From assembly GCF_030813915.1 (NCBI RefSeq), contig NZ_JAUSUJ010000002.1, forward strand, positions 186,001 through 250,000: a stretch of 64,000 nt of DNA, written 5' to 3'. Positions within the stretch are counted from its first letter, which is position 1. Every line of letters starts with the position of its first letter. This DNA is from Rhodoplanes tepidamans (GTDB lineage: Bacteria > Pseudomonadota > Alphaproteobacteria > Rhizobiales > Xanthobacteraceae). The translations under genes were made by a program, and so were the position numbers. The notes under the pieces were generated by a model that worked only from the letters and a program-made list of their open reading frames with translations, was not told where the DNA came from and made no database searches. Positions 1 through 64,000 of the stretch are shown here, piece after piece.

Positions 1-1131
1 GCGACCGCCGACCAGTTCGTCTCGATCAGCCAGATGGACGACGCGAGCGCGGCCCGGCGGATCGCCGACGACGGCATCCAGATTCTGGTCGACGTCAACG
101 GCTACACGCGGGACGCCCGCACCCGCCTGTTCGCGGCCCGGCCGGCACCCGTGATCGTCAACTGGCTCGGCTATCCCGGCACCATGGCGAGCCCGTATCA
201 CCACTACATCGTCGCCGACGACTTCGTGATTCCGGAGAGTCACGAGCTCTACTACACGGAGAAGGTGCTGCGGCTGCCCTGCTATCAGCCGAACAACCGC
301 AAGCGCGTGATCGCCGAGAAGACGCCGACGCGGGCCGAGATGGGCCTGCCCGGGGACGGCACGGTGTTCTGCTCGTTCAACGGCACCCACAAGCTGACGC
401 GCTTCACCTTCGACCGCTGGTTGGCCATCCTCGGCGGCGTGCCGGGCAGCGTGCTGTGGCTGCTCAGCGGCAGCGAGGCCGTCCACGAGCGGCTGCGGTC
501 CTACGCCAAGAGCCGCGGCATCGCGCCGGAGCGGCTCGTCTTCGCCGCCAAGATGGCCAATCCCGAGCACATGGCGCGCTACCCGCTCGCCGACCTGTTC
601 CTCGACTCGACGCCCTACGGCGCCCACACGACGGCCTCCGACGCGCTGTGGATGGGCGTGCCGGTGCTGACCTGCGCGGGCCGGTCCTTCGCGTCGCGGG
701 TCTGCGGCAGCCTGATCCGGGCCGCCGGGGTTCCGGAGCTCGTCTGCGAGTCGGCGGAGAGCTTCGTCGCGCAGGGCATCGCGCTCGGCCGCGACCGCGC
801 CCGGCTGGCCGCCCTGCGCGAGCGCATCCTGGCCGGACGCGACACCTGCACGCTGTTCGACACGCCCGGGCTGGTGCGCGGGCTCGAGGATCTCTACGGC
901 CGGATGTGGAACGACTACCGAAACGGAGCGCTGCCGCGGCCGGACCTCCTCAATCTGGACGCCTATTTCGAGGTCGGCGTCGGCGTCGACCACGAGGAGA
1001 CCGAGGTGCAGACCATCGCCGACTATCACGGCTGGTGGCTGGACAAGCTCGCCCGCCGCGACGCGGTGCGGCCGCTCCCCGACGACGCGCGGCTGATGGC
1101 GGTACGCGCGAGCCGCCGCGGCGCCGGCTGA
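1..1131 (+). CDS. O-GlcNAc-transferase-like (SPINDLY/Glyco_transf_41) glycosyltransferase, C-terminal part
   Basis: The reading frame is open from the first base, so the gene starts upstream and only its last 376 or so codons are present. The visible part is the C-terminal catalytic region of bacterial OGT/SPINDLY proteins, which transfer a sugar (typically from a UDP-sugar) to protein and usually carry N-terminal TPR repeats, here cut off. Supporting motifs are VNWLGYPGTM, FCSFNGTHKLT (usually FCSFNNxxKI), LFLDSTPYGAHTTASDALWMGVPVLT and SFASRVCGSL. The tail with PDLLNLDAYFEVG and DYHGWWLDKLARRD is also typical of these proteins in alphaproteobacteria. An internal ATG at 34 is not a plausible start because homology-like sequence precedes it. 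The target protein cannot be read from sequence. Confidence 0.88.
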   Translation, partial: ATADQFVSISQMDDASAARRIADDGIQILVDVNGYTRDARTRLFAARPAPVIVNWLGYPGTMASPYHHYIVADDFVIPESHELYYTEKVLRLPCYQPNNRKRVIAEKTPTRAEMGLPGDGTVFCSFNGTHKLTRFTFDRWLAILGGVPGSVLWLLSGSEAVHERLRSYAKSRGIAPERLVFAAKMANPEHMARYPLADLFLDSTPYGAHTTASDALWMGVPVLTCAGRSFASRVCGSLIRAAGVPELVCESAESFVAQGIALGRDRARLAALRERILAGRDTCTLFDTPGLVRGLEDLYGRMWNDYRNGALPRPDLLNLDAYFEVGVGVDHEETEVQTIADYHGWWLDKLARRDAVRPLPDDARLMAVRASRRGAG

Positions 1132-1137
1132 ACGGGC

Positions 1138-1179
1138 CGGTCCGGCCGGCTCCGTCGACGGCGGATCCCGGCCGGACCG
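1138..1179. terminator. Inverted repeat between convergent genes
   Basis: A perfect 12-bp stem (CGGTCCGGCCGG at 1138-1149 with its complement at 1168-1179) encloses an 18-nt loop. It sits between the stop of the glycosyltransferase (1131) and the convergent stop of the HutP-family gene (1183-1185). There is no T-run, so it would be a bidirectional GC-rich terminator or mRNA-end structure at best. Confidence 0.45.
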
Positions 1180-1182
1180 CCG

Positions 1183-1599
1183 TCACAGATGCATGACGCC
1201 GAGGCCGATCCGCTCGTGATTGGTGAGCTGGTGCATGGCGGAATCGCCGTAGGCGGCGATCGCCACCCACTTGCCGTCGGAGACGATCGCCACCTTGATC
1301 TTCAGGCTCGAGCTGTCGACGACCGCGTTCGTCAGCCCGTGCCACGCCTCCAGCCCGGCGTGGATCACCGCGTGGATGGCGCCGGCCCGCTCCTGGACGG
1401 TGTCGGCCTTGAGCGCGGCGCCGATCAGCGAGCGGACGAACACCCGCTCGATGTCGCCCTTGCGGCCGCTGACATAGGTCACGGTCAGCCTGACCCGGTG
1501 GTCCGCGGCGACCTGCTCCTTGATCCTGATTTCCTCGTCGTCGCTCGACATGGCCGCGATCATGGCCAGCTTGCCGATGCGGTTGGTGGCGATGTCCAT
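1183..1599 (-). CDS. HutP-family RNA-binding regulator, divergent from the malonate decarboxylase operon
   Basis: A 138-residue protein. The start at 1599 has a clear ribosome site (GAGGTGATT just upstream); the longer open frame reaching 3024 is antisense to mdcB and unlikely. In Bacillus, HutP binds histidine and Mg2+ and then binds NAG triplets in the hut leader RNA to prevent termination. The match is in the C-terminal half: IHAVIHAGLEAWHG (75-88) corresponds to Bacillus HALYHATMEALHG. GKWVAIAAYG (109-118) and the tail NHERIGLGVMHL (127-138) correspond to DWIAVSLYG and EHETFGVGINHI. The metal-ligand histidines (73, 77, 138 in Bacillus, from memory) fall on H76, H80 and H128, all kept. No hut genes are in view; the divergent neighbour is a malonate decarboxylase operon. 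The family is fairly certain, the target and ligand are inferred. Confidence 0.82.
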   Translation of the reverse strand: MDIATNRIGKLAMIAAMSSDDEEIRIKEQVAADHRVRLTVTYVSGRKGDIERVFVRSLIGAALKADTVQERAGAIHAVIHAGLEAWHGLTNAVVDSSSLKIKVAIVSDGKWVAIAAYGDSAMHQLTNHERIGLGVMHL

Positions 1600-2076
1600 G
1601 GAATCACCTCGGGACCGGGGGAACGGGGCGCCGTGTCCCGCGCCGGCGTCGAAGTCGAGAGATACCGCAGTGCCTCCCCACGTTGAAGCGGTCTTCGTTC
1701 TGATCATTTCCGCTGTGCGTTTTCGGAGGGGCTCCGCCGAACGTCCTGACAAATCAGGACCATCCCGAGCCCGGCATCCGGGATTCTGCTTGCATGGATG
1801 TCGATTGACACGGCCGGCGGGCGAGAACACAGTCGCGCCGCCTGAGACGGTGTGGCCGCCGTCGCCGGGCACGCGAGACGGAAGCGATCGGCCACAAGTC
1901 TCCCCGGGCCCCCGCGTCCCTGGACGCGAGAGCCGGTCCGGTTCCCACCGAGTGAACACGCGACCTTCGTGACGGTGCATCTCCAGCAGTGACGTGCCTC
2001 GGGCACGCCGCGCTGCGCCTCGTGCCGCGTCCGGCGACGATCTCGTCCGGGCCTGCCACGGCGCAGGAGTGTCGTC
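1600..2076. other. Intergenic region between the HutP-family gene and the mad operon
   Basis: 477 bp with no convincing gene; the open frames crossing it lack ribosome sites and family-like sequence. It should hold the divergent promoters. Visible items are a perfect hairpin at 1743-1760, a related half-site GTTCTGATCA at 1697-1706, and TTGACA at 1805-1810 without a good -10 partner. I looked for regularly spaced NAG triplets of the kind HutP binds and saw only pairs at chance frequency, and no canonical T-run terminator. Confidence 0.6.
1743..1760. promoter_or_regulatory. Perfect inverted repeat, candidate operator or leader hairpin
   Basis: GTCCTGA and TCAGGAC flank a CAAA spacer, giving 7 perfect pairs. 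It is 144 bp upstream of the HutP-family start and 317 bp upstream of mdcB, so it may be an operator for either gene or a hairpin in the HutP leader. Function is inferred from position only. Confidence 0.4.
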
Positions 2077-3051
2077 GTGGGTTGCTCTCCCGCCTTTTCG
2101 GAAACGCCCCTGGTTCCCGCGCTTCTCGATGCCGCCGCCTGGCGCGTCGGGTCGGCGGCGCTGACGGGCCTTCTCCTCGAGGTCTGCTCCCACCCGAAAC
2201 CCGGGCTGGTGACGCCGCTCTCGATGGGGTCGCACGCGGACATGGACGTCCGCACCTTCATGCTGTCGTCGGCGGCGATCGCGCCGTGCCTGTTCCAGTG
2301 CGCGGCGCTGGGCCGCTCGCACCGCGGCGCGCCCGCCGATCTGCTTCCCGCCGTCCGCGCCGTCGGACGCGATCACGACGCCGCGCTGCTCGCCGCGACG
2401 AACGGCGTCAACACCCAGCGCGGCGCGCTGTTCTGCGCCGGCCTGCTCGCCGCCGCCGCGGGCTGCCTGAGCCGCGAGACCGACGCGCTGCCGGCCGAGA
2501 ACGTGCTGAGGACGGTCGGCGAGATCACCGAAGGCCTGTGCGACCGCGAGCTGCGCGGCCGCACTGGCGAGCCGCGTACCGCCGGCGAGATTCTGTTCCG
2601 CCGCCACGGCGTGCTCGGCATCCGCGGCGAGGTCGAGGCCGGCTTCCCGAGCGTGCTCGACTGCGGCCTGCCGGCGCTGCGCACCGCGCTCGCCGCCGGC
2701 CACGGCCTCAACCGGGCGCTCGTCCACGCGCTCGTCGCGCTGATCGCGGTGGCCGAGGACACCACGGTGATGTGGCGCGGCGGCCCGGAGGCGCTCGCCT
2801 TCGTGCGCGCCGAAGCCCGCCACGTGATGGATCTCGGCGGTGCGCTCACGCCGGAGGGCGTCGATGCCGTCCGCCGCTTCGACGCCGCCTGCGTCGCGCG
2901 GCGGGTGAGCCCCGGCGGCTCGGCGGATCTGCTGTCCGTCACGGTCGGCGCGCATCTCGTCGAGCACCGCGTCTTTCCCGAGACCGCCACCCGCGGCTTC
3001 TGCCTCGACGGCGACCGACACCACCCGAAACCCGATGGAGACCGACGATGA
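2077..3051 (+). CDS. mdcB: Triphosphoribosyl-dephospho-CoA synthase (malonate decarboxylase cofactor synthesis)
   Basis: 324 residues, GTG start with AGGAG seven bases upstream. The CitG/MdcB family makes 2'-(5''-triphosphoribosyl)-3'-dephospho-CoA from ATP and dephospho-CoA, the precursor of the prosthetic group carried by the acyl carrier subunit. The signature near residues 29-60 (LEVCSHPKPGLVTPLSMGSH, then ADMDVRTFMLSS) and VNTQRGALFCAGLL near 110-123 are typical of the family. Length is normal. It is the first gene of the mad operon and its stop overlaps the start of the next ORF (ATGA at 3048-3051). In Malonomonas rubra I recall the corresponding position being called madG. Confidence 0.88.
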   Translation: MGCSPAFSETPLVPALLDAAAWRVGSAALTGLLLEVCSHPKPGLVTPLSMGSHADMDVRTFMLSSAAIAPCLFQCAALGRSHRGAPADLLPAVRAVGRDHDAALLAATNGVNTQRGALFCAGLLAAAAGCLSRETDALPAENVLRTVGEITEGLCDRELRGRTGEPRTAGEILFRRHGVLGIRGEVEAGFPSVLDCGLPALRTALAAGHGLNRALVHALVALIAVAEDTTVMWRGGPEALAFVRAEARHVMDLGGALTPEGVDAVRRFDAACVARRVSPGGSADLLSVTVGAHLVEHRVFPETATRGFCLDGDRHHPKPDGDRR

Positions 3052-3164
3052 ACGTCATCGTTTACACGCTGGCCGCCTACGCGATCACCGCGGTGATCTC
3101 GTACGCCGTGATCGGCGTGATCGTGCTGCTGAACAAGGCGCTGAATCGGGGCGAGGGGGCGTGA
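3048..3164 (+). CDS. 38-residue single-pass membrane protein, possible accessory subunit of the decarboxylase
   Basis: A short ORF translationally coupled to mdcB by an ATGA overlap. It encodes one hydrophobic segment (about residues 3-29, VIVYTLAAYAITAVISYAVI and following) and a short charged tail ending NRGEGA. Related Na+-pumping decarboxylases have a small membrane gamma subunit (OadG, about 80 residues) that joins the carboxyltransferase to the beta subunit. This ORF lies directly before the beta-subunit gene and could play a similar part, but it is shorter and I do not recognise a family. Being real is supported by the coupling, the coherent membrane segment and the position. Confidence 0.62.
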   Translation: MNVIVYTLAAYAITAVISYAVIGVIVLLNKALNRGEGA

Positions 3165-3195
3165 GCCCCCGCGTCCGCCGGCCCGCCCGGGCCGA
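3155..3195 (+). promoter_or_regulatory. Two successive intra-operon hairpins
   Basis: GGGGGC/GCCCCC with a GTGA loop (3155-3170, overlapping the stop codon of the small ORF) is followed by CGGCCC/GGGCCG with a GCCC loop at about 3180-3195. They lie between the small ORF and madB. They lack T-runs and could be processing or stability elements, or attenuators. Role inferred. Confidence 0.35.
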
Positions 3196-3218
3196 CTGAC
3201 ACTCACAAGGACAATACG

Positions 3219-4433
3219 ATGTTGGAGCAACTCTTCGCGGTCTTCCCGGGCATCGCCACGATGTTCGTCCAGGACCCGGTCATCGCGGTGACGCGGGTGG
3301 CGCTGATCGGCATGGGCTTCGGCCTCGCCTATCTCGGCTTCAAGCGCACCCTCGAGCCGCTGATCATGGTGCCGATGGGCGTCGCCATGATGTGCGTGAA
3401 CGCCGGCGTGATGTTCCTCGAGGGCCAGAAGATCGGCACCTTGATGCTGTCGCCGCTGATCGCCGACCCGGCCGAGCTCGTCAACGCGATGCAGGTCTAC
3501 TTCCTGCAGCCGATCTACAACTTCACCTTCTCGAACTCGCTCGTCGCCTGCATGCTGTTCTTCGGCATCGGCTCGATGTCGGACATCACCTTCATCCTGG
3601 CGCGTCCGTGGGCCTCGATCACGATCGCGATCTTCGCCGAGCTCGGCACCTTCGTGACCCTGGTGATCGGCTACTATTGCGGCCTCACGCCGGGCCAGGC
3701 CGCCGCGGTCGGCTCGATCGGCGGCGCCGACGGCCCGATGGTGCTGTTCGCCTCGCTGGTGATGGCCAAGGACCTCTTCGTCCCGATCTCGATCATCGCC
3801 TATCTGTACCTGTCGCTGACCTATGCGGGCTATCCCTACCTGATCAAGCTCCTGGTCCCGGCCAAGTATCGCGGCGCCGAGATCGAGATGGAGTTCCCGG
3901 AGGTCACCCAGAAGTCGAAGTTCATCTTCACCATCGTGGCCGCCGCGCTGCTCTGTCTGCTGCTGCCGGTCGCCGCGCCGCTGATCCTCTCCTTCTTCCT
4001 CGGCGTCGCCATCAAGGAGGCCGAGATCGAGCCCTACCAGGAGCTCCTGGAGAAGACCATCACCTACATGTCGACGCTGATCCTCGGCCTGGTGCTCGGC
4101 ATCCTGTGCGAGGCCTCGACGCTGCTCGACGTGCGCGTCCTGCTGCTGCTCGTCCTCGGCATGACGGCGCTCCTGTTCTCCGGCATCGGCGGTCTCGCCG
4201 GCGGCTGGCTGATCTGGGCGCTGTCGCGCGGCAACTTCAACCCGGTGGTCGGCATCGCCGGCGTGTCCTGCGTGCCCACCACGGCGAAGATCGCCCAGAA
4301 GATCGTCGGCGAGTCCAACCCGTACGCCATGATCCTGCCGGTCGCCATGGGCGCCAACATCTGCGGCCTGATCGTCTCGGCGATCGCCGTCGGCGTGTTC
4401 GCCTCGACGATCGGCCTGGTGGCCGGTCACTGA
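3219..4433 (+). CDS. madB: Carboxybiotin decarboxylase, membrane beta subunit of biotin-dependent malonate decarboxylase
   Basis: 404 residues, start preceded by CAAGGACAATACG. The OadB/GcdB/MmdB/MadB family decarboxylates carboxybiotin in the membrane and couples this to Na+ export. The hallmark GGADGP with the ion-binding Asp is at 168-173 (D171), and the second conserved region MGANICG is at 377-383, followed by a membrane helix (LIVSAIAVGVFAS). Many hydrophobic segments agree with the usual 9 or so helices, and length is normal. Surrounding genes for carrier protein, carboxyltransferase and a biotin carrier make malonate the substrate rather than oxaloacetate or methylmalonate. Ion specificity is inferred from the family. 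Confidence 0.92.
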   Translation: MLEQLFAVFPGIATMFVQDPVIAVTRVALIGMGFGLAYLGFKRTLEPLIMVPMGVAMMCVNAGVMFLEGQKIGTLMLSPLIADPAELVNAMQVYFLQPIYNFTFSNSLVACMLFFGIGSMSDITFILARPWASITIAIFAELGTFVTLVIGYYCGLTPGQAAAVGSIGGADGPMVLFASLVMAKDLFVPISIIAYLYLSLTYAGYPYLIKLLVPAKYRGAEIEMEFPEVTQKSKFIFTIVAAALLCLLLPVAAPLILSFFLGVAIKEAEIEPYQELLEKTITYMSTLILGLVLGILCEASTLLDVRVLLLLVLGMTALLFSGIGGLAGGWLIWALSRGNFNPVVGIAGVSCVPTTAKIAQKIVGESNPYAMILPVAMGANICGLIVSAIAVGVFASTIGLVAGH

Positions 4434-4451
4434 GCCGGAAGGGTCCGCACC

Positions 4452-5285
4452 GTGCACGCCCCGGCTCACCACAGGCTCGTCGCGCCGCTCGGCTCGGCCG
4501 ATCACGCGGACCGCAGGATCGGTCACACCGTCCTGCGCATCCCGGTCGCCGACTCGACGAACGCGATGCTGATCGAGCTGGGGCGCGGCGGCGCGACCGA
4601 CGGCACCGTCCTGGTCGCCGACGAGCAGGTGGCGGGCCGCGGCAAGGGCGAGCGCACGTGGTTCTCGAGTCGCGACGAGAGCCTGTGCGTCTCGTTCCTG
4701 CTGCGCCGCTCGTCGCGGCGCGACCTCGGCCAGGCGACGCTCCTCGCCGCGGTCGCGCTGCACGACGCGGTGACGCGCCTCGGCGTCGCCGCCTCGATCA
4801 AGTGGCCGAACGACATCCTGGTCGGCGACCGCAAGGTCTGCGGCATCCTGGCCGAGGCGGCGCCGGCGGCCGACGGCGAGATCGACTTCGTCGTGGTCGG
4901 CTTCGGCCTCAACGTGGCGATCGCGCCGGAGAGCTTTCCGCCGGCACTGCACGACACCGCGACGTCGCTGCAGCAGGCGGCCGGCCGGCCGCTCGACTGC
5001 GGCTCGGTTCTCGACGTCTGCCTCGCGGCGCTGTCGGACTGGGTCGCGATCTGGGAGGAGCACGGCTTCGCGCCGGTCGCCGAGGCGTGGCGCCGGCGGG
5101 CGGGCACGCTCGGCCGCCGGGTCGTGGTCGCCGATGCCGGCACGCCGCTCGCCGGCACGGCGGTCGCGCTCGCCGCCGACGGCGCCCTCGTCCTGCGCGA
5201 CGACGCCGGGCGGGAGCATCACATCCACTCCGGAGACATCTGTCACGGGCGGGCGCCGGTCGGGCGGCCCGGGCCGCGCGGGTGA
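4452..5285 (+). CDS. birA: Biotin--protein ligase without DNA-binding domain
   Basis: 277 residues from a GTG with GGAAGGG eight bases upstream. The enzyme activates biotin with ATP and attaches it to a carrier-protein lysine. Family motifs are GRGKGERTW (62-70, the biotinyl-AMP loop, usually GRGRxGRxW), KWPNDI (117-122) and GDRKVCGIL (126-132), then a small C-terminal domain. There is no N-terminal helix-turn-helix, so this is a monofunctional ligase. It sits between madB and madA with short spacers (18 and 23 bp), so it most likely biotinylates MadF (11084-11293). A dedicated ligase inside the operon is unusual. A second, housekeeping ligase is likely elsewhere, but that cannot be seen here. 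Confidence 0.9.
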   Translation: MHAPAHHRLVAPLGSADHADRRIGHTVLRIPVADSTNAMLIELGRGGATDGTVLVADEQVAGRGKGERTWFSSRDESLCVSFLLRRSSRRDLGQATLLAAVALHDAVTRLGVAASIKWPNDILVGDRKVCGILAEAAPAADGEIDFVVVGFGLNVAIAPESFPPALHDTATSLQQAAGRPLDCGSVLDVCLAALSDWVAIWEEHGFAPVAEAWRRRAGTLGRRVVVADAGTPLAGTAVALAADGALVLRDDAGREHHIHSGDICHGRAPVGRPGPRG

Positions 5286-5308
5286 AGACATCCTCAAGGG
5301 GGTTCTAC

Positions 5309-6973
5309 ATGAAAGCCGAACGTCAATGGAACACGCTGGAGCGTGACACGGCGCAGCGAATGGAAGCCGCCGCACGCTTCATCGGTCCGGGCAAGCAGGT
5401 GAAGGTCGAGGACGTCGTGCCGCTGCTCGAGGCGGTGGTGCGGCCCGGCGACAAGGTCAACGTCGAGGGCAACAACCAGAAGCAGGCCGACTTCCTGGCC
5501 GAGGCGCTGTGCAAGGTCGACCCGGCGAAGATCCACGACCTGCACATGGTGCAGTCGTCGGTGCCGCTCGCCGCCCATCTCGACGTGTTCGAGAAGGGCA
5601 TCGCCAAGAAGCTCGACTTCGCCTTCGGCGGCCCGCAGTCCGGCCGCGTCGCCAAGTTCATCCGCGAGGGCAAGCTCGAGCTCGGCGCCATCCACACCTA
5701 CCTCGAGCTGTTCGGCCGCTACTGCCTCGACCTGACGCCGCGCGTCTCGCTGATCTGCGCCTACGAGGCCGACCGCGAGGGCAACCTCTACACGGGCTTC
5801 AACACCGAGGACACGCCGGTCATCGTCGAGGCGACCAAGTTCCGCAAGGGCATCGTCATCGCCCAGGTGAACAAGATCGTCGACAAGCTGCCGCGCGTCG
5901 ACATCCCGGCCGACTGGATCGACGCGGTCGTGCAGTCGCCGAAGCCGTTCTTCATCGAGCCGCTGTTCACCCGCGATCCCGGTCTCGTCACCGAGCGCCA
6001 CATCCTGCTCGCCATGATGTGCCTGAAGGGCATCTACGGCGAGTACGGCGTGAAGCGGATCAATCACGGCATCGGCTTCCTCACCTCGGCGATCGAGCTC
6101 TTGCTGCCGACCTACGGCGAGGAGCTCGGCCTCAAGGGCAAGACCTGCACCCAGATGGTGCTGAACCCGCACCCGACCATGATCCCGGCGATCGAGTCGG
6201 GCTGGGTCGAGGCGATCTACTGCTTCGGCGGCGAGCTCGGCATGGAGGACTACGTCCGGGCCCGCTCCGACGTGTTCTTCACCGGTCCGGACGGCTCGCT
6301 GCGCTCGAACCGCGCCCTCGCCCAGACGGCCGGCCACTACGCCCTCGACATGTTCATCGGCTCGACGCTGCAGATCGACCAGTACGGCAACTCGTCGACC
6401 GCGACCGCCAACCGCGTCGCCGGCTTCGGCGGCGCGCCGAACATGGGCTGCGATGCCAAGGGCCGGCGTCACTCGACCGACTCGTGGCTCAAGTGCGGCC
6501 GCGAGGTGCCGAGCATGAACGAGCTGATCGGCGACATGCCGCGCGGCAAGCGTCTCGTCGTGCAGGGCATGGAGACGTTCGGCGAGGGCCGTGCCCCCGC
6601 CTTCGTCGACAGGCTCGACGCCTGGAAGCTCGCCGAGAACGCCAAGCTCGATCTGCCGCCCGTGATGATCTACGGCGACGACGTCACCCACCTCGTCACC
6701 GAGGAGGGCATCGCCTACCTCAACCGCTGCGCCAATCTCGACACCCGCATGGCGGCGATCCGCGCGGTCGCCGGCTACACCGAGATCGGCCTGCGGGCGA
6801 AGCCCGAGGAGACGAAGCGGCTGCGTGACGACGGCATCGTCAAGACGCCCGAGGATCTCGGCATCGACCCCGACACCGCCACCCGCGACCGGCTCGCAGC
6901 GCGCAACATGCGCGACCTCGTCGACTGGTCGGGCGGCCTCTACAACCCGCCCGCCCGTTTCCGGAACTGGTGA
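5309..6973 (+). CDS. madA: Malonate decarboxylase alpha subunit (acetyl-S-ACP:malonate ACP transferase)
   Basis: 554 residues; the ATG at 5309 is preceded by AAGGGGG. It exchanges acetyl for malonyl on the acyl carrier subunit, giving malonyl-S-ACP and free acetate. The sequence is characteristic of MdcA/MadA, a CoA-transferase-like family of about 550 residues. Visible landmarks are NVEGNNQKQADFLAEAL, CTQMVLNPHPTMIPAIESG and FGGELGMEDYVRARSD, then GNSSTATANRVAGFGGAPNMG. Its stop overlaps a GTG that could open madE, but a better madE start lies 18 bases later. Confidence 0.93.
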   Translation: MKAERQWNTLERDTAQRMEAAARFIGPGKQVKVEDVVPLLEAVVRPGDKVNVEGNNQKQADFLAEALCKVDPAKIHDLHMVQSSVPLAAHLDVFEKGIAKKLDFAFGGPQSGRVAKFIREGKLELGAIHTYLELFGRYCLDLTPRVSLICAYEADREGNLYTGFNTEDTPVIVEATKFRKGIVIAQVNKIVDKLPRVDIPADWIDAVVQSPKPFFIEPLFTRDPGLVTERHILLAMMCLKGIYGEYGVKRINHGIGFLTSAIELLLPTYGEELGLKGKTCTQMVLNPHPTMIPAIESGWVEAIYCFGGELGMEDYVRARSDVFFTGPDGSLRSNRALAQTAGHYALDMFIGSTLQIDQYGNSSTATANRVAGFGGAPNMGCDAKGRRHSTDSWLKCGREVPSMNELIGDMPRGKRLVVQGMETFGEGRAPAFVDRLDAWKLAENAKLDLPPVMIYGDDVTHLVTEEGIAYLNRCANLDTRMAAIRAVAGYTEIGLRAKPEETKRLRDDGIVKTPEDLGIDPDTATRDRLAARNMRDLVDWSGGLYNPPARFRNW

Positions 6974-6990
6974 GCCACGGAGATACGACG

Positions 6991-7305
6991 ATGGCCCTCA
7001 ACACTCTCGAATTCGACTGCAAGGCCGAGGCCGCCTCGGTGCGGCTGGCGGCGCCCGTGCACTACGGCGTGGTCGGCTCCGGCGACCTGGAGGTGATCCT
7101 GGAGCCGTGCGACCTCGGAGGCGGCGTCAAGGTCAAGGTCACGACGCCGATCTCCGGCTTCGACGCGGTGTGGCGCAAGGTCGTCGAGACCTTCGTCAAC
7201 CGCGCCAGGCTCGCCGACGTCGCCATCGACATCAACGACAACAACGCCTCGCCGGCCGTGGTCTCCATGCGCCTGCAGCAGGCGCTCGCCGAAACCGCGG
7301 CGTGA
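6991..7305 (+). CDS. madE: Malonate decarboxylase acyl carrier protein (delta subunit)
   Basis: 104 residues. The ATG at 6991 has GGAG eight bases upstream and is preferred over the GTG at 6970. This carrier holds acetyl or malonyl groups on a phosphoribosyl-dephospho-CoA arm. The MdcC/MadE signature HYGVVGSGDLEVILEP is present, and the serine in VVGSGD (S30) is the expected attachment site. It lies between the transferase (madA) and carboxyltransferase (madC) genes, as in other malonate decarboxylase operons. The prosthetic group would be supplied by the mdcB product and attached by the MdcG-like protein at 10323-11081. Confidence 0.92.
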   Translation: MALNTLEFDCKAEAASVRLAAPVHYGVVGSGDLEVILEPCDLGGGVKVKVTTPISGFDAVWRKVVETFVNRARLADVAIDINDNNASPAVVSMRLQQALAETAA

Positions 7306-7323
7306 CGGCGGAGGAGCACTGAC

Positions 7324-8280
7324 ATGCCGAACTGGAGCAAACTTCAGACCCGCAGCTTCCTCGAGTCCAGCGCGCGCGAGCGCGCCCTCGGGCTCGTCGA
7401 CGAGGGCACCTTCACCGAGCTCGCCGGTCCGTTCGACCGGATGTCGAGCCCGCATCTCGTCGCCCTCGGCGAGGCCGTCGAGTTCGACGACGGCGTCGTC
7501 ACCGGCGTCGGCCGGATCGGCAAGCGACCGGTCTTCGTGATCTCGCAGGAAGGCCGCTTCATCGGCGGCGCGGTCGGCGAGGTCGGCGGCGCCAAGATGG
7601 TGACGACGATCGATCTCGCCGTCGCCTTCGCCGAGGAGCTGCGCGCCGCCAACCCGAAGATCGCGGCCGACGAGCTGCCCCTGGTGGCGATCTCGTTTGA
7701 GACCGGCGGCGTGCGCCTGCACGAGTCGAACGCCGGCCTGCTCGCCCATGCCGAGGTGATGGACGCCTTCCAGCGCGCCCGCGGCAAGGTGCCGGTGGTC
7801 GCGCTGATCGGCTCGCGCATCGGCTGCTTCGGCGGCATGGGCTTCGTCGCCGCCGCGACCGACGTGATCGTGATGAGCGAGTTCGGCCGCCTGGGCCTCA
7901 CCGGGCCGGAGGTGATCGAGGAGGAGATGGGCAAGGACGAGTTCGATGCGTCCAACCGCGCGCTCGTCTATCGCACCACCGGCGGCCGCCACAAGTACAT
8001 CATGGGCGACTGCAACTTCCTGGTCGACGACCGCGTCGCCGCGTTCCGGGCCCAGGTCGCGGAGCTGTGCAGGCTGCCGGTCGCCGACTTCGAGCAGTTC
8101 CGTCGCATCGGCTCGGCCGCGCTGGTCGAGAAGCAGATGCGCCTCGTCGCGCTCGCCGCCGAGATGCAGCCCAAGGACGCCTACGACGTGTGGCGCCGCG
8201 CCGGCAACAACGATCCGGCCGGGCTCGGCGACGCGCCCGTCGACGACTTCCGCAAGCAGGCGCAGCGGCTCTCGGTCTGA
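7324..8280 (+). CDS. madC: Malonyl-ACP:biotin carboxyltransferase subunit (beta/MdcD-like)
   Basis: 318 residues, start 18 bases after madE with GGAGGA upstream. With MadD it forms the carboxyltransferase that takes the carboxyl group from malonyl-S-ACP; in the biotin-dependent system the acceptor is biotin on MadF. It has a crotonase/carboxyltransferase fold. Residues 1-60 (MPNWSKLQTRSFLESSARER, then LVDEGTFTELAGPFDRMSSP) match MdcD/MadC, and GSRIGCFGGMGFVAAATDVIVM (about 160-181) is the conserved oxyanion region. Length is as expected. Confidence 0.92.
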   Translation: MPNWSKLQTRSFLESSARERALGLVDEGTFTELAGPFDRMSSPHLVALGEAVEFDDGVVTGVGRIGKRPVFVISQEGRFIGGAVGEVGGAKMVTTIDLAVAFAEELRAANPKIAADELPLVAISFETGGVRLHESNAGLLAHAEVMDAFQRARGKVPVVALIGSRIGCFGGMGFVAAATDVIVMSEFGRLGLTGPEVIEEEMGKDEFDASNRALVYRTTGGRHKYIMGDCNFLVDDRVAAFRAQVAELCRLPVADFEQFRRIGSAALVEKQMRLVALAAEMQPKDAYDVWRRAGNNDPAGLGDAPVDDFRKQAQRLSV

Positions 8281-8313
8281 GCCCGCGCCGCGCAGAGAAG
8301 ATTGGAGATCACC

Positions 8314-9192
8314 ATGGACACCCTGATCGGGCAAGGACTGGTCGCCCTCGAGATGATCGTCGATCCCGGCTCCTTCCAGCGCGACCGTGTCGGCGCCAAG
8401 GAGTTCACCGACGAGAGCTACGGCCCCGGCGCCGTGGTCGGCACCGCGACGCTGGACGGCCAGACCGTGACGGTCATCGCCTCCGACGCCGAGGCGTTCA
8501 ACGAGAAGTTCCCGGTCGTCTATGCCGGCATCATCGGCATGGAGGAGGGATACAAGATGGCGTCCGCCGTCTACGCGACCCTCGCGGCCGACGTCGACAA
8601 GCCGGCCGCCCAGAAGCGGCCGCTGGTGCTGATCGTCGACACGCCCGGGAACGGCCCCGGCAAGGTCGAGGAGATCTTCGGCATGAACAAGGCGACGGGC
8701 GCCTATCAGCTCGCCCTCGCCGAGGCCCGCATGGCCGGGCACCCGATCGTCGCCGCCGTCGTCGGCCGCGCCATCTCGGGCGCCTTCCTGTGCCACGGTC
8801 TGCAGGCCGACCGCATCGTCGCGCTCGACGCCAAGTTCGGCACCATGATCCACGTGATGCCGCTCACCAGCGTGTCGCGCATCATCAAGAAGAACATCGA
8901 GGTGCTGGAGGAGCTCTCCAAGAGCAACCCGGTGTTCGCCGCCGGCCCGCAGTTCTTCTATCAGCTCGGCGGCGTCGAGGCGCTGGTGCCGGAGATCGAA
9001 GGCCTGCGCGGCGCGGTGATCGAGCAGGTCGCCGCGCTGCGCGCCGCCAAGGCGAAGGGCGAGGCGACCGGCCCGGTCGGCCGGGCCGCGCTCGGCGCCG
9101 CCCGCGGCGGCCGGGTCACCCGACCGCAGGTCGCGGCCAGGATGACGGCGGAGTTCGCCGCCGTCGCCGACAAGTACCGGCCGCACGCCTGA
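8314..9192 (+). CDS. madD: Malonyl-ACP:biotin carboxyltransferase subunit (gamma/MdcE-like)
   Basis: 292 residues from the ATG at 8314, which has GGAG six bases upstream; a TTG at 8302 lies within the ribosome site. It is the partner of MadC. Typical features are LVLIVDTPGNGPGKVEEIFG (the region resembling the carboxyltransferase beta domain of acyl-CoA carboxylases), then VVGRAISGAFLCHGLQADRI and FGTMIHVMPLTSVSRI. Spacer from madC is 33 bp. Order A-E-C-D is what I recall for the Malonomonas mad operon. Confidence 0.92.
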   Translation: MDTLIGQGLVALEMIVDPGSFQRDRVGAKEFTDESYGPGAVVGTATLDGQTVTVIASDAEAFNEKFPVVYAGIIGMEEGYKMASAVYATLAADVDKPAAQKRPLVLIVDTPGNGPGKVEEIFGMNKATGAYQLALAEARMAGHPIVAAVVGRAISGAFLCHGLQADRIVALDAKFGTMIHVMPLTSVSRIIKKNIEVLEELSKSNPVFAAGPQFFYQLGGVEALVPEIEGLRGAVIEQVAALRAAKAKGEATGPVGRAALGAARGGRVTRPQVAARMTAEFAAVADKYRPHA

Positions 9193-9216
9193 GCCGAGAA
9201 CCCGGAGGCACCCGCG

Positions 9217-10326
9217 ATGTCCGACGCGCTCGACGATCTCGAAGAGATGGCGTCCGCCTTCGCCACGGTTCCGTCGCTGGCCGAGATGCCGCGCCGGACC
9301 CTGGCCGACAAGGGCATCGCGGGGCCGACGGCGGCCCACGTGGTCGAGGAGGTGCACACCCCCCTCAACCTCGCCTACGTGACCTTCACGACCGGATCGT
9401 CGGCGTTCCAGAACATCGTCGGCGTGACGTTCAGCGAGATCGAGGGACGCTGCGCCGTCGCGCGCCGCGTCTTCGACACCGTCGGCGCGACGGCCGGGCA
9501 GCGGATGCTGGTCACGTATCCGCCGCTCGTGAACGTGTTCTCGCGGGAGGGGCTGCAGCGCTCCGGGATCGACTGGTTCTTCCTGGAGCGCTCCAGCCGC
9601 GAGGCGTTCATCGTCGCGCTGTGCCGGCAGCGGCCGGCCCTGGTGCTCGGGGAGTCGTCATTCATCCGCGCCAGCCTGGAAGAGGCCTCCAGGCTCGGTC
9701 TCGCGGACCGGCTCCCCGAGCGTCTCGTCGTCATGGTGGCGGGCACGCCGCTCGACCTCGACCTGCTGCCGGTCGCCGAGCGCCATGGATACGCCGTGCA
9801 CGATCTCTACGGCTGCCAGGAGTTCGGCTGGCTCACCCTCGACGGCGTGCCGCTGCGCGACGACGTCGGCCTGGTCGCGTCGCCGGCCGGCGCCGGCTGG
9901 CGCGAGCTCGTCTGCGGCGGCCTGCCGACCGCCGACAGCTTCCCCTATGCGGAGAGCGGCCACGTCTGCAACCCGCAGGGCCGCATCATCACCTATCGCC
10001 GGCGGCGCACGCATCCCGAATACGAGGTGCTGGTGCGCCGCACCCCGCACGTCGCCGAGACGGTGGACCGGGCCGCCCGCACCATCCTGCGCATCAAGGG
10101 ACGCGTCGTGAAGGTGCCGCCCGGCCTCGTCACCGGCGCGGCCGCGACCGAGCTCGAGCTGGTGCCGAGCCTGCCCGCCGCCGCGGGCGGGTCCGCCGAC
10201 GGCGCCGCGGCGCCGGTGCGCATCGTCGGCCCGGTGGCGACGCGGCTCTTCGACGACCTGGTGCAGGCCCAGATCGACCTGCAGGCGACCGCCAAGACCG
10301 ATCCGGCCTGGCGCAAGACCCGATGA
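9217..10326 (+). CDS. madH: Acetate:deacetyl-ACP ligase of malonate decarboxylase (adenylate-forming family)
   Basis: 369 residues, GGAGG upstream. MadH re-acetylates the free thiol of the carrier protein with acetate and ATP so that the enzyme can begin cycling. The protein looks like an atypical AMP-binding enzyme of the phenylacetyl-CoA-ligase type: VTFTTGSSAFQNIVG (55-69) resembles the P-loop motif, YGCQEFGW (about 199-206) the second core motif, and a C-terminal part with RTILRIKGRVVKVPPGLV. It is shorter than usual CoA ligases (about 430). Position after madD and before the prosthetic-group transferase supports MadH. The exact reaction is inferred from the operon. Confidence 0.78.
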   Translation: MSDALDDLEEMASAFATVPSLAEMPRRTLADKGIAGPTAAHVVEEVHTPLNLAYVTFTTGSSAFQNIVGVTFSEIEGRCAVARRVFDTVGATAGQRMLVTYPPLVNVFSREGLQRSGIDWFFLERSSREAFIVALCRQRPALVLGESSFIRASLEEASRLGLADRLPERLVVMVAGTPLDLDLLPVAERHGYAVHDLYGCQEFGWLTLDGVPLRDDVGLVASPAGAGWRELVCGGLPTADSFPYAESGHVCNPQGRIITYRRRRTHPEYEVLVRRTPHVAETVDRAARTILRIKGRVVKVPPGLVTGAAATELELVPSLPAAAGGSADGAAAPVRIVGPVATRLFDDLVQAQIDLQATAKTDPAWRKTR

Positions 10327-11081
10327 GCGGCGCCATGATCCATCCCCGGCACACCCTGGTCTTCATCGCGCCCGAGGCCCGCGCGGCCCTCGCCGACCGT
10401 CTGGCGGCCGGCCTGCTGCCGCAGTTCCGCCGGCCGCCGCTGCAGGCCTGGGCCACCGCCGCCTTCGTCGACGACGACATTCCCGGGATCGCCTGCCGTC
10501 CCGACGGCGCCGTGCCGGCCGGGCACGTCGCGCTCGGCGTCGCCTTCCCGTTCCGCCACGAGGGCTCGCGGGTGCGGGCCCGGATCGACGTGCCGGCCGC
10601 CGCCGTGGCCGGCGCCTGGTCGCCCTACGAGGTGCTCGCGCTGCCGCGTCCGCGCAGCCTGCCGTTCGGGCCGGTGCTCGACGAGCTTCTCGACGCCGCC
10701 GCGTATCACGGCGCCGAGCTCGGCGTGTTCGGCTCGACGGCGCTGCAGCTCGCCACCCGCCTCGGCTACGTCGAGGCGATCTCGGATCTCGACCTCGTCG
10801 TCCGCGCTCCCGGCGCGGCCGCGCTCGCCGGCTTCGCCGCCGCTTCCGCCGCCATCGCGCGGCGGCACGCGCTGCGGCTCGACGCCGAGGTCGATCTCGC
10901 CAACGGCTACGGCGTCAAGCTCGCCGAGCTGCTCTCGGGGGCGAACACCGTGCTGGGCCGCAGCCTGGCCGATGTCCGTCTCCTCGACCGCGACGAGGCG
11001 CTGCGGGCAGTCGGGTCCGGACGTGATCCGGCCGCGGCCCGCACGCCGATGCGCCCTCTCGAACGTCAACCAGGAGTCTGA
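10323..11081 (+). CDS. mdcG: Phosphoribosyl-dephospho-CoA transferase (MdcG-like holo-ACP synthase)
   Basis: 252 residues; the ATG overlaps the madH stop (ATGA). The MdcG family is a nucleotidyltransferase that attaches the phosphoribosyl-dephospho-CoA arm to the serine of the malonate decarboxylase carrier protein. The catalytic motif is visible: GVFGSTALQLATRLGYVEAI followed by SDLDLVV, with G-S at 137-138 and D-x-D at 155-157. The N-terminal half is more variable. A second in-frame ATG at 10335 is possible. In the Malonomonas scheme this position corresponds to madK. Confidence 0.84.
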   Translation: MSGAMIHPRHTLVFIAPEARAALADRLAAGLLPQFRRPPLQAWATAAFVDDDIPGIACRPDGAVPAGHVALGVAFPFRHEGSRVRARIDVPAAAVAGAWSPYEVLALPRPRSLPFGPVLDELLDAAAYHGAELGVFGSTALQLATRLGYVEAISDLDLVVRAPGAAALAGFAAASAAIARRHALRLDAEVDLANGYGVKLAELLSGANTVLGRSLADVRLLDRDEALRAVGSGRDPAAARTPMRPLERQPGV

Positions 11082-11083
11082 AC

Positions 11084-11293
11084 ATGGATCTGAAAGCCAA
11101 GATGCCCTCCAAGGTGGAGGCCCTGAAGGTCGCCGTCGGCGACGCCGTCGCCAAGGGAGCCGAGGTCGCCGTCATCGAGGCGATGAAGATGAAGACGCCG
11201 CTGCTGTCGCCGGTCGACGGCACGGTGAAGTCGATCGCGGTCGCGGTCGGCGACCGGCTGAAGCCGGGCGGCCTGATCATGGTGATCGAATAA
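11084..11293 (+). CDS. madF: Biotin carrier protein of malonate decarboxylase
   Basis: A 69-residue stand-alone biotinyl domain starting two bases after the mdcG-like stop. The biotinylation motif EAMKMK is at 32-37, with the acceptor lysine at K35, framed by the two symmetric glycine turns (VGDAVAKG and VGDRLKPG) of the lipoyl/biotinyl fold. It lacks the long Pro/Ala linker of larger carriers, as expected when the carrier is a separate subunit. It shuttles CO2 from MadC/MadD to the membrane decarboxylase MadB, and the operon-encoded ligase at 4452-5285 is its likely modifier. Confidence 0.93.
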   Translation: MDLKAKMPSKVEALKVAVGDAVAKGAEVAVIEAMKMKTPLLSPVDGTVKSIAVAVGDRLKPGGLIMVIE

Positions 11294-11305
11294 CAACAGG
11301 CGATC

Positions 11306-11328
11306 GGTCCGGAGCGTCGCTCCGGACC
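11306..11328 (+). promoter_or_regulatory. Intra-operon hairpin between madF and madL
   Basis: A perfect 10-bp stem (GGTCCGGAGC/GCTCCGGACC) with a GTC loop lies in the 66-bp gap between the catalytic and transport genes. No T-run follows. It could set different mRNA levels for the two parts of the operon; function not shown. Confidence 0.4.
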
Positions 11329-11359
11329 GCGATCCTCGAACGGCCATCTGGGGGTAACA

Positions 11360-11779
11360 ATGGTCATCTACGGGGTTATGATTCTCGGTCTCTGCATGTT
11401 CCTGGGCACGGCGGTCGGCCTGCTCCTGGGCAAGCTGCTCGGAATCCCCGGCGACATCGGCGGCGTCGGCTTCGCCATGCTGTTCCTGGTGTTCCTGACG
11501 AACTGGCTCAAGGGCAAGGGCATGCTGCCCAAGCCGACCGAGCAGGGCATGCTGTTCTGGAACGCGATGTACATCCCGGTCGTCATCGCGATGGCGTCGA
11601 TCCAGAACGTCGTCGCCGCGCTCAACGGCGGCTTGGTCGCGCTGCTCGCCGGCATCGTGTCGGTGGTGGTTCTGTTCCCGCTCATCCGCATCCTCTCCGC
11701 CATGGCGGGCGCCGCGACCTCGTCGTTCGGCGACGAGGAGGCGGACGCGCCGGCCGGCGCGCAGCCGAAGAAGGCCTGA
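11360..11779 (+). CDS. madL: Malonate transporter subunit MadL
   Basis: 139 residues with about four hydrophobic segments, GGGGG upstream of the ATG. MadL and MadM together form a malonate transporter, thought to be Na+-dependent. The N-terminus (MVIYGVMILGLCMFLGTAVG, then LLLGKLLGIPGDIGGVGFAM) is characteristic. The protein ends in a charged, alanine-rich tail. It is followed directly by madM with a 10-bp spacer. Confidence 0.9.
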   Translation: MVIYGVMILGLCMFLGTAVGLLLGKLLGIPGDIGGVGFAMLFLVFLTNWLKGKGMLPKPTEQGMLFWNAMYIPVVIAMASIQNVVAALNGGLVALLAGIVSVVVLFPLIRILSAMAGAATSSFGDEEADAPAGAQPKKA

Positions 11780-11789
11780 GGACCGCATC

Positions 11790-12563
11790 ATGGACCAGAC
11801 CTACGCTTTCCTGATGGAGCTGGTGAAGCCGCGGGCGCTCATCTTCTCCTTTGTCTTCGTCGGTGCGCTGACCTGGCTTTGCTACCAGTTCTCCACCAAG
11901 ATCACCCGCGGCCGGGTGCACGGCTCCGCCGTCGCCATCGTGGTCGGGCTGATTCTCGCCTTCGTCGGCGGCATGCTGACCAACGGCAAGCGCGGCATCG
12001 CCGACATCCCGATGTTCGCCGGCTTCGCTCTGATGGGCGGCGCCATGCTGCGCGACTTCTGCATCATCGCGACCGCCTACGGCGTTCGCATGGAGGAGCT
12101 GAAGAAGGCCGGCCTCGCCGGGGTGCTGTCGCTCGTCGTCGGCACCTTCGTGGCCTTCGTGGTCGGTGTCGTCATCGCCTACGCGTTCGGCTACCGCGGT
12201 ACCGTCGACCTCACCACGATCGGGGCCGGCGCCGTGACCTTCATCGTCGGCCCGGTCACCGGCTCGGCCCTCGGAGCGAGCTCCGACATCGTCGCGCTGT
12301 CGATCGCCGCCGGCGTGGTCAAGTCGATCGCCGTGATGATCCTGACGCCGTTCCTGGCCAAGCCGTTCGGCCTGACCAACCCGGCGGCCGCCATGGTCTA
12401 TGGCGGCCTGATGGGCACGACCAGCGGCACCGCGGCCGGTCTCGCCGCCACCGACCCCCGCCTGGTGCCCTACGGCGCCCTGACGGCGACCTTCTATACG
12501 GGTTTCGGCTGTCTCGTCTGCCCGTCGATCTGCTATATCATCATGCGGATGATCTTCGGATGA
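11790..12563 (+). CDS. madM: Malonate transporter subunit MadM
   Basis: 257 residues, mostly hydrophobic with about seven or eight membrane segments. It partners MadL in malonate uptake. The central region FVGGMLTNGKRGIADIPMFA and the C-terminal AMVYGGLMGTTSGTAAGLAA are family-like, and length agrees with the roughly 250 residues usual for MadM. It is the last of the genes whose order (mdcB/G, B, A, E, C, D, H, K, F, L, M) matches the Malonomonas scheme. Confidence 0.9.
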   Translation: MDQTYAFLMELVKPRALIFSFVFVGALTWLCYQFSTKITRGRVHGSAVAIVVGLILAFVGGMLTNGKRGIADIPMFAGFALMGGAMLRDFCIIATAYGVRMEELKKAGLAGVLSLVVGTFVAFVVGVVIAYAFGYRGTVDLTTIGAGAVTFIVGPVTGSALGASSDIVALSIAAGVVKSIAVMILTPFLAKPFGLTNPAAAMVYGGLMGTTSGTAAGLAATDPRLVPYGALTATFYTGFGCLVCPSICYIIMRMIFG

Positions 12564-12691
12564 TCCGCCGGAGCACGTGTGCCGACGCCAGCCGGCACCT
12601 TCGGATAGAACATCCGTGAAACAACTGTCGGCGGCCGGGGACCACCCCCGTTACCCGGCCGTCGACGCCACAAGGTTCCAGGTCTCGCCCC

Positions 12692-13789
12692 ATGGACGAT
12701 CGTACTGTCATCATCCCCACCGATCTCGCCTCGAGCGTCGCGCCCGGCGCCGGCTGCATCGTTCGCAACGACTGGACGCGGGCCGAGATTCGCGCGCTGT
12801 TCGATCTGCCGTTCCCGAGCCTCATGTTCGAGGCGCAGCGCATCCATCGGCAGAATTTCGACCCGAACGAGATCCAGGTCTCGTCTCTCCTGTCGATCAA
12901 GACCGGCGGCTGCCCCGAGGACTGCGGCTACTGCCCGCAGAGCGCCCGCCACAAGGACAAGCTCCCGGCCGAGAAGCTGATGGAGGTCGAGAAGGTGCTG
13001 ACCGAGGCGCGCCGCGCCAAGGCGGCCGGCTCGACGCGCTTCTGCATGGGTGCCGCCTGGCGCAGCCCGAAGGAGCGCGACCTCGACGTGGTCTGCGCCA
13101 TGGTCGAGGGCGTCAAGGAGCTCGGCATGGAGACCTGCATGACGCTCGGCATGCTGTCTCCCGAGCAGGCGCTGCGGCTCAAGGAATCGGGCCTCGACTA
13201 CTACAACCACAACATCGACACCTCGCCGGAGTTCTACGGCAAGATCATCACGACCCGCACCTTCCAGGATCGCCTCGACACGCTCGCGGCGGTGCGCGAG
13301 GCCGGCATCAACGTGTGCTCGGGCGGCATCGTCGGCATGGGCGAGACCCGCGAGGACCGGGTCGGCATGATCCACTCGCTCGCCACCATGCCGGAGCACC
13401 CGCAGTCGGTGCCGATCAACATGCTGGTGAAGGTGAAGGGCACCCCGCTCGAGGACGAGAAGGACTTCGACGCCTTCGAGTTCGTCCGCACCATCGCGGT
13501 CGCCCGCATCGTCATGCCGAAGTCGTTCGTCCGCCTCTCGGCCGGCCGCGAGAAGATGAGCCAGGAGATCCAGGCCCTGTGCTTCCTGGCCGGCGCCAAC
13601 TCGATGTTCTACGGCCCGAAGCTGCTCACCACCCCGAACCCCGGTCCGGACCGCGACCTGCAGCTGCTGCAGACGCTCGGCATGAGCACGATGGGGGCGG
13701 TCGATCAGGGCGAGGTCGCCGAGGCGGAGACCGAGGGCTGCGGCTGCGGCGACGAGCCGCTGCTGACCGGGCGCGCCTGCCACGGCTGA
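12692..13789 (+). CDS. bioB: Biotin synthase
   Basis: 365 residues. This radical-SAM enzyme inserts sulfur into dethiobiotin. The 4Fe-4S motif CPEDCGYC has its cysteines at 74, 78 and 81; downstream are [34 protein letters not shown] and [10 protein letters not shown], which together include the 2Fe-2S ligands. The start at 12692 gives an N-terminus with the usual [17 protein letters not shown]. It begins 128 bp after madM. No BioR-type box (TTATNNATAA) was seen upstream. With bioA and the ligase nearby it looks recruited to provide biotin for MadF. bioF and bioD are not in the window. Confidence 0.95.
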
Positions 13790-13856
13790 GCCCGCCTCCG
13801 GCGGGCCGTCGCCCGCCGAGCCGGCGCCGGGTCCCGGCGCCGTGACGGAGACCGAG

Positions 13857-14855
13857 ATGGATTCGAAACCCTGGATGACGCGGCGTGCCGTCGCGGCGGG
13901 CTGCCTCGCCCTCGGCGCGGCCGGCATCGTCGCGGCCACCGTGCGGGCGAGCGGGCCGACCGTGTGGCCGGACCGGCCGGTCCGGGTGATCGTGCCCTAT
14001 CCGGCCGGTGGCTCGGTCGACCTGCTCACCCGGATCGTCGCCGAGCGGCTCGAGCGGCGACTCGGCCAGTCCTTCGTGATCGAGAACAAGCCGGGCGCGG
14101 CCGGCAACATCGGCGTCGCCGCCATGGTGGCGAGCCGGCCGGACGGCTACACGCTCGCCGCCGCCACGGTCGGCCACTTCGCCATCAACCCGTTCATCGA
14201 CACCCAGGCGGCGGCCGATCCGGAGCGCGACTTCGCCCCGGTGTCGCTGATCTACGAGCTGCCGAACGCGCTCGTGGTGCCGAGCCGGGTGCCGGCGACC
14301 ACGGTCGCCGAGTTCGTCGCCTGGGCGAAGGGGCAGGGCCGGCTCGCCTTCGGCAGCTCCGGGGTGGGCACCTCGACCCATCTGTTCCCGACCCTGTTCG
14401 CGGCCCGCACCGGCCTCGACGCCGCCCATGTGCCGTTCCGCGGCGCCGCCCAGACCATCCCGGCCATGCTGTCGGGCGACGTCGCCTTCGCGATCGACAA
14501 TCTCACGTCCTACATGTCGTACATCGAGAGCGGGCAGATCCGTCCGCTCGCGCTGACCGGCACGCAGCGCTGGCCGACCCTGCCCGAGGTGCCGACCATG
14601 GCCGAGGCCGGCATGCCGGACTTCGACATGACCTCCTGGGCCGCCTTCGCGGTCCCGGCCGGCACGCCGCGCGCGATCGTCGACCGGCTCGCCGCGACGC
14701 TCGCCGACATCGCCGCGGACCCGACGGTGCGGCAGCGCTTCGCGATCGTCGGGGCGCGCGCCCTGTCGTCGACGCCCGAGCAGGTGGCCGCGCGCGCCGC
14801 CCGCGAGCGCCCGATCTGGAAGGAGACGGTCCGCATCGCCGGGCTGACGAGCTGA
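13857..14855 (+). CDS. Tripartite tricarboxylate transporter-type substrate-binding protein (Bug/TctC family)
   Basis: 332 residues from the ATG at 13857 (GGAG six bases upstream); a GTG at 13842 is less likely. A twin-arginine-like N-terminus (MTRRAVAAGCLALGAAGIVA) suggests export to the periplasm. The family pattern is clear: WPDRPVRVIVPYPAGGSVDL, then VIENKPGAAGNIGVAAMVAS, and FGSSGVGTSTHLFPTLF. Such proteins bind small carboxylates for TctAB-type transporters, but no TctA or TctB gene is in the window. It may serve a distant transporter or act as a sensor. Position between bioB and an MdcF-like permease hints at malonate or a related acid. Confidence 0.85.
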   Translation: MDSKPWMTRRAVAAGCLALGAAGIVAATVRASGPTVWPDRPVRVIVPYPAGGSVDLLTRIVAERLERRLGQSFVIENKPGAAGNIGVAAMVASRPDGYTLAAATVGHFAINPFIDTQAAADPERDFAPVSLIYELPNALVVPSRVPATTVAEFVAWAKGQGRLAFGSSGVGTSTHLFPTLFAARTGLDAAHVPFRGAAQTIPAMLSGDVAFAIDNLTSYMSYIESGQIRPLALTGTQRWPTLPEVPTMAEAGMPDFDMTSWAAFAVPAGTPRAIVDRLAATLADIAADPTVRQRFAIVGARALSSTPEQVAARAARERPIWKETVRIAGLTS

Positions 14856-14898
14856 CCCGCCCGCCATCGCCCGGCCTCCCCCCGGCCGACGAACCACC

Positions 14899-15882
14899 AT
14901 GGACATCTTCGAATCCCTGAGCGGCGTCTTCAGCTGCATGCTGATGATCGGCCTCGGCTACTGGCTGACCCACCGGGGCTGGTTCACGGCAGAGACCGGA
15001 CGGCTCTTCTCGCGCATGGCGATGACCATCGCGATCCCGCTCTACATGATCGTCAGCATGACCAAGTCCTACACCAAGCAGGACCTGCTGCAGGCCGGGA
15101 CCGCGGCGGCGGTGCCGATCCTGGTCATGCTCACCGTCTACGCGATCGGCGTCGTGGTCTCGTTCGCGGCGCGTGTGCCGGAGCACCGGCGCGGCGCCTT
15201 CCAGGCGATGTTCTTCGTCTCCAACAGCGGCTTCATCGGATTTCCGGTGAACGTGGCGCTGTTCGGCGAGGCGGCGCTGCCCTACGCCGTGATCTACTAC
15301 CTCCTGCAGACGATGTTGTTCTGGACCATCGGGGTCTGGAGCCTCAGTCTCGACGGGCCCCGCTTCGCCGGCCTGCAGAACGGCTCGACCGTGATCGTGC
15401 CGCGGCCCGTGTTCGGTCTCTCGACGCTGCGGAACATCGTGACGCCGCCGCTGATCGGCTCCGTGGTCGCGGTCGTGCTGATCCTCGGCAGCATCAAGCT
15501 GCCCACCTTCCTCGCCAGCACCTTCACGTATCTGGGCGGCATGACGACGCCGCTCGCCATGCTGTTCCTCGGCATCGCCATCCACGTGTCGAACCTCAAG
15601 TCGGTGCGGATGACACGCGACATGTGGATCCTGATCGCAGCGCGCTTCCTGATCGCGCCGGGCGTGGTGATCCTGGTCACCTCGTTGATCCCGGTACCGG
15701 AGCTGATGCGCAAGGTCTACATCATCGAGGCGGCGATGCCGGTGATGACCCAGGTGTCGATCGCGGCGCGCGCCTACAACGCCGATGCGAACTACATCGC
15801 GGTGATGACGGCCATCACCACCGTGATGGGCCTGTTCACGATCCCGACCTATTTCCTGCTCCTGCAGTTCGGCATCCTGTGA
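14899..15882 (+). CDS. AEC-family permease, possibly MdcF-like malonate transporter
   Basis: 327 residues with about ten hydrophobic segments. It belongs to the auxin-efflux-carrier (AEC) superfamily, which includes MdcF, the malonate permease of biotin-independent malonate decarboxylase operons. N-terminal MLMIGLGYWLTHRGWFTAET and the central and C-terminal FVSNSGFIGFPVNVALFGEA and MPVMTQVSIAARAYNAD fit the usual AEC pattern. Being in a mad operon suggests a second route for malonate beside MadLM; transport of another carboxylate is possible. Confidence 0.8.
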   Translation: MDIFESLSGVFSCMLMIGLGYWLTHRGWFTAETGRLFSRMAMTIAIPLYMIVSMTKSYTKQDLLQAGTAAAVPILVMLTVYAIGVVVSFAARVPEHRRGAFQAMFFVSNSGFIGFPVNVALFGEAALPYAVIYYLLQTMLFWTIGVWSLSLDGPRFAGLQNGSTVIVPRPVFGLSTLRNIVTPPLIGSVVAVVLILGSIKLPTFLASTFTYLGGMTTPLAMLFLGIAIHVSNLKSVRMTRDMWILIAARFLIAPGVVILVTSLIPVPELMRKVYIIEAAMPVMTQVSIAARAYNADANYIAVMTAITTVMGLFTIPTYFLLLQFGIL

Positions 15883-15896
15883 GGCGGAGAACAACG

Positions 15897-17225
15897 ATGG
15901 CACGACCCTCCGCACTCGTTCGACCGTCCCGCTGGTCCGGCACCGGTCCGGCCCTGCGCGACCCCGCGTCGCCGCCGGACTGGTACCCGGACGGTCTCGC
16001 CCATGTCTGGCTGCCCTATGCGCAGATGAAGACCGCGGTGCCGCCCCTTCCGGTCGTCGCCACCCACGGCAGCCGCCTCGTGCTCGCCAACGGGCGCGAG
16101 CTGGTCGACGGCGTCGCCTCGTGGTGGACGGCCTGCCACGGCTACAATCACCCCCACATCGCCGCCGCGGTCGCCCGCCAGCTTCGGGCGATGCCGCACG
16201 TGATGCTGGGTGGCCTCCTGCACGAGCCGGCGGCGCGGCTGGCGACCCGGCTCGCGGCGCTGCTGCCAGCCGATCTCGAGCGCGTCTTCTTCACCGACTC
16301 CGGCTCGGTCGCCGTCGAAGTGGCGATGAAGATGGCCGTCCAGTACTGGATCAACTCCGGGGTGCGCGGCCGCACCCGGTTCGTCGCGTTCCGCGGCGGC
16401 TACCACGGCGACACCACCGGCACCATGGCGGTGTGCGATCCCGACGACGGCATGCACCGGCTGTTCCACGGTCTGCTGCCGGAGCAGATCATCGCCGACC
16501 TGCCGCGCGACGAGGAGACCACGGCGGCGCTCGAGCGCCTGCTCGGGGAGCGCGGCGACGAGATCGCCGGCATCCTGGTCGAGCCGCTGGTGCAGGGGGC
16601 CGGCGGCATGCTGTTCCACGACGCCGCCGTGCTGCAGCGCCTGCGCGCGCTCGCCGACCGCCACGGCACGCTCCTGATCTTCGACGAGATCTTCACCGGC
16701 TTCGGCCGCACCGGCACCATGTTCGCCTGCGATGCGGCCGGCGTCGTGCCCGACATCCTCACGCTTTCCAAGGCGCTCACCGGTGGCACCCTGCCGCTCG
16801 CCGCGACGGTCGCGAGCCGGCGGGTGTTCGACGGCTTCTGGTCGGACGATCCGATGCACGCGCTGATGCACGGACCGACCTTCATGGGCAATGCGCTCGC
16901 CTGCGCGGCCGCCAACGCGTCGCTCGACCTGTTCGAGCGCGAGCCGCGGCTCGACCAGGTGCGCGCCATCGAGGCGCAGATGACGACCGAGCTCGCGGCG
17001 TGCCGCGGCCTGCCGGGCGTCGTCGACGTGCGGGTGCGCGGGGCGATCGGCGTCGTCGAGCTCGACCGCGTCGATATCCCCGCCTTGAAGGCGCGGTTCG
17101 TCGAGGCGGGCGTCTATGTGCGCCCGTTCGGCCGGATCGTCTATCTGACGCCGGCCTTCACGATCGGCACCGCCGATCTGGCCCGGCTCACCGGATCGAT
17201 CGTCCGGGTGCTGAGCATGCGCTGA
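15897..17225 (+). CDS. bioA: Adenosylmethionine--8-amino-7-oxononanoate aminotransferase
   Basis: 442 residues; ATG at 15897 with GGCGGAGA upstream. This PLP enzyme makes 7,8-diaminopelargonate from KAPA using SAM. HVWLPYAQMK (36-45), DGVASWWTACHGYNHP (71-86) and the PLP lysine in LTLSKALTGG (K292) with the aspartate of IFDEIFTGFGRTG (D263) are diagnostic of BioA rather than other class-III aminotransferases. It closes the plus-strand run and lies 14 bp after the AEC permease. With bioB it gives two of the four late biotin steps here. Confidence 0.93.
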   Translation: MARPSALVRPSRWSGTGPALRDPASPPDWYPDGLAHVWLPYAQMKTAVPPLPVVATHGSRLVLANGRELVDGVASWWTACHGYNHPHIAAAVARQLRAMPHVMLGGLLHEPAARLATRLAALLPADLERVFFTDSGSVAVEVAMKMAVQYWINSGVRGRTRFVAFRGGYHGDTTGTMAVCDPDDGMHRLFHGLLPEQIIADLPRDEETTAALERLLGERGDEIAGILVEPLVQGAGGMLFHDAAVLQRLRALADRHGTLLIFDEIFTGFGRTGTMFACDAAGVVPDILTLSKALTGGTLPLAATVASRRVFDGFWSDDPMHALMHGPTFMGNALACAAANASLDLFEREPRLDQVRAIEAQMTTELAACRGLPGVVDVRVRGAIGVVELDRVDIPALKARFVEAGVYVRPFGRIVYLTPAFTIGTADLARLTGSIVRVLSMR

Positions 17226-17242
17226 ACGCCGCGCCGAGACGA

Positions 17243-18049
17243 TCACGCGCCGGCGGCCGCGAGACAGCGCTCGACCATCGTCCGGTAGCCCGATCCGAAC
17301 AGCCGCAGATGCACGAGCGCCGGCCACAGGCTGTAGATCGCCAGCCGCTCGGCGTGGCCGGGCGCGAGCGGGCCGTAGGCCTCGAAGAAGGCGCGGTCCG
17401 GCCGGGCGAACAGGCCGAGCATCGCGACGTCGACCTCGCCGTGGCCGTGGTAGCAGGCCGGGTCGATCAGTCCGCTGACGCGGTCGCCGGCGACCAGCAC
17501 GTTGCCGCCCCACAGGTCGCCGTGCAGCAGCGACGCGGGCGGCCGCGCCGGGAGGCGGTTCGCCAGGTCGGCGGCCAGCGCCTCGATGCGGCGGGCGAGG
17601 GCGGCGGGGACGTGCGGCACGTTCACCAGGAGGCGCCGCTCGCCCCAGAAGGTCGGCCAGTCGTCGGCGACGCGGTTGACGATCGCGACCGGACCGAAGG
17701 CGTAGTCCTCCGGCCAGCCGTAGCGATCGCCCGTCGTCGCGTGCAGCCGGGCGAGAACCCGGCCGAGATCGCCCCAGGCGGTTCCGACGCCGCCGTCCGC
17801 CGGCAGCACCGCGATCACCAGGGCCTCGTCGCTCGCCGCCAGCACGGCCGGGGCGGGGGCGCCGGCGGCCGCGATGGCGCGCAGCATCGCCGCTTCCGTC
17901 CGCGGCGCCGGGCTCCCCTTGACGATGGCGGTGCGGCCGTCGGCGAGCGCGATGGCGACGATCTCCGAAAGGTCGCCGCCGCCGAGCGGCCGCGCCTGCG
18001 CGAGCCGCCCGCCGAGCAGCGCGGCGCCCGCTGCGGCCAGCGCGCTCAT
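17243..18049 (-). CDS. Fructosamine kinase family protein
   Basis: 268 residues. The family phosphorylates protein-bound or free ketosamines (glycation repair) and has a protein-kinase/aminoglycoside-phosphotransferase fold. The catalytic HGDLWGGN is at 176-183 and the metal-binding IDPACYHGHGEVD at 195-207; YGWPEDYAFG and WPTFWGERRL are also typical. Its start overlaps the stop of the phosphatase gene (18046-18049). The pairing of fructosamine kinase with a low-molecular-weight phosphatase is common in bacteria and suggests joint deglycation. It is convergent with bioA, 17 bp apart. Confidence 0.9.
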   Translation of the reverse strand: MSALAAAGAALLGGRLAQARPLGGGDLSEIVAIALADGRTAIVKGSPAPRTEAAMLRAIAAAGAPAPAVLAASDEALVIAVLPADGGVGTAWGDLGRVLARLHATTGDRYGWPEDYAFGPVAIVNRVADDWPTFWGERRLLVNVPHVPAALARRIEALAADLANRLPARPPASLLHGDLWGGNVLVAGDRVSGLIDPACYHGHGEVDVAMLGLFARPDRAFFEAYGPLAPGHAERLAIYSLWPALVHLRLFGSGYRTMVERCLAAAGA

Positions 18050-18552
18050 CCGCCGGCGATCCGGCGGGCCAGCGCGGCGGCGCCGCTGGTCACGTCGGCC
18101 CAGGTGATCTCGAATCCGTCGTCGCCGCCGTAATAGGGATCGGCGACGCCCTCGCCGGCGCGGCCGTCGACATAGTCGAGCAGCAGCTTGACCTCGGCCG
18201 GGGCGCCGCGCGGGCGCAGCCGGTGCAGCGTGACGAGGACCGACTCGTCGAGGGCGACCACGTGGGTGAACCGGGAAAAGTCGTCGCGGGTGACCTGGCG
18301 GGCACGGCAGTGGCCGATCTCGACGCCGTAGCGGCGCGCCACCGCCTGGGCGCGGCGGTCGGGCGGCTCGCCGACATGCCAGCTCCCGGTCCCGGCCGAA
18401 TCGATCTCGACGGCGAGGCCGATGCGCTCCGCCTCGGCCCGGAACGCCGCTTCGGCGAGCGGCGAGCGACAGATGTTGCCGAGGCAGACGAACAGGACGG
18501 CGGGCTTTTCGGGCGACACGGGACGACCTTCGATCGGTTCCGGAGGGGCCAT
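18046..18552 (-). CDS. Low-molecular-weight protein-tyrosine phosphatase
   Basis: 168 residues. The P-loop CLGNICRS is at 23-30 (nucleophile C23, R29), and the general-acid motif DPYYGG lies near 137-142; SAGTGSWHVGEPPDRRA is the usual second conserved stretch. It may act on protein phosphotyrosine or on small phosphate esters such as fructosamine phosphates, given its overlapping fructosamine-kinase partner. An N-terminal extension of about 16 residues precedes the conserved fold, so the true start could be slightly downstream. Confidence 0.92.
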   Translation of the reverse strand: MAPPEPIEGRPVSPEKPAVLFVCLGNICRSPLAEAAFRAEAERIGLAVEIDSAGTGSWHVGEPPDRRAQAVARRYGVEIGHCRARQVTRDDFSRFTHVVALDESVLVTLHRLRPRGAPAEVKLLLDYVDGRAGEGVADPYYGGDDGFEITWADVTSGAAALARRIAGG

Positions 18553-18595
18553 TGTGGCGCGGTGCCGCGCGCCCGCAAGCCGGAACCCGCTGCGG

Positions 18596-18907
18596 TCAGG
18601 ACAGCCGCTGCAGGGTCGCCAGGATGGCGACCGCCGCCGCCAGCATGGCGCCGAGCCGCACCGTGAGCTGCAGGCCGAGCTTGTCGAGCCGGGAATCGAG
18701 CAGGTCGATGCGTCCGCTCAGTTGCCCGTGCCGGATATCCATCGCATTGCGCAGCGTCTCCGTCGCCGCCGCCAGGTCCGACCGGGTGACCAGCTCGCTC
18801 ATGATGAAGTCCCGCCCCGCCGTCGCGTGCGCCTCCGCCTGATCCAGGGGAACGCCGGCCTCCCGGAGCCGCGTCGCATAGCCGAGCGTATCGAAGGCGT
18901 AGACCAT
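18596..18907 (-). CDS. DUF1640-like coiled-coil membrane-anchored protein
   Basis: 103 residues; the ATG at 18907 has GGGAGG upstream, better than the longer frame from 18937. The N-terminus MVYAFDTLGYATRLREAGVP is typical of bacterial DUF1640 proteins (related to the mitochondrial CCDC90/MCUR1 family). A helical, probably coiled-coil region follows, with AAATETLRNAMDIRHGQLSG and RIDLLDSRLDKL, and then a C-terminal hydrophobic segment (LGAMLAAAVAILATL). Function in bacteria is unknown. Such genes are often near toxin-antitoxin or mobile regions, but none is seen here. Confidence 0.75.
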   Translation of the reverse strand: MVYAFDTLGYATRLREAGVPLDQAEAHATAGRDFIMSELVTRSDLAAATETLRNAMDIRHGQLSGRIDLLDSRLDKLGLQLTVRLGAMLAAAVAILATLQRLS

Positions 18908-19035
18908 TTGCACCCTCCCGTCGCAAAGGAGGGTCATGTTACCACATCTCTGCGATCAGGGGTTGTGCGAAGGGGCGCCGCCGCGACCGGCCGTGCCCCG
19001 GCTGGGCGGGTCGAACCGTCTCGATCGGGGCCCGG

Positions 19036-19239
19036 TCAGCTCCGCGCGGCGCGCTTGGTCTGACCCGCTCCCATCACCGCCTCGGTCGCCACTTCGTCGA
19101 TGCTGAAGCAGCGGAAGCAGTCGTACATGATGCGGGTCCCGAGATCGCGGGTGTAGCCCTGGCCGATCTTCTTGCCGCACACGCTGCAGTCGAGCTCGGC
19201 GCGCGGCTCCCGGTCGTTCACGATGATGGCAGTCAGCAT
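19036..19239 (-). CDS. Small zinc-ribbon-like hypothetical protein
   Basis: 67 residues from the ATG at 19239, which has AGGAG upstream; the longer frame to 19293 has no ribosome site. Two CxxC pairs, CSVCGKKIG (about 18-26) and DCFRCF (about 40-45), suggest a single zinc-binding ribbon. There is no further family resemblance that I recognise. It stands alone, divergent from the ubiD-like gene. Confidence 0.6.
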   Translation of the reverse strand: MLTAIIVNDREPRAELDCSVCGKKIGQGYTRDLGTRIMYDCFRCFSIDEVATEAVMGAGQTKRAARS

Positions 19240-19576
19240 CGGGGGTCTCCTGGTGGTCTGCCGGATAGCTATGCAAGTTCTACGCAAGCGCATCCTCGGC
19301 CATCTGACGGGCCGTTATGCGTGGCGCGGAGCGCACGGCGTCTCCGTGGTCGGCGAACGTCTTCCTCCCGGAACGTTGTCGAACGGTTGCATCCGGCGCC
19401 GAGGCGGGCGCCGGTCGCGGTTTCCGTTCCAGTATCCAACGACTTGACTAACGTCCGGTTTGCATCGGGCGGGGGTGCGCGTCTCCGTCGCCCTCCGCAG
19501 CCGCGGCCCTGCAGGTGCAAGGGCCCGCGTCTCCATGTAAGAGAGGCGGCCTCCGAGACCGAACCGCGGACCTGCC
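19240..19576. other. Intergenic region between the zinc-ribbon gene and the ubiD-like gene
   Basis: 337 bp without a credible gene. It must hold divergent promoters. A TTGACT at about 19444 could be a -35 box for the plus-strand gene but lacks a good -10. No strong palindrome was seen. Confidence 0.5.
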
Positions 19577-20926
19577 ATGCAAAGCCTCGCCGACTTCCTG
19601 AACGCGCTTCCCGACAGCGAGAAGCTCGTCATCAAAGGCCCGACCGACCTCGATTTCCTGCCCACCGCGCTGGTGCTGGAGCTGGAGGCGCAGAAGCGCT
19701 TTCCGGTCGTCGTGATCGAGCGGCCGGACGGCTTCGACGTCCCGGTGGTGTCGAACCTGTTCGCCGACCGGGGCCGCATCGCCCGCATGGCCGGCGCCGC
19801 GCCGAACGGCTTCGCCCAGGCGTGGACCGAGGCGATGGCGGCGCTGGTGCCGGCGGTGGTGACCCAGGGCGGCGCCCCGGTGCAGGAGGTGGTGGCGCTC
19901 GGCAACGAGGCGGACGCCGGCGAGCTGCCGATCTCGCGCCACTTCGAGGCGGACGCCGGCCGCTACATCGGCTCCGGCATCCTGGTCTGCAAGGATCCCG
20001 ACACCGGCGTGCGCAACCTGAGCTTCCAGCGCATGCAGCTCAAGGGGCCCCAGAAGTTCGGCGTCAGCCTGCACTCGCGCGGCCACATCTGGGATCACCT
20101 GCAGCGCTGCGAGGCCCGCGGCCAGAACCTGGAGGTGGCGGTGGTGATCGGCTGTCATCCGTCGATCTACATCGCCGCCGGCGCCAAGGTCGCCATGGAG
20201 GTCGACGAGTTCGCCATCGCGGGCGCGCTGATGAAGCAGCCGGTCGAGCTGGTGAAGTGCAGGACCATCGACGTCGAGGTGCCGGCCGCCGCCGAGTACG
20301 TGATCGAGGGCGAGATCCTCGCCGGCATCCACGAGGACGAGGGGCCGTACGGCGAGTACACCGGCTACTCGACCTACCGCTCGACCCGCAACGTGTTCCA
20401 CGTGAAGGCGATCACCCGGCGGTCCAAGCCCATCTTTCTCGACATCATCCCGGGCTACTCGGCCGAGCACCTGCTGCTCAGCCGCTGCACCCGCGAGGCG
20501 CACGTGTTCCACCGCCTCAAGGAGATGGTGCCGACCCTCAAGGCGCTGAACTATCCGAAATCCGGCACCCACTTCCACGCCTACATGTCGTTCAGGAAGA
20601 CGGCCGAGGGGCAGGCGCGCCAGGCGCTGATGCTGCTGATGGGGCTCGACAGCTACATCAAGCTCGCGGTCGCCGTCGACGAGGACATCGACGTCTTCGA
20701 CGAGGCCGAGGTGATGTGGGCGCTCGCCACCCGGTTCCAGTCCGACACCGACATGTTCATGGTGCCGAAGGTGTTCTGCAATCGGCTCGACCCGTCCTCG
20801 GTCGACGGCATGTCGGCCAAGCTGGCGCTCGACGCGACCAAGCCGCTCAAGTTCGAGGGCGAGCGCACCAGCCTGCCGCAGCACGCGCTCGACTGGGCCC
20901 GCGAGGTGATGTCGCGCGTGCGCTGA
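19577..20926 (+). CDS. UbiD-family decarboxylase
   Basis: 449 residues. UbiD enzymes are prenylated-FMN-dependent (de)carboxylases of aromatic or alpha,beta-unsaturated acids. The N-terminal SEKLVIKGPTDLDFLPTAL, central GCHPSIYIAAGAKV and IEGEILAGIHEDEGPYGEYTG (the last containing the E...E catalytic region) and TYRSTRNVFHVKAITRR are typical. No UbiX flavin prenyltransferase gene is in the window. The substrate cannot be assigned: length and sequence look more like the broad UbiD group used in catabolism than the canonical ubiquinone enzyme of about 490 residues. Confidence 0.88.
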   Translation: MQSLADFLNALPDSEKLVIKGPTDLDFLPTALVLELEAQKRFPVVVIERPDGFDVPVVSNLFADRGRIARMAGAAPNGFAQAWTEAMAALVPAVVTQGGAPVQEVVALGNEADAGELPISRHFEADAGRYIGSGILVCKDPDTGVRNLSFQRMQLKGPQKFGVSLHSRGHIWDHLQRCEARGQNLEVAVVIGCHPSIYIAAGAKVAMEVDEFAIAGALMKQPVELVKCRTIDVEVPAAAEYVIEGEILAGIHEDEGPYGEYTGYSTYRSTRNVFHVKAITRRSKPIFLDIIPGYSAEHLLLSRCTREAHVFHRLKEMVPTLKALNYPKSGTHFHAYMSFRKTAEGQARQALMLLMGLDSYIKLAVAVDEDIDVFDEAEVMWALATRFQSDTDMFMVPKVFCNRLDPSSVDGMSAKLALDATKPLKFEGERTSLPQHALDWAREVMSRVR

Positions 20927-21457
20927 TCACGTCCGGAAAACCGTCCTTCGGCGTCGTGAGACGGACGGAAATCCGGACTCCCGGCGCCGCCGCGTCCGGT
21001 GCGGGAGACGTGATGGCCGCTATGCACGCCGGACGGCGTGCCGCCGGTCTCGTCCTCCATCCGACGTGATTCGGGCCGGCCGGCCGCACGCGCGCCGCGC
21101 CGGCCGACGCGAGGATCGTGCGTGTTTCCGGGGATTTCGTCCTGGTCGCCGCGGTCGCCCCGGGCCGCGCGCCGCGGATCCGGAACCGTTCTGATCAGGA
21201 CCGCGCCGCGGCGCCGCCGCGGCGTGCCCTTCCCGAAACTCATGTCCGCGCCGACCCGAAGGAGTTGACACGACGCGGCGTCGGCGCGACGTACGCGGGT
21301 GCTGCCGCGTCCCCAAGCAAGGCTGCGGCAGGACGTTCGGTGCAGGTCCGACCGCGACAGGGGTCGCGGACATCGCCGCGCCGGCTCACGGTCGCGGCAG
21401 CCTGCGTCGACCGTGACGCACCCCCACCAGTCACGACGCGAGCGGGCAGGAGGACAC
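20927..21457. other. Intergenic region upstream of the malic enzyme gene
   Basis: 531 bp. Open frames on both strands here have no ribosome site or family-like sequence. Visible signals are a near-palindrome GTTCTGATCAGGAC at 21188-21201, a TTGACA at 21265-21270 (possible -35, poor -10), and CTGCCGC/GCGGCAG arms around 21302-21332. The ribosome site GGAGGA at 21450 belongs to the malic enzyme gene. Confidence 0.5.
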
Positions 21458-23128
21458 ATGCGCATGGTCGATCGATCCGGTTACGAGCTGTTGACGAATC
21501 CGATCCTCAACAAGGGGACGGCCTTCACCGAGCACGAGCGCGACGTGTTCGAGCTGCACGGCCTGCTGCCGCCGCACGTCGCGAGCCTCGACCAGCAGGT
21601 CCAGCGTCGCATCGCGGCGTTCCGCGAGCTGCCGGACGACCTCGCCCGCTACGTCTTCCTGCGCGGCCTGCAGGACATCAACGAGACGCTGCACTACGCG
21701 CTCTTGACCCGGCATCTCGAGGAGATGCTGCCGATCGTCTACACGCCGACGGTCGGGCTCGGCTGTCAGAAGTTCAGCCAGGTGTTCCGGCGTCCGCGCG
21801 GCCTCTTCCTCAGCCCGCCCTACAAGGATCAGATCGGCAAGATCCTCGGCCAGCGCCGCTTCGACAACGTCCAGGTTATCGTGGTGACGGACGGCGAGCG
21901 CATTCTCGGCCTCGGCGACCAGGGCGCCGGCGGCATGGGCATCCCGATCGGCAAGCTGTCGCTCTACACGGCGGCCGGCGGTATCGATCCCTCGCGGACG
22001 CTGCCGATCATGCTCGACGTCGGCACCGACAACCAGGCGCGGCGCGAGGATCCGCTCTACATCGGCTGGCGCCACGAGCGCCTGCGCGGCCCGGACTACG
22101 ACGACTTCGTCGAGACCTTCGTCGACGCCGTGGCGAATCGCTGGCCGCACGTGCTGCTTCAGTGGGAGGACTTCGCCGGCCCCAACGCCGCCCGCCTGCT
22201 GGAGCGCTATCGGGACCGGCTGTGCACCTTCAACGACGACATCCAGGGCACCGCCGCGGTGGTCTGCGGAGCGCTCTTGTCGGCCGTGCGGGCCGCCGGT
22301 CAGACGCTGAAGGAGCAGCGCATCGTGATGGCTGGCTCCGGCGGCGCCGGCTCCGGCATCGCCGCGCTGCTGGTCAAGGCGATGGTCGAGGACGGCATGC
22401 CCGAGGACGAGGCGCGGCGGCGCTTCTATCTGCTCGGCAGCCGCGGCCTGCTGCTCGAAGGCAGCAACCGGCTGCAGCCCTACCAGGCGCCGTTCGCCCA
22501 CACCCGCGAGCACGTCGCCGGCTGGACGGTCGAGAGCCGCGAGGCGATCAGCCTCGAGGAGGTGGTCCGTCACGTGAAGCCGACCATGCTGATCGGCACC
22601 AGCGGCCAGACCGGCCTGTTCAGCGAAGGCGTCGTCCGCGAGATGGCGAAGCACGTCGCCCGGCCGGTGGTGTTCCCGCTGTCGAATCCCACCTCGCAGA
22701 GCGAGGCGGTGCCGGCCGACGTGATGGCCTGGACCGAGGGGCGTGCCGTGATCGGCACCGGCAGCCCGTTCGCGCCCGTGCCGGTGAACGGCCGCGCCGT
22801 CCACATCGACCAGGTCAACAACTCCTACATCTTCCCGGGCATGGGGCTCGGCATCGTCACGGCGCGGGCGCGCCGCGTCACCGACACCATGTTCCTGGCC
22901 GCCGCCCGGGCGCTCGCCGACATGTCGCCGGCCCGCACCGATCCGAACGGCACGCTGCTGCCGCCGGTCGATGCGCTGCGCGAGGTCTCGGCCAAGGTCG
23001 GCGTCGCGGTCGCGCTGCAGGCCTACAAGGAAGGGCTCGCCCCCGGCTTCGACCCGGGCCGGGCCGAGGAGGCGGTGAAGGATCAGATGTGGGAGCCGCG
23101 CTACGAGTCCTATCGGCGCGCCGGCTGA
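21458..23128 (+). CDS. maeA: NAD-type malic enzyme (malate dehydrogenase, decarboxylating)
   Basis: 556 residues; the ATG at 21458 is preceded by GCAGGAGGA. It converts malate to pyruvate and CO2. The large (about 560-residue) SfcA/MaeA form is shown by NKGTAFTEHERDVFELHGLL, YTPTVGLGCQKFS (catalytic Tyr region), IVVTDGERILGLGDQGAGGM and the metal site LQWEDFAGPNA. FNDDIQGTAAVVCGAL and a Rossmann AGSGGAGSGIA follow. It lacks the phosphotransacetylase domain of the MaeB type. NAD rather than NADP use is inferred from the family. It is alone in its transcription unit. Confidence 0.94.
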   Translation: MRMVDRSGYELLTNPILNKGTAFTEHERDVFELHGLLPPHVASLDQQVQRRIAAFRELPDDLARYVFLRGLQDINETLHYALLTRHLEEMLPIVYTPTVGLGCQKFSQVFRRPRGLFLSPPYKDQIGKILGQRRFDNVQVIVVTDGERILGLGDQGAGGMGIPIGKLSLYTAAGGIDPSRTLPIMLDVGTDNQARREDPLYIGWRHERLRGPDYDDFVETFVDAVANRWPHVLLQWEDFAGPNAARLLERYRDRLCTFNDDIQGTAAVVCGALLSAVRAAGQTLKEQRIVMAGSGGAGSGIAALLVKAMVEDGMPEDEARRRFYLLGSRGLLLEGSNRLQPYQAPFAHTREHVAGWTVESREAISLEEVVRHVKPTMLIGTSGQTGLFSEGVVREMAKHVARPVVFPLSNPTSQSEAVPADVMAWTEGRAVIGTGSPFAPVPVNGRAVHIDQVNNSYIFPGMGLGIVTARARRVTDTMFLAAARALADMSPARTDPNGTLLPPVDALREVSAKVGVAVALQAYKEGLAPGFDPGRAEEAVKDQMWEPRYESYRRAG

Positions 23129-23266
23129 CCACCGGACGCCCGGGCCCCGCGGGTCCGCCCGCGCGGGCGCGTGCGACGACAGCTTCGCGGGTGCGCCGGC
23201 TGCTGCCGGTGCGCCCGCGATGTCCGCCGCATCGGATGGCCGCGCGGCGGGTGCCGCCGTCCGGCC

Positions 23267-23551
23267 TCACCGCTCGATCGTGAACTCCCAGTCGGCGAAG
23301 CCGTAGGTGTTGCCCTCGGACGGCGGGAAGACGCCGCTGGCGATGTAGGCGCGCACCAGGCGCTCGATGATGACGCGCTCCTCCGCGGTCGGCGCCTCGA
23401 CGATCTGGCTCGGCGAGCGGTCTTCGGGGAGCTCGATTTCCGCCGCGACCTCGATGGCCACGCCGACGGCCGGATGCAGGCCGTGATGCTCGATCCAGTC
23501 GCGGGAGATGTAGGCGACGTCGCGCAGATAGTTGGGCCGGAGATGTTCCAC
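23267..23551 (-). CDS. Hypothetical protein, 94 residues
   Basis: A GTG at 23551 has GGAGGA eight bases upstream, a better start than any in the longer frame to 23725. The protein is acidic and mixed alpha/beta in appearance: LRPNYLRDVAYISRDWIEHH, an amphipathic stretch IVEAPTAEERVIIERLVRAY, and a C-terminus GNTYGFADWEFTIER. I do not recognise a family and see no signal peptide or membrane segment. It converges on the malic enzyme gene (138 bp apart). Confidence 0.6.
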   Translation of the reverse strand: MEHLRPNYLRDVAYISRDWIEHHGLHPAVGVAIEVAAEIELPEDRSPSQIVEAPTAEERVIIERLVRAYIASGVFPPSEGNTYGFADWEFTIER

Positions 23552-24116
23552 GTGTCCTCCTATGTCGGCATTCGGTGCGGCCCGGACCGTCGCCGGTCGC
23601 GCCGCCCGGTCGGATCGCCGCCGCGTTCGGCGGTACCCGCCCCCTGACACAAAGGTGCCGTGCCGAGCCGTGACGAACTCCGGCCCGGGGCACGGAGCGG
23701 CGACGAGCACGACACGGCGGCGCACATCGCGCGTCCGTCATGTCCATGCGTCACCGTCGCAGGGGTCCGGCTTCTTGCCCTGCTGATCCGTCGGTCCGTC
23801 GCCGTCCCGTCTCGCACCGTGCAACAGCCGATGCGTCTCGGCCGTCGCGCTGCTCCACTGCGGCTCGGGCGATCCGCATCCGGACCGCGCTCGCCCTCGG
23901 CACCGATCGTCCCGCGATCCTTCGGATCGCATCGTGCGTCGCGGCCCGGCCGCAGCGCACAATTCACGTCACATCTGCACAAAAAAACCGCAGGAGCCGA
24001 TAGCATCCTGCGAGTGTCGGGATACAGGAAAGACGTAACTCCCGGTATCCGTGAGACCACCGAGGCCGATCAACACACGATTGTCACGCGCGGTCGCTTT
24101 CGGCGCGACGATTCTT

Positions 24117-24242
24117 CTCACGTCCGCGCGCGGTTCCGGAACCCGTCGCGCCCATCGTCCTTCTCACGTCGCTCCTCACGTCGGTCTCGCCTTGTCGTGA
24201 CGACGGCGGATCGTCTCACGACACGGACCGGTGACTCACGAC
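24117..24242. repeat. Array of five CTCACGWC octamers, partly 20-bp phased
   Basis: CTCACGTC occurs at 24117-24124, 24163-24170 and 24175-24182, and CTCACGAC at 24215-24222 and 24235-24242. A related inverted GTCGTGACGAC is centred near 24199. Distances of 20 and 40 bp between the last copies place them on one face of the helix. It is likely a cluster of protein-binding sites; the binding protein is unknown. Confidence 0.5.
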
Positions 24243-24426
24243 GGCGCGCGATCTGGTGCCGGTCGTCCGGAAGCGACGCGGCGCGATCCGGCCGCGTGTT
24301 CTTGACCGGTTCGGGGCGATCGTCTATGCAACGCGAACGTCGGTAGAAGCGGTCAGCTGAACATTATAACACTTGCGCCTCCCGAGCGCCAGTGACGGTT
24401 CAGTCGGAGATTGCTGACAGACACGT

Positions 24427-24448
24427 GGAATTCGCAGCTGCGAGTTCC
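24427..24448. promoter_or_regulatory. 22-bp near-perfect palindrome, candidate operator
   Basis: The left arm GGAATTCGCAG (24427-24437) pairs with the right arm CTGCGAGTTCC (24438-24448) with one mismatch. It is 177 bp upstream of the first amidohydrolase start. Its size and symmetry suit a dimeric regulator (for example GntR, TetR or IclR type), none of which is encoded nearby. Confidence 0.5.
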
Positions 24449-24624
24449 GATCTCGTCGCAACCCGTCTCGACCGGACGCTCGCCGTGCCGTCCATCAAGG
24501 TTCGTGATCGTCGCGTGCTGCGTGCCCGCGTGCCGTGCGTCCGCCCGGACGCCGCGCGGCGCCGCCGCGACTCGGCCCGTGTCCCGTCCCGCCTGCGACC
24601 CTGCGATCCGCAAGGAGTGATCTG

Positions 24625-25548
24625 ATGATCATCGATATCAGCTGCTACCCGACGAATCTCGTCGACCTCGCCTGGCGGCACGACGGCGAGCCGTTCACGG
24701 GCGAGCGCCTGCTGAAGATGATGGACGGCCCGTACTGGGTGAACGGCAAGCCGCGCCGCGTCGACAAGGCCTTCATCCAGCCGCCCCAGGGCAACACGCT
24801 CTACACCGACGGCGTGCTCGAGAAGGCCGGGCGCGAGGGCATCGACGAGTACATGGCCTACACGCTCGAGCTGACCCGCAAGTATCCGGACCGGTTCATC
24901 GGCTGCTTCGTCTACAACCCGCGCTACGGGGTCAAGAACGGCGTCGAGGCGATCGAGCGCTACGTCAAGCAGCACGGCTTCAAGATGGTGCAGTTCCAGG
25001 CGAACATGCACTGCTACCGCCCCGACCGCGCCAAGGACTGGCTGCGCCCGGCGATGGAGAAGTGCGCCGAGCTCGGCGTGCTGGTGAAGGTGCACACCGG
25101 CGACGGCCCCTACTCGATCCCCAACGAGTGGACGCCGATCATGTACGAGTTCAAGACCGTGAACTTCATCATGGCGCATTTCGGCGTGCAGACCGGCGGC
25201 GTCTACTGCTTCGAGCCGTTCCAGCTCGCCATGGACAACCCGAACATCTTCTGCGAATCGGGCTGGTGCCTGCAGTCGCGCATCGTCGAGTTCTCCAAGG
25301 ATCTGCCCAAGAACAAGATCCTGTTCGGCACCGACACGCCGCCCAACGAGCCCGGCATGTGGCTGCGTCATCTCGAGGTGCTGTGCACCGAGCCGCCGCA
25401 GGGCCTCAACCTCGACGAGGAGACGCTCGAGGACTATTTCGGCAACAACGTCGCCCGGATGATCGGGCTCGAGCCGACCGCGCCGCCGCGCACCCGCGAG
25501 GAGGCCGAGGCCTACCTCGCCGCCTGCAAGCAGCGCGAAGCGGCCTGA
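24625..25548 (+). CDS. Amidohydrolase-family (ACMSD-like) protein lacking the N-terminal HxH motif
   Basis: 307 residues; AAGGAG lies upstream of the ATG. It is a paralogue of the next gene and belongs to the amidohydrolase_2 group, which contains ACMSD-type decarboxylases and lactone hydrolases. The N-terminus reads MIIDISCYPTN where the paralogue has MIIDTHLHPTN, so both histidines of the usual metal-binding HxH are replaced (S6, Y8). Other metal or catalytic positions remain: H157 (VHTGDGP), H185 (AHFG) and D237 (FGTDTPP). At 125, Q replaces the H123 of the paralogue. It may be a non-catalytic partner in a heteromer or use a different metal arrangement. It starts an operon with the molybdenum hydroxylase genes. 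Confidence 0.85.
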   Translation: MIIDISCYPTNLVDLAWRHDGEPFTGERLLKMMDGPYWVNGKPRRVDKAFIQPPQGNTLYTDGVLEKAGREGIDEYMAYTLELTRKYPDRFIGCFVYNPRYGVKNGVEAIERYVKQHGFKMVQFQANMHCYRPDRAKDWLRPAMEKCAELGVLVKVHTGDGPYSIPNEWTPIMYEFKTVNFIMAHFGVQTGGVYCFEPFQLAMDNPNIFCESGWCLQSRIVEFSKDLPKNKILFGTDTPPNEPGMWLRHLEVLCTEPPQGLNLDEETLEDYFGNNVARMIGLEPTAPPRTREEAEAYLAACKQREAA

Positions 25549-25568
25549 CCAATTCCGGAGAGAGCCCG

Positions 25569-26501
25569 ATGATCATCGACACCCACCTGCATCCCACCAA
25601 CCTGGTCGACGAGGCGTGGCGCCACACCGGCACGCCCTTCACGGGCGAGCGCCTGCTGAAGATGATGGACGGCCCCTACATGATCAACGGCAAGCCGCGC
25701 CGGATCGACATGGGCTTCATCCAGCCGCCGCCCGGCAACACCGGCTATCGCGACGGCAACCGCATGGGTCGCGAGGGCATCCGCGACTACATGAGCTACA
25801 TCGCGGAGCTGTGCCAGAAGTATCCGGACCGCTTCATCGGCAACTTCACGTTCAACCCGCGCTGGGGCCCGGAGAACGGCGCCGCCGAGCTCGAGTTCCA
25901 CGTGAAGGAGTACGGCTTCAAGATGCTGAAGCTGCACGCCAACATGCACGGCTACCGGCCCGACCGCGCGCTCGACTGGCTGCGGCCCGCGATGAAGAAG
26001 TGCGCCGAGCTCGGCGTCGTGGTGCTGATCCACACCGGCGACGGCCCGTACACGATCCCGACCATGTTTTATCCGGTGATCCGCGAGTTCCCGATGGTGA
26101 ACTTCATCATCGGCCACTTCGGCATCCAGACCGGCGGCAACTACTCGTTCGAGGCGTTCTGGATGGCGATGGACACGCCGAACGTCGTCTGCGAGACCGG
26201 CTGGTGCTTCCAGTCGCGCATCGTCGAGTTCGCCAACGAGCTGCCGCGCCACAAGCTGGTGTTCGGCACCGACTCGCCGCCGAACGAGCCCGGCATGTGG
26301 CTGCGCGAGCTCGAGGTGCTGTGCTCGCCGCCGCCCCACGGCATGAATCTCGACGAGGACGGCCTCGAGGACTACATGGGCAACAACATCGCCCGCATCT
26401 GCGGCATCCCGACGACGCCGCCGCCGCGCACCCAGGAGGAGGCGCTGGCGCGTCTGAAGGACACCTACGCCATGGTCGAGCCCCGGCCGGTTCCGGCCTG
26501 A
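25569..26501 (+). CDS. Amidohydrolase-family (ACMSD-like) metal-dependent hydrolase/decarboxylase
   Basis: 310 residues, 20 bp after its paralogue, with GGAGAG upstream. The TIM-barrel metal site is complete: H6 and H8 (DTHLHP), H155 (IHTGDGP), H183 (GHFG) and D235 (FGTDSPP). The two proteins share GERLLKMMDGPY, NGKPRR and IQPP stretches and a C-terminal LNLDE...LEDY(M/F)GNN region. Possible reactions are decarboxylation or hydrolysis of an intermediate in breakdown of a cyclic carboxylic acid. The following Mo hydroxylase genes suggest an aromatic or heterocyclic substrate. The substrate is not identified. Confidence 0.87.
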   Translation: MIIDTHLHPTNLVDEAWRHTGTPFTGERLLKMMDGPYMINGKPRRIDMGFIQPPPGNTGYRDGNRMGREGIRDYMSYIAELCQKYPDRFIGNFTFNPRWGPENGAAELEFHVKEYGFKMLKLHANMHGYRPDRALDWLRPAMKKCAELGVVVLIHTGDGPYTIPTMFYPVIREFPMVNFIIGHFGIQTGGNYSFEAFWMAMDTPNVVCETGWCFQSRIVEFANELPRHKLVFGTDSPPNEPGMWLRELEVLCSPPPHGMNLDEDGLEDYMGNNIARICGIPTTPPPRTQEEALARLKDTYAMVEPRPVPA

Positions 26502-26574
26502 TTCTTGATTCCTGTCCAGGCGGCGGACGAGGGGACATCCTCGCCCGCCGTCTCCCTGTCCGGCGCGCCGCCCC

Positions 26575-27453
26575 ATGCATCCCTTCGCCTATTTCGAGCC
26601 GAAGACCCTCGACGAGACGATCGCGCTCCTGTCGCAGCACGGCCGCGCGGCCGATCTGATGGCGGGCGGCACCGATCTCCTGGTCGAGATCAAGGAGCAC
26701 ATCCGCCGGCCCGCCGCCGTCATCAATCTCAAGACGATTCCCGGGCTCGCGGAGCTCGCCTGTGACGCCGCGACGGGCCTGCGCATCGGCGCCCTGGTCA
26801 CGGTCCGTACCATCGAGACGTCGCCCGCCGTGCAGCGGCTCTATCCCGCGCTCGCCGGGGCCGCGCGAGAGATCGGGTCGATCCAGATCCGCAACCGCGC
26901 CACCGTCGTCGGCAATGTCTGCCGCGCCTCGCCCTCCGCCGACACGCTGCCGCCGCTGATCGCGTTCGGCGCGCATGTCGAGATGGTCGGCCCGGCCGGG
27001 ACGCGCAGCCTGCCGCTCGAGGCCTTCTTCACCGGTCCCGGCAAGACCGCGCTCGGCGCCGACGAGGTGGTGACCGCGATCGTGCTGCCGCCGCCGGCCG
27101 CGCAGGCCGGCTCCGACTACATCAAGCACGGCCGTCGTCGCGCCATGGAGCTCGCGACCGTCGGGGTCGCCGTCTCGCTGCGCCGCGACGGCGACGTCTG
27201 CCGCGACCTGCGCATCGTGCTCGGCGCCGTCGCGCCGACGCCGATCCGGGCGCGCGCCGCCGAGGCCCTGCTCGAAGGCGTGGCGCCGGACGAGGCGACG
27301 GTCGCGGCCGCCGGCCGCGCCGCCCGCGACGAGGCCCGGCCGATCAGCAACGTGAGGGCGAGCGCCGACTACCGCCGCGCCATGGTGGCGGTGCTGACGC
27401 GCCGCGCCGTCGCCGCCGCGTGGGAGCGAACCGGCCGGGAGATCCAGCCATGA
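26575..27453 (+). CDS. FAD-binding subunit of xanthine dehydrogenase-family molybdenum hydroxylase (CoxM-like)
   Basis: 292 residues. It carries the FAD that passes electrons from the iron-sulfur subunit. LMAGGTDLLVEIKEHIRRPA (about 32-51) is the first FAD motif, and IGSIQIRNRATVVGNVCRASPSADTLPPL (starting near residue 98) is the second. The CoxM-type C-terminal domain follows. Its stop overlaps the start of the 2Fe-2S subunit gene (27450-27453). Together with that gene and 29334-31616 it makes a complete M-S-L enzyme. Confidence 0.92.
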   Translation: MHPFAYFEPKTLDETIALLSQHGRAADLMAGGTDLLVEIKEHIRRPAAVINLKTIPGLAELACDAATGLRIGALVTVRTIETSPAVQRLYPALAGAAREIGSIQIRNRATVVGNVCRASPSADTLPPLIAFGAHVEMVGPAGTRSLPLEAFFTGPGKTALGADEVVTAIVLPPPAAQAGSDYIKHGRRRAMELATVGVAVSLRRDGDVCRDLRIVLGAVAPTPIRARAAEALLEGVAPDEATVAAAGRAARDEARPISNVRASADYRRAMVAVLTRRAVAAAWERTGREIQP

Positions 27454-27950
27454 CCACCGCGACCGTCCCGGTCACCATCACGATCAACGGCGAGCCGCGC
27501 GAGCTCGGCGTCGCGCCCTCCCGCACCCTGCTCGACGTGCTGCGCAACGAGGCCGGCCTGACCGGGACCAAGAAGGGCTGCGACGTCGGCGATTGCGGCG
27601 CCTGCACGGTGCTGCTCGACGACGTGCCGGTGAACTCCTGTCTGGTGCTCGCCGTGGAGGCGAACGGGCGCCGCGTGACCACGATCGAAGGCATCGCTCC
27701 GGATCCCGACCGGCTCCACCCGCTGCAGGAGAACTTCATGGCGCTCGGCGCCTCGCAGTGCGGCTTCTGCACGCCCGGCATCATCGTGATGGCCAAGGCG
27801 CTGCTCGACCGGAATCCGAACCCGACCGAGGAGGAGATCCGCTTCGGCCTCGCCGGGAACATCTGCCGGTGCACCGGCTACACCAAGATCGTCGAGGCCA
27901 TCCAGGTGACGGCGCGGCAGATGGCCGCGGACGCCGGGAAGCCTGCCTGA
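27450..27950 (+). CDS. 2Fe-2S subunit of xanthine dehydrogenase-family molybdenum hydroxylase (CoxS-like)
   Basis: 166 residues; the start overlaps the FAD-subunit stop by ATGA. Both clusters are visible: the plant-ferredoxin type GCDVGDCGACTVLLD (about 45-59, with a fourth Cys in VNSCLVL) and the helical domain CGFCTPGIIVMAKALL with GNICRCTGYTKIV (about 106-150). This is the normal electron-transfer chain to FAD. Length is typical. Confidence 0.95.
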   Translation: MTTATVPVTITINGEPRELGVAPSRTLLDVLRNEAGLTGTKKGCDVGDCGACTVLLDDVPVNSCLVLAVEANGRRVTTIEGIAPDPDRLHPLQENFMALGASQCGFCTPGIIVMAKALLDRNPNPTEEEIRFGLAGNICRCTGYTKIVEAIQVTARQMAADAGKPA

Positions 27951-28107
27951 ATTCGATGCAGACGCCGCGATTCGATGCCGCGCCATGCGCCGGCGCGGCT
28001 CGTGAAGGCCCGTGAATCCGGGTAGTCTGCGTCGTGAACAATGGCATGTCGCTTGCCTGCAAACGCGGCAGCGGATCCCCGTCGGGATCCTCGGGAGAGC
28101 GTGAGAC

Positions 28108-29121
28108 ATGATGAAATCAGTTCTTGCCGGAGCCTTCGCCGCGCTGGCCGCCGCCGCGTCGGCCGTGCCCGCAGCCGCCGACACCGACATCAAGTTCGCC
28201 CTGGACTGGAAGTTCGAGGGACCGACGGCGCCGTACTTCGTCGCCATCGACAAGGGCTACTACAAGGCCGAAGGGCTCAACGTCACCATCGACACCGGCG
28301 CGGGCTCGGTCTCGGGCATTCCGCGCGTCGCGGTGGGCACGCATCAGCTCGGCTTCTTCGACCTCAACTCCGTCGTCCGCTTCCGCGACCAGAATCCCGA
28401 GAAGGACATCAAGGTCGTGATGATGCTGTACGACCGCCCGCCCTTCGCGATCGGGACGCTGAAGAAGACCGGCATCGCCAAGCCGAAGGACCTGGAAGGC
28501 AAGATTCTCGGTGCGCCGGCCGCCGACGGCGCCTTCGCGCAGTGGAAGGCCTTCGTCCAGGAGAACGGCATCGACGAGTCGAAGGTGAAGATCGAGAACG
28601 TCGGCTTCCCGGTGCGCGAGCCGATGCTGGCCGACGGAAAGGTCGACGCCATCACGGGCTTCACCTTCTCGATGCACTTCAACCTGCTGCAGAAGGGCAT
28701 TCCGGCCGACCAGATCCGGATGCTGGTGATGTCGGACCACGGCCTGTCGCTCTACGGCAACGGCATCATCGTCAATCCGGACTTCCTGAAGAACAATCCG
28801 GAGGCCGTGAAGGGCTTCATCCGCGCCACCATCAAGGGCCTGCAGGACACCGTGAAGGATCCGGCCGCGGCGGTGAAGTCGGTGATGAAGCGCTACGAGA
28901 CCGGCGACGAGAAGACGGAGCGCGAGCGCCTCGAGCTGGTGCTGCGCGAGCACATCGTCACCCCGTGGGTGAAGCAGAACGGCGTCGGCGACGTCGATCC
29001 GGCCCGTCTCGCCAAGTCGGTCGAGCAGATCGGCGTCACCTACACGTACAAGAACAAGCCGTTCGCCATCGACGTGTTCACCAACAAGTACCTGCCGCCG
29101 GCGGCGGACCGGAAGCTGTGA
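28108..29121 (+). CDS. ABC-type substrate-binding protein, NMT1/THI5-like (SsuA/TauA/ThiY family)
   Basis: 337 residues with a signal peptide (MMKSVLAGAFAALAAAASAV, probable cleavage after AAA near residue 25). Typical family text: IKFALDWKFEGPTAPYFVAI, DKGYYKAEGLNVTIDTGAG and a conserved AVGTHQLGFFDLNSVVRF. It lies between the small (27950) and large (29334) subunit genes of the Mo hydroxylase, so the ligand is probably the hydroxylase substrate or its precursor. A hairpin GGATCCC-CGTC-GGGATCC at 28073-28090 lies just upstream. No permease or ATPase adjoins; those at 35629-37166 might serve it. Confidence 0.87.
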   Translation: MMKSVLAGAFAALAAAASAVPAAADTDIKFALDWKFEGPTAPYFVAIDKGYYKAEGLNVTIDTGAGSVSGIPRVAVGTHQLGFFDLNSVVRFRDQNPEKDIKVVMMLYDRPPFAIGTLKKTGIAKPKDLEGKILGAPAADGAFAQWKAFVQENGIDESKVKIENVGFPVREPMLADGKVDAITGFTFSMHFNLLQKGIPADQIRMLVMSDHGLSLYGNGIIVNPDFLKNNPEAVKGFIRATIKGLQDTVKDPAAAVKSVMKRYETGDEKTERERLELVLREHIVTPWVKQNGVGDVDPARLAKSVEQIGVTYTYKNKPFAIDVFTNKYLPPAADRKL

Positions 29122-29160
29122 GAATGTGATTGTCGGATGCGCGCGTCCGGTCTCGGGCTC

Positions 29161-29301
29161 ACCTCTCCCCAGCGGGGAGAGGTCGGACCGCGGAGCGGGC
29201 CGGGTGAGGGGGTGCCGAGGTCTCCATCGGCGTCCTGACCCTTCACCCCGGGCGCGCACTGGCGTGCGCACCCGACCCTCTCCCTCCGGGAGAGGGTCGG
29301 G
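29161..29301. repeat. Intergenic palindromic repeat pair (CCTCTCCC type)
   Basis: Two perfect hairpins: ACCTCTCCCC-AGC-GGGGAGAGGT (29161-29183) and a 14-bp stem CCCGACCCTCTCCC (29271-29284) with its complement at 29288-29301 around TCC. This arrangement is familiar from rhizobial REP-like intergenic repeats. It separates the binding-protein gene from the large subunit gene. Confidence 0.7.
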
Positions 29302-29333
29302 GCGCCGCAGGCGAGGTTACCGAGGATGATGCC

Positions 29334-31616
29334 ATGACTTCCGTGATCGGCAAGAGCGTCAAGCGCACCGACACGCTCGGCAAGGTGACGGGCGGGGCCG
29401 TCTATGCCGGCGACGTGGTGCTGCCCGGCATGCTGCACGGGAAGACGAAGCGCGCGACGGTCGCGCACGCGCGGATCGAGTCGATCGACGTCGGCAAGGC
29501 GCTGGCGCTGCCCGGGGTCAAGGCGATCCTCACCCATGCCGACGTGCCGCGGGTGCTGCACTACGGCTCGCCGCATCCGCGCTCCGCCTCGGTGACGCAG
29601 GACCAGTACATCCTCGACACCAAGGTCCGATACTACGGGGAAGGCGTCGCCGCGGTCGCCGCCACGTCCGAGGAGATCGCCGAGCTCGCCTGCGAGCTGA
29701 TCGAGGTCGCGTACGAGCCGCTGCCGGCCGTGTTAACGGTCGAGGACGCGCTGAAGCCCGGCGCGCCGTCGATCCACGACGTCGGCCCCGGCGGCAACCT
29801 GGTGCTCGATCCCTTCGTGATCACGCGCGGCGACCCGGAGAAGGGATTCGCCGAGGCCGACCTGATCGTCGAGGGCGAGTACGGCATGGGCCGGCCGACG
29901 CCGGCCTACATGGAGCCGAACGTCTGCGTCTGCCAGTGGGATCCGCTCGGCAAGCTCACCATCTGGACCTCGACCCAGAGCCCCTTCATGGTCCGCGGCA
30001 CGCTCGCCGAGGTGCTGGGCCTGCCCCTCAACAAGGTGCGGGTGCTGGTCGACCACATGGGTGGCGGCTTCGGCGCCAAGCAGGATCTCTTCCAGCACGA
30101 GTTCCTGTGCGCGCTCCTGGCGCAACGCACGCGGCGCCCGGTGCGCATGGAGTTCACCCGGAAGGAAACCTTCCTGGGCGGCCGCACCCGGCATCCCGGC
30201 ACGGTCTGGATCAGACAAGGGTTCCGGCGCGACGGCACCATCACGGCGCGCGAGGCCCGGGTGGTGTTCAACAGCGGCGCCTACGGCTCGCACGGTCCGG
30301 GCGTGACGGCGGTCGGCACCGCGGCGCTCACCTCGCTGTACCGCTGCGAGAACGTCCGCCTCGAAGGCCGCTGCGTCTACACCAACACGCCGATCGCCGG
30401 CGCCTTCCGGGGCTACGGCGTCGTGCAGACCTATTACGCGCTCGACATCCTGATGGACGAGGCGGCCGAGACGCTCGGCATGGATCCGGCCGCGCTGAAG
30501 CTCCTCAACGCGGTGCGCGAGGGCGACATCGCGCCCTCCAATCATCCGATCACCGGCCACGGCCTGGAGGACTGCATCCGCCGCGGCATCGAGGAGACCG
30601 GCTGGGCCGCCCGTGGGTCGCGCCCGCCGGCGAAGCAGACGGGCCGGCTGCGGCGCGGTTGGGGCATGGGCTGCGAGATGCACGGCTCCTCCGCCTATCC
30701 GGGCATCAAGGAGCAGGGCAACGCCGTCGTCCGCATGAACGAGGACGGCTCGGTGACGCTGATGACCGGCACCACCGGCCTCGGCACCGGCGCCCACACG
30801 GCGCTCGCCCAGATCACGGCCGAGGAGCTCGGCGTGAAGTTCGAGGACGTCGCCGTGGTGCACGGCGACACTGATGTGGTGCCGTGGGACATCGGCGCCT
30901 TCGCCAGCCACACCACCTTCATGGCCGGCCGCGCCTGTCAGATGGCGGCCGCGCAGGTGAAGGCCAAGGTCCTGGCCCGCGCCGCCGACCGGCTGGAAGT
31001 GTCGGCGGCCGACCTCGACATCCGCGACAGCGTCATCACCGTGAAGGGCGTGCCCGGCATGTCGATGACGGTGCGCGACGCGATCGCGGCCGAGAAGGGC
31101 ATCCCGGCACCGCAGCTCCTCGGCGAGGGCAGCTACCACCCGACCAAGTCGTATTCCTTCGCGGCGCATTTCGTCGAGGTCGAGGTCGACACCGAGACCG
31201 GGCAGGTTTCAGTTCTTCAGGTCGTGCCCGTGCACGAAATCGGAAAGATCATCCATCCGATCGCGGCGGCCGGGCAGATCGAGGGCGGCATCCAGCAGGG
31301 CATCGGCCACACGCTGAGCGAAGACTTCGTCGTCGACCAGCGCGACGGTCGCCCGCTCAATGCGAGCTTCGTCGACTACAAGATGCCGCTCGCCATGGAC
31401 ATGCCGCCGATCCGGACCATCATCCTGGAGACGGCGCCGTCCGACGGCGGGCCGTTCGGCGCCAAGGGCGTCGGCGAGGACCCGATTATCGCCATCGGCC
31501 CCGCCATCGCCAATGCGATCTACGACGCGATCGGCGTGCGCTTCCGCCACTACCCGATCACGCCGGAGCAGATTCTCGCCGCCCTCGCGGACAAGGACGA
31601 GGCGCAGGCGGCGTGA
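29334..31616 (+). CDS. Molybdenum-cofactor-binding large subunit of xanthine dehydrogenase-family hydroxylase (CoxL/HcrA-like)
   Basis: 760 residues. It holds the Mo-pterin centre and hydroxylates an aromatic or heterocyclic carbon with water as oxygen donor. Landmarks are the N-terminal VKRTDTLGKVTGGAVYAGDV, the cofactor loop MGGGFGAKQDLFQHEF (about 241-256), GAFRGYGVVQTYYALD (about 357-372) and the active-site glutamate region FGAKGVGEDPIIAIGPAI near residue 710. It lacks the CO-dehydrogenase active-site loop (AYRCSFR), so it is not CODH. HcrA-like or nicotinate-like activity is possible. The substrate is unknown. The nearby gene 31781 could handle a metal for the locus. Confidence 0.92.
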   Translation: MTSVIGKSVKRTDTLGKVTGGAVYAGDVVLPGMLHGKTKRATVAHARIESIDVGKALALPGVKAILTHADVPRVLHYGSPHPRSASVTQDQYILDTKVRYYGEGVAAVAATSEEIAELACELIEVAYEPLPAVLTVEDALKPGAPSIHDVGPGGNLVLDPFVITRGDPEKGFAEADLIVEGEYGMGRPTPAYMEPNVCVCQWDPLGKLTIWTSTQSPFMVRGTLAEVLGLPLNKVRVLVDHMGGGFGAKQDLFQHEFLCALLAQRTRRPVRMEFTRKETFLGGRTRHPGTVWIRQGFRRDGTITAREARVVFNSGAYGSHGPGVTAVGTAALTSLYRCENVRLEGRCVYTNTPIAGAFRGYGVVQTYYALDILMDEAAETLGMDPAALKLLNAVREGDIAPSNHPITGHGLEDCIRRGIEETGWAARGSRPPAKQTGRLRRGWGMGCEMHGSSAYPGIKEQGNAVVRMNEDGSVTLMTGTTGLGTGAHTALAQITAEELGVKFEDVAVVHGDTDVVPWDIGAFASHTTFMAGRACQMAAAQVKAKVLARAADRLEVSAADLDIRDSVITVKGVPGMSMTVRDAIAAEKGIPAPQLLGEGSYHPTKSYSFAAHFVEVEVDTETGQVSVLQVVPVHEIGKIIHPIAAAGQIEGGIQQGIGHTLSEDFVVDQRDGRPLNASFVDYKMPLAMDMPPIRTIILETAPSDGGPFGAKGVGEDPIIAIGPAIANAIYDAIGVRFRHYPITPEQILAALADKDEAQAA

Positions 31617-31625
31617 CGATCTCTC

Positions 31626-31735
31626 TCCGTCACCCTGAGGTGCCCGGCGCAGCCGGGCCTCGAAGGGCGACGGCCCGCCGATCCGGGGCCGCATCCTTCG
31701 AGGCTCGACCTGCAGTCGAGCATCTCAGGACGGGG
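31626..31735. repeat. REP-like palindrome (CCCTGAGG...CCTCGAAGG type)
   Basis: The left part CCCTGAGGTGCCCGGC with CCGGGCCTCGAAGG and the right part ATCCTTCGAGGCTCGACCTG with TCGAGCATCTCAGGACGGGG form nested inverted repeats. This is a common intergenic element type in Bradyrhizobium-like genomes. It lies between the Mo-hydroxylase large subunit and the G3E GTPase genes. Confidence 0.72.
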
Positions 31736-31780
31736 CTCTGAGTCAGGAACGATCGATTTCCAGCCCTGCCGGGTGAGACA

Positions 31781-32785
31781 ATGACCGAAGCGACCAACAC
31801 GACCCCCGTGCCCGTCACGATCCTCACGGGCTTTCTCGGCGCCGGCAAGACGACGCTCCTGAACTACATCCTCACCGAGCGGCACGGCCACCGCATCGCC
31901 GTGATCGAGAACGAGTTCGGCGAGGTGAACATCGATTCCGGTCTCGTCCTCACCTCGGAGGAGGAGATCTACGAGATGACCAACGGCTGCATCTGCTGCA
32001 CGGCGAGCGTCCGCCAGGACCTCATCGAGGTGCTGCAGAAGCTGATGGCGCGTCGCGAGAAGTTCGATCACATCCTGGTCGAGACCACCGGCATCGCCGA
32101 TCCGACCCCGGTCGCCGCCGCCTTCTTCGTCGACGCCGAGGTGGCGAGGCAGGTGAGCCTCGACGGCATCGTCACGCTGGTCGATGCGATGCATATCGGC
32201 CGGCATCTCGACGACCCGGACCTGCACGGCGTCGACAACCAGGCGGTCGATCAGATCGTCGCCGCCGACCGGCTGATCGTCAACAAGGTCGACCTCGTCG
32301 ACGAGCCCGAGCTGCAGTCGATCGAGACGCGCATGCGCGGCCTCAACGCCACGGCCGAGATCATCCGCTCCAGCTACGCCAAGGTGGAGCTGGAGAAGAT
32401 TCTCGGCATCGGCGCCTTCGACCTGTCGAAGACGCTCGCCGCCGACGAGCAGTTCCTCGACGTCCACCATCATCACCACGAGCACGACCCCGGGCTGGAG
32501 ACGATGTCGTTCGTCGATCCGGGCGCGTTCGATCGGGAGAAGCTCGAGGCGTGGCTGCGGGCGTTCCTGGCCGCGCACGGCGACGACGTGTTCCGGCTCA
32601 AGGGCATCGTCGCGATGGCCGGCGACCCGCGCCGCCACGTCATCCAGGGCGTCCACCGCCTGATGGAGATCCGCTCCGCCGACCCGTGGGGCAAGCAGCC
32701 GCGCTCCTCGCGCATCGTGCTGATCGGCAAGAAGCTCGACCGCGAGGCCGTCACGGCGGGCCTGCGCGGGTGCCTGGCGGGGTAG
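31781..32785 (+). CDS. CobW/G3E-family GTP-dependent metal chaperone (COG0523)
   Basis: 334 residues. Walker A is GFLGAGKTT (17-25), the metal-binding CxCC is C70-I-C72-C73 in NGCICC, the Walker B/switch is ETTGIADP, and NKVD (168-171) gives guanine specificity. A histidine-rich loop HHHHHEH (229-235) precedes the CobW C-terminal domain. G3E GTPases deliver Zn, Co, Ni or Fe to client enzymes. Here the nearby amidohydrolases (metal-dependent) are possible clients, an inference from position. It ends 8 bp before a REP-like palindrome. Confidence 0.9.
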
Positions 32786-32792
32786 AAGAGCC

Positions 32793-32900
32793 GGTCATTC
32801 CGGGGCGCGCGCGACAACGCGCGAACCCGGAATCCAGCGGCCCGCAACGAGATTCTGGCTGGATTCCGGGTTCGCGGCTTTGCCGCGGCCCGGAATGACG
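32793..32900. repeat. REP-like palindrome (GTCATTCCGGGG...CCCGGAATGAC type)
   Basis: GTCATTCCGGGGCGCGCG is mirrored by GCGGCCCGGAATGAC, and AACCCGGAATCCAG by CTGGATTCCGGGTT, making nested inverted repeats over 108 bp. It lies between convergent stops (32785 and 32905) and may serve as a transcription end for both. Confidence 0.75.
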
Positions 32901-32904
32901 AAGG

Positions 32905-34125
32905 CTACAGCACCGCGGCGGCCTGCTTCAGATCCGCCACCAGATCGTCGATGTGCTCCAGGCCGACCGAGAGGCGCAGCGTGCCGTCGGTGATGCCGAG
33001 AGCGGCGCGCTCCTCCGGCTTGAAGCGCGAATGCGTGGTCGTCGCCGGATGGGTGATCAGGCTCTTCACGTCGCCGAGATTGTTTGAGATCGAGACGAGC
33101 GTCAGGGCGTTCTGGAAGCGGAACGCGCCGTCCTTGCCGCCCGTCACCTCGAAGGCGATCAGGGTCGACGGGCCGCTCATCTGCCGCGCGATCACGTCGG
33201 CCTGCGGGTGGTCCTCGCGCCCCGGATAGATCACCTTGGTGACGCCCGGAATGCCGAGCATCGCGTCGGCGAGCCTGCCGGCGGTCTCGGCCTGGCGGGC
33301 GATGCGCACCGGCATCAGCTCCAGGCTCTTCAGCAGCACCCAGGCGTTGAACGGCGAGATCGACGGTCCGGTCATCCGCAGATAGAGCTGGATGCGCTCT
33401 TCGATCAGCGCCTTGGAGGCGAGGATCGCGCCGCCCATGCAGCGGCCCTGGCCGTCGATGTGCTTGGTCGCCGAGTAGACGACGACGTCGGCGCCGAGCG
33501 CCAGCGGCCGCTGGTAGAGCGGCGTCGCGAACACGTTGTCGACGATCAGCAGCGCACCGGCCTCGTGCGCGATCGCCGCGATCGCCGCGATGTCCAGCAC
33601 CTCGAGGGTCGGGTTGCACGGCGTCTCCAGGAAGAACACCGTGGTGTTCGGGGTCGCCGCGGCCTTGCGCCACTGGTCGAGGTCGGTGCCGTCGACCAGC
33701 GTCGAGGTCACGCCGAAGCGCGGCAGCATCTCCTCGATGATCCAGCGGCACGAGCCGAACATGGCGCGCGGCGCCACCACGTGGTCGCCGGCCTTGACGA
33801 GGCCCATCAGGGCGCCGTTGACGGCCGCCATGCCGGTGGCGACGGCGCGGCACGCCTCGGCGCCCTCCAGCATCGCCAGCCGGTCCTCGAACATCGAGAT
33901 CGTCGGATTGCCGTAGCGCGTGTACTGGTAGCCCGGATCCTCGTTCTTGAAGCGCGCCTCGCAGGTCTCGGCGCGGTCGTAGACGAAGCCCTGGGTCAGG
34001 AACAGCGCCTCCGACGTCTCGCCGAACTGCGAGCGCAGGATGCCGCCATGGACCAGGCGGGTCTCGGGATGGAGATGGGCGTCCGGCGCGGGCGGGCCGG
34101 GCGGCTGGGCTTTGCTGTCGAGCAT
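32905..34125 (-). CDS. metZ: O-succinylhomoserine sulfhydrylase
   Basis: 406 residues from the ATG at 34125. This PLP enzyme of the Cys/Met metabolism family makes homocysteine from O-succinylhomoserine and sulfide. PLP lysine K221 is in YSATKHIDGQGRCMGG, with the aspartate D196 in IVDNVFATP. The N-terminal LHPETRLVHGGILRSQFGET and FLTQGFVYD stretches resemble MetZ of alphaproteobacteria more than cystathionine enzymes. No SAM-II-like riboswitch could be recognised in the leader (34126-34428). Confidence 0.9.
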   Translation of the reverse strand: MLDSKAQPPGPPAPDAHLHPETRLVHGGILRSQFGETSEALFLTQGFVYDRAETCEARFKNEDPGYQYTRYGNPTISMFEDRLAMLEGAEACRAVATGMAAVNGALMGLVKAGDHVVAPRAMFGSCRWIIEEMLPRFGVTSTLVDGTDLDQWRKAAATPNTTVFFLETPCNPTLEVLDIAAIAAIAHEAGALLIVDNVFATPLYQRPLALGADVVVYSATKHIDGQGRCMGGAILASKALIEERIQLYLRMTGPSISPFNAWVLLKSLELMPVRIARQAETAGRLADAMLGIPGVTKVIYPGREDHPQADVIARQMSGPSTLIAFEVTGGKDGAFRFQNALTLVSISNNLGDVKSLITHPATTTHSRFKPEERAALGITDGTLRLSVGLEHIDDLVADLKQAAAVL

Positions 34126-34428
34126 CGGATGCGGATTTCGTCTGGCCGGGGCGTCGGGGGACCGGGGCCGGGGGAGGGGGCGGCCGCGGCGCGGAACGCG
34201 ACGGCCGGTTCGCCGCCATAGAGCACATGCGGGCGGCCGCGACCAGGGCCCGGGCGGTGGCCGCCGGCTCCCGAGGCGTTCTCCCCGCCCGTGGCGAGGC
34301 GCAAGGAATTTCTTCTGTCTCGGCCCCGGATAGAACCTCTTTGCGAATTTCGTCGCCGATATTGCGCTGCGTAGAAAAAGTATCTTTCTCCGCGGGGAGA
34401 CGTCCCGAGCCCTCCATCGGAGCCCCCC
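34126..34428. other. Divergent intergenic region, metZ / ABC importer
   Basis: 303 bp with no gene. The half near the ABC gene (34300-34400) is AT-richer and is the likely promoter area for both directions. I looked on the minus strand for a SAM-II riboswitch pattern, common before met genes in this group, and did not find one. Confidence 0.5.
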
Positions 34429-35502
34429 ATGTCCGCTGCCCCGTCGCCCTTCGCCCGATCGGGCGCCGTGTCCCGCCGCGCCCTGCTGGCCGGACTGTCC
34501 GCTGCGGCCCTGTCCGTCACGGCGGGGCGGTCCGGGCCCGCCTCCGCCCAGGCCGCGCCCGTGAAGCTGCGCATCGGCGTCATCCCGATTCTCGGCGCCG
34601 CGCCGATCTTCGTCGCCGACAAGGAGGGCTGGCTGAAGCGGGCCGGTCTCGACGCGACCTTCACGATCTTCGAGTCCGGCCCCAACATGATCCAGGCGCT
34701 CGCCTCCGGCACCATCGACGTCTATGTGGCCGGCGTCGCGCCGCTGATCGTCGCCCGCTCGCGCGGCATCGACGTGCGGGTCGTCACCGCGACGGCCGTG
34801 GAGGAGATGACCTTCGTCGCCACCGGCAGGCTCGCCCGCCATTTCGCGCCGGGCGTCTCCACGGCCGAGGCGTTCAGGCGCCATCGGGCGGCCGCCGGCG
34901 CGCCGGCCCGGCTCGCCACCCAGCCGGCCGGCTCGGTGCCCAACACCACGCTGCAGCACTGGCTGTGGGAGGTCGGCAAGGTCGACAGGGCCGACGTCAC
35001 CGTGGTGCCGATGGGCATCGACGCCACCCAGCAGGCCGTGCTGGTCGGCGCCGTCGAGGGCGCGACGGTGCGCGAGCCCGCCGTCACCATCATCCAGGGT
35101 CGCGATCCGGGCATCAAGCTCGTGGCCCTCGGCGGCGAGATGTTCCCGGGGCAGCCCGGCACCGTGGTGGCGGCGACCGGCGCGTTCCTCGACAAGCACC
35201 CGACGCAGGCGCAGGGCCTGGTCGACGCGATCGTCAAGGCCGTTCGGCTGATCCAGGAGGAGCCGGCCCGCGCCGCGCCGCACATCGAGGCGGCGCTCGG
35301 CAAGGGCATCACCGACGTCGCCACCATCCGCAAGGCGCTCGCCTCGCCGGCCTCCAGGTTCGTCGCCGATCCGCGTGCCATCGTCGACGCGACCGCGGCC
35401 ATGCAGCGTTATCAGGTGACGCTCGGCTCGCTCGACAAGGAGCTGCCGCTCGATGGCCTGTTCGAGCCCGGATACGTCCTGAAGGCGGCGGCGAGCCAGT
35501 AG
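34429..35502 (+). CDS. ABC-type nitrate/sulfonate/taurine-family substrate-binding protein
   Basis: 357 residues with a twin-arginine-like signal (SRRALLAGLSAAALSVTAGR, residues 15-34) and cleavage probably after ASAQA. The family pattern is LRIGVIPILGAAPIFVADKE followed by GWLKRAGLDATFTIFESGPN, then SGTIDVYVAGVAPLIVARSRG. It is followed by a permease and an ATPase gene, completing an importer. The ligand may be an organic sulfur, nitrogen or aromatic compound. Confidence 0.87.
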   Translation: MSAAPSPFARSGAVSRRALLAGLSAAALSVTAGRSGPASAQAAPVKLRIGVIPILGAAPIFVADKEGWLKRAGLDATFTIFESGPNMIQALASGTIDVYVAGVAPLIVARSRGIDVRVVTATAVEEMTFVATGRLARHFAPGVSTAEAFRRHRAAAGAPARLATQPAGSVPNTTLQHWLWEVGKVDRADVTVVPMGIDATQQAVLVGAVEGATVREPAVTIIQGRDPGIKLVALGGEMFPGQPGTVVAATGAFLDKHPTQAQGLVDAIVKAVRLIQEEPARAAPHIEAALGKGITDVATIRKALASPASRFVADPRAIVDATAAMQRYQVTLGSLDKELPLDGLFEPGYVLKAAASQ

Positions 35503-35530
35503 CGAGCGGACAGCGGCGAACTTCCACACC

Positions 35531-35620
35531 CGTCATGCCCGGCCTCGTGCCGGGCATCCACGCCTGCAGCATCTGCCGCCCGCAAGGTCGTGGATGGCCG
35601 GGACGAGCCCGGCCATGACG
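35531..35620. repeat. REP-like palindrome (CGTCATGGCCGGGC type), copy 1
   Basis: CGTCATGCCCGGCCTCGTGC with CGGGCATCCACG on the left is mirrored by CGTGGATGGCCGGGACGAGC with CCGGCCATGACG on the right. The same element occurs at 45356-45444. The longest open frame of the next gene begins inside it, which is why that start is not used. Confidence 0.78.
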
Positions 35621-35628
35621 AAGACTGC

Positions 35629-36401
35629 ATGTGCGGCGATGGAATTCTCGACGTGGGCTTTCCGGTCCGCCTCTCCAAGTATCTCCTCCCGCCCCTCGGC
35701 CTCGCGGCGTTCTTGGCGCTGTGGGAAGCCGTGCCGCGGCTCGGGCTCGTCAACCCCGCGTTCCTGCCGCCGCCGAGCGTCATCCCGGCGGCGTTCATGC
35801 GCGAGCTCGCGTCCGGCGTCTGGGCCTCGGCGATCGCCTCCAGCCTCGGCCACTACGCCATCGGCCTCGTGGTCGGCGCGGCACTCGGCGTCGCGCTCGG
35901 TGTGCTCACCGGCATGTATCGCGGCGCGGAGCACGTTTCGGCGTGGATCGTGCGCGTGCTGCGCCCCGTGCCGGGCCTCGCCTGGGTGCCGTTCGCCATC
36001 ATCTGGTTCGGCGTCGCGCCCTCGGCCGCCGTGTTCATCATCGCGGTCGGGGTGTTCTGGATCGTCTACTTCGCGGCGCACGGCGCGGTGCGCGCCGTCG
36101 ATCGTGATCTGATCGAGCTCGCCGACGCCTTCGGGTTCCGCTCCGGACCGCAGCGTCTCGTCAAGGTGCTGCTGCCGGCCGCGACGCCCGGCATCCTGGT
36201 CGGCCTGCGCACCGCGCTCGGCCAGGCCTGGATGGCCGTGGTGGCGGCGGAGATCTTCGGCGTGTTCGGGCTCGGTCAGCGGATGATGCAGGCGTCGAGC
36301 CTGCTCGCGACCGACATCGTCGTCGTCTACATGCTCACCATGGCGGGCCTCTACGGCCTGGTCGACAGTGCCTTCGTGGCCCTGCAGGGATGGGTGCTGC
36401 G

Positions 36402-36414
<13 letters not shown>
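35629..36414 (+). CDS. ABC transporter permease, SsuC/TauC-like
   Basis: 261 residues from the ATG at 35629. The longer frame from 35590 is encoded by the REP element (MDGRDEPGHDEDC), and GTG 35653 is another option. Six hydrophobic segments are expected. The EAA-type loop ELADAFGFRSGPQRLVKVLLPAATPGILVGLRT (in the last third) is the contact site for the ATPase. It overlaps the ATPase gene. It probably works with the binding protein at 34429-35502 and possibly also with the one at 28108-29121. Confidence 0.87.
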
Positions 36415-37166
<752 letters not shown>

Positions 37167-37396
37167 GCCTGCGACCAATTGCGACCGCCGTTCACCGTCT
37201 CGTGTCCGCCCGTGAACGCGACGGGCGGTGACGCGCCGCCGCTCCCGTTCTAGATGGTGGTCGACCCCGACGGCGGCGCTGCCGCCCCGTGGGCGGGAAC
37301 CCGGGCGCTGCCAGCCGGTTCTCGATGAACGGCCGGTATCGGGTTCGCCTCAGGGGGGCCCGGGCGGCCGCTTCGACCCCGACCAGCGGAACCAGC

Positions 37397-38662
37397 ATGA
37401 GCATCACGGCCCTGACGCCGCGCCGCGGCGCCTCCCCGCCTTCGGACCCATCGGGGCGGGAACCGTCGCCCGCGGCGGCGACGCGGGCGGTCGGCCTGCG
37501 CGCCGCCTTCCGCAGCGTGCGGGCCCATACCGGGGCACTGGCGGGGCCGCTGTCGGCCGAGGACCAGGTGATCCAGTCGATGCCGGACGCGAGCCCGACC
37601 AAGTGGCACCGCGCCCACACGACGTGGTTCTTCGAGCAGTTCCTGCTGGAGCCGCACGTGCCGGGCTACCGGCGCTTCGACGAGCGGCTCGCCTATCTCT
37701 ACAACTCCTACTACGTGGCGGCCGGACCGCGGCACGCCCGGCCCAAGCGCGGCCTGATCACCCGGCCCGACGGCGCCACCGTCGCGGCCTACCGGGCCCA
37801 TGTGGACGCCGCGGTCGACGCCCTGCTGGCAGACGAGACGGCGCTGCCTCCCGGGATCGCCGGCATCGTCGAGATCGGGCTCAACCACGAGCAGCAGCAT
37901 CAGGAGCTGATCCTCACCGACATCCTGCACGCCTTCTCCGAGAACCCGATCGCGCCGGCCTACGATCCCGAGTGGCGCTGGCGCGCGGCGGCCCGGGCGC
38001 CCGGCACCCTGTCGATTCCCGAGGGCATCCACACCATCGGCCACCAGGGCGACGGCTTCTCCTACGACAACGAGGGGCCGGCCCACCGCGCCCTGGTCGG
38101 CCCGGTGGCGATCGCGCGCGGCCTCGTCACCAATGGCGACTGGCTCGCCTTCATGCGGGACGGCGGCTACGCCAACGCCGCCCTGTGGCTCTCCGACGGC
38201 TTCGCCGCCGTGCAGCAGGAGGGCTGGCGGGCGCCCGGCTACTGGCGCGAGCAGGACGGCCGCTGGGAGGTGATGACGCTGGGCGGCCTGCAGCCGGTCG
38301 ATCCCGCCGCGCCGGTCTGCCACGTCAGCTACTACGAGGCCGACGCCTTCGCGCGCTGGGCCGGCCGCCATCTGCCCGCTGAATCGGAATGGGAGGTCGG
38401 CGTCCGCAGCGGAGAACTCGCCGATGCGTTCGGCGTTGTCTGGCAGTGGACCCGCAGCGCCTACGCGCCCTATCCGGGCTATCGCGCGGCCGACGGTGCG
38501 CTCGGCGAGTACAACGGCAAGTTCATGGTGAACCAGATGGTCCTGCGCGGCTCGTCGCTCGCCACCCCGCCGGGCCACGCCCGCACCACCTACCGCAACT
38601 TCTTCCCGCCCTCGGCGCGCTGGCAGTTCACCGGCGTGCGGCTGGCGAGCTTTCCGTCCTGA
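37397..38662 (+). CDS. egtB: Ergothioneine biosynthesis sulfoxide synthase EgtB
   Basis: 421 residues from the ATG at 37397; an upstream frame from 37289 has no better ribosome site. This non-heme iron enzyme joins a cysteine- or gamma-glutamylcysteine-derived thiol to hercynine. An N-terminal DinB-like domain carries the iron ligands: TKWHRAHTTWFFEQF (about 68-82) and HEQQHQE (H164, H168). The C-terminal formylglycine-generating-enzyme-type domain has IHTIGHQGDGFSYDNEGPAH and VWQWTRSAYAPYPGY. egtD follows at 42 bp. Neither an EgtC/EgtE nor an EgtA gene is adjacent. Confidence 0.92.
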   Translation: MSITALTPRRGASPPSDPSGREPSPAAATRAVGLRAAFRSVRAHTGALAGPLSAEDQVIQSMPDASPTKWHRAHTTWFFEQFLLEPHVPGYRRFDERLAYLYNSYYVAAGPRHARPKRGLITRPDGATVAAYRAHVDAAVDALLADETALPPGIAGIVEIGLNHEQQHQELILTDILHAFSENPIAPAYDPEWRWRAAARAPGTLSIPEGIHTIGHQGDGFSYDNEGPAHRALVGPVAIARGLVTNGDWLAFMRDGGYANAALWLSDGFAAVQQEGWRAPGYWREQDGRWEVMTLGGLQPVDPAAPVCHVSYYEADAFARWAGRHLPAESEWEVGVRSGELADAFGVVWQWTRSAYAPYPGYRAADGALGEYNGKFMVNQMVLRGSSLATPPGHARTTYRNFFPPSARWQFTGVRLASFPS

Positions 38663-38704
38663 CGCGGCCGCGCCGATCCGCGTATCGAGCGACGAGGACC
38701 CCCG

Positions 38705-39673
38705 ATGACTGCTCATGTTCGCCTGCCGCGTACGATCGCTCCCGACGACACGGCGCGCCACGCCTTTCTGGTCGACGTGATCGACGGCCTCTCGGCCGAT
38801 CCGAAGCGGATTCCGCCGAAATACTTCTACGACGAGCGCGGCTCGCAGCTGTTCGAGGCGATCACCCGCACGCCCGAATACTATCCGACCCGCACCGAGA
38901 CCGGCATCCTGACCGCCGAGGCCGGCGCCATCGCCGCCTTCGTGCCGAAGGACGCCGCGCTCGTCGAGTTCGGCGCCGGGTCGCTGACCAAGGTCCGCCT
39001 TCTGCTCGGCGCCGCGCCGGTGAAGACCTTCGTGCCGGTCGACATCTCCAGCGCGTTCCTGCAGGACGCGGCGCAGCGGCTGTCGCGTGAGATCCCCGGC
39101 CTGCGGGTGGTGCCGGTGCCGGCCGACTTCACGGCGCCGTTCGCGCTGCCGGCCGAGATCGCCGCGCTGCCCAAGGTCGGCTTCTTCCCGGGCTCGACGC
39201 TCGGCAATTTCGAGCCGCACGAGGCGGCGGCCTTCCTGCGCCACGCCGGCGCGCTGCTCGGCCCCGGCGCCCGGATGATCATCGGTGTCGACCTGGTGAA
39301 GGATCCGGACGTCCTCACCCGCGCCTACAACGACGCCGCCGGCGTCACGGCCGAGTTCAACCTCAACCTGCTGCGCCGGATCAATCGCGAGCTCGGCGGC
39401 AATTTCGATCTCGGCGCCTTCTGGCACCGCGCCGTCTACAACCGCGAGCAGCTCCGCATCGAGATGCATCTCGCCAGCCGCACCCGCCAGCGCGTGCGTG
39501 TCGACGGCCGCTGCTTCGAGTTCCGCCGCGGCGAGACCATCCACACCGAGAGCAGCTACAAGTACACGGCGGAGCTGTTCCGCACGCTGGCCACCGGCGC
39601 CGGCTGGCGCCTCGCCGAGACCTGGACGGACCCCGAGAGGTGGTTCGCCGTGCACGCGCTGGTGCGCAGCTGA
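38705..39673 (+). CDS. egtD: L-histidine N-alpha-methyltransferase EgtD
   Basis: 322 residues. It trimethylates histidine to hercynine with SAM, the first step of ergothioneine synthesis. IPPKYFYDERGSQLFEAITR with TPEYYPTRTE (about 37-66), LVEFGAGSLTKVRLLL (SAM loop) and GFFPGSTLGNFEPHEA are characteristic. It is downstream of egtB in the same direction, likely one operon. Confidence 0.94.
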   Translation: MTAHVRLPRTIAPDDTARHAFLVDVIDGLSADPKRIPPKYFYDERGSQLFEAITRTPEYYPTRTETGILTAEAGAIAAFVPKDAALVEFGAGSLTKVRLLLGAAPVKTFVPVDISSAFLQDAAQRLSREIPGLRVVPVPADFTAPFALPAEIAALPKVGFFPGSTLGNFEPHEAAAFLRHAGALLGPGARMIIGVDLVKDPDVLTRAYNDAAGVTAEFNLNLLRRINRELGGNFDLGAFWHRAVYNREQLRIEMHLASRTRQRVRVDGRCFEFRRGETIHTESSYKYTAELFRTLATGAGWRLAETWTDPERWFAVHALVRS

Positions 39674-39707
39674 GAGGCGACGCGACGGCAGATCGCCGTC
39701 CAGTCCG

Positions 39708-39803
39708 CTCGTCCCCGCGAAGGGGCGGCAACGACGCGTGGTTCTGGAGTCCCGCTTTCGCGGGAATGCGCGGAATTCCGGGCCCGGCGTGGTCGCGATG
39801 ACG
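39708..39803. repeat. REP-like palindrome (CCCGCGAA...TTCGCGGG type)
   Basis: CGTCCCCGCGAAGG near 39711 is mirrored by GGAGTCCCGCTTTCGCGGGAATG around 39748-39770, ending with CGCGATGACGA. It resembles the common CCCGCGAAAGCGGGAATCCAG-type intergenic element. It lies between egtD and the deacetylase-like gene. Confidence 0.6.
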
Positions 39804-39934
39804 ATCGCGACACCGTTTCGGATGGCGCACCGGCCGTCGGGCCGCGGCGAGGCGGCATGCGCGGCGCGGGGTGGACGGCCGACCGGGCTTCTCTATAGTC
39901 GCGCCGCCCAGAACCCTCGCTTCCGAGAGACTCC

Positions 39935-40816
39935 ATGTCAGGTGAGCTCGACTTCGTCGCGCGCGACACGCGCGTAAAGCGCCTCGACCGCGCGTTCCGC
40001 TGGCCCGGCGGCCGCCACGTCGCGGTGATTCTCAACCTCGCCTACGAGGCGTGGTCGGACGGCAAGGCCCCGGGCGTCGGTCCGATGGGCAACCCGCTGC
40101 CGGCCGGCGCCTTCGACACCAACGCGCTCTCCTGGGGCCATTACGGCGTCGCCCGCGGCATCGACCGCCTGCTGCGCAAGCTCGACCGCCATCAGGCGCG
40201 CGCCAGCGTGATGACCTCGGGCGTGCTCGCCGAGCGTACCCCGGCCGTGCTCAAGCGCATGGTCGACGCCGGCCACGAGATCGTCGCCCACAGCTGGGCC
40301 CAGGACGTGATCCCGGCGACCCTGACGCTGGAGCAGGTGAAGTCCGACATCGACCGCACCACCCAGGCGATCGAGTCCGTCTCGGGCAAGCGGCCGGTCG
40401 GCTGGATCAGCCCGCGCGGCACGCCGTCGCGTGACGGCTCGCGGCTGCTGATCGACGCCGGCTATCTGTGGCAGGGCGACGTGTTCGACGACGAGCGGCC
40501 TTATATTCAAACCTGCGAGAACGGCCGCATCGTCGCCATCCCGCTCACCATGGAGATCAACGATCTCCCGCACGCCATGCGGTTCGGCCGCTCGCCGCGC
40601 GATTTTGTTACATTGTTCGACGACCTGCTCGCCAACGTGCTCGCCGCCGAGGAGGAGTCGGTGATCATCGACGTGACGGCGCACTGCCACGTGTTCGGCC
40701 GTCCGAACGGCGCCTGGGCCTACGAGGCGATCGTGAAGACCGTCATGGGCCGCGATGACGTCCATGTCGCGACCCGCGAGGAGATCGCCGATTACGTGCT
40801 GAAGACCTCCGGCTGA
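39935..40816 (+). CDS. Polysaccharide deacetylase-family hydrolase (PuuE/allantoinase-like)
   Basis: 293 residues without a signal peptide, so probably cytosolic. The NodB-type fold is suggested by VAVILNLAYEAWSDGKAPG (motif 1), AGHEIVAHSWAQDVIP (metal histidines, about 108-123) and VGWISPRGTPSRDGSRLLIDAGYLW (motif 3). A C-terminal TAHCHVFGRPNG histidine pair is typical of the PuuE (metal-independent allantoinase) and peptidoglycan-deacetylase-like subgroup acting on small amides. The substrate is not known. Confidence 0.82.
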   Translation: MSGELDFVARDTRVKRLDRAFRWPGGRHVAVILNLAYEAWSDGKAPGVGPMGNPLPAGAFDTNALSWGHYGVARGIDRLLRKLDRHQARASVMTSGVLAERTPAVLKRMVDAGHEIVAHSWAQDVIPATLTLEQVKSDIDRTTQAIESVSGKRPVGWISPRGTPSRDGSRLLIDAGYLWQGDVFDDERPYIQTCENGRIVAIPLTMEINDLPHAMRFGRSPRDFVTLFDDLLANVLAAEEESVIIDVTAHCHVFGRPNGAWAYEAIVKTVMGRDDVHVATREEIADYVLKTSG

Positions 40817-40921
40817 TCGCGCCGCGCGCATCCGTCGGATCCGATCCGGCCCGTCGCCCCCGCGCGGCGGGCCGGACGCGTTTCACGATCCAGCACTGTC
40901 GTCCCGCGTGGGCGCGATCTC

Positions 40922-40940
40922 TCACGTCGCGACGTCGTGA
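40922..40940. promoter_or_regulatory. Inverted repeat upstream of the YtcJ-like amidohydrolase gene
   Basis: TCACG and CGTGA are separated by 9 bp and enclose a perfect ACGTCGCGACGT core (40924-40935). It is about 107 bp upstream of the start at 41047. The left arm is one CTCACGTC octamer (40921-40928), as in the array at 24117-24242. Confidence 0.4.
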
Positions 40941-41046
40941 CGGTTGACCGCGTCGGCGCGGTCACGCACTCTCCCGGCCAACAAACGAATTCGGACGCTC
41001 CCCGCATCGGCGTCCGTGCAACGAGAACTGCTCGGGAGAGAAACGC

Positions 41047-43029
41047 ATGTGCTTGTTCTGCGGAACAAAACCGTTCGGATTCACGGCATCGTCGCTGTCG
41101 CGGCGTCGTTTCATGGGCGGCGCGGCCGCGATCGGCGGTCTCTATGCCGCCGCCCGGACGCTGGAGCCGGTCGCCGCGCTGGCGCAGGACGGCAAGGCCG
41201 ACATCATCATCGAGAACGCCAAGGTGGTGACGCTCGACCCGAAGACGCCGCGCGCCGAGGCGATCGCCATCGCCGGCGACAAGATCGTCGGCGTCGGGGC
41301 GCGGCGTGATCTGGAGTCGTTCCGTGGCGCCTCGACCCGGATCGTCGACGCCGGCGGCCGCACCGTGATCCCGGGCCTCAACGACGCCCACACGCATTTC
41401 ATCCGCGGCGGCCTCACCTACTCGCAGGAGGTCCGCTGGGACGGCGTGCCGTCGCTGGCGCTCGCCCTGCAGATGCTGAAGGAGCAGGCGGCCCGCACCC
41501 CGGCGCCGCACTGGGTGCAGGTGATGGGCGGCTGGACGCCGCACCAGTTCAAGGAGAAGCGTCTGCCGACGCTGTCCGAGATCAACGCCGCGACCGGCGA
41601 CGTGCCGTGCTTCGTGATGCATCTCTACGACCGCGGATTCGTCAACAAGGCCGGCCTGCGCGCGCTCGGCTGGACGGCCGAGACGCCCGATCCGTTCGGC
41701 GGCGTGATCGCCCGCGACGGCAGCGGCATGCCGACCGGGCTCGTCATCGCCACCACCAGCCTGGTCAGTCTGCTGTCGGTGTTCGCCAAGGTGCCGAAGC
41801 TGTCGCCCGAGGATCAGATCACCTCGACCCGGCACATGATGCGCGAGCTGAACCGGCTCGGCATGACCAGCCTGATCGACGCCGGCGGCGGCGGCCAGAA
41901 CTACCCCGAGCACTATCAGGCGATCGCCAGGCTGGCCGCCGACAAGGCGCTGACGGTGCGCATCGGCTACACCCTGATGGCGCAGCGTCCGGGCCGCGAG
42001 ATCGAGGACTACAAGGGCTGGCTCGCCCAGGCGAAGCTCTACGAGGGCGACGACTTCTTCCGCCTGTCCGGCGCCGGCGAGTACACGGTATGGGCGGCCG
42101 GCGACAACACCAACTTCGCCAAGGATCCGGTCCGCCAGCCGCCGATCATGGAGGAGAAGCTCACCGAGGTGCTGACCTTCGTGGCGCAGAACGGCTGGCC
42201 GTTCCGCATGCACGCCTCGTTCGACTTCACGGCGCAGCGCATCCTCGGCGTGGTCGAGAAGGTCCACAAGGAGGTGCCGGTCGACAAGCTGCGCTGGGGC
42301 CTCGAGCACTGCGAGGGCATCTCGGCGCGCTCGCTGGAGCGCCTGCAGGCGCTCGGCGGCAGCCTCGGCATCCAGAACCGCATGTCGCTCGATGGCGAGG
42401 CCTATGTGCAGAAGTGGGGCATGGAGGCGGCCGCCGACGCGCCCGCCTTCGGCCGCATCCGCGACATGGGCATCCCGTTCGCCCTCGGCACTGACGGCAA
42501 CCGCGCGGCGAGCCACAATCCGTGGGTCGGCATCGAGTGGCTGGTCACCGGCAGGACGGTCGGCGGGCTGCGCCATGCCGCCGAGCGCAACCTGATGAGC
42601 CGCGAGGAGGCCCTGAAGGCCTACACGGCGAGCGGTGCCTGGATCACCCGCGAGGAGGACAAGAAGGGCACGATCTCGGTCGGCAAGTGGGCCGACATCG
42701 CGGTGCTCAACGAGGACTATTTTGCGGTGCCGGAGAACCGCATCTCGCAGATGAGCGCGGCCCTCACCATGGTGGGCGGCAAGATCGTCTACGGCGAGGG
42801 GCCGTACGCCGGCCTCGCCCCGGCGGCGCTCGCGGTCGCGCCCGACTGGCTGCCGATCAAGCACTATGCCGGCTACGGCCGCCAGGCCTCGGCCGACTTC
42901 GGCACCCGCCATGCCGGGCTCGACGACGGCCGGGCGCTCGCCTCCGCCATGATCGCCGACGCGATGCCGACCGTCGTCGGCGACGACGGCCGCAGCTGGA
43001 CCCTCGGCTGCGGCTGCGGGCTCCTCTGA
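41047..43029 (+). CDS. Tat-exported amidohydrolase family protein (YtcJ-like, amidohydrolase_3)
   Basis: 660 residues. After MCLFCGTKPFG a twin-arginine signal SRRRFMGGAAAIGGLYAAAR (18-37) suggests periplasmic location. Composite-domain start ADIIIENAKVVTLDP, the metal motif HTHF in IPGLNDAHTHFIRGG, and ALGTDGN near the C-terminus are typical of the YtcJ group of broad-specificity amidohydrolases. The extreme C-terminus GCGCGLL and the N-terminal CLFC form an unusual Cys pattern that I recall in related proteins. It is followed by a terminator and then by TRAP permease genes. Confidence 0.87.
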   Translation: MCLFCGTKPFGFTASSLSRRRFMGGAAAIGGLYAAARTLEPVAALAQDGKADIIIENAKVVTLDPKTPRAEAIAIAGDKIVGVGARRDLESFRGASTRIVDAGGRTVIPGLNDAHTHFIRGGLTYSQEVRWDGVPSLALALQMLKEQAARTPAPHWVQVMGGWTPHQFKEKRLPTLSEINAATGDVPCFVMHLYDRGFVNKAGLRALGWTAETPDPFGGVIARDGSGMPTGLVIATTSLVSLLSVFAKVPKLSPEDQITSTRHMMRELNRLGMTSLIDAGGGGQNYPEHYQAIARLAADKALTVRIGYTLMAQRPGREIEDYKGWLAQAKLYEGDDFFRLSGAGEYTVWAAGDNTNFAKDPVRQPPIMEEKLTEVLTFVAQNGWPFRMHASFDFTAQRILGVVEKVHKEVPVDKLRWGLEHCEGISARSLERLQALGGSLGIQNRMSLDGEAYVQKWGMEAAADAPAFGRIRDMGIPFALGTDGNRAASHNPWVGIEWLVTGRTVGGLRHAAERNLMSREEALKAYTASGAWITREEDKKGTISVGKWADIAVLNEDYFAVPENRISQMSAALTMVGGKIVYGEGPYAGLAPAALAVAPDWLPIKHYAGYGRQASADFGTRHAGLDDGRALASAMIADAMPTVVGDDGRSWTLGCGCGLL

Positions 43030-43039
43030 GCCACGACAC

Positions 43040-43064
43040 GGGCGCGCCGTGCAGCGCGCCCTTT
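43040..43064 (+). terminator. Probable Rho-independent terminator
   Basis: Stem GGGCGCGC (43040-43047) and GCGCGCCC (43054-43061) around CGTGCA, followed by TTTAA. It lies 11 bases after the stop of the YtcJ-like gene and 33 bp before the TRAP small permease gene. Confidence 0.6.
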
Positions 43065-43096
43065 AACCCCGGGGCCGGGCCGGCGTATAAGGCGCC

Positions 43097-43693
43097 ATGT
43101 CCGGCCCCGGATCCGTTTCGTCTCCCCAGATCATTCCGCCGCCGTCGCCTGCGCGTGTGCCGCCGGGCGCGAGGCTCGTGGCCTGGGCGGACCGCATCGA
43201 CCGCGTCACCGGTGCGGTGTTCCGGGTCGCCGCCTGGGGCGCGCTGGCCGTCGTCCTGGTCCAGCTCGCCGTGGTGCTGCTGCGCTATGCCCTCGGGCTC
43301 GGCTCGCTGTGGCTGCAGGAGACCGCCGTCTACGCCCATGCCGGGCTGTTCCTGCTCGCCGCCGCCTTCACGCTCGCCCGGGGCGGCCACGTGCGGGTGG
43401 ACATCGTCTATGCCGGCCTCGCGCCGCGCCGGAAGGCGTGGATCGACGCGCTCGGCACGGTGGCGTTCCTGTTTCCCTTTGCGATCGTGCTCCTGTGGGT
43501 GTCGCTGCCCTATGTGGCGCGCTCCTGGGCGCTGCTGGAGCGCTCGCGCGAGGCCAGCGGCCTGCCGCTGGTGTTTCTGCTCAAGACCCTGATCCCGGCC
43601 TTCGCCGTGCTGATGCTCGTCCAGGGCGTCGCGCAGCTCTGCCGCGCGATCGCGGTGCTGCGCGGCGCCGCACCCGCCCCGGCGCAGGGGTGA
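43097..43693 (+). CDS. TRAP transporter small permease, DctQ-like
   Basis: 198 residues with four predicted membrane segments after a proline-rich N-terminus of about 25 residues. Family-like text is VVLLRYALGLGSLWLQETAV with YAHAGLFLLAAAFTLARGGHVRVDIVYAGL. It forms the TRAP membrane part with the next gene (3-bp gap). No DctP gene is adjacent. Confidence 0.88.
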   Translation: MSGPGSVSSPQIIPPPSPARVPPGARLVAWADRIDRVTGAVFRVAAWGALAVVLVQLAVVLLRYALGLGSLWLQETAVYAHAGLFLLAAAFTLARGGHVRVDIVYAGLAPRRKAWIDALGTVAFLFPFAIVLLWVSLPYVARSWALLERSREASGLPLVFLLKTLIPAFAVLMLVQGVAQLCRAIAVLRGAAPAPAQG

Positions 43694-43696
43694 ACG

Positions 43697-45265
43697 ATGG
43701 ATCTCCAGGCTCTCGTCGCCGTCCTGATGGTGGTGTCCGCCGTCGCGCTGCTGATGGCCGGCTACCCGGTGGCGCTGACGCTCGCCGGCGTTGCGCTCGC
43801 CTTCGTCGCGGTCGGTGATCTCCTCGGCGTGATGGCGCCGAGCTTCCTGGGCGCGCTGCCGCAGCGCATCTTCGGGGTGATGACCAACGAGGTGCTGCTG
43901 GCGATTCCGCTGTTCGTCTTCATGGGCGTGATGCTGGAGCGCTCGCGCGTCGCCGAGGATCTGCTGGAGGCGCTGGGCCGCCTGTTCGGCCGGCTGCGCG
44001 GCGGCCTCGCCGTCGCGGTCGTCGTCGTCGGGGTGCTGCTCGCCGCGGCGAAGGGCATCGTCGGCGCCACCACGGTGACGATGGGCCTGATCGTGCTGCC
44101 GACCATGCTGCGGCACGGCTACGACAAGCGGCTCGCCGCCGGAACCGTGGCCGCGACCGCGACGCTCGCCCAGATCTTTCCGCCCGCCACCGTGCTGGTG
44201 CTGCTCGGCGACCAGATGAGCAACGCCTATCAGGCGGCCCAGCTCGCCCAGGGCAACTTCGCGCCGCAGTCCGTCACGGTGAGCGATCTGTTCGCCGGCG
44301 CCATCGTGCCGGCCTTCGGCCTGGTCGCGCTCTATCTCGTGTTCCTGGTCGGCGTGGCGATCGTGGCGCCGCGGTCCTCGCCGGCCATCCCGCCCGACCC
44401 GGACGCGCCGCACGGCCTCGCCCTGCTGCGCCGCGCCCTCGCCGTGCTGGTCGCGCCGATCCTCCTGATCCTCGCCGTGCTGGGCTCGATCCTGGGCGGG
44501 CTGGCGACGCCGACCGAGGCCGCCGCGGTCGGGGCCTTCGGAGCGATGCTGCTCGCCGCGCGGCCCGATCCGCGCGCCTGGGCGCCCTGGCTCGGCCTGA
44601 TCGTCGTGGTGATCGCGACGCTGCGTCTGCTGTCCTCGCACGGGCTCGATCCGCGCAGCCTCGCCGCGGGGGATCCCGCCGGGCTGGTGCCGGCGGTGCT
44701 GCTCGCCGGCGCGGCGGCCCTGCTGCTGCAGCCCGTGCTGCGCGTGCACCGTGAAAAGTTCCTCGTGCCGGTGCTCTCCCGCACCGCCGAGGTCACCAGC
44801 ATGATCTTCCTCATCCTGATCGGCGCGACGCTGTTCAGCCTGGTGTTCCGCGGGCTCGGCGGCGACGACCTCGTGCACCGCGCCCTCTCGGATCTGCCGG
44901 GCGGCACGGCCGGTGCCGTGCTCACCGTGATGCTGGCGATCTTCCTGCTCGGCTTCGTGATGGACGCCTTCGAGATCATCTTCGTCGTGGTGCCGATCGT
45001 CGCGCCGGCGCTGCTGCAGCTGCCCGGCGTCGATCCGGTCTGGCTCGCCGTGATGATCGCGCTCAACCTGCAGACCTCCTACATCCACCCGCCGCTCGGC
45101 CCCACCCTGTTCTTCCTGCGCGGCGTCGCGCCGAAGGAGATCACCACGGCGCACATCTATGTCGGCGCCATCCCGTTCGTCGTGATCCAGCTCCTCGCCC
45201 TCGTCGCCCTGTGGGTCGTGCCGGGCCTCGCGACGTGGCTGCCGGCGCTGCTCTACCCGCGCTGA
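43697..45265 (+). CDS. TRAP transporter large permease, DctM-like
   Basis: 522 residues, about twelve or more membrane segments. It is the sodium-driven transport subunit for organic acids. Landmarks are MTNEVLLAIPLFVFMGVMLE, then KGIVGATTVTMGLIVLPTML, IFPPATVLVLLGDQMSN, and the C-terminal LNLQTSYIHPPLGPTLFFLR. Length is longer than the usual 430, with an inserted hydrophobic region near residues 270-330, as in the longer DctM forms for mannitol/chloroaromatic-type acids. The ligand is unknown without the binding protein. Confidence 0.88.
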   Translation: MDLQALVAVLMVVSAVALLMAGYPVALTLAGVALAFVAVGDLLGVMAPSFLGALPQRIFGVMTNEVLLAIPLFVFMGVMLERSRVAEDLLEALGRLFGRLRGGLAVAVVVVGVLLAAAKGIVGATTVTMGLIVLPTMLRHGYDKRLAAGTVAATATLAQIFPPATVLVLLGDQMSNAYQAAQLAQGNFAPQSVTVSDLFAGAIVPAFGLVALYLVFLVGVAIVAPRSSPAIPPDPDAPHGLALLRRALAVLVAPILLILAVLGSILGGLATPTEAAAVGAFGAMLLAARPDPRAWAPWLGLIVVVIATLRLLSSHGLDPRSLAAGDPAGLVPAVLLAGAAALLLQPVLRVHREKFLVPVLSRTAEVTSMIFLILIGATLFSLVFRGLGGDDLVHRALSDLPGGTAGAVLTVMLAIFLLGFVMDAFEIIFVVVPIVAPALLQLPGVDPVWLAVMIALNLQTSYIHPPLGPTLFFLRGVAPKEITTAHIYVGAIPFVVIQLLALVALWVVPGLATWLPALLYPR

Positions 45266-45355
45266 GGCGGGAACGGGACGTCGGGCGGGTGGTTTCCGAC
45301 TCGGAGCGATGCCTCGAGGTCGGTCACCATGATGTCACCTTCGAGGCCTTTCCTC

Positions 45356-45444
45356 CGTCATGGCCGGGCTCGTCCCGGCCATCCACGACCGCGCCGTCGC
45401 GCGACGTGAAGACGTGGATGGCCGGCACAGGCCGGCCATGACGG
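45356..45444. repeat. REP-like palindrome (CGTCATGGCCGGGC type), copy 2
   Basis: CGTCATGGCCGGGCTCGTCC with CGGCCATCCACG on the left is mirrored by CGTGGATGGCCGGCACAGGC with CGGCCATGACGG on the right. It is the same type as 35531-35620. It ends 42 bp before the phosphoketolase start. Confidence 0.78.
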
Positions 45445-45485
45445 CGTGACCATGTCCCGCGTCGTGGATGCAGAAGGAAGCCGTC

Positions 45486-47900
45486 ATGGACCAGAGCACG
45501 ACCACGCCCGCAGGCGGCGTCGACGACGTGACGCTCGGCCGCATGGATGCTTGGTGGCGGGCCGCGAACTATCTCACGGTCGGCCAGATCTACCTGCTCG
45601 ACAATCCGCTGCTGCGCGAGCCGCTAGCGCGCGAGCACGTCAAGCCGCGGCTGCTCGGGCACTGGGGCACGTCGCCGGGCCTCTCCTTCGTCTACGTGCA
45701 TCTGAACCGGGCGATCGTCGCCCGCGATCTCGACATGCTCTATGTCTGCGGCCCCGGCCACGGCGGCCCCGCCATGGTCGCCAGCACGTATCTGGAGGGG
45801 GCGTATTCCGAGATCTATCCGGACATCTCGCGCGACGCGGCCGGGTTGAAGACGCTGTTCCGCCAGTTCTCGTTCCCGGGCGGCATCCCGAGCCACGCGG
45901 CGCCCGAGACGCCGGGCTCGATCCACGAGGGCGGCGAGCTCGGCTATGCCCTGTCGCACGCCTTCGGGGCCGCCTTCGACAATCCGGATCTGGTCGTCGC
46001 CTGCGTGATCGGTGACGGCGAGGCCGAGACCGGCCCGCTCGCCGGCTCCTGGCAGTCGATCAGGTTTCTCGATCCGGTGCACGACGGCGCCGTGCTGCCG
46101 ATCCTGCATCTCAACGGCTACAAGATCGCCAACCCGACCGTGCTGGGCCGCACCAGCGACGACGACATCGCCGCGATGCTGCGTGGGCTCGGCTGGGAGC
46201 CGCTGTTCGTCGCCGGCGACGAGTCGATGGCGATGCACCGGCTGATGGCCGAGACGCTCGACCGGGCGCTCGACACGATCGCGGCGACGCAGGCGCAGGC
46301 CCGGGCGGGCGATGCAGCCGCGGCCCCGTCGCGGCCGCGCTGGCCCGTGATCGTGCTGCGCAGCCCGAAGGGCTGGACCGGGCCGAAGGAGATCGACGGC
46401 AGGAAGGTCGAGGGCTTCTGGCGTGCCCACCAGGTCCCGATCACCGATCCGCGCGACAATCCGGAGCATCTGCGCCTGCTCGAGGCGTGGCTGCGCAGCT
46501 ATCGCCCCGAGCGGCTGTTCGACGCGGACGGTCGCCTCCTGCCCGAGATCGCCGCGCTGGCCCCGACAGGGCCGCGCCGCATGGGGGCGAGCCCGCACGC
46601 GCACGGCGGCATCCGCGGCGCGCTCGCGCTGCCCGATCTGCGCGCCCATGCGGTCGCGGTCGATCACCCGGGCGGCACCATGGGCGAGGCGACCCGGGTG
46701 CTCGGCGCGTATCTGCGCGACGTGATCAGGATGAACGACGAGGCCCGCAACTTCCGCCTGATGGGACCGGACGAGACCGCGTCCAACCGGCTCGACGCCG
46801 TGTTCGAAGCGACCGACCGGGTCTGGCAGGAGGCGATCGAGCCCTACGACGTGCATCTCGCCCGCCAGGGCCGCGTCATGGAGGTCTTGAGCGAGCATCT
46901 CTGCCAGGGCTGGCTGGAAGGCTATCTGCTCACCGGCCGGCACGGCTTCTTCTCGTGCTACGAGGCCTTCGTCCACATCGTCGACTCGATGTTCAACCAG
47001 CACGCCAAGTGGCTGAAGGTGTCGCGGACGCTGCCGTGGCGCGGCCGCATCGCGTCGCTCAACTATCTGCTCACGTCGCATGTCTGGCGGCAGGACCACA
47101 ACGGCTTCACCCACCAGGACCCCGGCTTCATCGACGTGGTGCTGAACAAGAAGCCCGAGGTGGTGCGGGTCTATTTCCCGCCGGACGCCAACACGCTGCT
47201 GGCCGTCGCCGACCACGCCCTGCGCACCTGGAACCGGGTCAACGTGATCGTCGCCGGCAAGCAGCCGGCGCCGCAGTGGCTCGACATGGAGGCCGCGATC
47301 CGGCACGTCGCGGCCGGCATCGGCATCCTCGACTTCGCCTCCAACGACCAGGGCGGCACGCCCGACGTGGTGATGGCCTGCGCCGGCGACGTGCCGACGC
47401 TGGAGACGCTCGCCGCCGTCTCGCTGCTGCGCGAGAACCTGCCGGCGCTGAAGATCCGGGTCGTCAACGTCGTCGACCTGATGACGCTGCAGCCCGACAC
47501 CGAGCATCCGCACGGGCTGACGGATCGCGACTTCGATTCGCTGTTCACCACCGACCGGCCGGTGATCTTCGCCTATCACGGCTATCCGTACCTGATTCAC
47601 CGGCTGGCCTACCGGCGCCGCAACCACCCCAACATCCATGTCCGCGGCTACAAGGAGGAGGGCACCACGACGACGCCGTTCGACATGGTGGTGATCAACG
47701 ATCTCGACCGCTTCCGCCTCGCCATGGACGCGATCGACCGCGTGCCGGATCTCGCCGTGAGCGCCGCCGGCGTGAAGCAGATGCTGCGCGACAAGCGCAC
47801 CGCGCACCGCGACTACGTGATCCGGCACGGCGAGGACATGCCGGAGATCCGCGACTGGGGCTGGCCCTACGGCACGGCGGCGGCCCGCAGCGGCGACTGA
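45486..47900 (+). CDS. xfp: D-xylulose-5-phosphate/D-fructose-6-phosphate phosphoketolase
   Basis: 804 residues from the ATG at 45486, which has AAGGAAG five bases upstream; ATG 45468 is less likely. This TPP enzyme cleaves xylulose 5-P or fructose 6-P to acetyl phosphate plus an aldose phosphate. The N-terminal [60 protein letters not shown] and [14 protein letters not shown] (TPP motif) stretches are diagnostic. No acetate kinase or phosphotransacetylase gene follows here. It converges on and overlaps the AI-2E permease gene by 34 bp. Confidence 0.95.
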
Positions 47901-49891
47901 GGCGCCGGCTCCGGGGTCTGCTCCGGGGCGCCGCTGCGCGGCGCGCCGGTGTCGGCGGTCGCGGCCTGCGCGACCGCGGTCGCCGTGGCGGCGTCGACGC
48001 AGGCGTTCACGGCCTCGGTGAGCGAGCCGACATAGAGGTCGGCGCCCATGGTGGTGCGCACGCTCTCGCCCTCGGTCCCGTCGTCGCGGTCCGGCCACAG
48101 GCCGACCAGGATCGGCACGCCCGGAAGCTGGCGGCGCAGCCGGCGGATCAGGTAGCGGACCCGCGCCAGGTTTCCGGTGCTCTCGACCAGCGAGATGCAG
48201 ACATAGGCGATGCCGTCCGGGTTCAGCGCGGCGACGTGGACGCGCGACAGCCGGTCGCTCGCCAGCGAGCGGGCGCCGAGCCCGTGCTTGCCGAGGAGCT
48301 GCATCAGCATGGCGGCGGCGGCCTCGTCGAGCGGGCTCGCCCCGGCGATGCACAGCACCGGCGACGGGCAGGCCCAGGGGCCGGTGCGCGCCTCCGGCGG
48401 CGGTGCCATGCGGCCGGGCGGGACGTCGCCGGCGGCCTCGTCCTCGGCCTCGACCGGGCTCGCGCCCTCGATCGGCGGCGCCGGCGCGTGGTCGTCGTAC
48501 TCGTCGAGCTCCTCGACCAGCTCGCACACCGATCCGGCGATGGTGCGGATGCGCGCCGGCCCGAGCACGCCGCGCGCCGCATCCTCGGCGGCGAGGGCGA
48601 GGCCGCGCAGCGCCACCTCGTCGTAATAGGCCGACAGCGAGCGCGTCTTGAGGAGCACCTCGGCCTGGTCCTGCACCTCGTCCGGGTCGCCGGCCAGCAT
48701 GCGCTGGTAGAACGTCTCGGTCGATGTGAGCGCCGGCCGGTCGCCGAGCAGGACCTCGAGGAACTCCAGCCGTTCGACGTGACGGCCGAGCACGACGAGG
48801 CACAGGGTCAGCGGCGTCGCCAGCACGAGGCCGATGGGTCCCCACAGCCAGGTCCAGAACACGGTGGCGATCAGCACCGACACGGGCGACAGCCCGGTCG
48901 AATGCCCGTAGACGACGGGCTCGACCACCTGCCCCAGCAGCGGCTCGGTCACCAGGAACAGCGCGAGCGTCCAGAGGAACATCGTCCAGCCGGGGTCGAC
49001 CGCCGCCGCGACCGCCAGCGGCAGCAGCGTCGAGATCCAGGCTCCGACATAGGGGACGAACCGGCACAGCGCGGCGACGATGCCCCACAGGATCGGGCTC
49101 GGCAGCCCGATGACGTAGAGCCCGGCCGTCACCAGCACGCCGAACGCCGTGTTGAGGGCGAGCTGGGTGAGGAAGAACGTGCTCAGCCGGCGGCCGGCGT
49201 CGTTGAGCGCCACCGTGGTGCGGTGGAGGTCGCGCGAGCCGAACAGCCGGATGAAGCGGTCGCGCAGGTCCTCCTTCTGCAGCAGGATGAAGGTGACGAA
49301 CACCAGCACGATGCCGAGCGTGGCGAGCGGGCTCAGCACCGGCGAGACCCAGCGCTGCGCGAAGGCGAGCGGCGAGGGCGGACCGTCGCTCTCGCCGCCC
49401 TGGCCGGCCTGCTGTCCGTTCTGCCCGTTCGGTGCCGTCTGCTGCGGGGCGGCGGGCTCCGCCGGCCCCGGCGCCTCGCCCGGGCGAATCTGCTCGATTT
49501 GGGCGATCACGCTGGTGAGGCGGCCGAGAGTCTGCTCCCGCACGACCTCCAGCTTGTCCCGGATGGTCGTCTCGTAGCGCGGCAGGTCCTGGGCGAAGCT
49601 GGCGATCTGGCTGCCGATCACGGCGCCGATCGACGACAGCACGGCGAGCGCGACGATCACGGCGACGATGACGGCCGGCACCCGGCCGAGCCGCAGCCAG
49701 CGCAGCGCCCGCACCAGCGGCGCCAGCACGAAGGTGAGCAGCACGGCGAGCGTGATCGGCACCAGCACGTCGCGGGCGAGGTACAGCGCCGCCACCACCA
49801 CCACGCCGACCGCCAGGGTGAGAAGCTCCGACAGCTTCGGGCTCTCGGCCGGTGATATCTGCGCGGCGGGGCTGCGCTCGGGGTCGGACAT
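47867..49891 (-). CDS. AI-2E-family transporter with long C-terminal cytoplasmic extension
   Basis: 674 residues from the ATG at 49891 with AAGGAG upstream. The N-terminal ~380 residues form the TqsA/PerM-type permease ([20 protein letters not shown] near 36; [73 protein letters not shown]). The last ~250 residues are cytoplasmic: a helical region with acidic and proline-rich parts and a domain with [20 protein letters not shown]...[20 protein letters not shown], like a Rossmann or B12-binding-type fold. Usual length is 350-370. Substrate unknown. Confidence 0.88.
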
Positions 49892-50214
49892 GTCTCGCTC
49901 CTTCGGGCTGACGCGCCCGCCCGGCCGGACGAGAGAGCCGGCGCAAGACAACGATCGAAGCCGGAAACGGTGCCATGGGGCCGGCCGCCGCCCGACGACG
50001 TCCGCGACGCGGCGGCATGGAACTTTCCCCGGCGCATGCAGTTGAAAGTTGCCGGCCCGCGCGGCACCGCGTTGCCGCGCCGGCGCCGCATCCGATCCTC
50101 TCGTGCGACATCGCGCGTCGATGCGTCCGCGGCGGCCCTGCCTGCCGGCGGTGCGACGACGCTCGCGCGGGGTGGCGTCGGACGCCCTCGTTCCCCGGTG
50201 GAGACTTCGAGCCG
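49892..50214. other. Divergent intergenic region, AI-2E permease / glgX
   Basis: 323 bp with no gene on either strand. It should contain two divergent promoters, but I found no convincing -35/-10 pair or strong palindrome. Frames crossing it are arginine-rich artefacts. Confidence 0.5.
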
Positions 50215-52410
<2,196 letters not shown>

Positions 52411-52474
52411 CCCGCCGGGCGGGCCAGCGTCCCGCCCGCGCCGCATCTGTCCGCTCTCCGGACTCCGAAAACAC

Positions 52475-52504
52475 GAACGCCGTCACCCCGAGGTGACGGC
52501 GTTC
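52475..52504. terminator. Strong bidirectional terminator between glgX and the DUF4167 gene
   Basis: A perfect 13-bp stem GAACGCCGTCACC (52475-52487) with its complement at 52492-52504 and a CCGA loop. It is followed by TGTTC on the plus strand and preceded by AAAACAC, which reads GTGTTTT on the minus strand. It lies between the convergent stops at 52410 and 52531. Confidence 0.75.
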
Positions 52505-52530
52505 TGTTCAGAGGCGGTGTCGCAGGTCGT

Positions 52531-53208
52531 TCACTCCTGCGGCGCCGAGCCCTCGTCGTTCGACTCGCCGGCCGGGGCTGCGTCGCCGCGGGTGCCGCGG
52601 TGGCGGCGGCGACGCCGGTGCAGCGGGAAGCGGTCGGCGCCGCCCGGCCCGGCCTGGCCCTCGAAGCCGTTCTGCCCGAAGGTCTGCGCGTTCTGCTGCG
52701 GCGCGGGGGCGCCGCCGGTGACGAAGGACGGCAGCCGGTCGATGCCCTCGTCGCCGGCCGGCTGCGGCTGGCGCACAAAGGGCTGCTCGCGGGGGGTGAA
52801 GAACTGCGCGTCGCGCGGCAGATAGGGCTGCGGATCGCGGGTGCCGAAGCTCGGCTGCTCGCCCGCGCCCGGGAGGCCCGGCTGGTCGTCGCCGTCGTCG
52901 TCGTAGACGTCGTCGCGCGGGTCGGCGGCGCCGCCTTCGCCGCGGTAGAACGGCGTGGTCTGGCGGAACTGCTCCTGCGCCGTGGCGATCAGCCGGAAAT
53001 AGTGCTCGGCATGCTGGAAATAGTTCTCGGCCGAAACCGGATCGCCGGAGGACTGCGAGTCACGCGCGAGCTGCATGTACTTCTCGGCGATGTGCGATGC
53101 GGTGCCGCGGATCTTCACGTCCGGGCCGTTGGACTCGTAAACCCGGGTGAGCGGATTGTGGCTCTTGCGGTTGCGGCCCCGCATGCGCTTGTTCTGACCG
53201 TTTCTCAT
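52531..53208 (-). CDS. DUF4167 domain-containing protein
   Basis: 225 residues. The N-terminus MRNGQNKRMRGRNRKSHNPL with TRVYESNGPDVKIRGTASHI is the DUF4167 signature, so the ATG at 53208 is chosen over the GTG at 53226. The conserved domain (about residues 8-85) is helical and basic. The rest is low-complexity, rich in Pro, Gln, Gly and Arg, ending in an RRRRRHRG patch, suggesting nucleic-acid binding. The family is nearly confined to alphaproteobacteria and lies next to prmC and prfA in Rhizobiales. Function unknown. Confidence 0.88.
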   Translation of the reverse strand: MRNGQNKRMRGRNRKSHNPLTRVYESNGPDVKIRGTASHIAEKYMQLARDSQSSGDPVSAENYFQHAEHYFRLIATAQEQFRQTTPFYRGEGGAADPRDDVYDDDGDDQPGLPGAGEQPSFGTRDPQPYLPRDAQFFTPREQPFVRQPQPAGDEGIDRLPSFVTGGAPAPQQNAQTFGQNGFEGQAGPGGADRFPLHRRRRRHRGTRGDAAPAGESNDEGSAPQE

Positions 53209-53680
53209 GGTTCGGCTTTTGGCCACCTCTGATTGCGGCGGTTGCTCCGCCGGTTACATCAATGGTTGCGTGGATCGGCGCATGGCCGATCGCCACCGGA
53301 CTGCAACCGCGCACAGCCGATGCATGCAGGCGCGCCCGTGGCCGCGCCGCAATTCCCTTCTGATGGCTCAGCTTGTGACCGCAGCACGTCTGCGGCGCTG
53401 CCAACCTCTCACGATGCCCGCGCGGCTCACGATCCATGATCGAAGCGCGCGCCGAAGCCGCTGAAGTATCATCCCGATCCCGAGTGGCGCAGCACCAACC
53501 CTGTTCGACGGATTTTGGTGACTGCGTCTCCGCTGCGTGCCTCGCCGAGCCTTGCTCCGGGCGTCCTCTGCAGCAGGTCAAACCGACCCAGGTCGATTCC
53601 GTAAGCGGAACCTAGTCACTCTCGCTGCAGAATCAAGCTCTTTTTTGTCGGCGTTTGGGAAAGACTTTCGATTTTGTATA
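53209..53680. other. Intergenic region between prmC and the DUF4167 gene
   Basis: 472 bp. A lower-GC part (about 53620-53690) follows the prmC stop, with a T-run on the plus strand that reads as an A-run downstream of prmC, so it is not a prmC terminator. The promoter for DUF4167 is probably here. Frames crossing it look artefactual. Confidence 0.5.
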
Positions 53681-54559
53681 TCAGGTTTGCCTTTGTGCCA
53701 GGACGGCACGCCGGTGTCCGGAAAAGTCCTGATATGGGTCGCCGATGCGGGCGAGGTGGTTCGTATCGAACAAGGCGACAACCGCCCCGGACTGGTCGTG
53801 GCCGACCTCGACCACGATGAGCCCGCCCGGCGCCAGCAGGCGCCCGGCATCGGCGGCGATCGCCCGGTAGGCGTCGAGGCCGTCGGGCCCGCCGTCGAGC
53901 GCCGGCCGCGGATCGAAGTCGCGCACCTCGGGGGCGAGCGTCGCGATGTCGGCGGTGCGGATATAGGGCGGATTGGAGACGACGAGGTCGAAGCCGCCGG
54001 CGAGCGCGCCGCCGTAGTCGCAGGCGACGAAGCCGGCGCGCGGCGCCAGCCCGAGCCGTCCGGCATTGTCGCGCGCGACGCCGAGCGCGGCGAGGCTCGT
54101 GTCGGTGCCGACGCCGCGCGCCTCCGGCAGCTCGGACAGCAGCGCCAGCAGGATCGCCCCCGATCCGGTGCCGAGATCGGCGAGGCGCGCCACCGCCCGG
54201 CGCGGGCCGCGCGCGTCGATCGCGGCGAGCGCCGCCGTCACTACGGTCTCGGTGTCGGGGCGCGGATCGAGCACGTCCCGCGTCACCACCAGCGGCAGGC
54301 TCCAGAACTGGCTGCGGCCGAGAATGCGGGCGACCGGCTCGTGCGCGAGACGGCGCGTCGCGAACGCCTCGATCCGGCGCGCCTCGTCCGCGGTCAGGAC
54401 GCGGGCGGCGGCGACCGCGAGGCCGGCGTGATCGAGGCCGAGCGCCTCGCCCACCAGCAGCCGCGCATCGAGATCCGGCGTGTCGAGACGGGCGGCGCGC
54501 AGCGCCGCGGCGACGCTCCGGCGGGCCGCCGCGACGGTGGCGCCGGCCGCCACCATCAT
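53681..54559 (-). CDS. prmC: Peptide chain release factor N5-glutamine methyltransferase
   Basis: 292 residues from the ATG at 54559, which overlaps the stop of the preceding small gene by ATGA; a start at 54577 would add six residues. It methylates the glutamine of the GGQ motif in release factors. The catalytic SNPPYIR is in the second half, and the SAM motif LADLGTGSGAILLALL precedes it; LGRSQFWSLPLVVTRDVLDPRPDTE is the family hallmark. It is in the prfA operon, its substrate's gene. Confidence 0.93.
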   Translation of the reverse strand: MMVAAGATVAAARRSVAAALRAARLDTPDLDARLLVGEALGLDHAGLAVAAARVLTADEARRIEAFATRRLAHEPVARILGRSQFWSLPLVVTRDVLDPRPDTETVVTAALAAIDARGPRRAVARLADLGTGSGAILLALLSELPEARGVGTDTSLAALGVARDNAGRLGLAPRAGFVACDYGGALAGGFDLVVSNPPYIRTADIATLAPEVRDFDPRPALDGGPDGLDAYRAIAADAGRLLAPGGLIVVEVGHDQSGAVVALFDTNHLARIGDPYQDFSGHRRAVLAQRQT

Positions 54560-54735
54560 CCCAGCCATGCGGTCCACAGGCGGCCGAGCGCGCCGAGATG
54601 GCCGGTCCAGTGCAGCGCCGCGATCAGCAGGGCCGTCGCCACCGCGAGCTGGATCGACAGGCCCTGCAGGGTGCGCGGCTTCACCATCCGGAACAGCCGG
54701 TGGCGCCAGCGCAGCGGAAAGCGCGGCTTGTGCAT
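54556..54735 (-). CDS. Small membrane protein in the prfA-prmC interval
   Basis: 59 residues from the ATG at 54735 (GTG 54741 is also possible). A basic N-terminus (HKPRFPLRWRHRLFRMVKPR) is followed by one hydrophobic helix (LSIQLAVATALLIAALHWTG). It is translationally coupled to prmC by an ATGA overlap and starts 35 bases after prfA. I do not recognise a family; it may be lineage-specific. Confidence 0.6.
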   Translation of the reverse strand: MHKPRFPLRWRHRLFRMVKPRTLQGLSIQLAVATALLIAALHWTGHLGALGRLWTAWLG

Positions 54736-54769
54736 GGTCACGTCCGCGTCCCTTCGGTCAGGCGGAGCG

Positions 54770-55849
54770 TCACGCCGCTCCGGTCTCGGCGGCGAGCAGC
54801 GCCGCGTTGTGCTCGGTCACGAGGGCGTCGACGATCTCGCCGAGCGCCTCGCCTTCCATCACCTGCGGCAGCTTGTAGAGGGTCAGGTTGATGCGGTGGT
54901 CGGTGACGCGTCCCTGCGGAAAGTTGTAGGTGCGGATGCGCTCGGAGCGGTCGCCGGAGCCGACTTGGCCGCGCCGCTCGGCGGCCCGCTCGGAGTCGCG
55001 CTTCTGCCGCTCCTGATCGTAGAGCCTGGCGCGCAGCATCGCCATCGCCTTGGCCCGGTTCCGGTGCTGCGAGCGCTCCTCCTGGACGAACACGACGATG
55101 CCGCTCGGCACGTGCTTCACCCGGATTGCCGATTCGGTCTTGTTGACGTGCTGGCCGCCGGCGCCGCTCGACCGCATGGTGTCGATCTCGAGGTCCTTCT
55201 CGTCGATCGCGACGTCGACGTCCTCGACCTCGGGCAGCACCGCGACGGTGGCGGCCGAGGTGTGGATGCGGCCCGACGCCTCGGTGTCGGGCACGCGCTG
55301 CACCCGGTGCACGCCCGATTCGAACTTCAGCCTGGCGAAGGCGCCGGCGCCGCGGATCTCGGCGATGATCTCCTTGTAGCCGCCCATGGTGCCTTCGCTC
55401 GCCGACAGGATCTCGGTCTTCCAGCCCTGCTGGGCGGCGAAGCGCTCGTACATGCGGAACAGGTCGCCGGCGAACAGCGCCGCCTCGTCGCCGCCCGTGC
55501 CGGCGCGGATCTCGACGATGACGTTGCGCTCGTCCATCGCGTCCTTGGGAATCAGGGCGAGCCGGATGTCCTCCTCGAGGCGCAGCCGCGCCTCCTCCAG
55601 CGCCGTCCTCTCGTCGGCCGCGATGCTGCGCATCTCGGCGTCGCTCGCCGGATCGGCCGCGATCGCGGCGACGTCGTCGATCTCGCGCAGGATCTCCTTG
55701 TAGCGCGTCACCTTCTCGACGACCGGGTCGATCTCGGCGAGCTCACGCGAGAGCTTCACGAAGGTCTCGGGCGGCAGCTTGCCGGCGAGCTCCGCCTGGA
55801 GCGCGGCATGGCGCGTCACCACGGCGTCGAGCTTGGCTTGCGGCAGCAT
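54770..55849 (-). CDS. prfA: Peptide chain release factor 1
   Basis: 359 residues. RF1 reads UAA and UAG. The PxT recognition tripeptide P-D-T is at 187-189 in [14 protein letters not shown], distinguishing it from RF2 (SPF), and the catalytic GGQ is at 231-233 in [20 protein letters not shown]. Its GGQ glutamine is the likely target of the prmC product. Spacer from ptsP is 9 bp. Confidence 0.97.
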
Positions 55850-55858
55850 CGCGGGGCC

Positions 55859-58126
55859 TCAGAGGGTCAGGCCTTCGGCCTCGGCGAAGGCGGTGAGCTT
55901 GGCGCGCACCGAGGCGCTGCCGAGCGGCAGCGTCATCAGCGAGGCCACCAGGCGCTCCACCTTGCCGGCGTCGAGGTCGAGCAGCATCGCCTTCACCGGG
56001 CCGACCGCCGAGGGCAGCAGCGAGAAGGCGCGATAGCCCAGGGCCACCAGGGCGAGCGCGCCGATCGGCTTGGAGGCGAGCTCGCCGCACAGCGTCACCG
56101 ACTTGCCGTGCGCGTCGGCGCGGTCGACGATCATCTTGAGGACGCGCAGCACCGGCACCGACAGCGGATCGAAGCGGTTGGCGACGCGGGCATTGCCGCG
56201 GTCGGCCGCGAACAGGAACTGCAGCAGGTCGTTGGAGCCGACCGACAGGAAGTCGACCCGCTCCAGGAGCTCGTCGAGCTGGAACAGCAGCGCCGGCACC
56301 TCCAGCATGGTGCCGACCTCGACCCGCTCGGGCAGCCGGTGGCCGTGCCGGCGCAGATGGGTCAGCTCGCGCTCGACCAGGCCCTTGGCCTCGTCGAACT
56401 CGTGCACCACGGCGACCATCGGGAACATGATGCGCAGCTCGCGGCCGGAGGCGGCGCGCAGCATGGCGCGCACCTGGCTGCGCAGCAGGCCGGGGCGGTC
56501 GAGGCCGAGGCGGATCGCCCGCCAGCCGAGCGCCGGGTTCTCCTCCTCGTAGTTGCGCATGTAGGGCAGCACCTTGTCGCCGCCGATGTCGAGCGTGCGG
56601 AACACCACCGGCTTGCCGCCGGCGGCGTCGAGCACGTTCCGGTACAGCGCGAGCTGCTCGCTGGTGCGCGGGAACTGGGCCGCCACCATGAACTGCAGCT
56701 CGGTGCGGAACAGGCCGATGCCGGCCGCCCCGGTCTCGGCGATGTGCGGCAGGTCGACTGGCAGGCCGGCATTGATCATCAGCGTGATCGGCTGGCCGTC
56801 CTTGGTGACCGACGGCCTGTCGCGCAGGCTGAGATACTGCAGCTGCCGGCGGGCTCGCAGCCGCACCCGCTCGACATAGGCCGCCTCCATGTCGGGCGTC
56901 GGCCGCACATGGACGTCGCCCGTGACGCCGTCGACGATGACGGCGTCGCCCGGATCGGCGAGGCCGGTGGCGTTCGGCACCTCGCCGACCGCGGCGATGC
57001 CGAGCGCGCGGGCGACGATGGCGACGTGCGAGTTCGGTCCGCCTTCCTCCAGCACGAGGCCGCGCAGGCGGTTGCGGTCGTAGTCGAGCAGCGCCGCCGG
57101 GCCCATCGAGCGCGCCACGATGATGGCGTGCTCGGGCAGCTTGTCGCGGGTCGGCGCGTGGTCGTAGCCGAGCAGCTGGCGCTGCAGCCGGTGCGCCAGG
57201 TCGTCGAAGTCGTGCAGCCGCTCGCGCAGATACGGGTCGGTCTGGCGCAGCATGCGGGCGCGGGTGTCGGACTGCACGCGCTCGACCGCCGCCTCGGCCG
57301 TGAGGCCGGTGAGCACCGCCTCCTCCAGCTTGTGCACCCAGCCGCGGTCGTGGGCGAACATGCGGTAGGCCTCGAGCACGTCGCGGTGCTCGCCGCCCTC
57401 CGCCACCTCGCCGCTCTCCAGCATCAGATCGAGCTCGGCCCGCAGCGTCTCGATGGCGACGCCGAGCCGGCGCAGCTCCTTCTGGACGTCGTCGGCGATG
57501 AAGTTGGTGATGACGACGCGCGGCTCGTGCAGCACCACGTGGCCGAGCGCGATGGCGTCGGTGAGGGCCGCGCCGGAGACGTGGACGGGGCGCCGCACCG
57601 CCGGCTCGGCGCCGGGCTGCGCCAGCGAGGTCAGCTCGCCCGAGGCGATCATCTCGGCGAGGACCATCGCGGTGGTCTGCAGCGCCTCGACCTCTTCCTC
57701 GGAATAGGTCCGCCGCGCCCGGTTCTGGACGACCAGGACGCCGAGCGTGTTGCCGGCGCGGAGAATCGGCACGCCGAGGAACGAGCGGTAGATCTCCTCG
57801 CCGGTCTCCGGCCGGTACGAGAAGGCCGGGTGCGCCTGGGCGTCGTTGAGGTTGATCGGGCTCGCCTCGGTGGCGACCAGGCCGACCAGGCCCTCGTCCG
57901 AGCGCATCACGGTGAGGTGGACGGCCTGCCGGTTCAGGCCCTCGGTGGCGTACAGCTCGAGCGTGCCGTCGACGCGCAGCACATAGACGGAGCACACCTC
58001 CGCGACCATGTTCGCGGCGATCAGCACCACGATCTTGTCGAGGCGTTCCTGCGCGCTGACCGGCTCCGCCATAACCTCGCGGAGGCGCCGAAGCAGCACG
58101 CGCGGACCGCCCAGCGCGCCGCGCAT
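55859..58126 (-). CDS. ptsP: Phosphoenolpyruvate--protein phosphotransferase PtsP (EI-Ntr)
   Basis: 755 residues. It is the first enzyme of the nitrogen-related PTS, passing phosphate from PEP to NPr. An N-terminal GAF domain (about 25-165) is followed by the EI fold. The phosphorylated histidine is H367 in LEEGGPNSHVAIVAR, and the PEP-binding domain carries GIGLFRTELQFM, FRTLDIGGDKVLPYM, and GSNDLLQFLFAADRGN near the end. A C-terminal truncation is not seen. A promoter-like pair lies at 58236-58265. Confidence 0.95.
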   Translation of the reverse strand: MRGALGGPRVLLRRLREVMAEPVSAQERLDKIVVLIAANMVAEVCSVYVLRVDGTLELYATEGLNRQAVHLTVMRSDEGLVGLVATEASPINLNDAQAHPAFSYRPETGEEIYRSFLGVPILRAGNTLGVLVVQNRARRTYSEEEVEALQTTAMVLAEMIASGELTSLAQPGAEPAVRRPVHVSGAALTDAIALGHVVLHEPRVVITNFIADDVQKELRRLGVAIETLRAELDLMLESGEVAEGGEHRDVLEAYRMFAHDRGWVHKLEEAVLTGLTAEAAVERVQSDTRARMLRQTDPYLRERLHDFDDLAHRLQRQLLGYDHAPTRDKLPEHAIIVARSMGPAALLDYDRNRLRGLVLEEGGPNSHVAIVARALGIAAVGEVPNATGLADPGDAVIVDGVTGDVHVRPTPDMEAAYVERVRLRARRQLQYLSLRDRPSVTKDGQPITLMINAGLPVDLPHIAETGAAGIGLFRTELQFMVAAQFPRTSEQLALYRNVLDAAGGKPVVFRTLDIGGDKVLPYMRNYEEENPALGWRAIRLGLDRPGLLRSQVRAMLRAASGRELRIMFPMVAVVHEFDEAKGLVERELTHLRRHGHRLPERVEVGTMLEVPALLFQLDELLERVDFLSVGSNDLLQFLFAADRGNARVANRFDPLSVPVLRVLKMIVDRADAHGKSVTLCGELASKPIGALALVALGYRAFSLLPSAVGPVKAMLLDLDAGKVERLVASLMTLPLGSASVRAKLTAFAEAEGLTL

Positions 58127-58235
58127 CGCGTGAGGTCCTTCAGGGTCGCATCACCAGGGGCCGGCCGGACGAGGCGTTCCGGGTCCGGGTCGGGGAATCG
58201 CGCCGGGGCGGGCCGGGTCTTGCGATTCCCTCACG

Positions 58236-58265
58236 GCTATAGCGAATGCGCCGTGTGCGCTGCAA
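58236..58265 (-). promoter_or_regulatory. Candidate sigma-70 promoter for ptsP-prfA-prmC
   Basis: On the minus strand, TTGCAG (58265-58260) and TATAGC (58241-58236) are separated by 18 bp. The -10 is 110 bp upstream of the ptsP start. Based on consensus match only. Confidence 0.42.
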
Positions 58266-58342
58266 GCGAAAGGACGTGCTGCGCCGCAGCTCTTTTCCTT
58301 ATTGTCCAACGCTTTGCGACTGAACGGCTTTGTCGGCCCGGA

Positions 58343-58363
58343 GCGGCGCCCCGGAGGCGCCGC
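58343..58363 (-). terminator. Hairpin downstream of lysC
   Basis: A perfect 8-bp stem GCGGCGCC/GGCGCCGC with a 5-nt loop starts 20 bases after the lysC stop. It has no T-run, so it may be a weak terminator or mRNA end. Confidence 0.4.
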
Positions 58364-58382
58364 GGTGCCCCGGATCGGGCGG

Positions 58383-59633
58383 TCAGGCCTTGTCGAGCCC
58401 GTAGAGGCTGTGCAGCGTGCGCACCGCGAGCTCGGTGAAGGCGGCGTCGATCAGGAGCGAGAACTTGATCTCGGACGTGGTGATGGCCCGGATGTTCACG
58501 CCCCGGTCGGCGAGCGCCCGGAAGGCCGAGGCGGCGACGCCGGCATGGCTGCGCATGCCGACCCCGATCACCGAGATCTTGGACACGTCGGTGGCCGTGT
58601 CGAGTCGCTGGAACCCGATGGTCCCGCGGGCCTTTTCGATCGTGTCCTTGGCCCGCTCGAAGTCCGCCGCCGTCACCGTGAAGGTGAGGTCGGTGGTCTT
58701 GCCGTCGGCCGACACGTTCTGGACGATCATGTCCACGTTGATGTTGGCGTCCGACAGCGGCCCGAAGATGGCGGCGGCGACGCCGGGCTTGTCCTCGACG
58801 CTGCGCACCGAAATCTGCGCCTCGTCCCTGGAGAAGGCGATGCCGGTGACGACCTCGTGTTCCATGATCTCGGACTCGTCGCAAATCAGGGTTCCGGGAG
58901 GGGGCCGGTGCGGATCGATGTCCTCCGGCTTGTCGAAGCTCGATCGCACGAAGATGCGGACATTGTGGGTCATGCCGAGCTCGATCGAGCGCACCTGCAT
59001 GACCTTGGCCCCGAGCGAGGCCATCTCCAGCATCTCCTCGAAGGCGATCTTGTCGAGACGGCGGGCCTTCGGCACCACCCGCGGGTCGGTGGTGTAGACG
59101 CCGTCCACGTCGGTGTAGATGTCGCAGCGGTCGGCCTTGATGGCGGCGGCGAGCGCCACCGCCGAGGTGTCGGAGCCGCCCCGGCCGAGCGTGGCGATCC
59201 GGCCGGTCTCGCGGTGGATGCCCTGGAAGCCGGCGATCACGGCGACCTGGCCGGCCTCGAAGCCGGCGATCAGCGGCGCGCCGTCGATGTCCATGATGCG
59301 GGCGGCGCCGTGCTGGTCGGAGGTCGCCAGCGGGATCTGCCAGCCCTGCCAGGAGCGGGCCGGAATCCCGAGCGCCTGCAGGGCGATGGCGAGCAGCCCC
59401 GAGGTCACCTGCTCGCCCGAGGCGACCACGGCGTCGTACTCCGCCTGGTCGTGCAGGACCGAGATGTCGCGGCAGAACTTGACCAGCCGGTTGGTCTCGC
59501 CGGCCATGGCCGAGACCACGACGGCGACCTGATGTCCGGCGTCGACCTCGCGCTTGACGTGCCGCGCCACGTTGCGGATGCGGTCGATATCGGCGACGGA
59601 GCTGCCGCCGAACTTCATCACGAGACGGGCCAT
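58383..59633 (-). CDS. lysC: Aspartate kinase
   Basis: 416 residues from the ATG at 59633 ([15 protein letters not shown]). It makes aspartyl phosphate for Lys, Met, Thr and Ile synthesis. The kinase motif KFGGSS is at 7-12, and [38 protein letters not shown] is the nucleotide and substrate region. Two ACT domains (about 265-416) for feedback by lysine and/or threonine carry [20 protein letters not shown] and [20 protein letters not shown]. It is divergent from ubiG. Confidence 0.97.
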
Positions 59634-59723
59634 GGCGGGTGGGTCGTCCTTCGAAGGCAACGGCGCGGGACGGCGCGTGCGCGGGCTTGCATCGCCCTGA
59701 TCCCGGCGCGAAAAAGGCGCGTA

Positions 59724-59752
59724 TACATAACGGCGGGCCCGGGCGATGGCAA
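59724..59752 (-). promoter_or_regulatory. Candidate sigma-70 promoter for lysC
   Basis: On the minus strand TTGCCA (59752-59747) and TATGTA (59729-59724) are separated by exactly 17 bp, 91 bp upstream of the lysC start. Good consensus match. Confidence 0.5.
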
Positions 59753-59854
59753 CGGGGCACGCCGGCATCGCAGCCTCCCGCCGGGCGGCGGCGTCGAACC
59801 CGGACTTCTCTCCGGCGCCGCCTCGGGGCGCGCGCCGAAACGCCTCGCGCGCCG

Positions 59855-59893
59855 GGGCATCACGGATCAGAGCATCACGGACCAGGGCATCGC
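59855..59893 (+). repeat. 15-bp tandem repeat immediately before ubiG
   Basis: GGGCATCACGGATCA (59855-59869), GAGCATCACGGACCA (59870-59884) and a partial third copy GGGCATCGC run into the ubiG ATG at 59894. The repeat includes the expected ribosome-binding region, so copy number may affect translation. Confidence 0.6.
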
Positions 59894-60646
59894 ATGAGCA
59901 TCGATCTCGACAGATCCACCACGGTCGACGCGGCCGAAATCGCCCGCTTCGAGGCGATCGCCCGCACCTGGTGGGATCCCCGCGGCAAGATGGCGACCCT
60001 GCACAAGTTCAATCCGGTCCGGGTCGGCTGGGTGAAGGAGGCCGCCTGCGCCCGCTTCGGCCGCGACCCGCGGCGGATCGACGGCCTCGCCGGGCTGCGC
60101 GTCCTCGACATCGGCTGCGGCGGCGGCATCCTCTCCGAGCCGCTCGCCCGTCTCGGCGCCGAGGTGGTGGGGGCCGATCCGGCCACCACCAACATCGAGG
60201 TGGCGAAGCTGCACGCCGCCCAGGGCGGGCTGTCGATCGACTACCGCAACACGACCGCCGAGGCGCTGGCCGAGGCCGGCGAGCGCTTCGACGTGGTGCT
60301 GGCCATGGAGGTGGTGGAGCACGTCACCGACGTGCCGCTGTTCGTCTCGGTCTGCGCCGGCATGGTGAAGCCCGGCGGCCTGATGATCGCCGCCACCCTC
60401 AACCGCACCATGAAGAGCTGGGCGCTGGCGATCGTCGGGGCCGAATACGTGCTGCGCTGGCTGCCGGTCGGCACCCATCAGTGGGACAAGTTCGTCACCC
60501 CGCAGGAGCTCTCCTCCGCCATGGAGGCGGCCGGCCTCGTGGTCTCCGGCGAGACCGGCGTGATCTACAACGTGCTGGCCGATCGCTGGCAGCTCTCCCG
60601 CGACATGGACGTCAACTACATGATCACGGCCGAGAAGGCCGGGTAG
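59894..60646 (+). CDS. ubiG: Ubiquinone biosynthesis O-methyltransferase
   Basis: 250 residues. It carries out both O-methylation steps of ubiquinone synthesis with SAM. The start [20 protein letters not shown] followed by [20 protein letters not shown] and PVR is canonical, so upstream in-frame codons (open to 59639) are excluded. The SAM motif [16 protein letters not shown] lies at 70-85, and [10 protein letters not shown] and [14 protein letters not shown] are family-specific. Divergent from lysC. Confidence 0.96.
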
Positions 60647-60909
60647 GGCGGGGGCCCTGGTGGCGCGGTCCGGATCCTGAACCGCCCGTCGTGGCGAGGA
60701 GCGCCCCCGGTCCGCGCTGCGCGCGGCCCCGGGGGGCGCTCCGGGCGCGTCTCGAACCTTGTGGCCCGCGCGCGATGCGGCCGCCGGGGCGGCCCTCGCG
60801 CTTCGAGACGCCGCCTTCGGCGGCTCCTCACGGCGAGGACGGGACGCCGGCCCGCCGGCGAGCGGGCCCGGGCGGACGTGGTCGGGGCGAACCGTCCCTC
60901 CGAAACGAA
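60647..60909. other. Intergenic region with REP-like inverted segments
   Basis: No gene. Arms such as GGCGAGGAGCGCC (around 60694) and GGCGCTCCGGGCGCG (60735), and GCGTCTCGAA with TTCGAGACGCC and GGCTCCTCACGGCGAGGACGG (60798-60842) form nested inverted repeats, like other rhizobial palindromic elements. It lies between the convergent ubiG and bc1 genes. Confidence 0.5.
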
Positions 60910-60933
60910 ACCGGCCCGCTTGCGCGGGCCGGT
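60910..60933 (-). terminator. Rho-independent-like terminator of the bc1 operon
   Basis: A perfect 10-bp stem ACCGGCCCGC (60910-60919) and GCGGGCCGGT (60924-60933) with a 4-nt loop. On the minus strand it is followed by TTTCGTTTCG. It lies 29 bases after the fbcH stop. Confidence 0.65.
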
Positions 60934-60962
60934 CCGTGACGCCTCTTCGTGTCCCGAAGAGA

Positions 60963-63074
60963 TCAGATCTTGGTGGCCTTGGGGTCCTGGCCGTGCGCGA
61001 TCTCGCGCGGCTTCTCGACCTCGTGCCAGATCTTCTTCTTGGTGAAGTACAGGAGCCCGGTGAGGACGAGCAGGAAGATCATCACCTGGAAGCCGAGCCG
61101 CTTGCGCGCCTCGAGATGCGGCTCCGCCGCCCACATCAGGAAGGCCGCCACGTCCTTGGCGTATTGCTGCGCGGTCTGGGGCGTGCCGTCCGTGTAGGTG
61201 ACGAGGTCGTCCATCAGGGCCGGCGGCATCGCGGTCGCGTGACCCGGGTAGAACTTGTTGTAGTTGCCGCCGTCGGGAAGCTTGAAGTCGGCCGGCGGAT
61301 CTTCGTAGCCGGTCAGATAGGCGGCGATGTAGTCCGGCCCGGCCTCCTGGTACTGGGTCAGCATGTCGAACACGAAGGTCGGGAAGCCGCGCTCGTAGGT
61401 GCGGGCCTTGGCCATCACCGAAAGGTCGGGCGGCGCGACGCCGTTGAAGGCGACCGCCGCGGCTTGCGGGTTCGGATAGGGCGACGGGAAGCGGTCGGCC
61501 AGCCGGCCGGGCCGCTCGAACATCTCGCCCTGGTCGTTGGGACCGTCCTTCACCTTGGCCTCGGCCGCCACGGCGGCGGCCTGCTCCGTAGTGAAGCCGG
61601 GACCGCCCGGTTCCGCGAGGTTGCGGAACGACAGCAGCGACAGCCCGTGGCAGGCGGAGCAGACCTCGCGATAGACCTGGAAGCCGCGCTGCAGCTGGGC
61701 GCGGTCGTAGGTGCCGAACGGGCCCGCGAAGGTCCAGGTCAGCTGCGGCGGCTTCGGCTGCTCGCCGGCCGCCTCGGCCTTGCCGGTTCCGGCGGCGAGG
61801 CCGACCAGCACGGCGAGCGCGACGATCGCGCCCGCCACGCCGACCTTCTTCTTGTGACCGCCCGTCGCCGCCTCGGTGATCGAGTCGGGCACCGGCAGCG
61901 GCTTCTCGATGAGGCCGATCACCGGGAGGATCAGGATGAAGTGCAGGAAGTACCAGGCCGTCAGGATCTGGGCCGCGATCACGTAGCCGCCCTCCGCCGG
62001 CTTGGCGCCGAGCCAGCCGAGCAGGATGCAGACCGCCACGAAGATCCAGAAGAAGATCTTGAACAGCGGCCGGTAGGTGCCGGACCTGACCTTGGAGGTG
62101 TCGAGCCAGGGCAGGAAGGCGAGGATCAGGATCGAGGCGAACAGCGCGATGACGCCGGCGAGCTTGTTCGGGATGGCGCGCAGGATCGCGTAGAACGGCA
62201 GGTAGTACCACTCCGGCACGATGTGGGCCGGGGTGACGCTCGGATTGGCCGGAATGTAGTTGTCGGCGTGGCCGAGATAGTTCGGCAGGTAGAACACGAA
62301 CCAGAAGAACAGCAGCATGAAGGCCGAGAAGTAGAACAGGTCCTTCATGGTGGCGTAGGGCGTGAAGGGCACCGTGTCCTGGTCGGACTTGGGCTCGACG
62401 CCGGCCGGGTTGTTCTGGCCGACCACGTGCAGGGCCCAGACGTGCAGCACCACGAAGGCGACGATCACGAAGGGCAGCAGGTAGTGGAGCGAGAAGAAGC
62501 GGGTCAGGGTCGGGTTGCCGACCGAGTAGCCGCCCCACAGCCAGGTCACGATGGGCTCGCCGACCCACGGGATCGCCGAGAACAGGTTGGTGATCACGGT
62601 GGCGGCCCAGTAGCTCATCTGGCCCCAGGGCAGCACGTAGCCGAGGAAGCCGGTCGCCATCATCAGCAGGTAGATGATCACGCCGATGATCCACAGCACC
62701 TCGCGGGGCTCCTTGTAGGAGCCGTAGTACATGCCGCGGAACATGTGGATGTAGACGGCGAAGAAGAACATCGCCGCGCCGTTGGCATGGGCGTAGCGCA
62801 TCAGCCAGCCGTAGTTCACGTCGCGCATCAGGTGCTCGACCGACGTGAAGGCGAGGTCGACGTTCGGCGTGTAGTGCATCACCAGGATGACGCCGGTGAC
62901 GATCTGGATGACGAGGATGAACGACAGGATCGCGCCGAACGTCCACAGGAAGTTCAGATTCCTCGGCGTCGGATAGGCGACGAAGGAATCGTACATCAGG
63001 CTGACGATGGGGAGCCGCGCTTCGAACCACTTGAGGGCGGGATGCGTCGGCTGGAACTTGGAAGGTCCACTCAT
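60963..63074 (-). CDS. fbcH: Cytochrome b/cytochrome c1 fusion precursor of the bc1 complex
   Basis: 703 residues. The N-terminal part (1 to about 400) is cytochrome b: b-heme histidines H96, H110, H197 and H211 and the quinol-site PEWY at 287-290. A hydrophobic signal-like segment (about 411-436, [20 protein letters not shown]) precedes cytochrome c1 with heme motif CSACH (472-476) and a C-terminal anchor ([18 protein letters not shown]). Such a polyprotein is cleaved after export in Bradyrhizobium. Operon with the Rieske gene upstream. Confidence 0.95.
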
Positions 63075-63116
63075 GATGGGTCTCTGTCCGGAGGGCGCTG
63101 CGGTCCGGAGGCCGCG

Positions 63117-63647
63117 TCAGCCGATCTCGATCTTGGAATCGGAAACGAAGCGATAGGGCGGGATCGCCAGGTTCAGCGGGGCCGGTCCTTGGCGGATGCG
63201 GCCGGAATCGTCGTAGACCGAGCCGTGGCAGGGGCAGAACCAGCCATTGTACTCGCCCGACTTGGCGATCGGGATGCAGCCCAGATGGGTGCAGATGCCG
63301 ATCACGACGAGCCACTGCTCGTGGCCGGTCTTGGTCCGGTCCTGGTCGGTCTGCGGATCCTTGAGCTGGCTCATCGGCACGGACTGGGCCTGCTTCACCT
63401 CCTCCGCGGTGCGGTGGGAGATGAAGATCGGCTTGCCGCGCCAGGTCACCTTGATGACCTGCCCTTCGGTGATGGGGGCGAGGTCGACCTCGATCGGCGC
63501 GCCGGCCGCGATGGTCGAGGCGTCCGGGTTCATCTGGGCGATCAGCGGCACCAATGTGAACCCGGCCCCGATCGCGCCGACCGCGCCCGTGGCGATGTAG
63601 AGGAAATCGCGCCGGGTCGGCTCGGATGGCAATGACGGATTGGTCAC
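63117..63647 (-). CDS. petA: Rieske iron-sulfur subunit of the bc1 complex
   Basis: 176 residues. A Tat signal TRRDFLYIATGAVGAIGAGF (11-30) is followed by the anchor helix. The 2Fe-2S ligands are C119, H121 (CTHLGC) and C138, H141 (CPCHGS), with disulfide cysteines C124 and C140. It also called fbcF. It is upstream of the cytochrome b/c1 fusion gene (42-bp gap). Confidence 0.96.
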   Translation of the reverse strand: MTNPSLPSEPTRRDFLYIATGAVGAIGAGFTLVPLIAQMNPDASTIAAGAPIEVDLAPITEGQVIKVTWRGKPIFISHRTAEEVKQAQSVPMSQLKDPQTDQDRTKTGHEQWLVVIGICTHLGCIPIAKSGEYNGWFCPCHGSVYDDSGRIRQGPAPLNLAIPPYRFVSDSKIEIG

Positions 63648-63969
63648 AGTCTACGGTCCCTTTCGATACGATGGGCGGGCAACCCGGCGAGGGCCGACCC
63701 TGGTGGGGTCGGCAAGCGGGATCGGCCGCGGCCGAGCTCGCGTGCGGCGCAATCCGCGCCACCTTGAATTCTTTCTATTGGCACCCTTTGCCCGCGGAGC
63801 GCAAGCCCGTCCGGTTGCCCGGAGCCGCATATGGCAAATAGGATGAGGACGCCCTGGTCCGGCGTATTAACGGGGCGTCGCGGACCTGCCCGTGGAGGTG
63901 AGCCCGGTGCTGCCGAACGATCTGTATACAGGGTTCCTCGCCCGGCCGCGAAGGGCGGCTCGTTGACGC
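63648..63969. other. Divergent intergenic region, petA / trmL-like gene
   Basis: 322 bp with no gene. Lower-GC part around 63765-63790 and 63828-63845 likely contains the bc1 promoter, but no clear -35/-10 pair. A perfect palindrome CTGTATACAG is at 63922-63931, 38 bp before the plus-strand start. Confidence 0.5.
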
Positions 63970-64000
63970 ATGCGCATCGCCCTCTACGAGCCCGACATCC
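63970..64000 (+). CDS. trmL: Start of tRNA (cytidine(34)-2'-O)-methyltransferase-like gene, cut by window end
   Basis: Only ten codons are visible, M-R-I-A-L-Y-E-P-D-I, which match the usual N-terminus of TrmL/YibK-type SPOUT methyltransferases (as in MRIALFQPDI). In Rhizobiales this gene is often divergent from the bc1 operon. The evidence is short, so the call is tentative. Confidence 0.6.
   Translation, partial: MRIALYEPDI

Follow-up and report, generated by a model that had tools for sequence, protein, structure and literature searches.

The stretch of DNA analysed here (the window) comprises 64,000 nucleotides of the genome of Rhodoplanes tepidamans; close to its beginning, an open reading frame on the minus strand, with an ATG start codon and 138 residues, encodes a relative of HutP. 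HutP is the L-histidine- and Mg2+-dependent antiterminator of histidine utilisation (hut) in Bacillus: it senses a metabolite together with a metal and then holds single-stranded RNA, and its described function is that at one operon in Bacillus. Membership of the HutP family, proposed in the initial annotation of the window, is borne out by the profile PF09021, which matches the protein at 105.7 bits against a cut-off of 25 (E 2.7e-30). The same annotation had confined the resemblance to Bacillus HutP to the C-terminal half of the protein; the resemblance stands and the restriction falls, since the match runs over residues 8-136 and profile positions 1-128 of 128, so that the whole protein aligns. 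In phmmer searches of PDB sequences with the window protein as query, the HutP entry 4ok9 is found at E 1.3e-8 and B. subtilis HutP at about 4e-5. The AlphaFold model of the monomer (pLDDT 93.9, pTM 0.89) has 11 PDB matches with E <=0.001, all of them HutP (E 5.0e-9 to 8.1e-8; TM by query length 0.72-0.81). Histidines 76, 80 and 128, which had been assigned to the places of the metal ligands, align with H73, H77 and H138 of B. subtilis HutP, which we take to be the metal ligands of that protein. The window gene is confirmed as a genuine, full-length HutP-family gene, and the 6.86-Mb genome has no second HutP match; the closest named relative of the protein, in Rhodoplanes elegans, is 87% identical. 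With the hut-type equivalog model NF002838 (NCBIfam), the protein scores 40.7 bits and misses the cut-off of 155; it is thus of the HutP family, but not of the hut type. All 38 rows of set A7 match PF09021 at E 0.001, and a search of viral contigs gave no relative.

The operon divergent from this gene is that of a Na+-pumping, biotin-dependent malonate decarboxylase (mad; Table 1). A divergent operon for malonate decarboxylation had already been described from the letters of the window; curated models now name mdcB, madB, the biotin ligase, mdcC, mdcD, mdcE, madL and madM within it. On the operon side, hutP is flanked by mad genes, in line with the earlier remark that no hut genes lie nearby, the other side being judged from the list of open reading frames only. 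The conserved MadH-like mad protein has no NCBIfam match at E 0.1 and no Pfam match at E 1. Directly 5' of madB, short hydrophobic open reading frames are present in 17 of the 17 mad loci checked in Alphaproteobacteria, Negativicutes and Klebsiella, with lengths of 37-49 aa among the ten counted; the microprotein matches no Pfam or NCBIfam family above cut-off and is not among the gene-table entries shown for Rhodobacter capsulatus and Klebsiella, such tables being incomplete by nature. It is possibly a small subunit of the Na+ pump.

Table 1. Features of the window around hutP and the mad operon, with two riboswitches in Negativicutes mad leaders (last two lines; coordinates of the loci named).
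Feature	Position	Strand	Basis or remark
HutP-family regulator, mad type	1183..1599	-	138 aa; metal triad H76, H80, H128; R130 new
Candidate mad leader promoter	1805..1833	+	TTGACA, 17 nt, CACAGT; weak -10; by eye; R. elegans similar
Upstream hairpin with two GCGA repeats	1850..1896	+	Candidate first cluster, weak in this genome
Conserved leader element, candidate HutP site	1945..1978	+	CACC/GGTG stem closing three GYG triplets
Element triplets	GTG 1952-1954, GCG 1960-1962, GTG 1969-1971	+	
mdcB, first large mad gene (start codon tentative)	2077..3051	+	TIGR03132, 298.1 bits, cut-off 282.35
38-aa hydrophobic microprotein, conserved directly 5' of madB	3048..3164	+	No known family
madB, carboxybiotin decarboxylase Na+ pump	3219..4433	+	TIGR03136, 758.9 bits, cut-off 596.9
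Biotin-protein ligase	4452..5285	+	TIGR00121
mdcA (coordinates of the query stretch, start approximate)	5342..6973	+	tblastn to mad loci; same-place R. capsulatus gene annotated mdcA
mdcC, acyl carrier protein	6970..7305	+	TIGR03130
mdcD	7324..8280	+	TIGR03133
mdcE	8302..9192	+	TIGR03134
MadH-like protein	9217..10326	+	Same-place R. capsulatus gene annotated AMP-binding protein
madL, malonate transporter subunit	11360..11779	+	TIGR00807
madM, malonate transporter subunit	11790..12563	+	TIGR00808
Cobalamin riboswitch	L130 10737-10876	-	RF00174
Cobalamin riboswitch	L092 10052-10192	-	RF00174

The neighbourhood of hutP and mad genes recurs in other Alphaproteobacteria. Among 100 related genomes, HutP is found above cut-off in four and MadB in the same four; these include the genome of the window itself, known beforehand, and a second Rhodoplanes, so that the cases are not independent of each other. 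MdcD reaches its cut-off in six of the 100, namely these four and two more (G028 and G050) in which there is no MadB at E 1e-60 and no HutP. HutP thus accompanies MadB and is absent from the genomes that have MdcD without MadB; it tracks the Na+-pump type rather than malonate decarboxylation as such. Five more of the 100 relatives carry MadB-like matches below cut-off and no HutP, with no mdc genes within the short flanks fetched. Across 289 genomes of the class, HutP attains the cut-off in one and MadB in one, both being the genome of the window; sub-threshold matches, three HutP-like and one MadB-like, were set aside. Peptide patterns of four proteins, scanned against the GTDB species genomes, gave 18 HutP loci, 17 of them with mad genes near and the 18th on a contig of 7.5 kb; the genera are Rhodoplanes, Rhodobacter, Azospirillum, Roseospira, Breoghania, Afifella and Rhodobium and, in another phylum, Phascolarctobacterium. 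As the alphaproteobacterial loci of this series (L015-L032) were found through HutP, their linkage with mad is a biased count. The position of hutP varies: it is divergent from the operon in Rhodoplanes, downstream of it in Azospirillum and G054, inside it in Negativicutes, and in Rhodobacter and others upstream and co-directional with it at a gap of about 0.5 to 1.2 kb. The orthologue of Rhodobacter capsulatus SB 1003, RCAP_RS18130, carries the annotation 'HutP family protein' and lies just ahead of the mad operon.

Outside the Alphaproteobacteria, HutP is frequent in Negativicutes, in several contexts beyond mad: a HutP match is present in 109 of 200 genomes, in 106 of them above cut-off, and a MadB above cut-off in 17. 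Twelve of these 17 MadB genes sit in operons with mdcA, C, D and E, and HutP lies in or at the operon in all 12; three of the genomes (G112, G113 and G115) were met first through HutP, so that the unbiased count is nine of nine. Four Negativicutes loci (L029, L032, L127 and L128) have two copies of hutP at the mad operon. A consistent association of HutP homologues with mad or mdc genes, which mattered to the initial annotation, is therefore what was found, and it holds in two phyla. The other five MadB matches were candidates for mad operons without HutP; for four, this was rejected as tblastn found no mdcA, C, D or E in 11-18 kb of surroundings, and the fifth has none of these genes either, on a contig of only 8.2 kb. 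MadB-like Na+ pump genes without mdc neighbours were also seen at G000:C3 48600-49787 (L014, L135), L009-L013 and L131-L134, below cut-off in Rhodoplanes and its relatives and above it in Negativicutes; these are likely pumps for another acid. In Klebsiella (L147 607-1038, CP125156.1), a HutP-family gene follows madM, next to a LysR gene. This HutP has lost the metal triad, and the mad leader of Klebsiella has no terminator and no GWGA-N4-GWGA; the protein is possibly decaying or changed in function.

The leader RNA of the alphaproteobacterial mad operons contains a short conserved element (Table 1) that the initial annotation had not pointed out. It lies between hutP and mdcB in the window, about 100 nt 5' of the likely mdcB start, and roughly 100-300 nt before mdcB in the class. 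A stem of CRCC with GGYG closing three G-pyrimidine-G triplets is present in 16 of the 16 alphaproteobacterial mad leaders examined, the pattern having been written after viewing the same leaders, of which at least three are near-duplicates. When 13 leaders are aligned with MAFFT, 14 columns are invariant, and 10 of these fall within the element. Over 15 rows, pairing in the five-pair stem amounts to 96%; three of its pairs are constant and two vary, the outer pair being open in three rows. Cells with a double change in the stem number 10 against 3.7 in shuffled alignments, none of 500 shuffles reaching as high. When the two Rhodoplanes rows are withheld from training, the resulting covariance model (R2) ranks the site in the window first in its own 6.86-Mb genome, at 29.2 bits with the next at 22.1; with an E-value no better than 0.2, and full scoring of 150 among the 5188 first-look candidates, it is the rank and place of the site that carry the weight. 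R2 also finds the held-out leader of Azospirillum at 32.2 bits, in a place 167-199 nt ahead of the first match to mdcB, and misses that of R. elegans, where all three triplets are GCG (no match at E 10; 6.9 bits, at noise level, when scored directly); two of three held-out sites were thus found. In 295 Rhodobacteraceae genomes, with only 23 candidates scored per genome, R2 matches only in its own training genome, G100; the scan thus produced neither a false positive nor a further held-out case.

The 34-nt element was sought in the other groups as well: model R1 finds none in the Negativicutes loci or Klebsiella L055, and R2 none in Klebsiella L147. What the mad leaders of the two phyla have in common is only the triplet spacing. 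Free-RNA folding of three alphaproteobacterial leaders favours the closing stem in none of the three, and holding the element open or not has no consistent effect on the ribosome site in the three leaders modelled: its mean probability of being unpaired is 0.13 to 0.25 in the window, 0.50 to 0.52 in R. capsulatus and 0.38 to 0.38 in Azospirillum, the last computed with the tblastn start rather than the true start codon. A promoter scan of the window leader listed none, the candidate of Table 1 included. The leader element is probably the docking site of the HutP-type protein.

The triplets themselves are spaced regularly in both phyla. A passage of PMC8934654 describes a triplet-repeat RNA target of B. 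subtilis HutP at hut, and like arrays occur in the mad leaders. With near-duplicates (L020, L023 and L091) and Klebsiella left out of the GWGA and period counts, and L023 also out of alignment A4, the pattern GWGA-N4-GWGA matches 16 times in nine of ten Negativicutes mad leaders and 17 times in ten of 13 alphaproteobacterial ones, against 0 and 0 in the antisense controls and a mean of about 0.5 (maximum 3) in shuffles. A spacer of 4 is the peak in both sets of leaders, a spacer of 2 coming second in Negativicutes (12 matches). At least two such pairs are present in nine of 16 alphaproteobacterial mad leaders; the leaders of the window, L015 and L016 have no strict GWGA pair, and the element in the window has GCG as its middle triplet. 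In terms of period, GWG triplets recur every 8 nt in the alphaproteobacterial mad leaders (34 against 11.3 shuffled, z 6.3), in the Negativicutes mad leaders (35 against 6.0, z 12.2) and around the hutP genes that lie in a CoA-transferase context (32 against 6.5, z 10.1), and periods 6 and 10 are also raised in both Negativicutes sets (z 5.0-8.1). As a positive control, hut operons around hutP show DAG at period 7 (49 against 27.6, z 4.2; period-7 triples 16 against 1.9) and, in the same analysis, no period 8. The sets differ in extent, operon leaders having been used for mad, and 300 nt before plus 160 nt after hutP for hut and CoA-transferase. Since the sequences within a set are related, the z-values overstate independence; the agreement of two phyla and the hut control are stronger points. 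The repeats of the mad leaders (GWG, period 8) thus differ from those of the hut leaders, which are NAG with 4-nt spacers at period 7.

The relation of these repeats to transcription terminators separates the two phyla. In Negativicutes, a scan finds an intrinsic terminator in ten of ten mad leaders (shuffle means 0.07-0.32), and at 11 of the 17 terminators, in eight of the ten leaders, the 5' arm is overlapped by a GWGA-N4-GWGA pair; repeats lying over the 5' arms of terminators are the layout of hut antitermination. Whereas an intrinsic terminator belongs to the hut layout, no good one was found in the alphaproteobacterial mad leaders: the scan gives one in 16, 471 nt before mdcB and directly after hutP, and none in the window, where a weak five-pair terminator at 1770-1782 lies ahead of the candidate promoter. 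The controlled step in the class of the window thus need not be an intrinsic terminator. Other RNA elements were noticed in Negativicutes: cobalamin riboswitches (RF00174, above gathering score) adjoin HutP-type repeats in two mad leaders (Table 1), and locus L125 has a T-box leader that follows madM at 18062-18285 (+) and exceeds the gathering score with 116.6 bits, as well as, immediately ahead of the mad leader at 7438-7589 (+), a weak T-box match of 32.4 bits that falls short of that score.

This raises the question as to what binds the leader. The element resembles a compact structured RNA, and it is present in the mad leader even where hutP lies at the opposite end of the operon, as in Azospirillum; it could thus be bound by something else, such as a riboswitch ligand, Rho or a small RNA, with HutP acting elsewhere. 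Rfam, however, has no match in the leader: for the first 16 kb of the window at E <=1 it gives two matches (E 0.48 and 0.92), which lie elsewhere and do not reach the gathering scores, and two more alphaproteobacterial loci yield nothing at E 0.1. The same triplet period, moreover, is found in Negativicutes in both the mad and the CoA-transferase contexts, alongside closely related HutPs, and the hut leaders show the period 7 of HutP in the same analysis. We consider another binder unlikely.

The ligand pocket was compared in a residue table of 94 of 132 HutP rows plus B. subtilis HutP; the 38 rows not used are for the most part repeat entries of genes already present, together with L023, L031 (a broken fragment) and L152. 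In 16 rows of hut-type HutPs, the residues Y69, R70, H73, H77, E81, R88, H138 and E139 (B. subtilis numbering) are invariant. Y69, R70 and R88, the last presumably with a role in histidine binding, are lost in the mad rows, a change that the initial annotation had not noted; the window protein has A72, G73 and N91 instead. E81 and E139 are mostly kept. Of 33 rows, 32 from mad loci and one without an assigned context, all but two retain the metal triad (31), the exceptions being Klebsiella and L136. An arginine (R130), located in the last strand two residues past the third metal histidine, is present in 96% of the mad rows and absent in the hut rows, and the mad-type proteins are without the inserts of about four and about nine residues found in B. 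subtilis HutP. The loss of Y69, R70 and R88 and the gain of R130, with the triad kept, argue against histidine and fit a metal-chelating dicarboxylate such as malonate: a metal on the three histidines next to an arginine would suit a ligand of this kind. From these residues, the ligand is probably malonate together with a metal.

An RNA regulator of mad that still senses L-histidine and metal, as a general amino-acid or nitrogen signal, would account for the retention of the metal histidines in nearly all rows, as well as of E84 and E129 in most; the replacement of three residues that are 100% conserved in hut rows, the arginine found in the mad rows instead, and the want of any plain link between histidine and the use of malonate make this reading rather improbable. 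That hutP is a hitchhiker of the mad cluster, linked to it by common transfer and without a role in its control, is very improbable: its varying place (downstream in Azospirillum and G054, divergent in the window) might suggest as much, but the linkage is kept in two phyla despite changing order and orientation, some operons have two hutP copies, and the leaders carry matching RNA repeats.

According to the initial annotation, expression of mad may be controlled by a HutP relative at the RNA level, in response to the same ligand as HutP or to another one; the profile match, the consistent link with mad and the triplet arrays of the mad leaders support this proposal. The best reading, on the fold, the linkage and the RNA repeats taken together, is that the window protein would be an RNA regulator of the HutP type dedicated to mad, with malonate and a metal as the most likely ligand; we hold it to be likely, with a confidence lowered slightly because the R. 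elegans site was missed. In such a mechanism, H76, H80 and H128 would bind a divalent metal and with it the ligand, most likely malonate, to which R130 would add a contact. The loaded protein would then recognise the G-N-G triplets that recur every 8 nt in the leader RNA of mad, and its binding would turn the operon on. In Negativicutes, where the triplets overlap the 5' arms of terminators, bound HutP would block terminator formation, as HutP does at hut; in Alphaproteobacteria, where they sit in the loop of a short conserved stem with no U-tract terminator, it may act on Rho access, RNA folding or ribosome access.

In comparison, B. subtilis HutP and the window protein share the fold, the three metal histidines and a place beside a catabolic operon, that of histidine (hut) in the former and of malonate (mad) in the latter; the marks of the hut type (the NF002838 score, Y69/R70/R88, NAG at period 7 and hut neighbours) are missing in the window. 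To our knowledge, no HutP regulation has been described in the phylum of the window. LysR-type or other DNA-binding regulators of mdc operons serve the same kind of pathway, malonate decarboxylation, but bind DNA rather than RNA.

The HutP family also includes types associated with other pathways. In a tree of 95 rows, the mad and CoA-transferase types lie on one side of a branch with support 97/93 and the hut types form a group with 100/98, several long branches leaving the finer joins unsure. Ten HutP relatives in Negativicutes (L106, L108, L110-L112, L114 and L116-L119) lie beside a family III CoA-transferase gene; they have the pocket residues and the GWG period 8 in common with the mad type and differ from it in the operon. 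Models of succinate-glutarate, mesaconate and oxalate CoA-transferases all match these enzymes below their cut-offs. At these loci, GAG/GTG triplets at period 8 were seen around hutP, with terminator-like hairpins, found by eye, between the two genes. A large group of Negativicutes HutPs (L057-L089 and L105) is without the metal triad: a gene resembling a Na+/solute symporter directly precedes hutP in 18 of the 30 best-scoring loci, in Phascolarctobacterium the symporter-like gene is followed by an L-serine dehydratase (sdaAB/sdaAA), and one genome has three copies next to genes that best match, though below cut-off, tyrosine decarboxylase and a tyrosine/tyramine antiporter. HutP may thus be a broad family of metabolite-responsive RNA regulators in which the pocket and the RNA code change together. 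Its members would be the hut type (histidine, NAG, period 7), the mad type (malonate, GNG, period 8), with the window protein as a malonate sensor, the CoA-transferase type (another dicarboxylate, GNG, period 8) and triad-less types, associated with a Na+ symporter and serine dehydratase or with a tyrosine-decarboxylase-like gene and antiporter; we give this wider picture about an even chance.

The open-access literature searched, with most subscription papers outside its scope, gave no account of HutP with malonate or of a 'HutP family', and none of how the operon of a Na+-pumping malonate decarboxylase is controlled, leader antitermination or riboswitch included. If true, the reading preferred here would explain the mode of control of this operon, and a natural malonate sensor could serve metabolic engineering. 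HutP would then be a family with a readable protein-RNA code, in which two classes of leader, of period 7 and period 8, are matched to two classes of protein; this suggests a family of HutP switches wider than its one textbook case.
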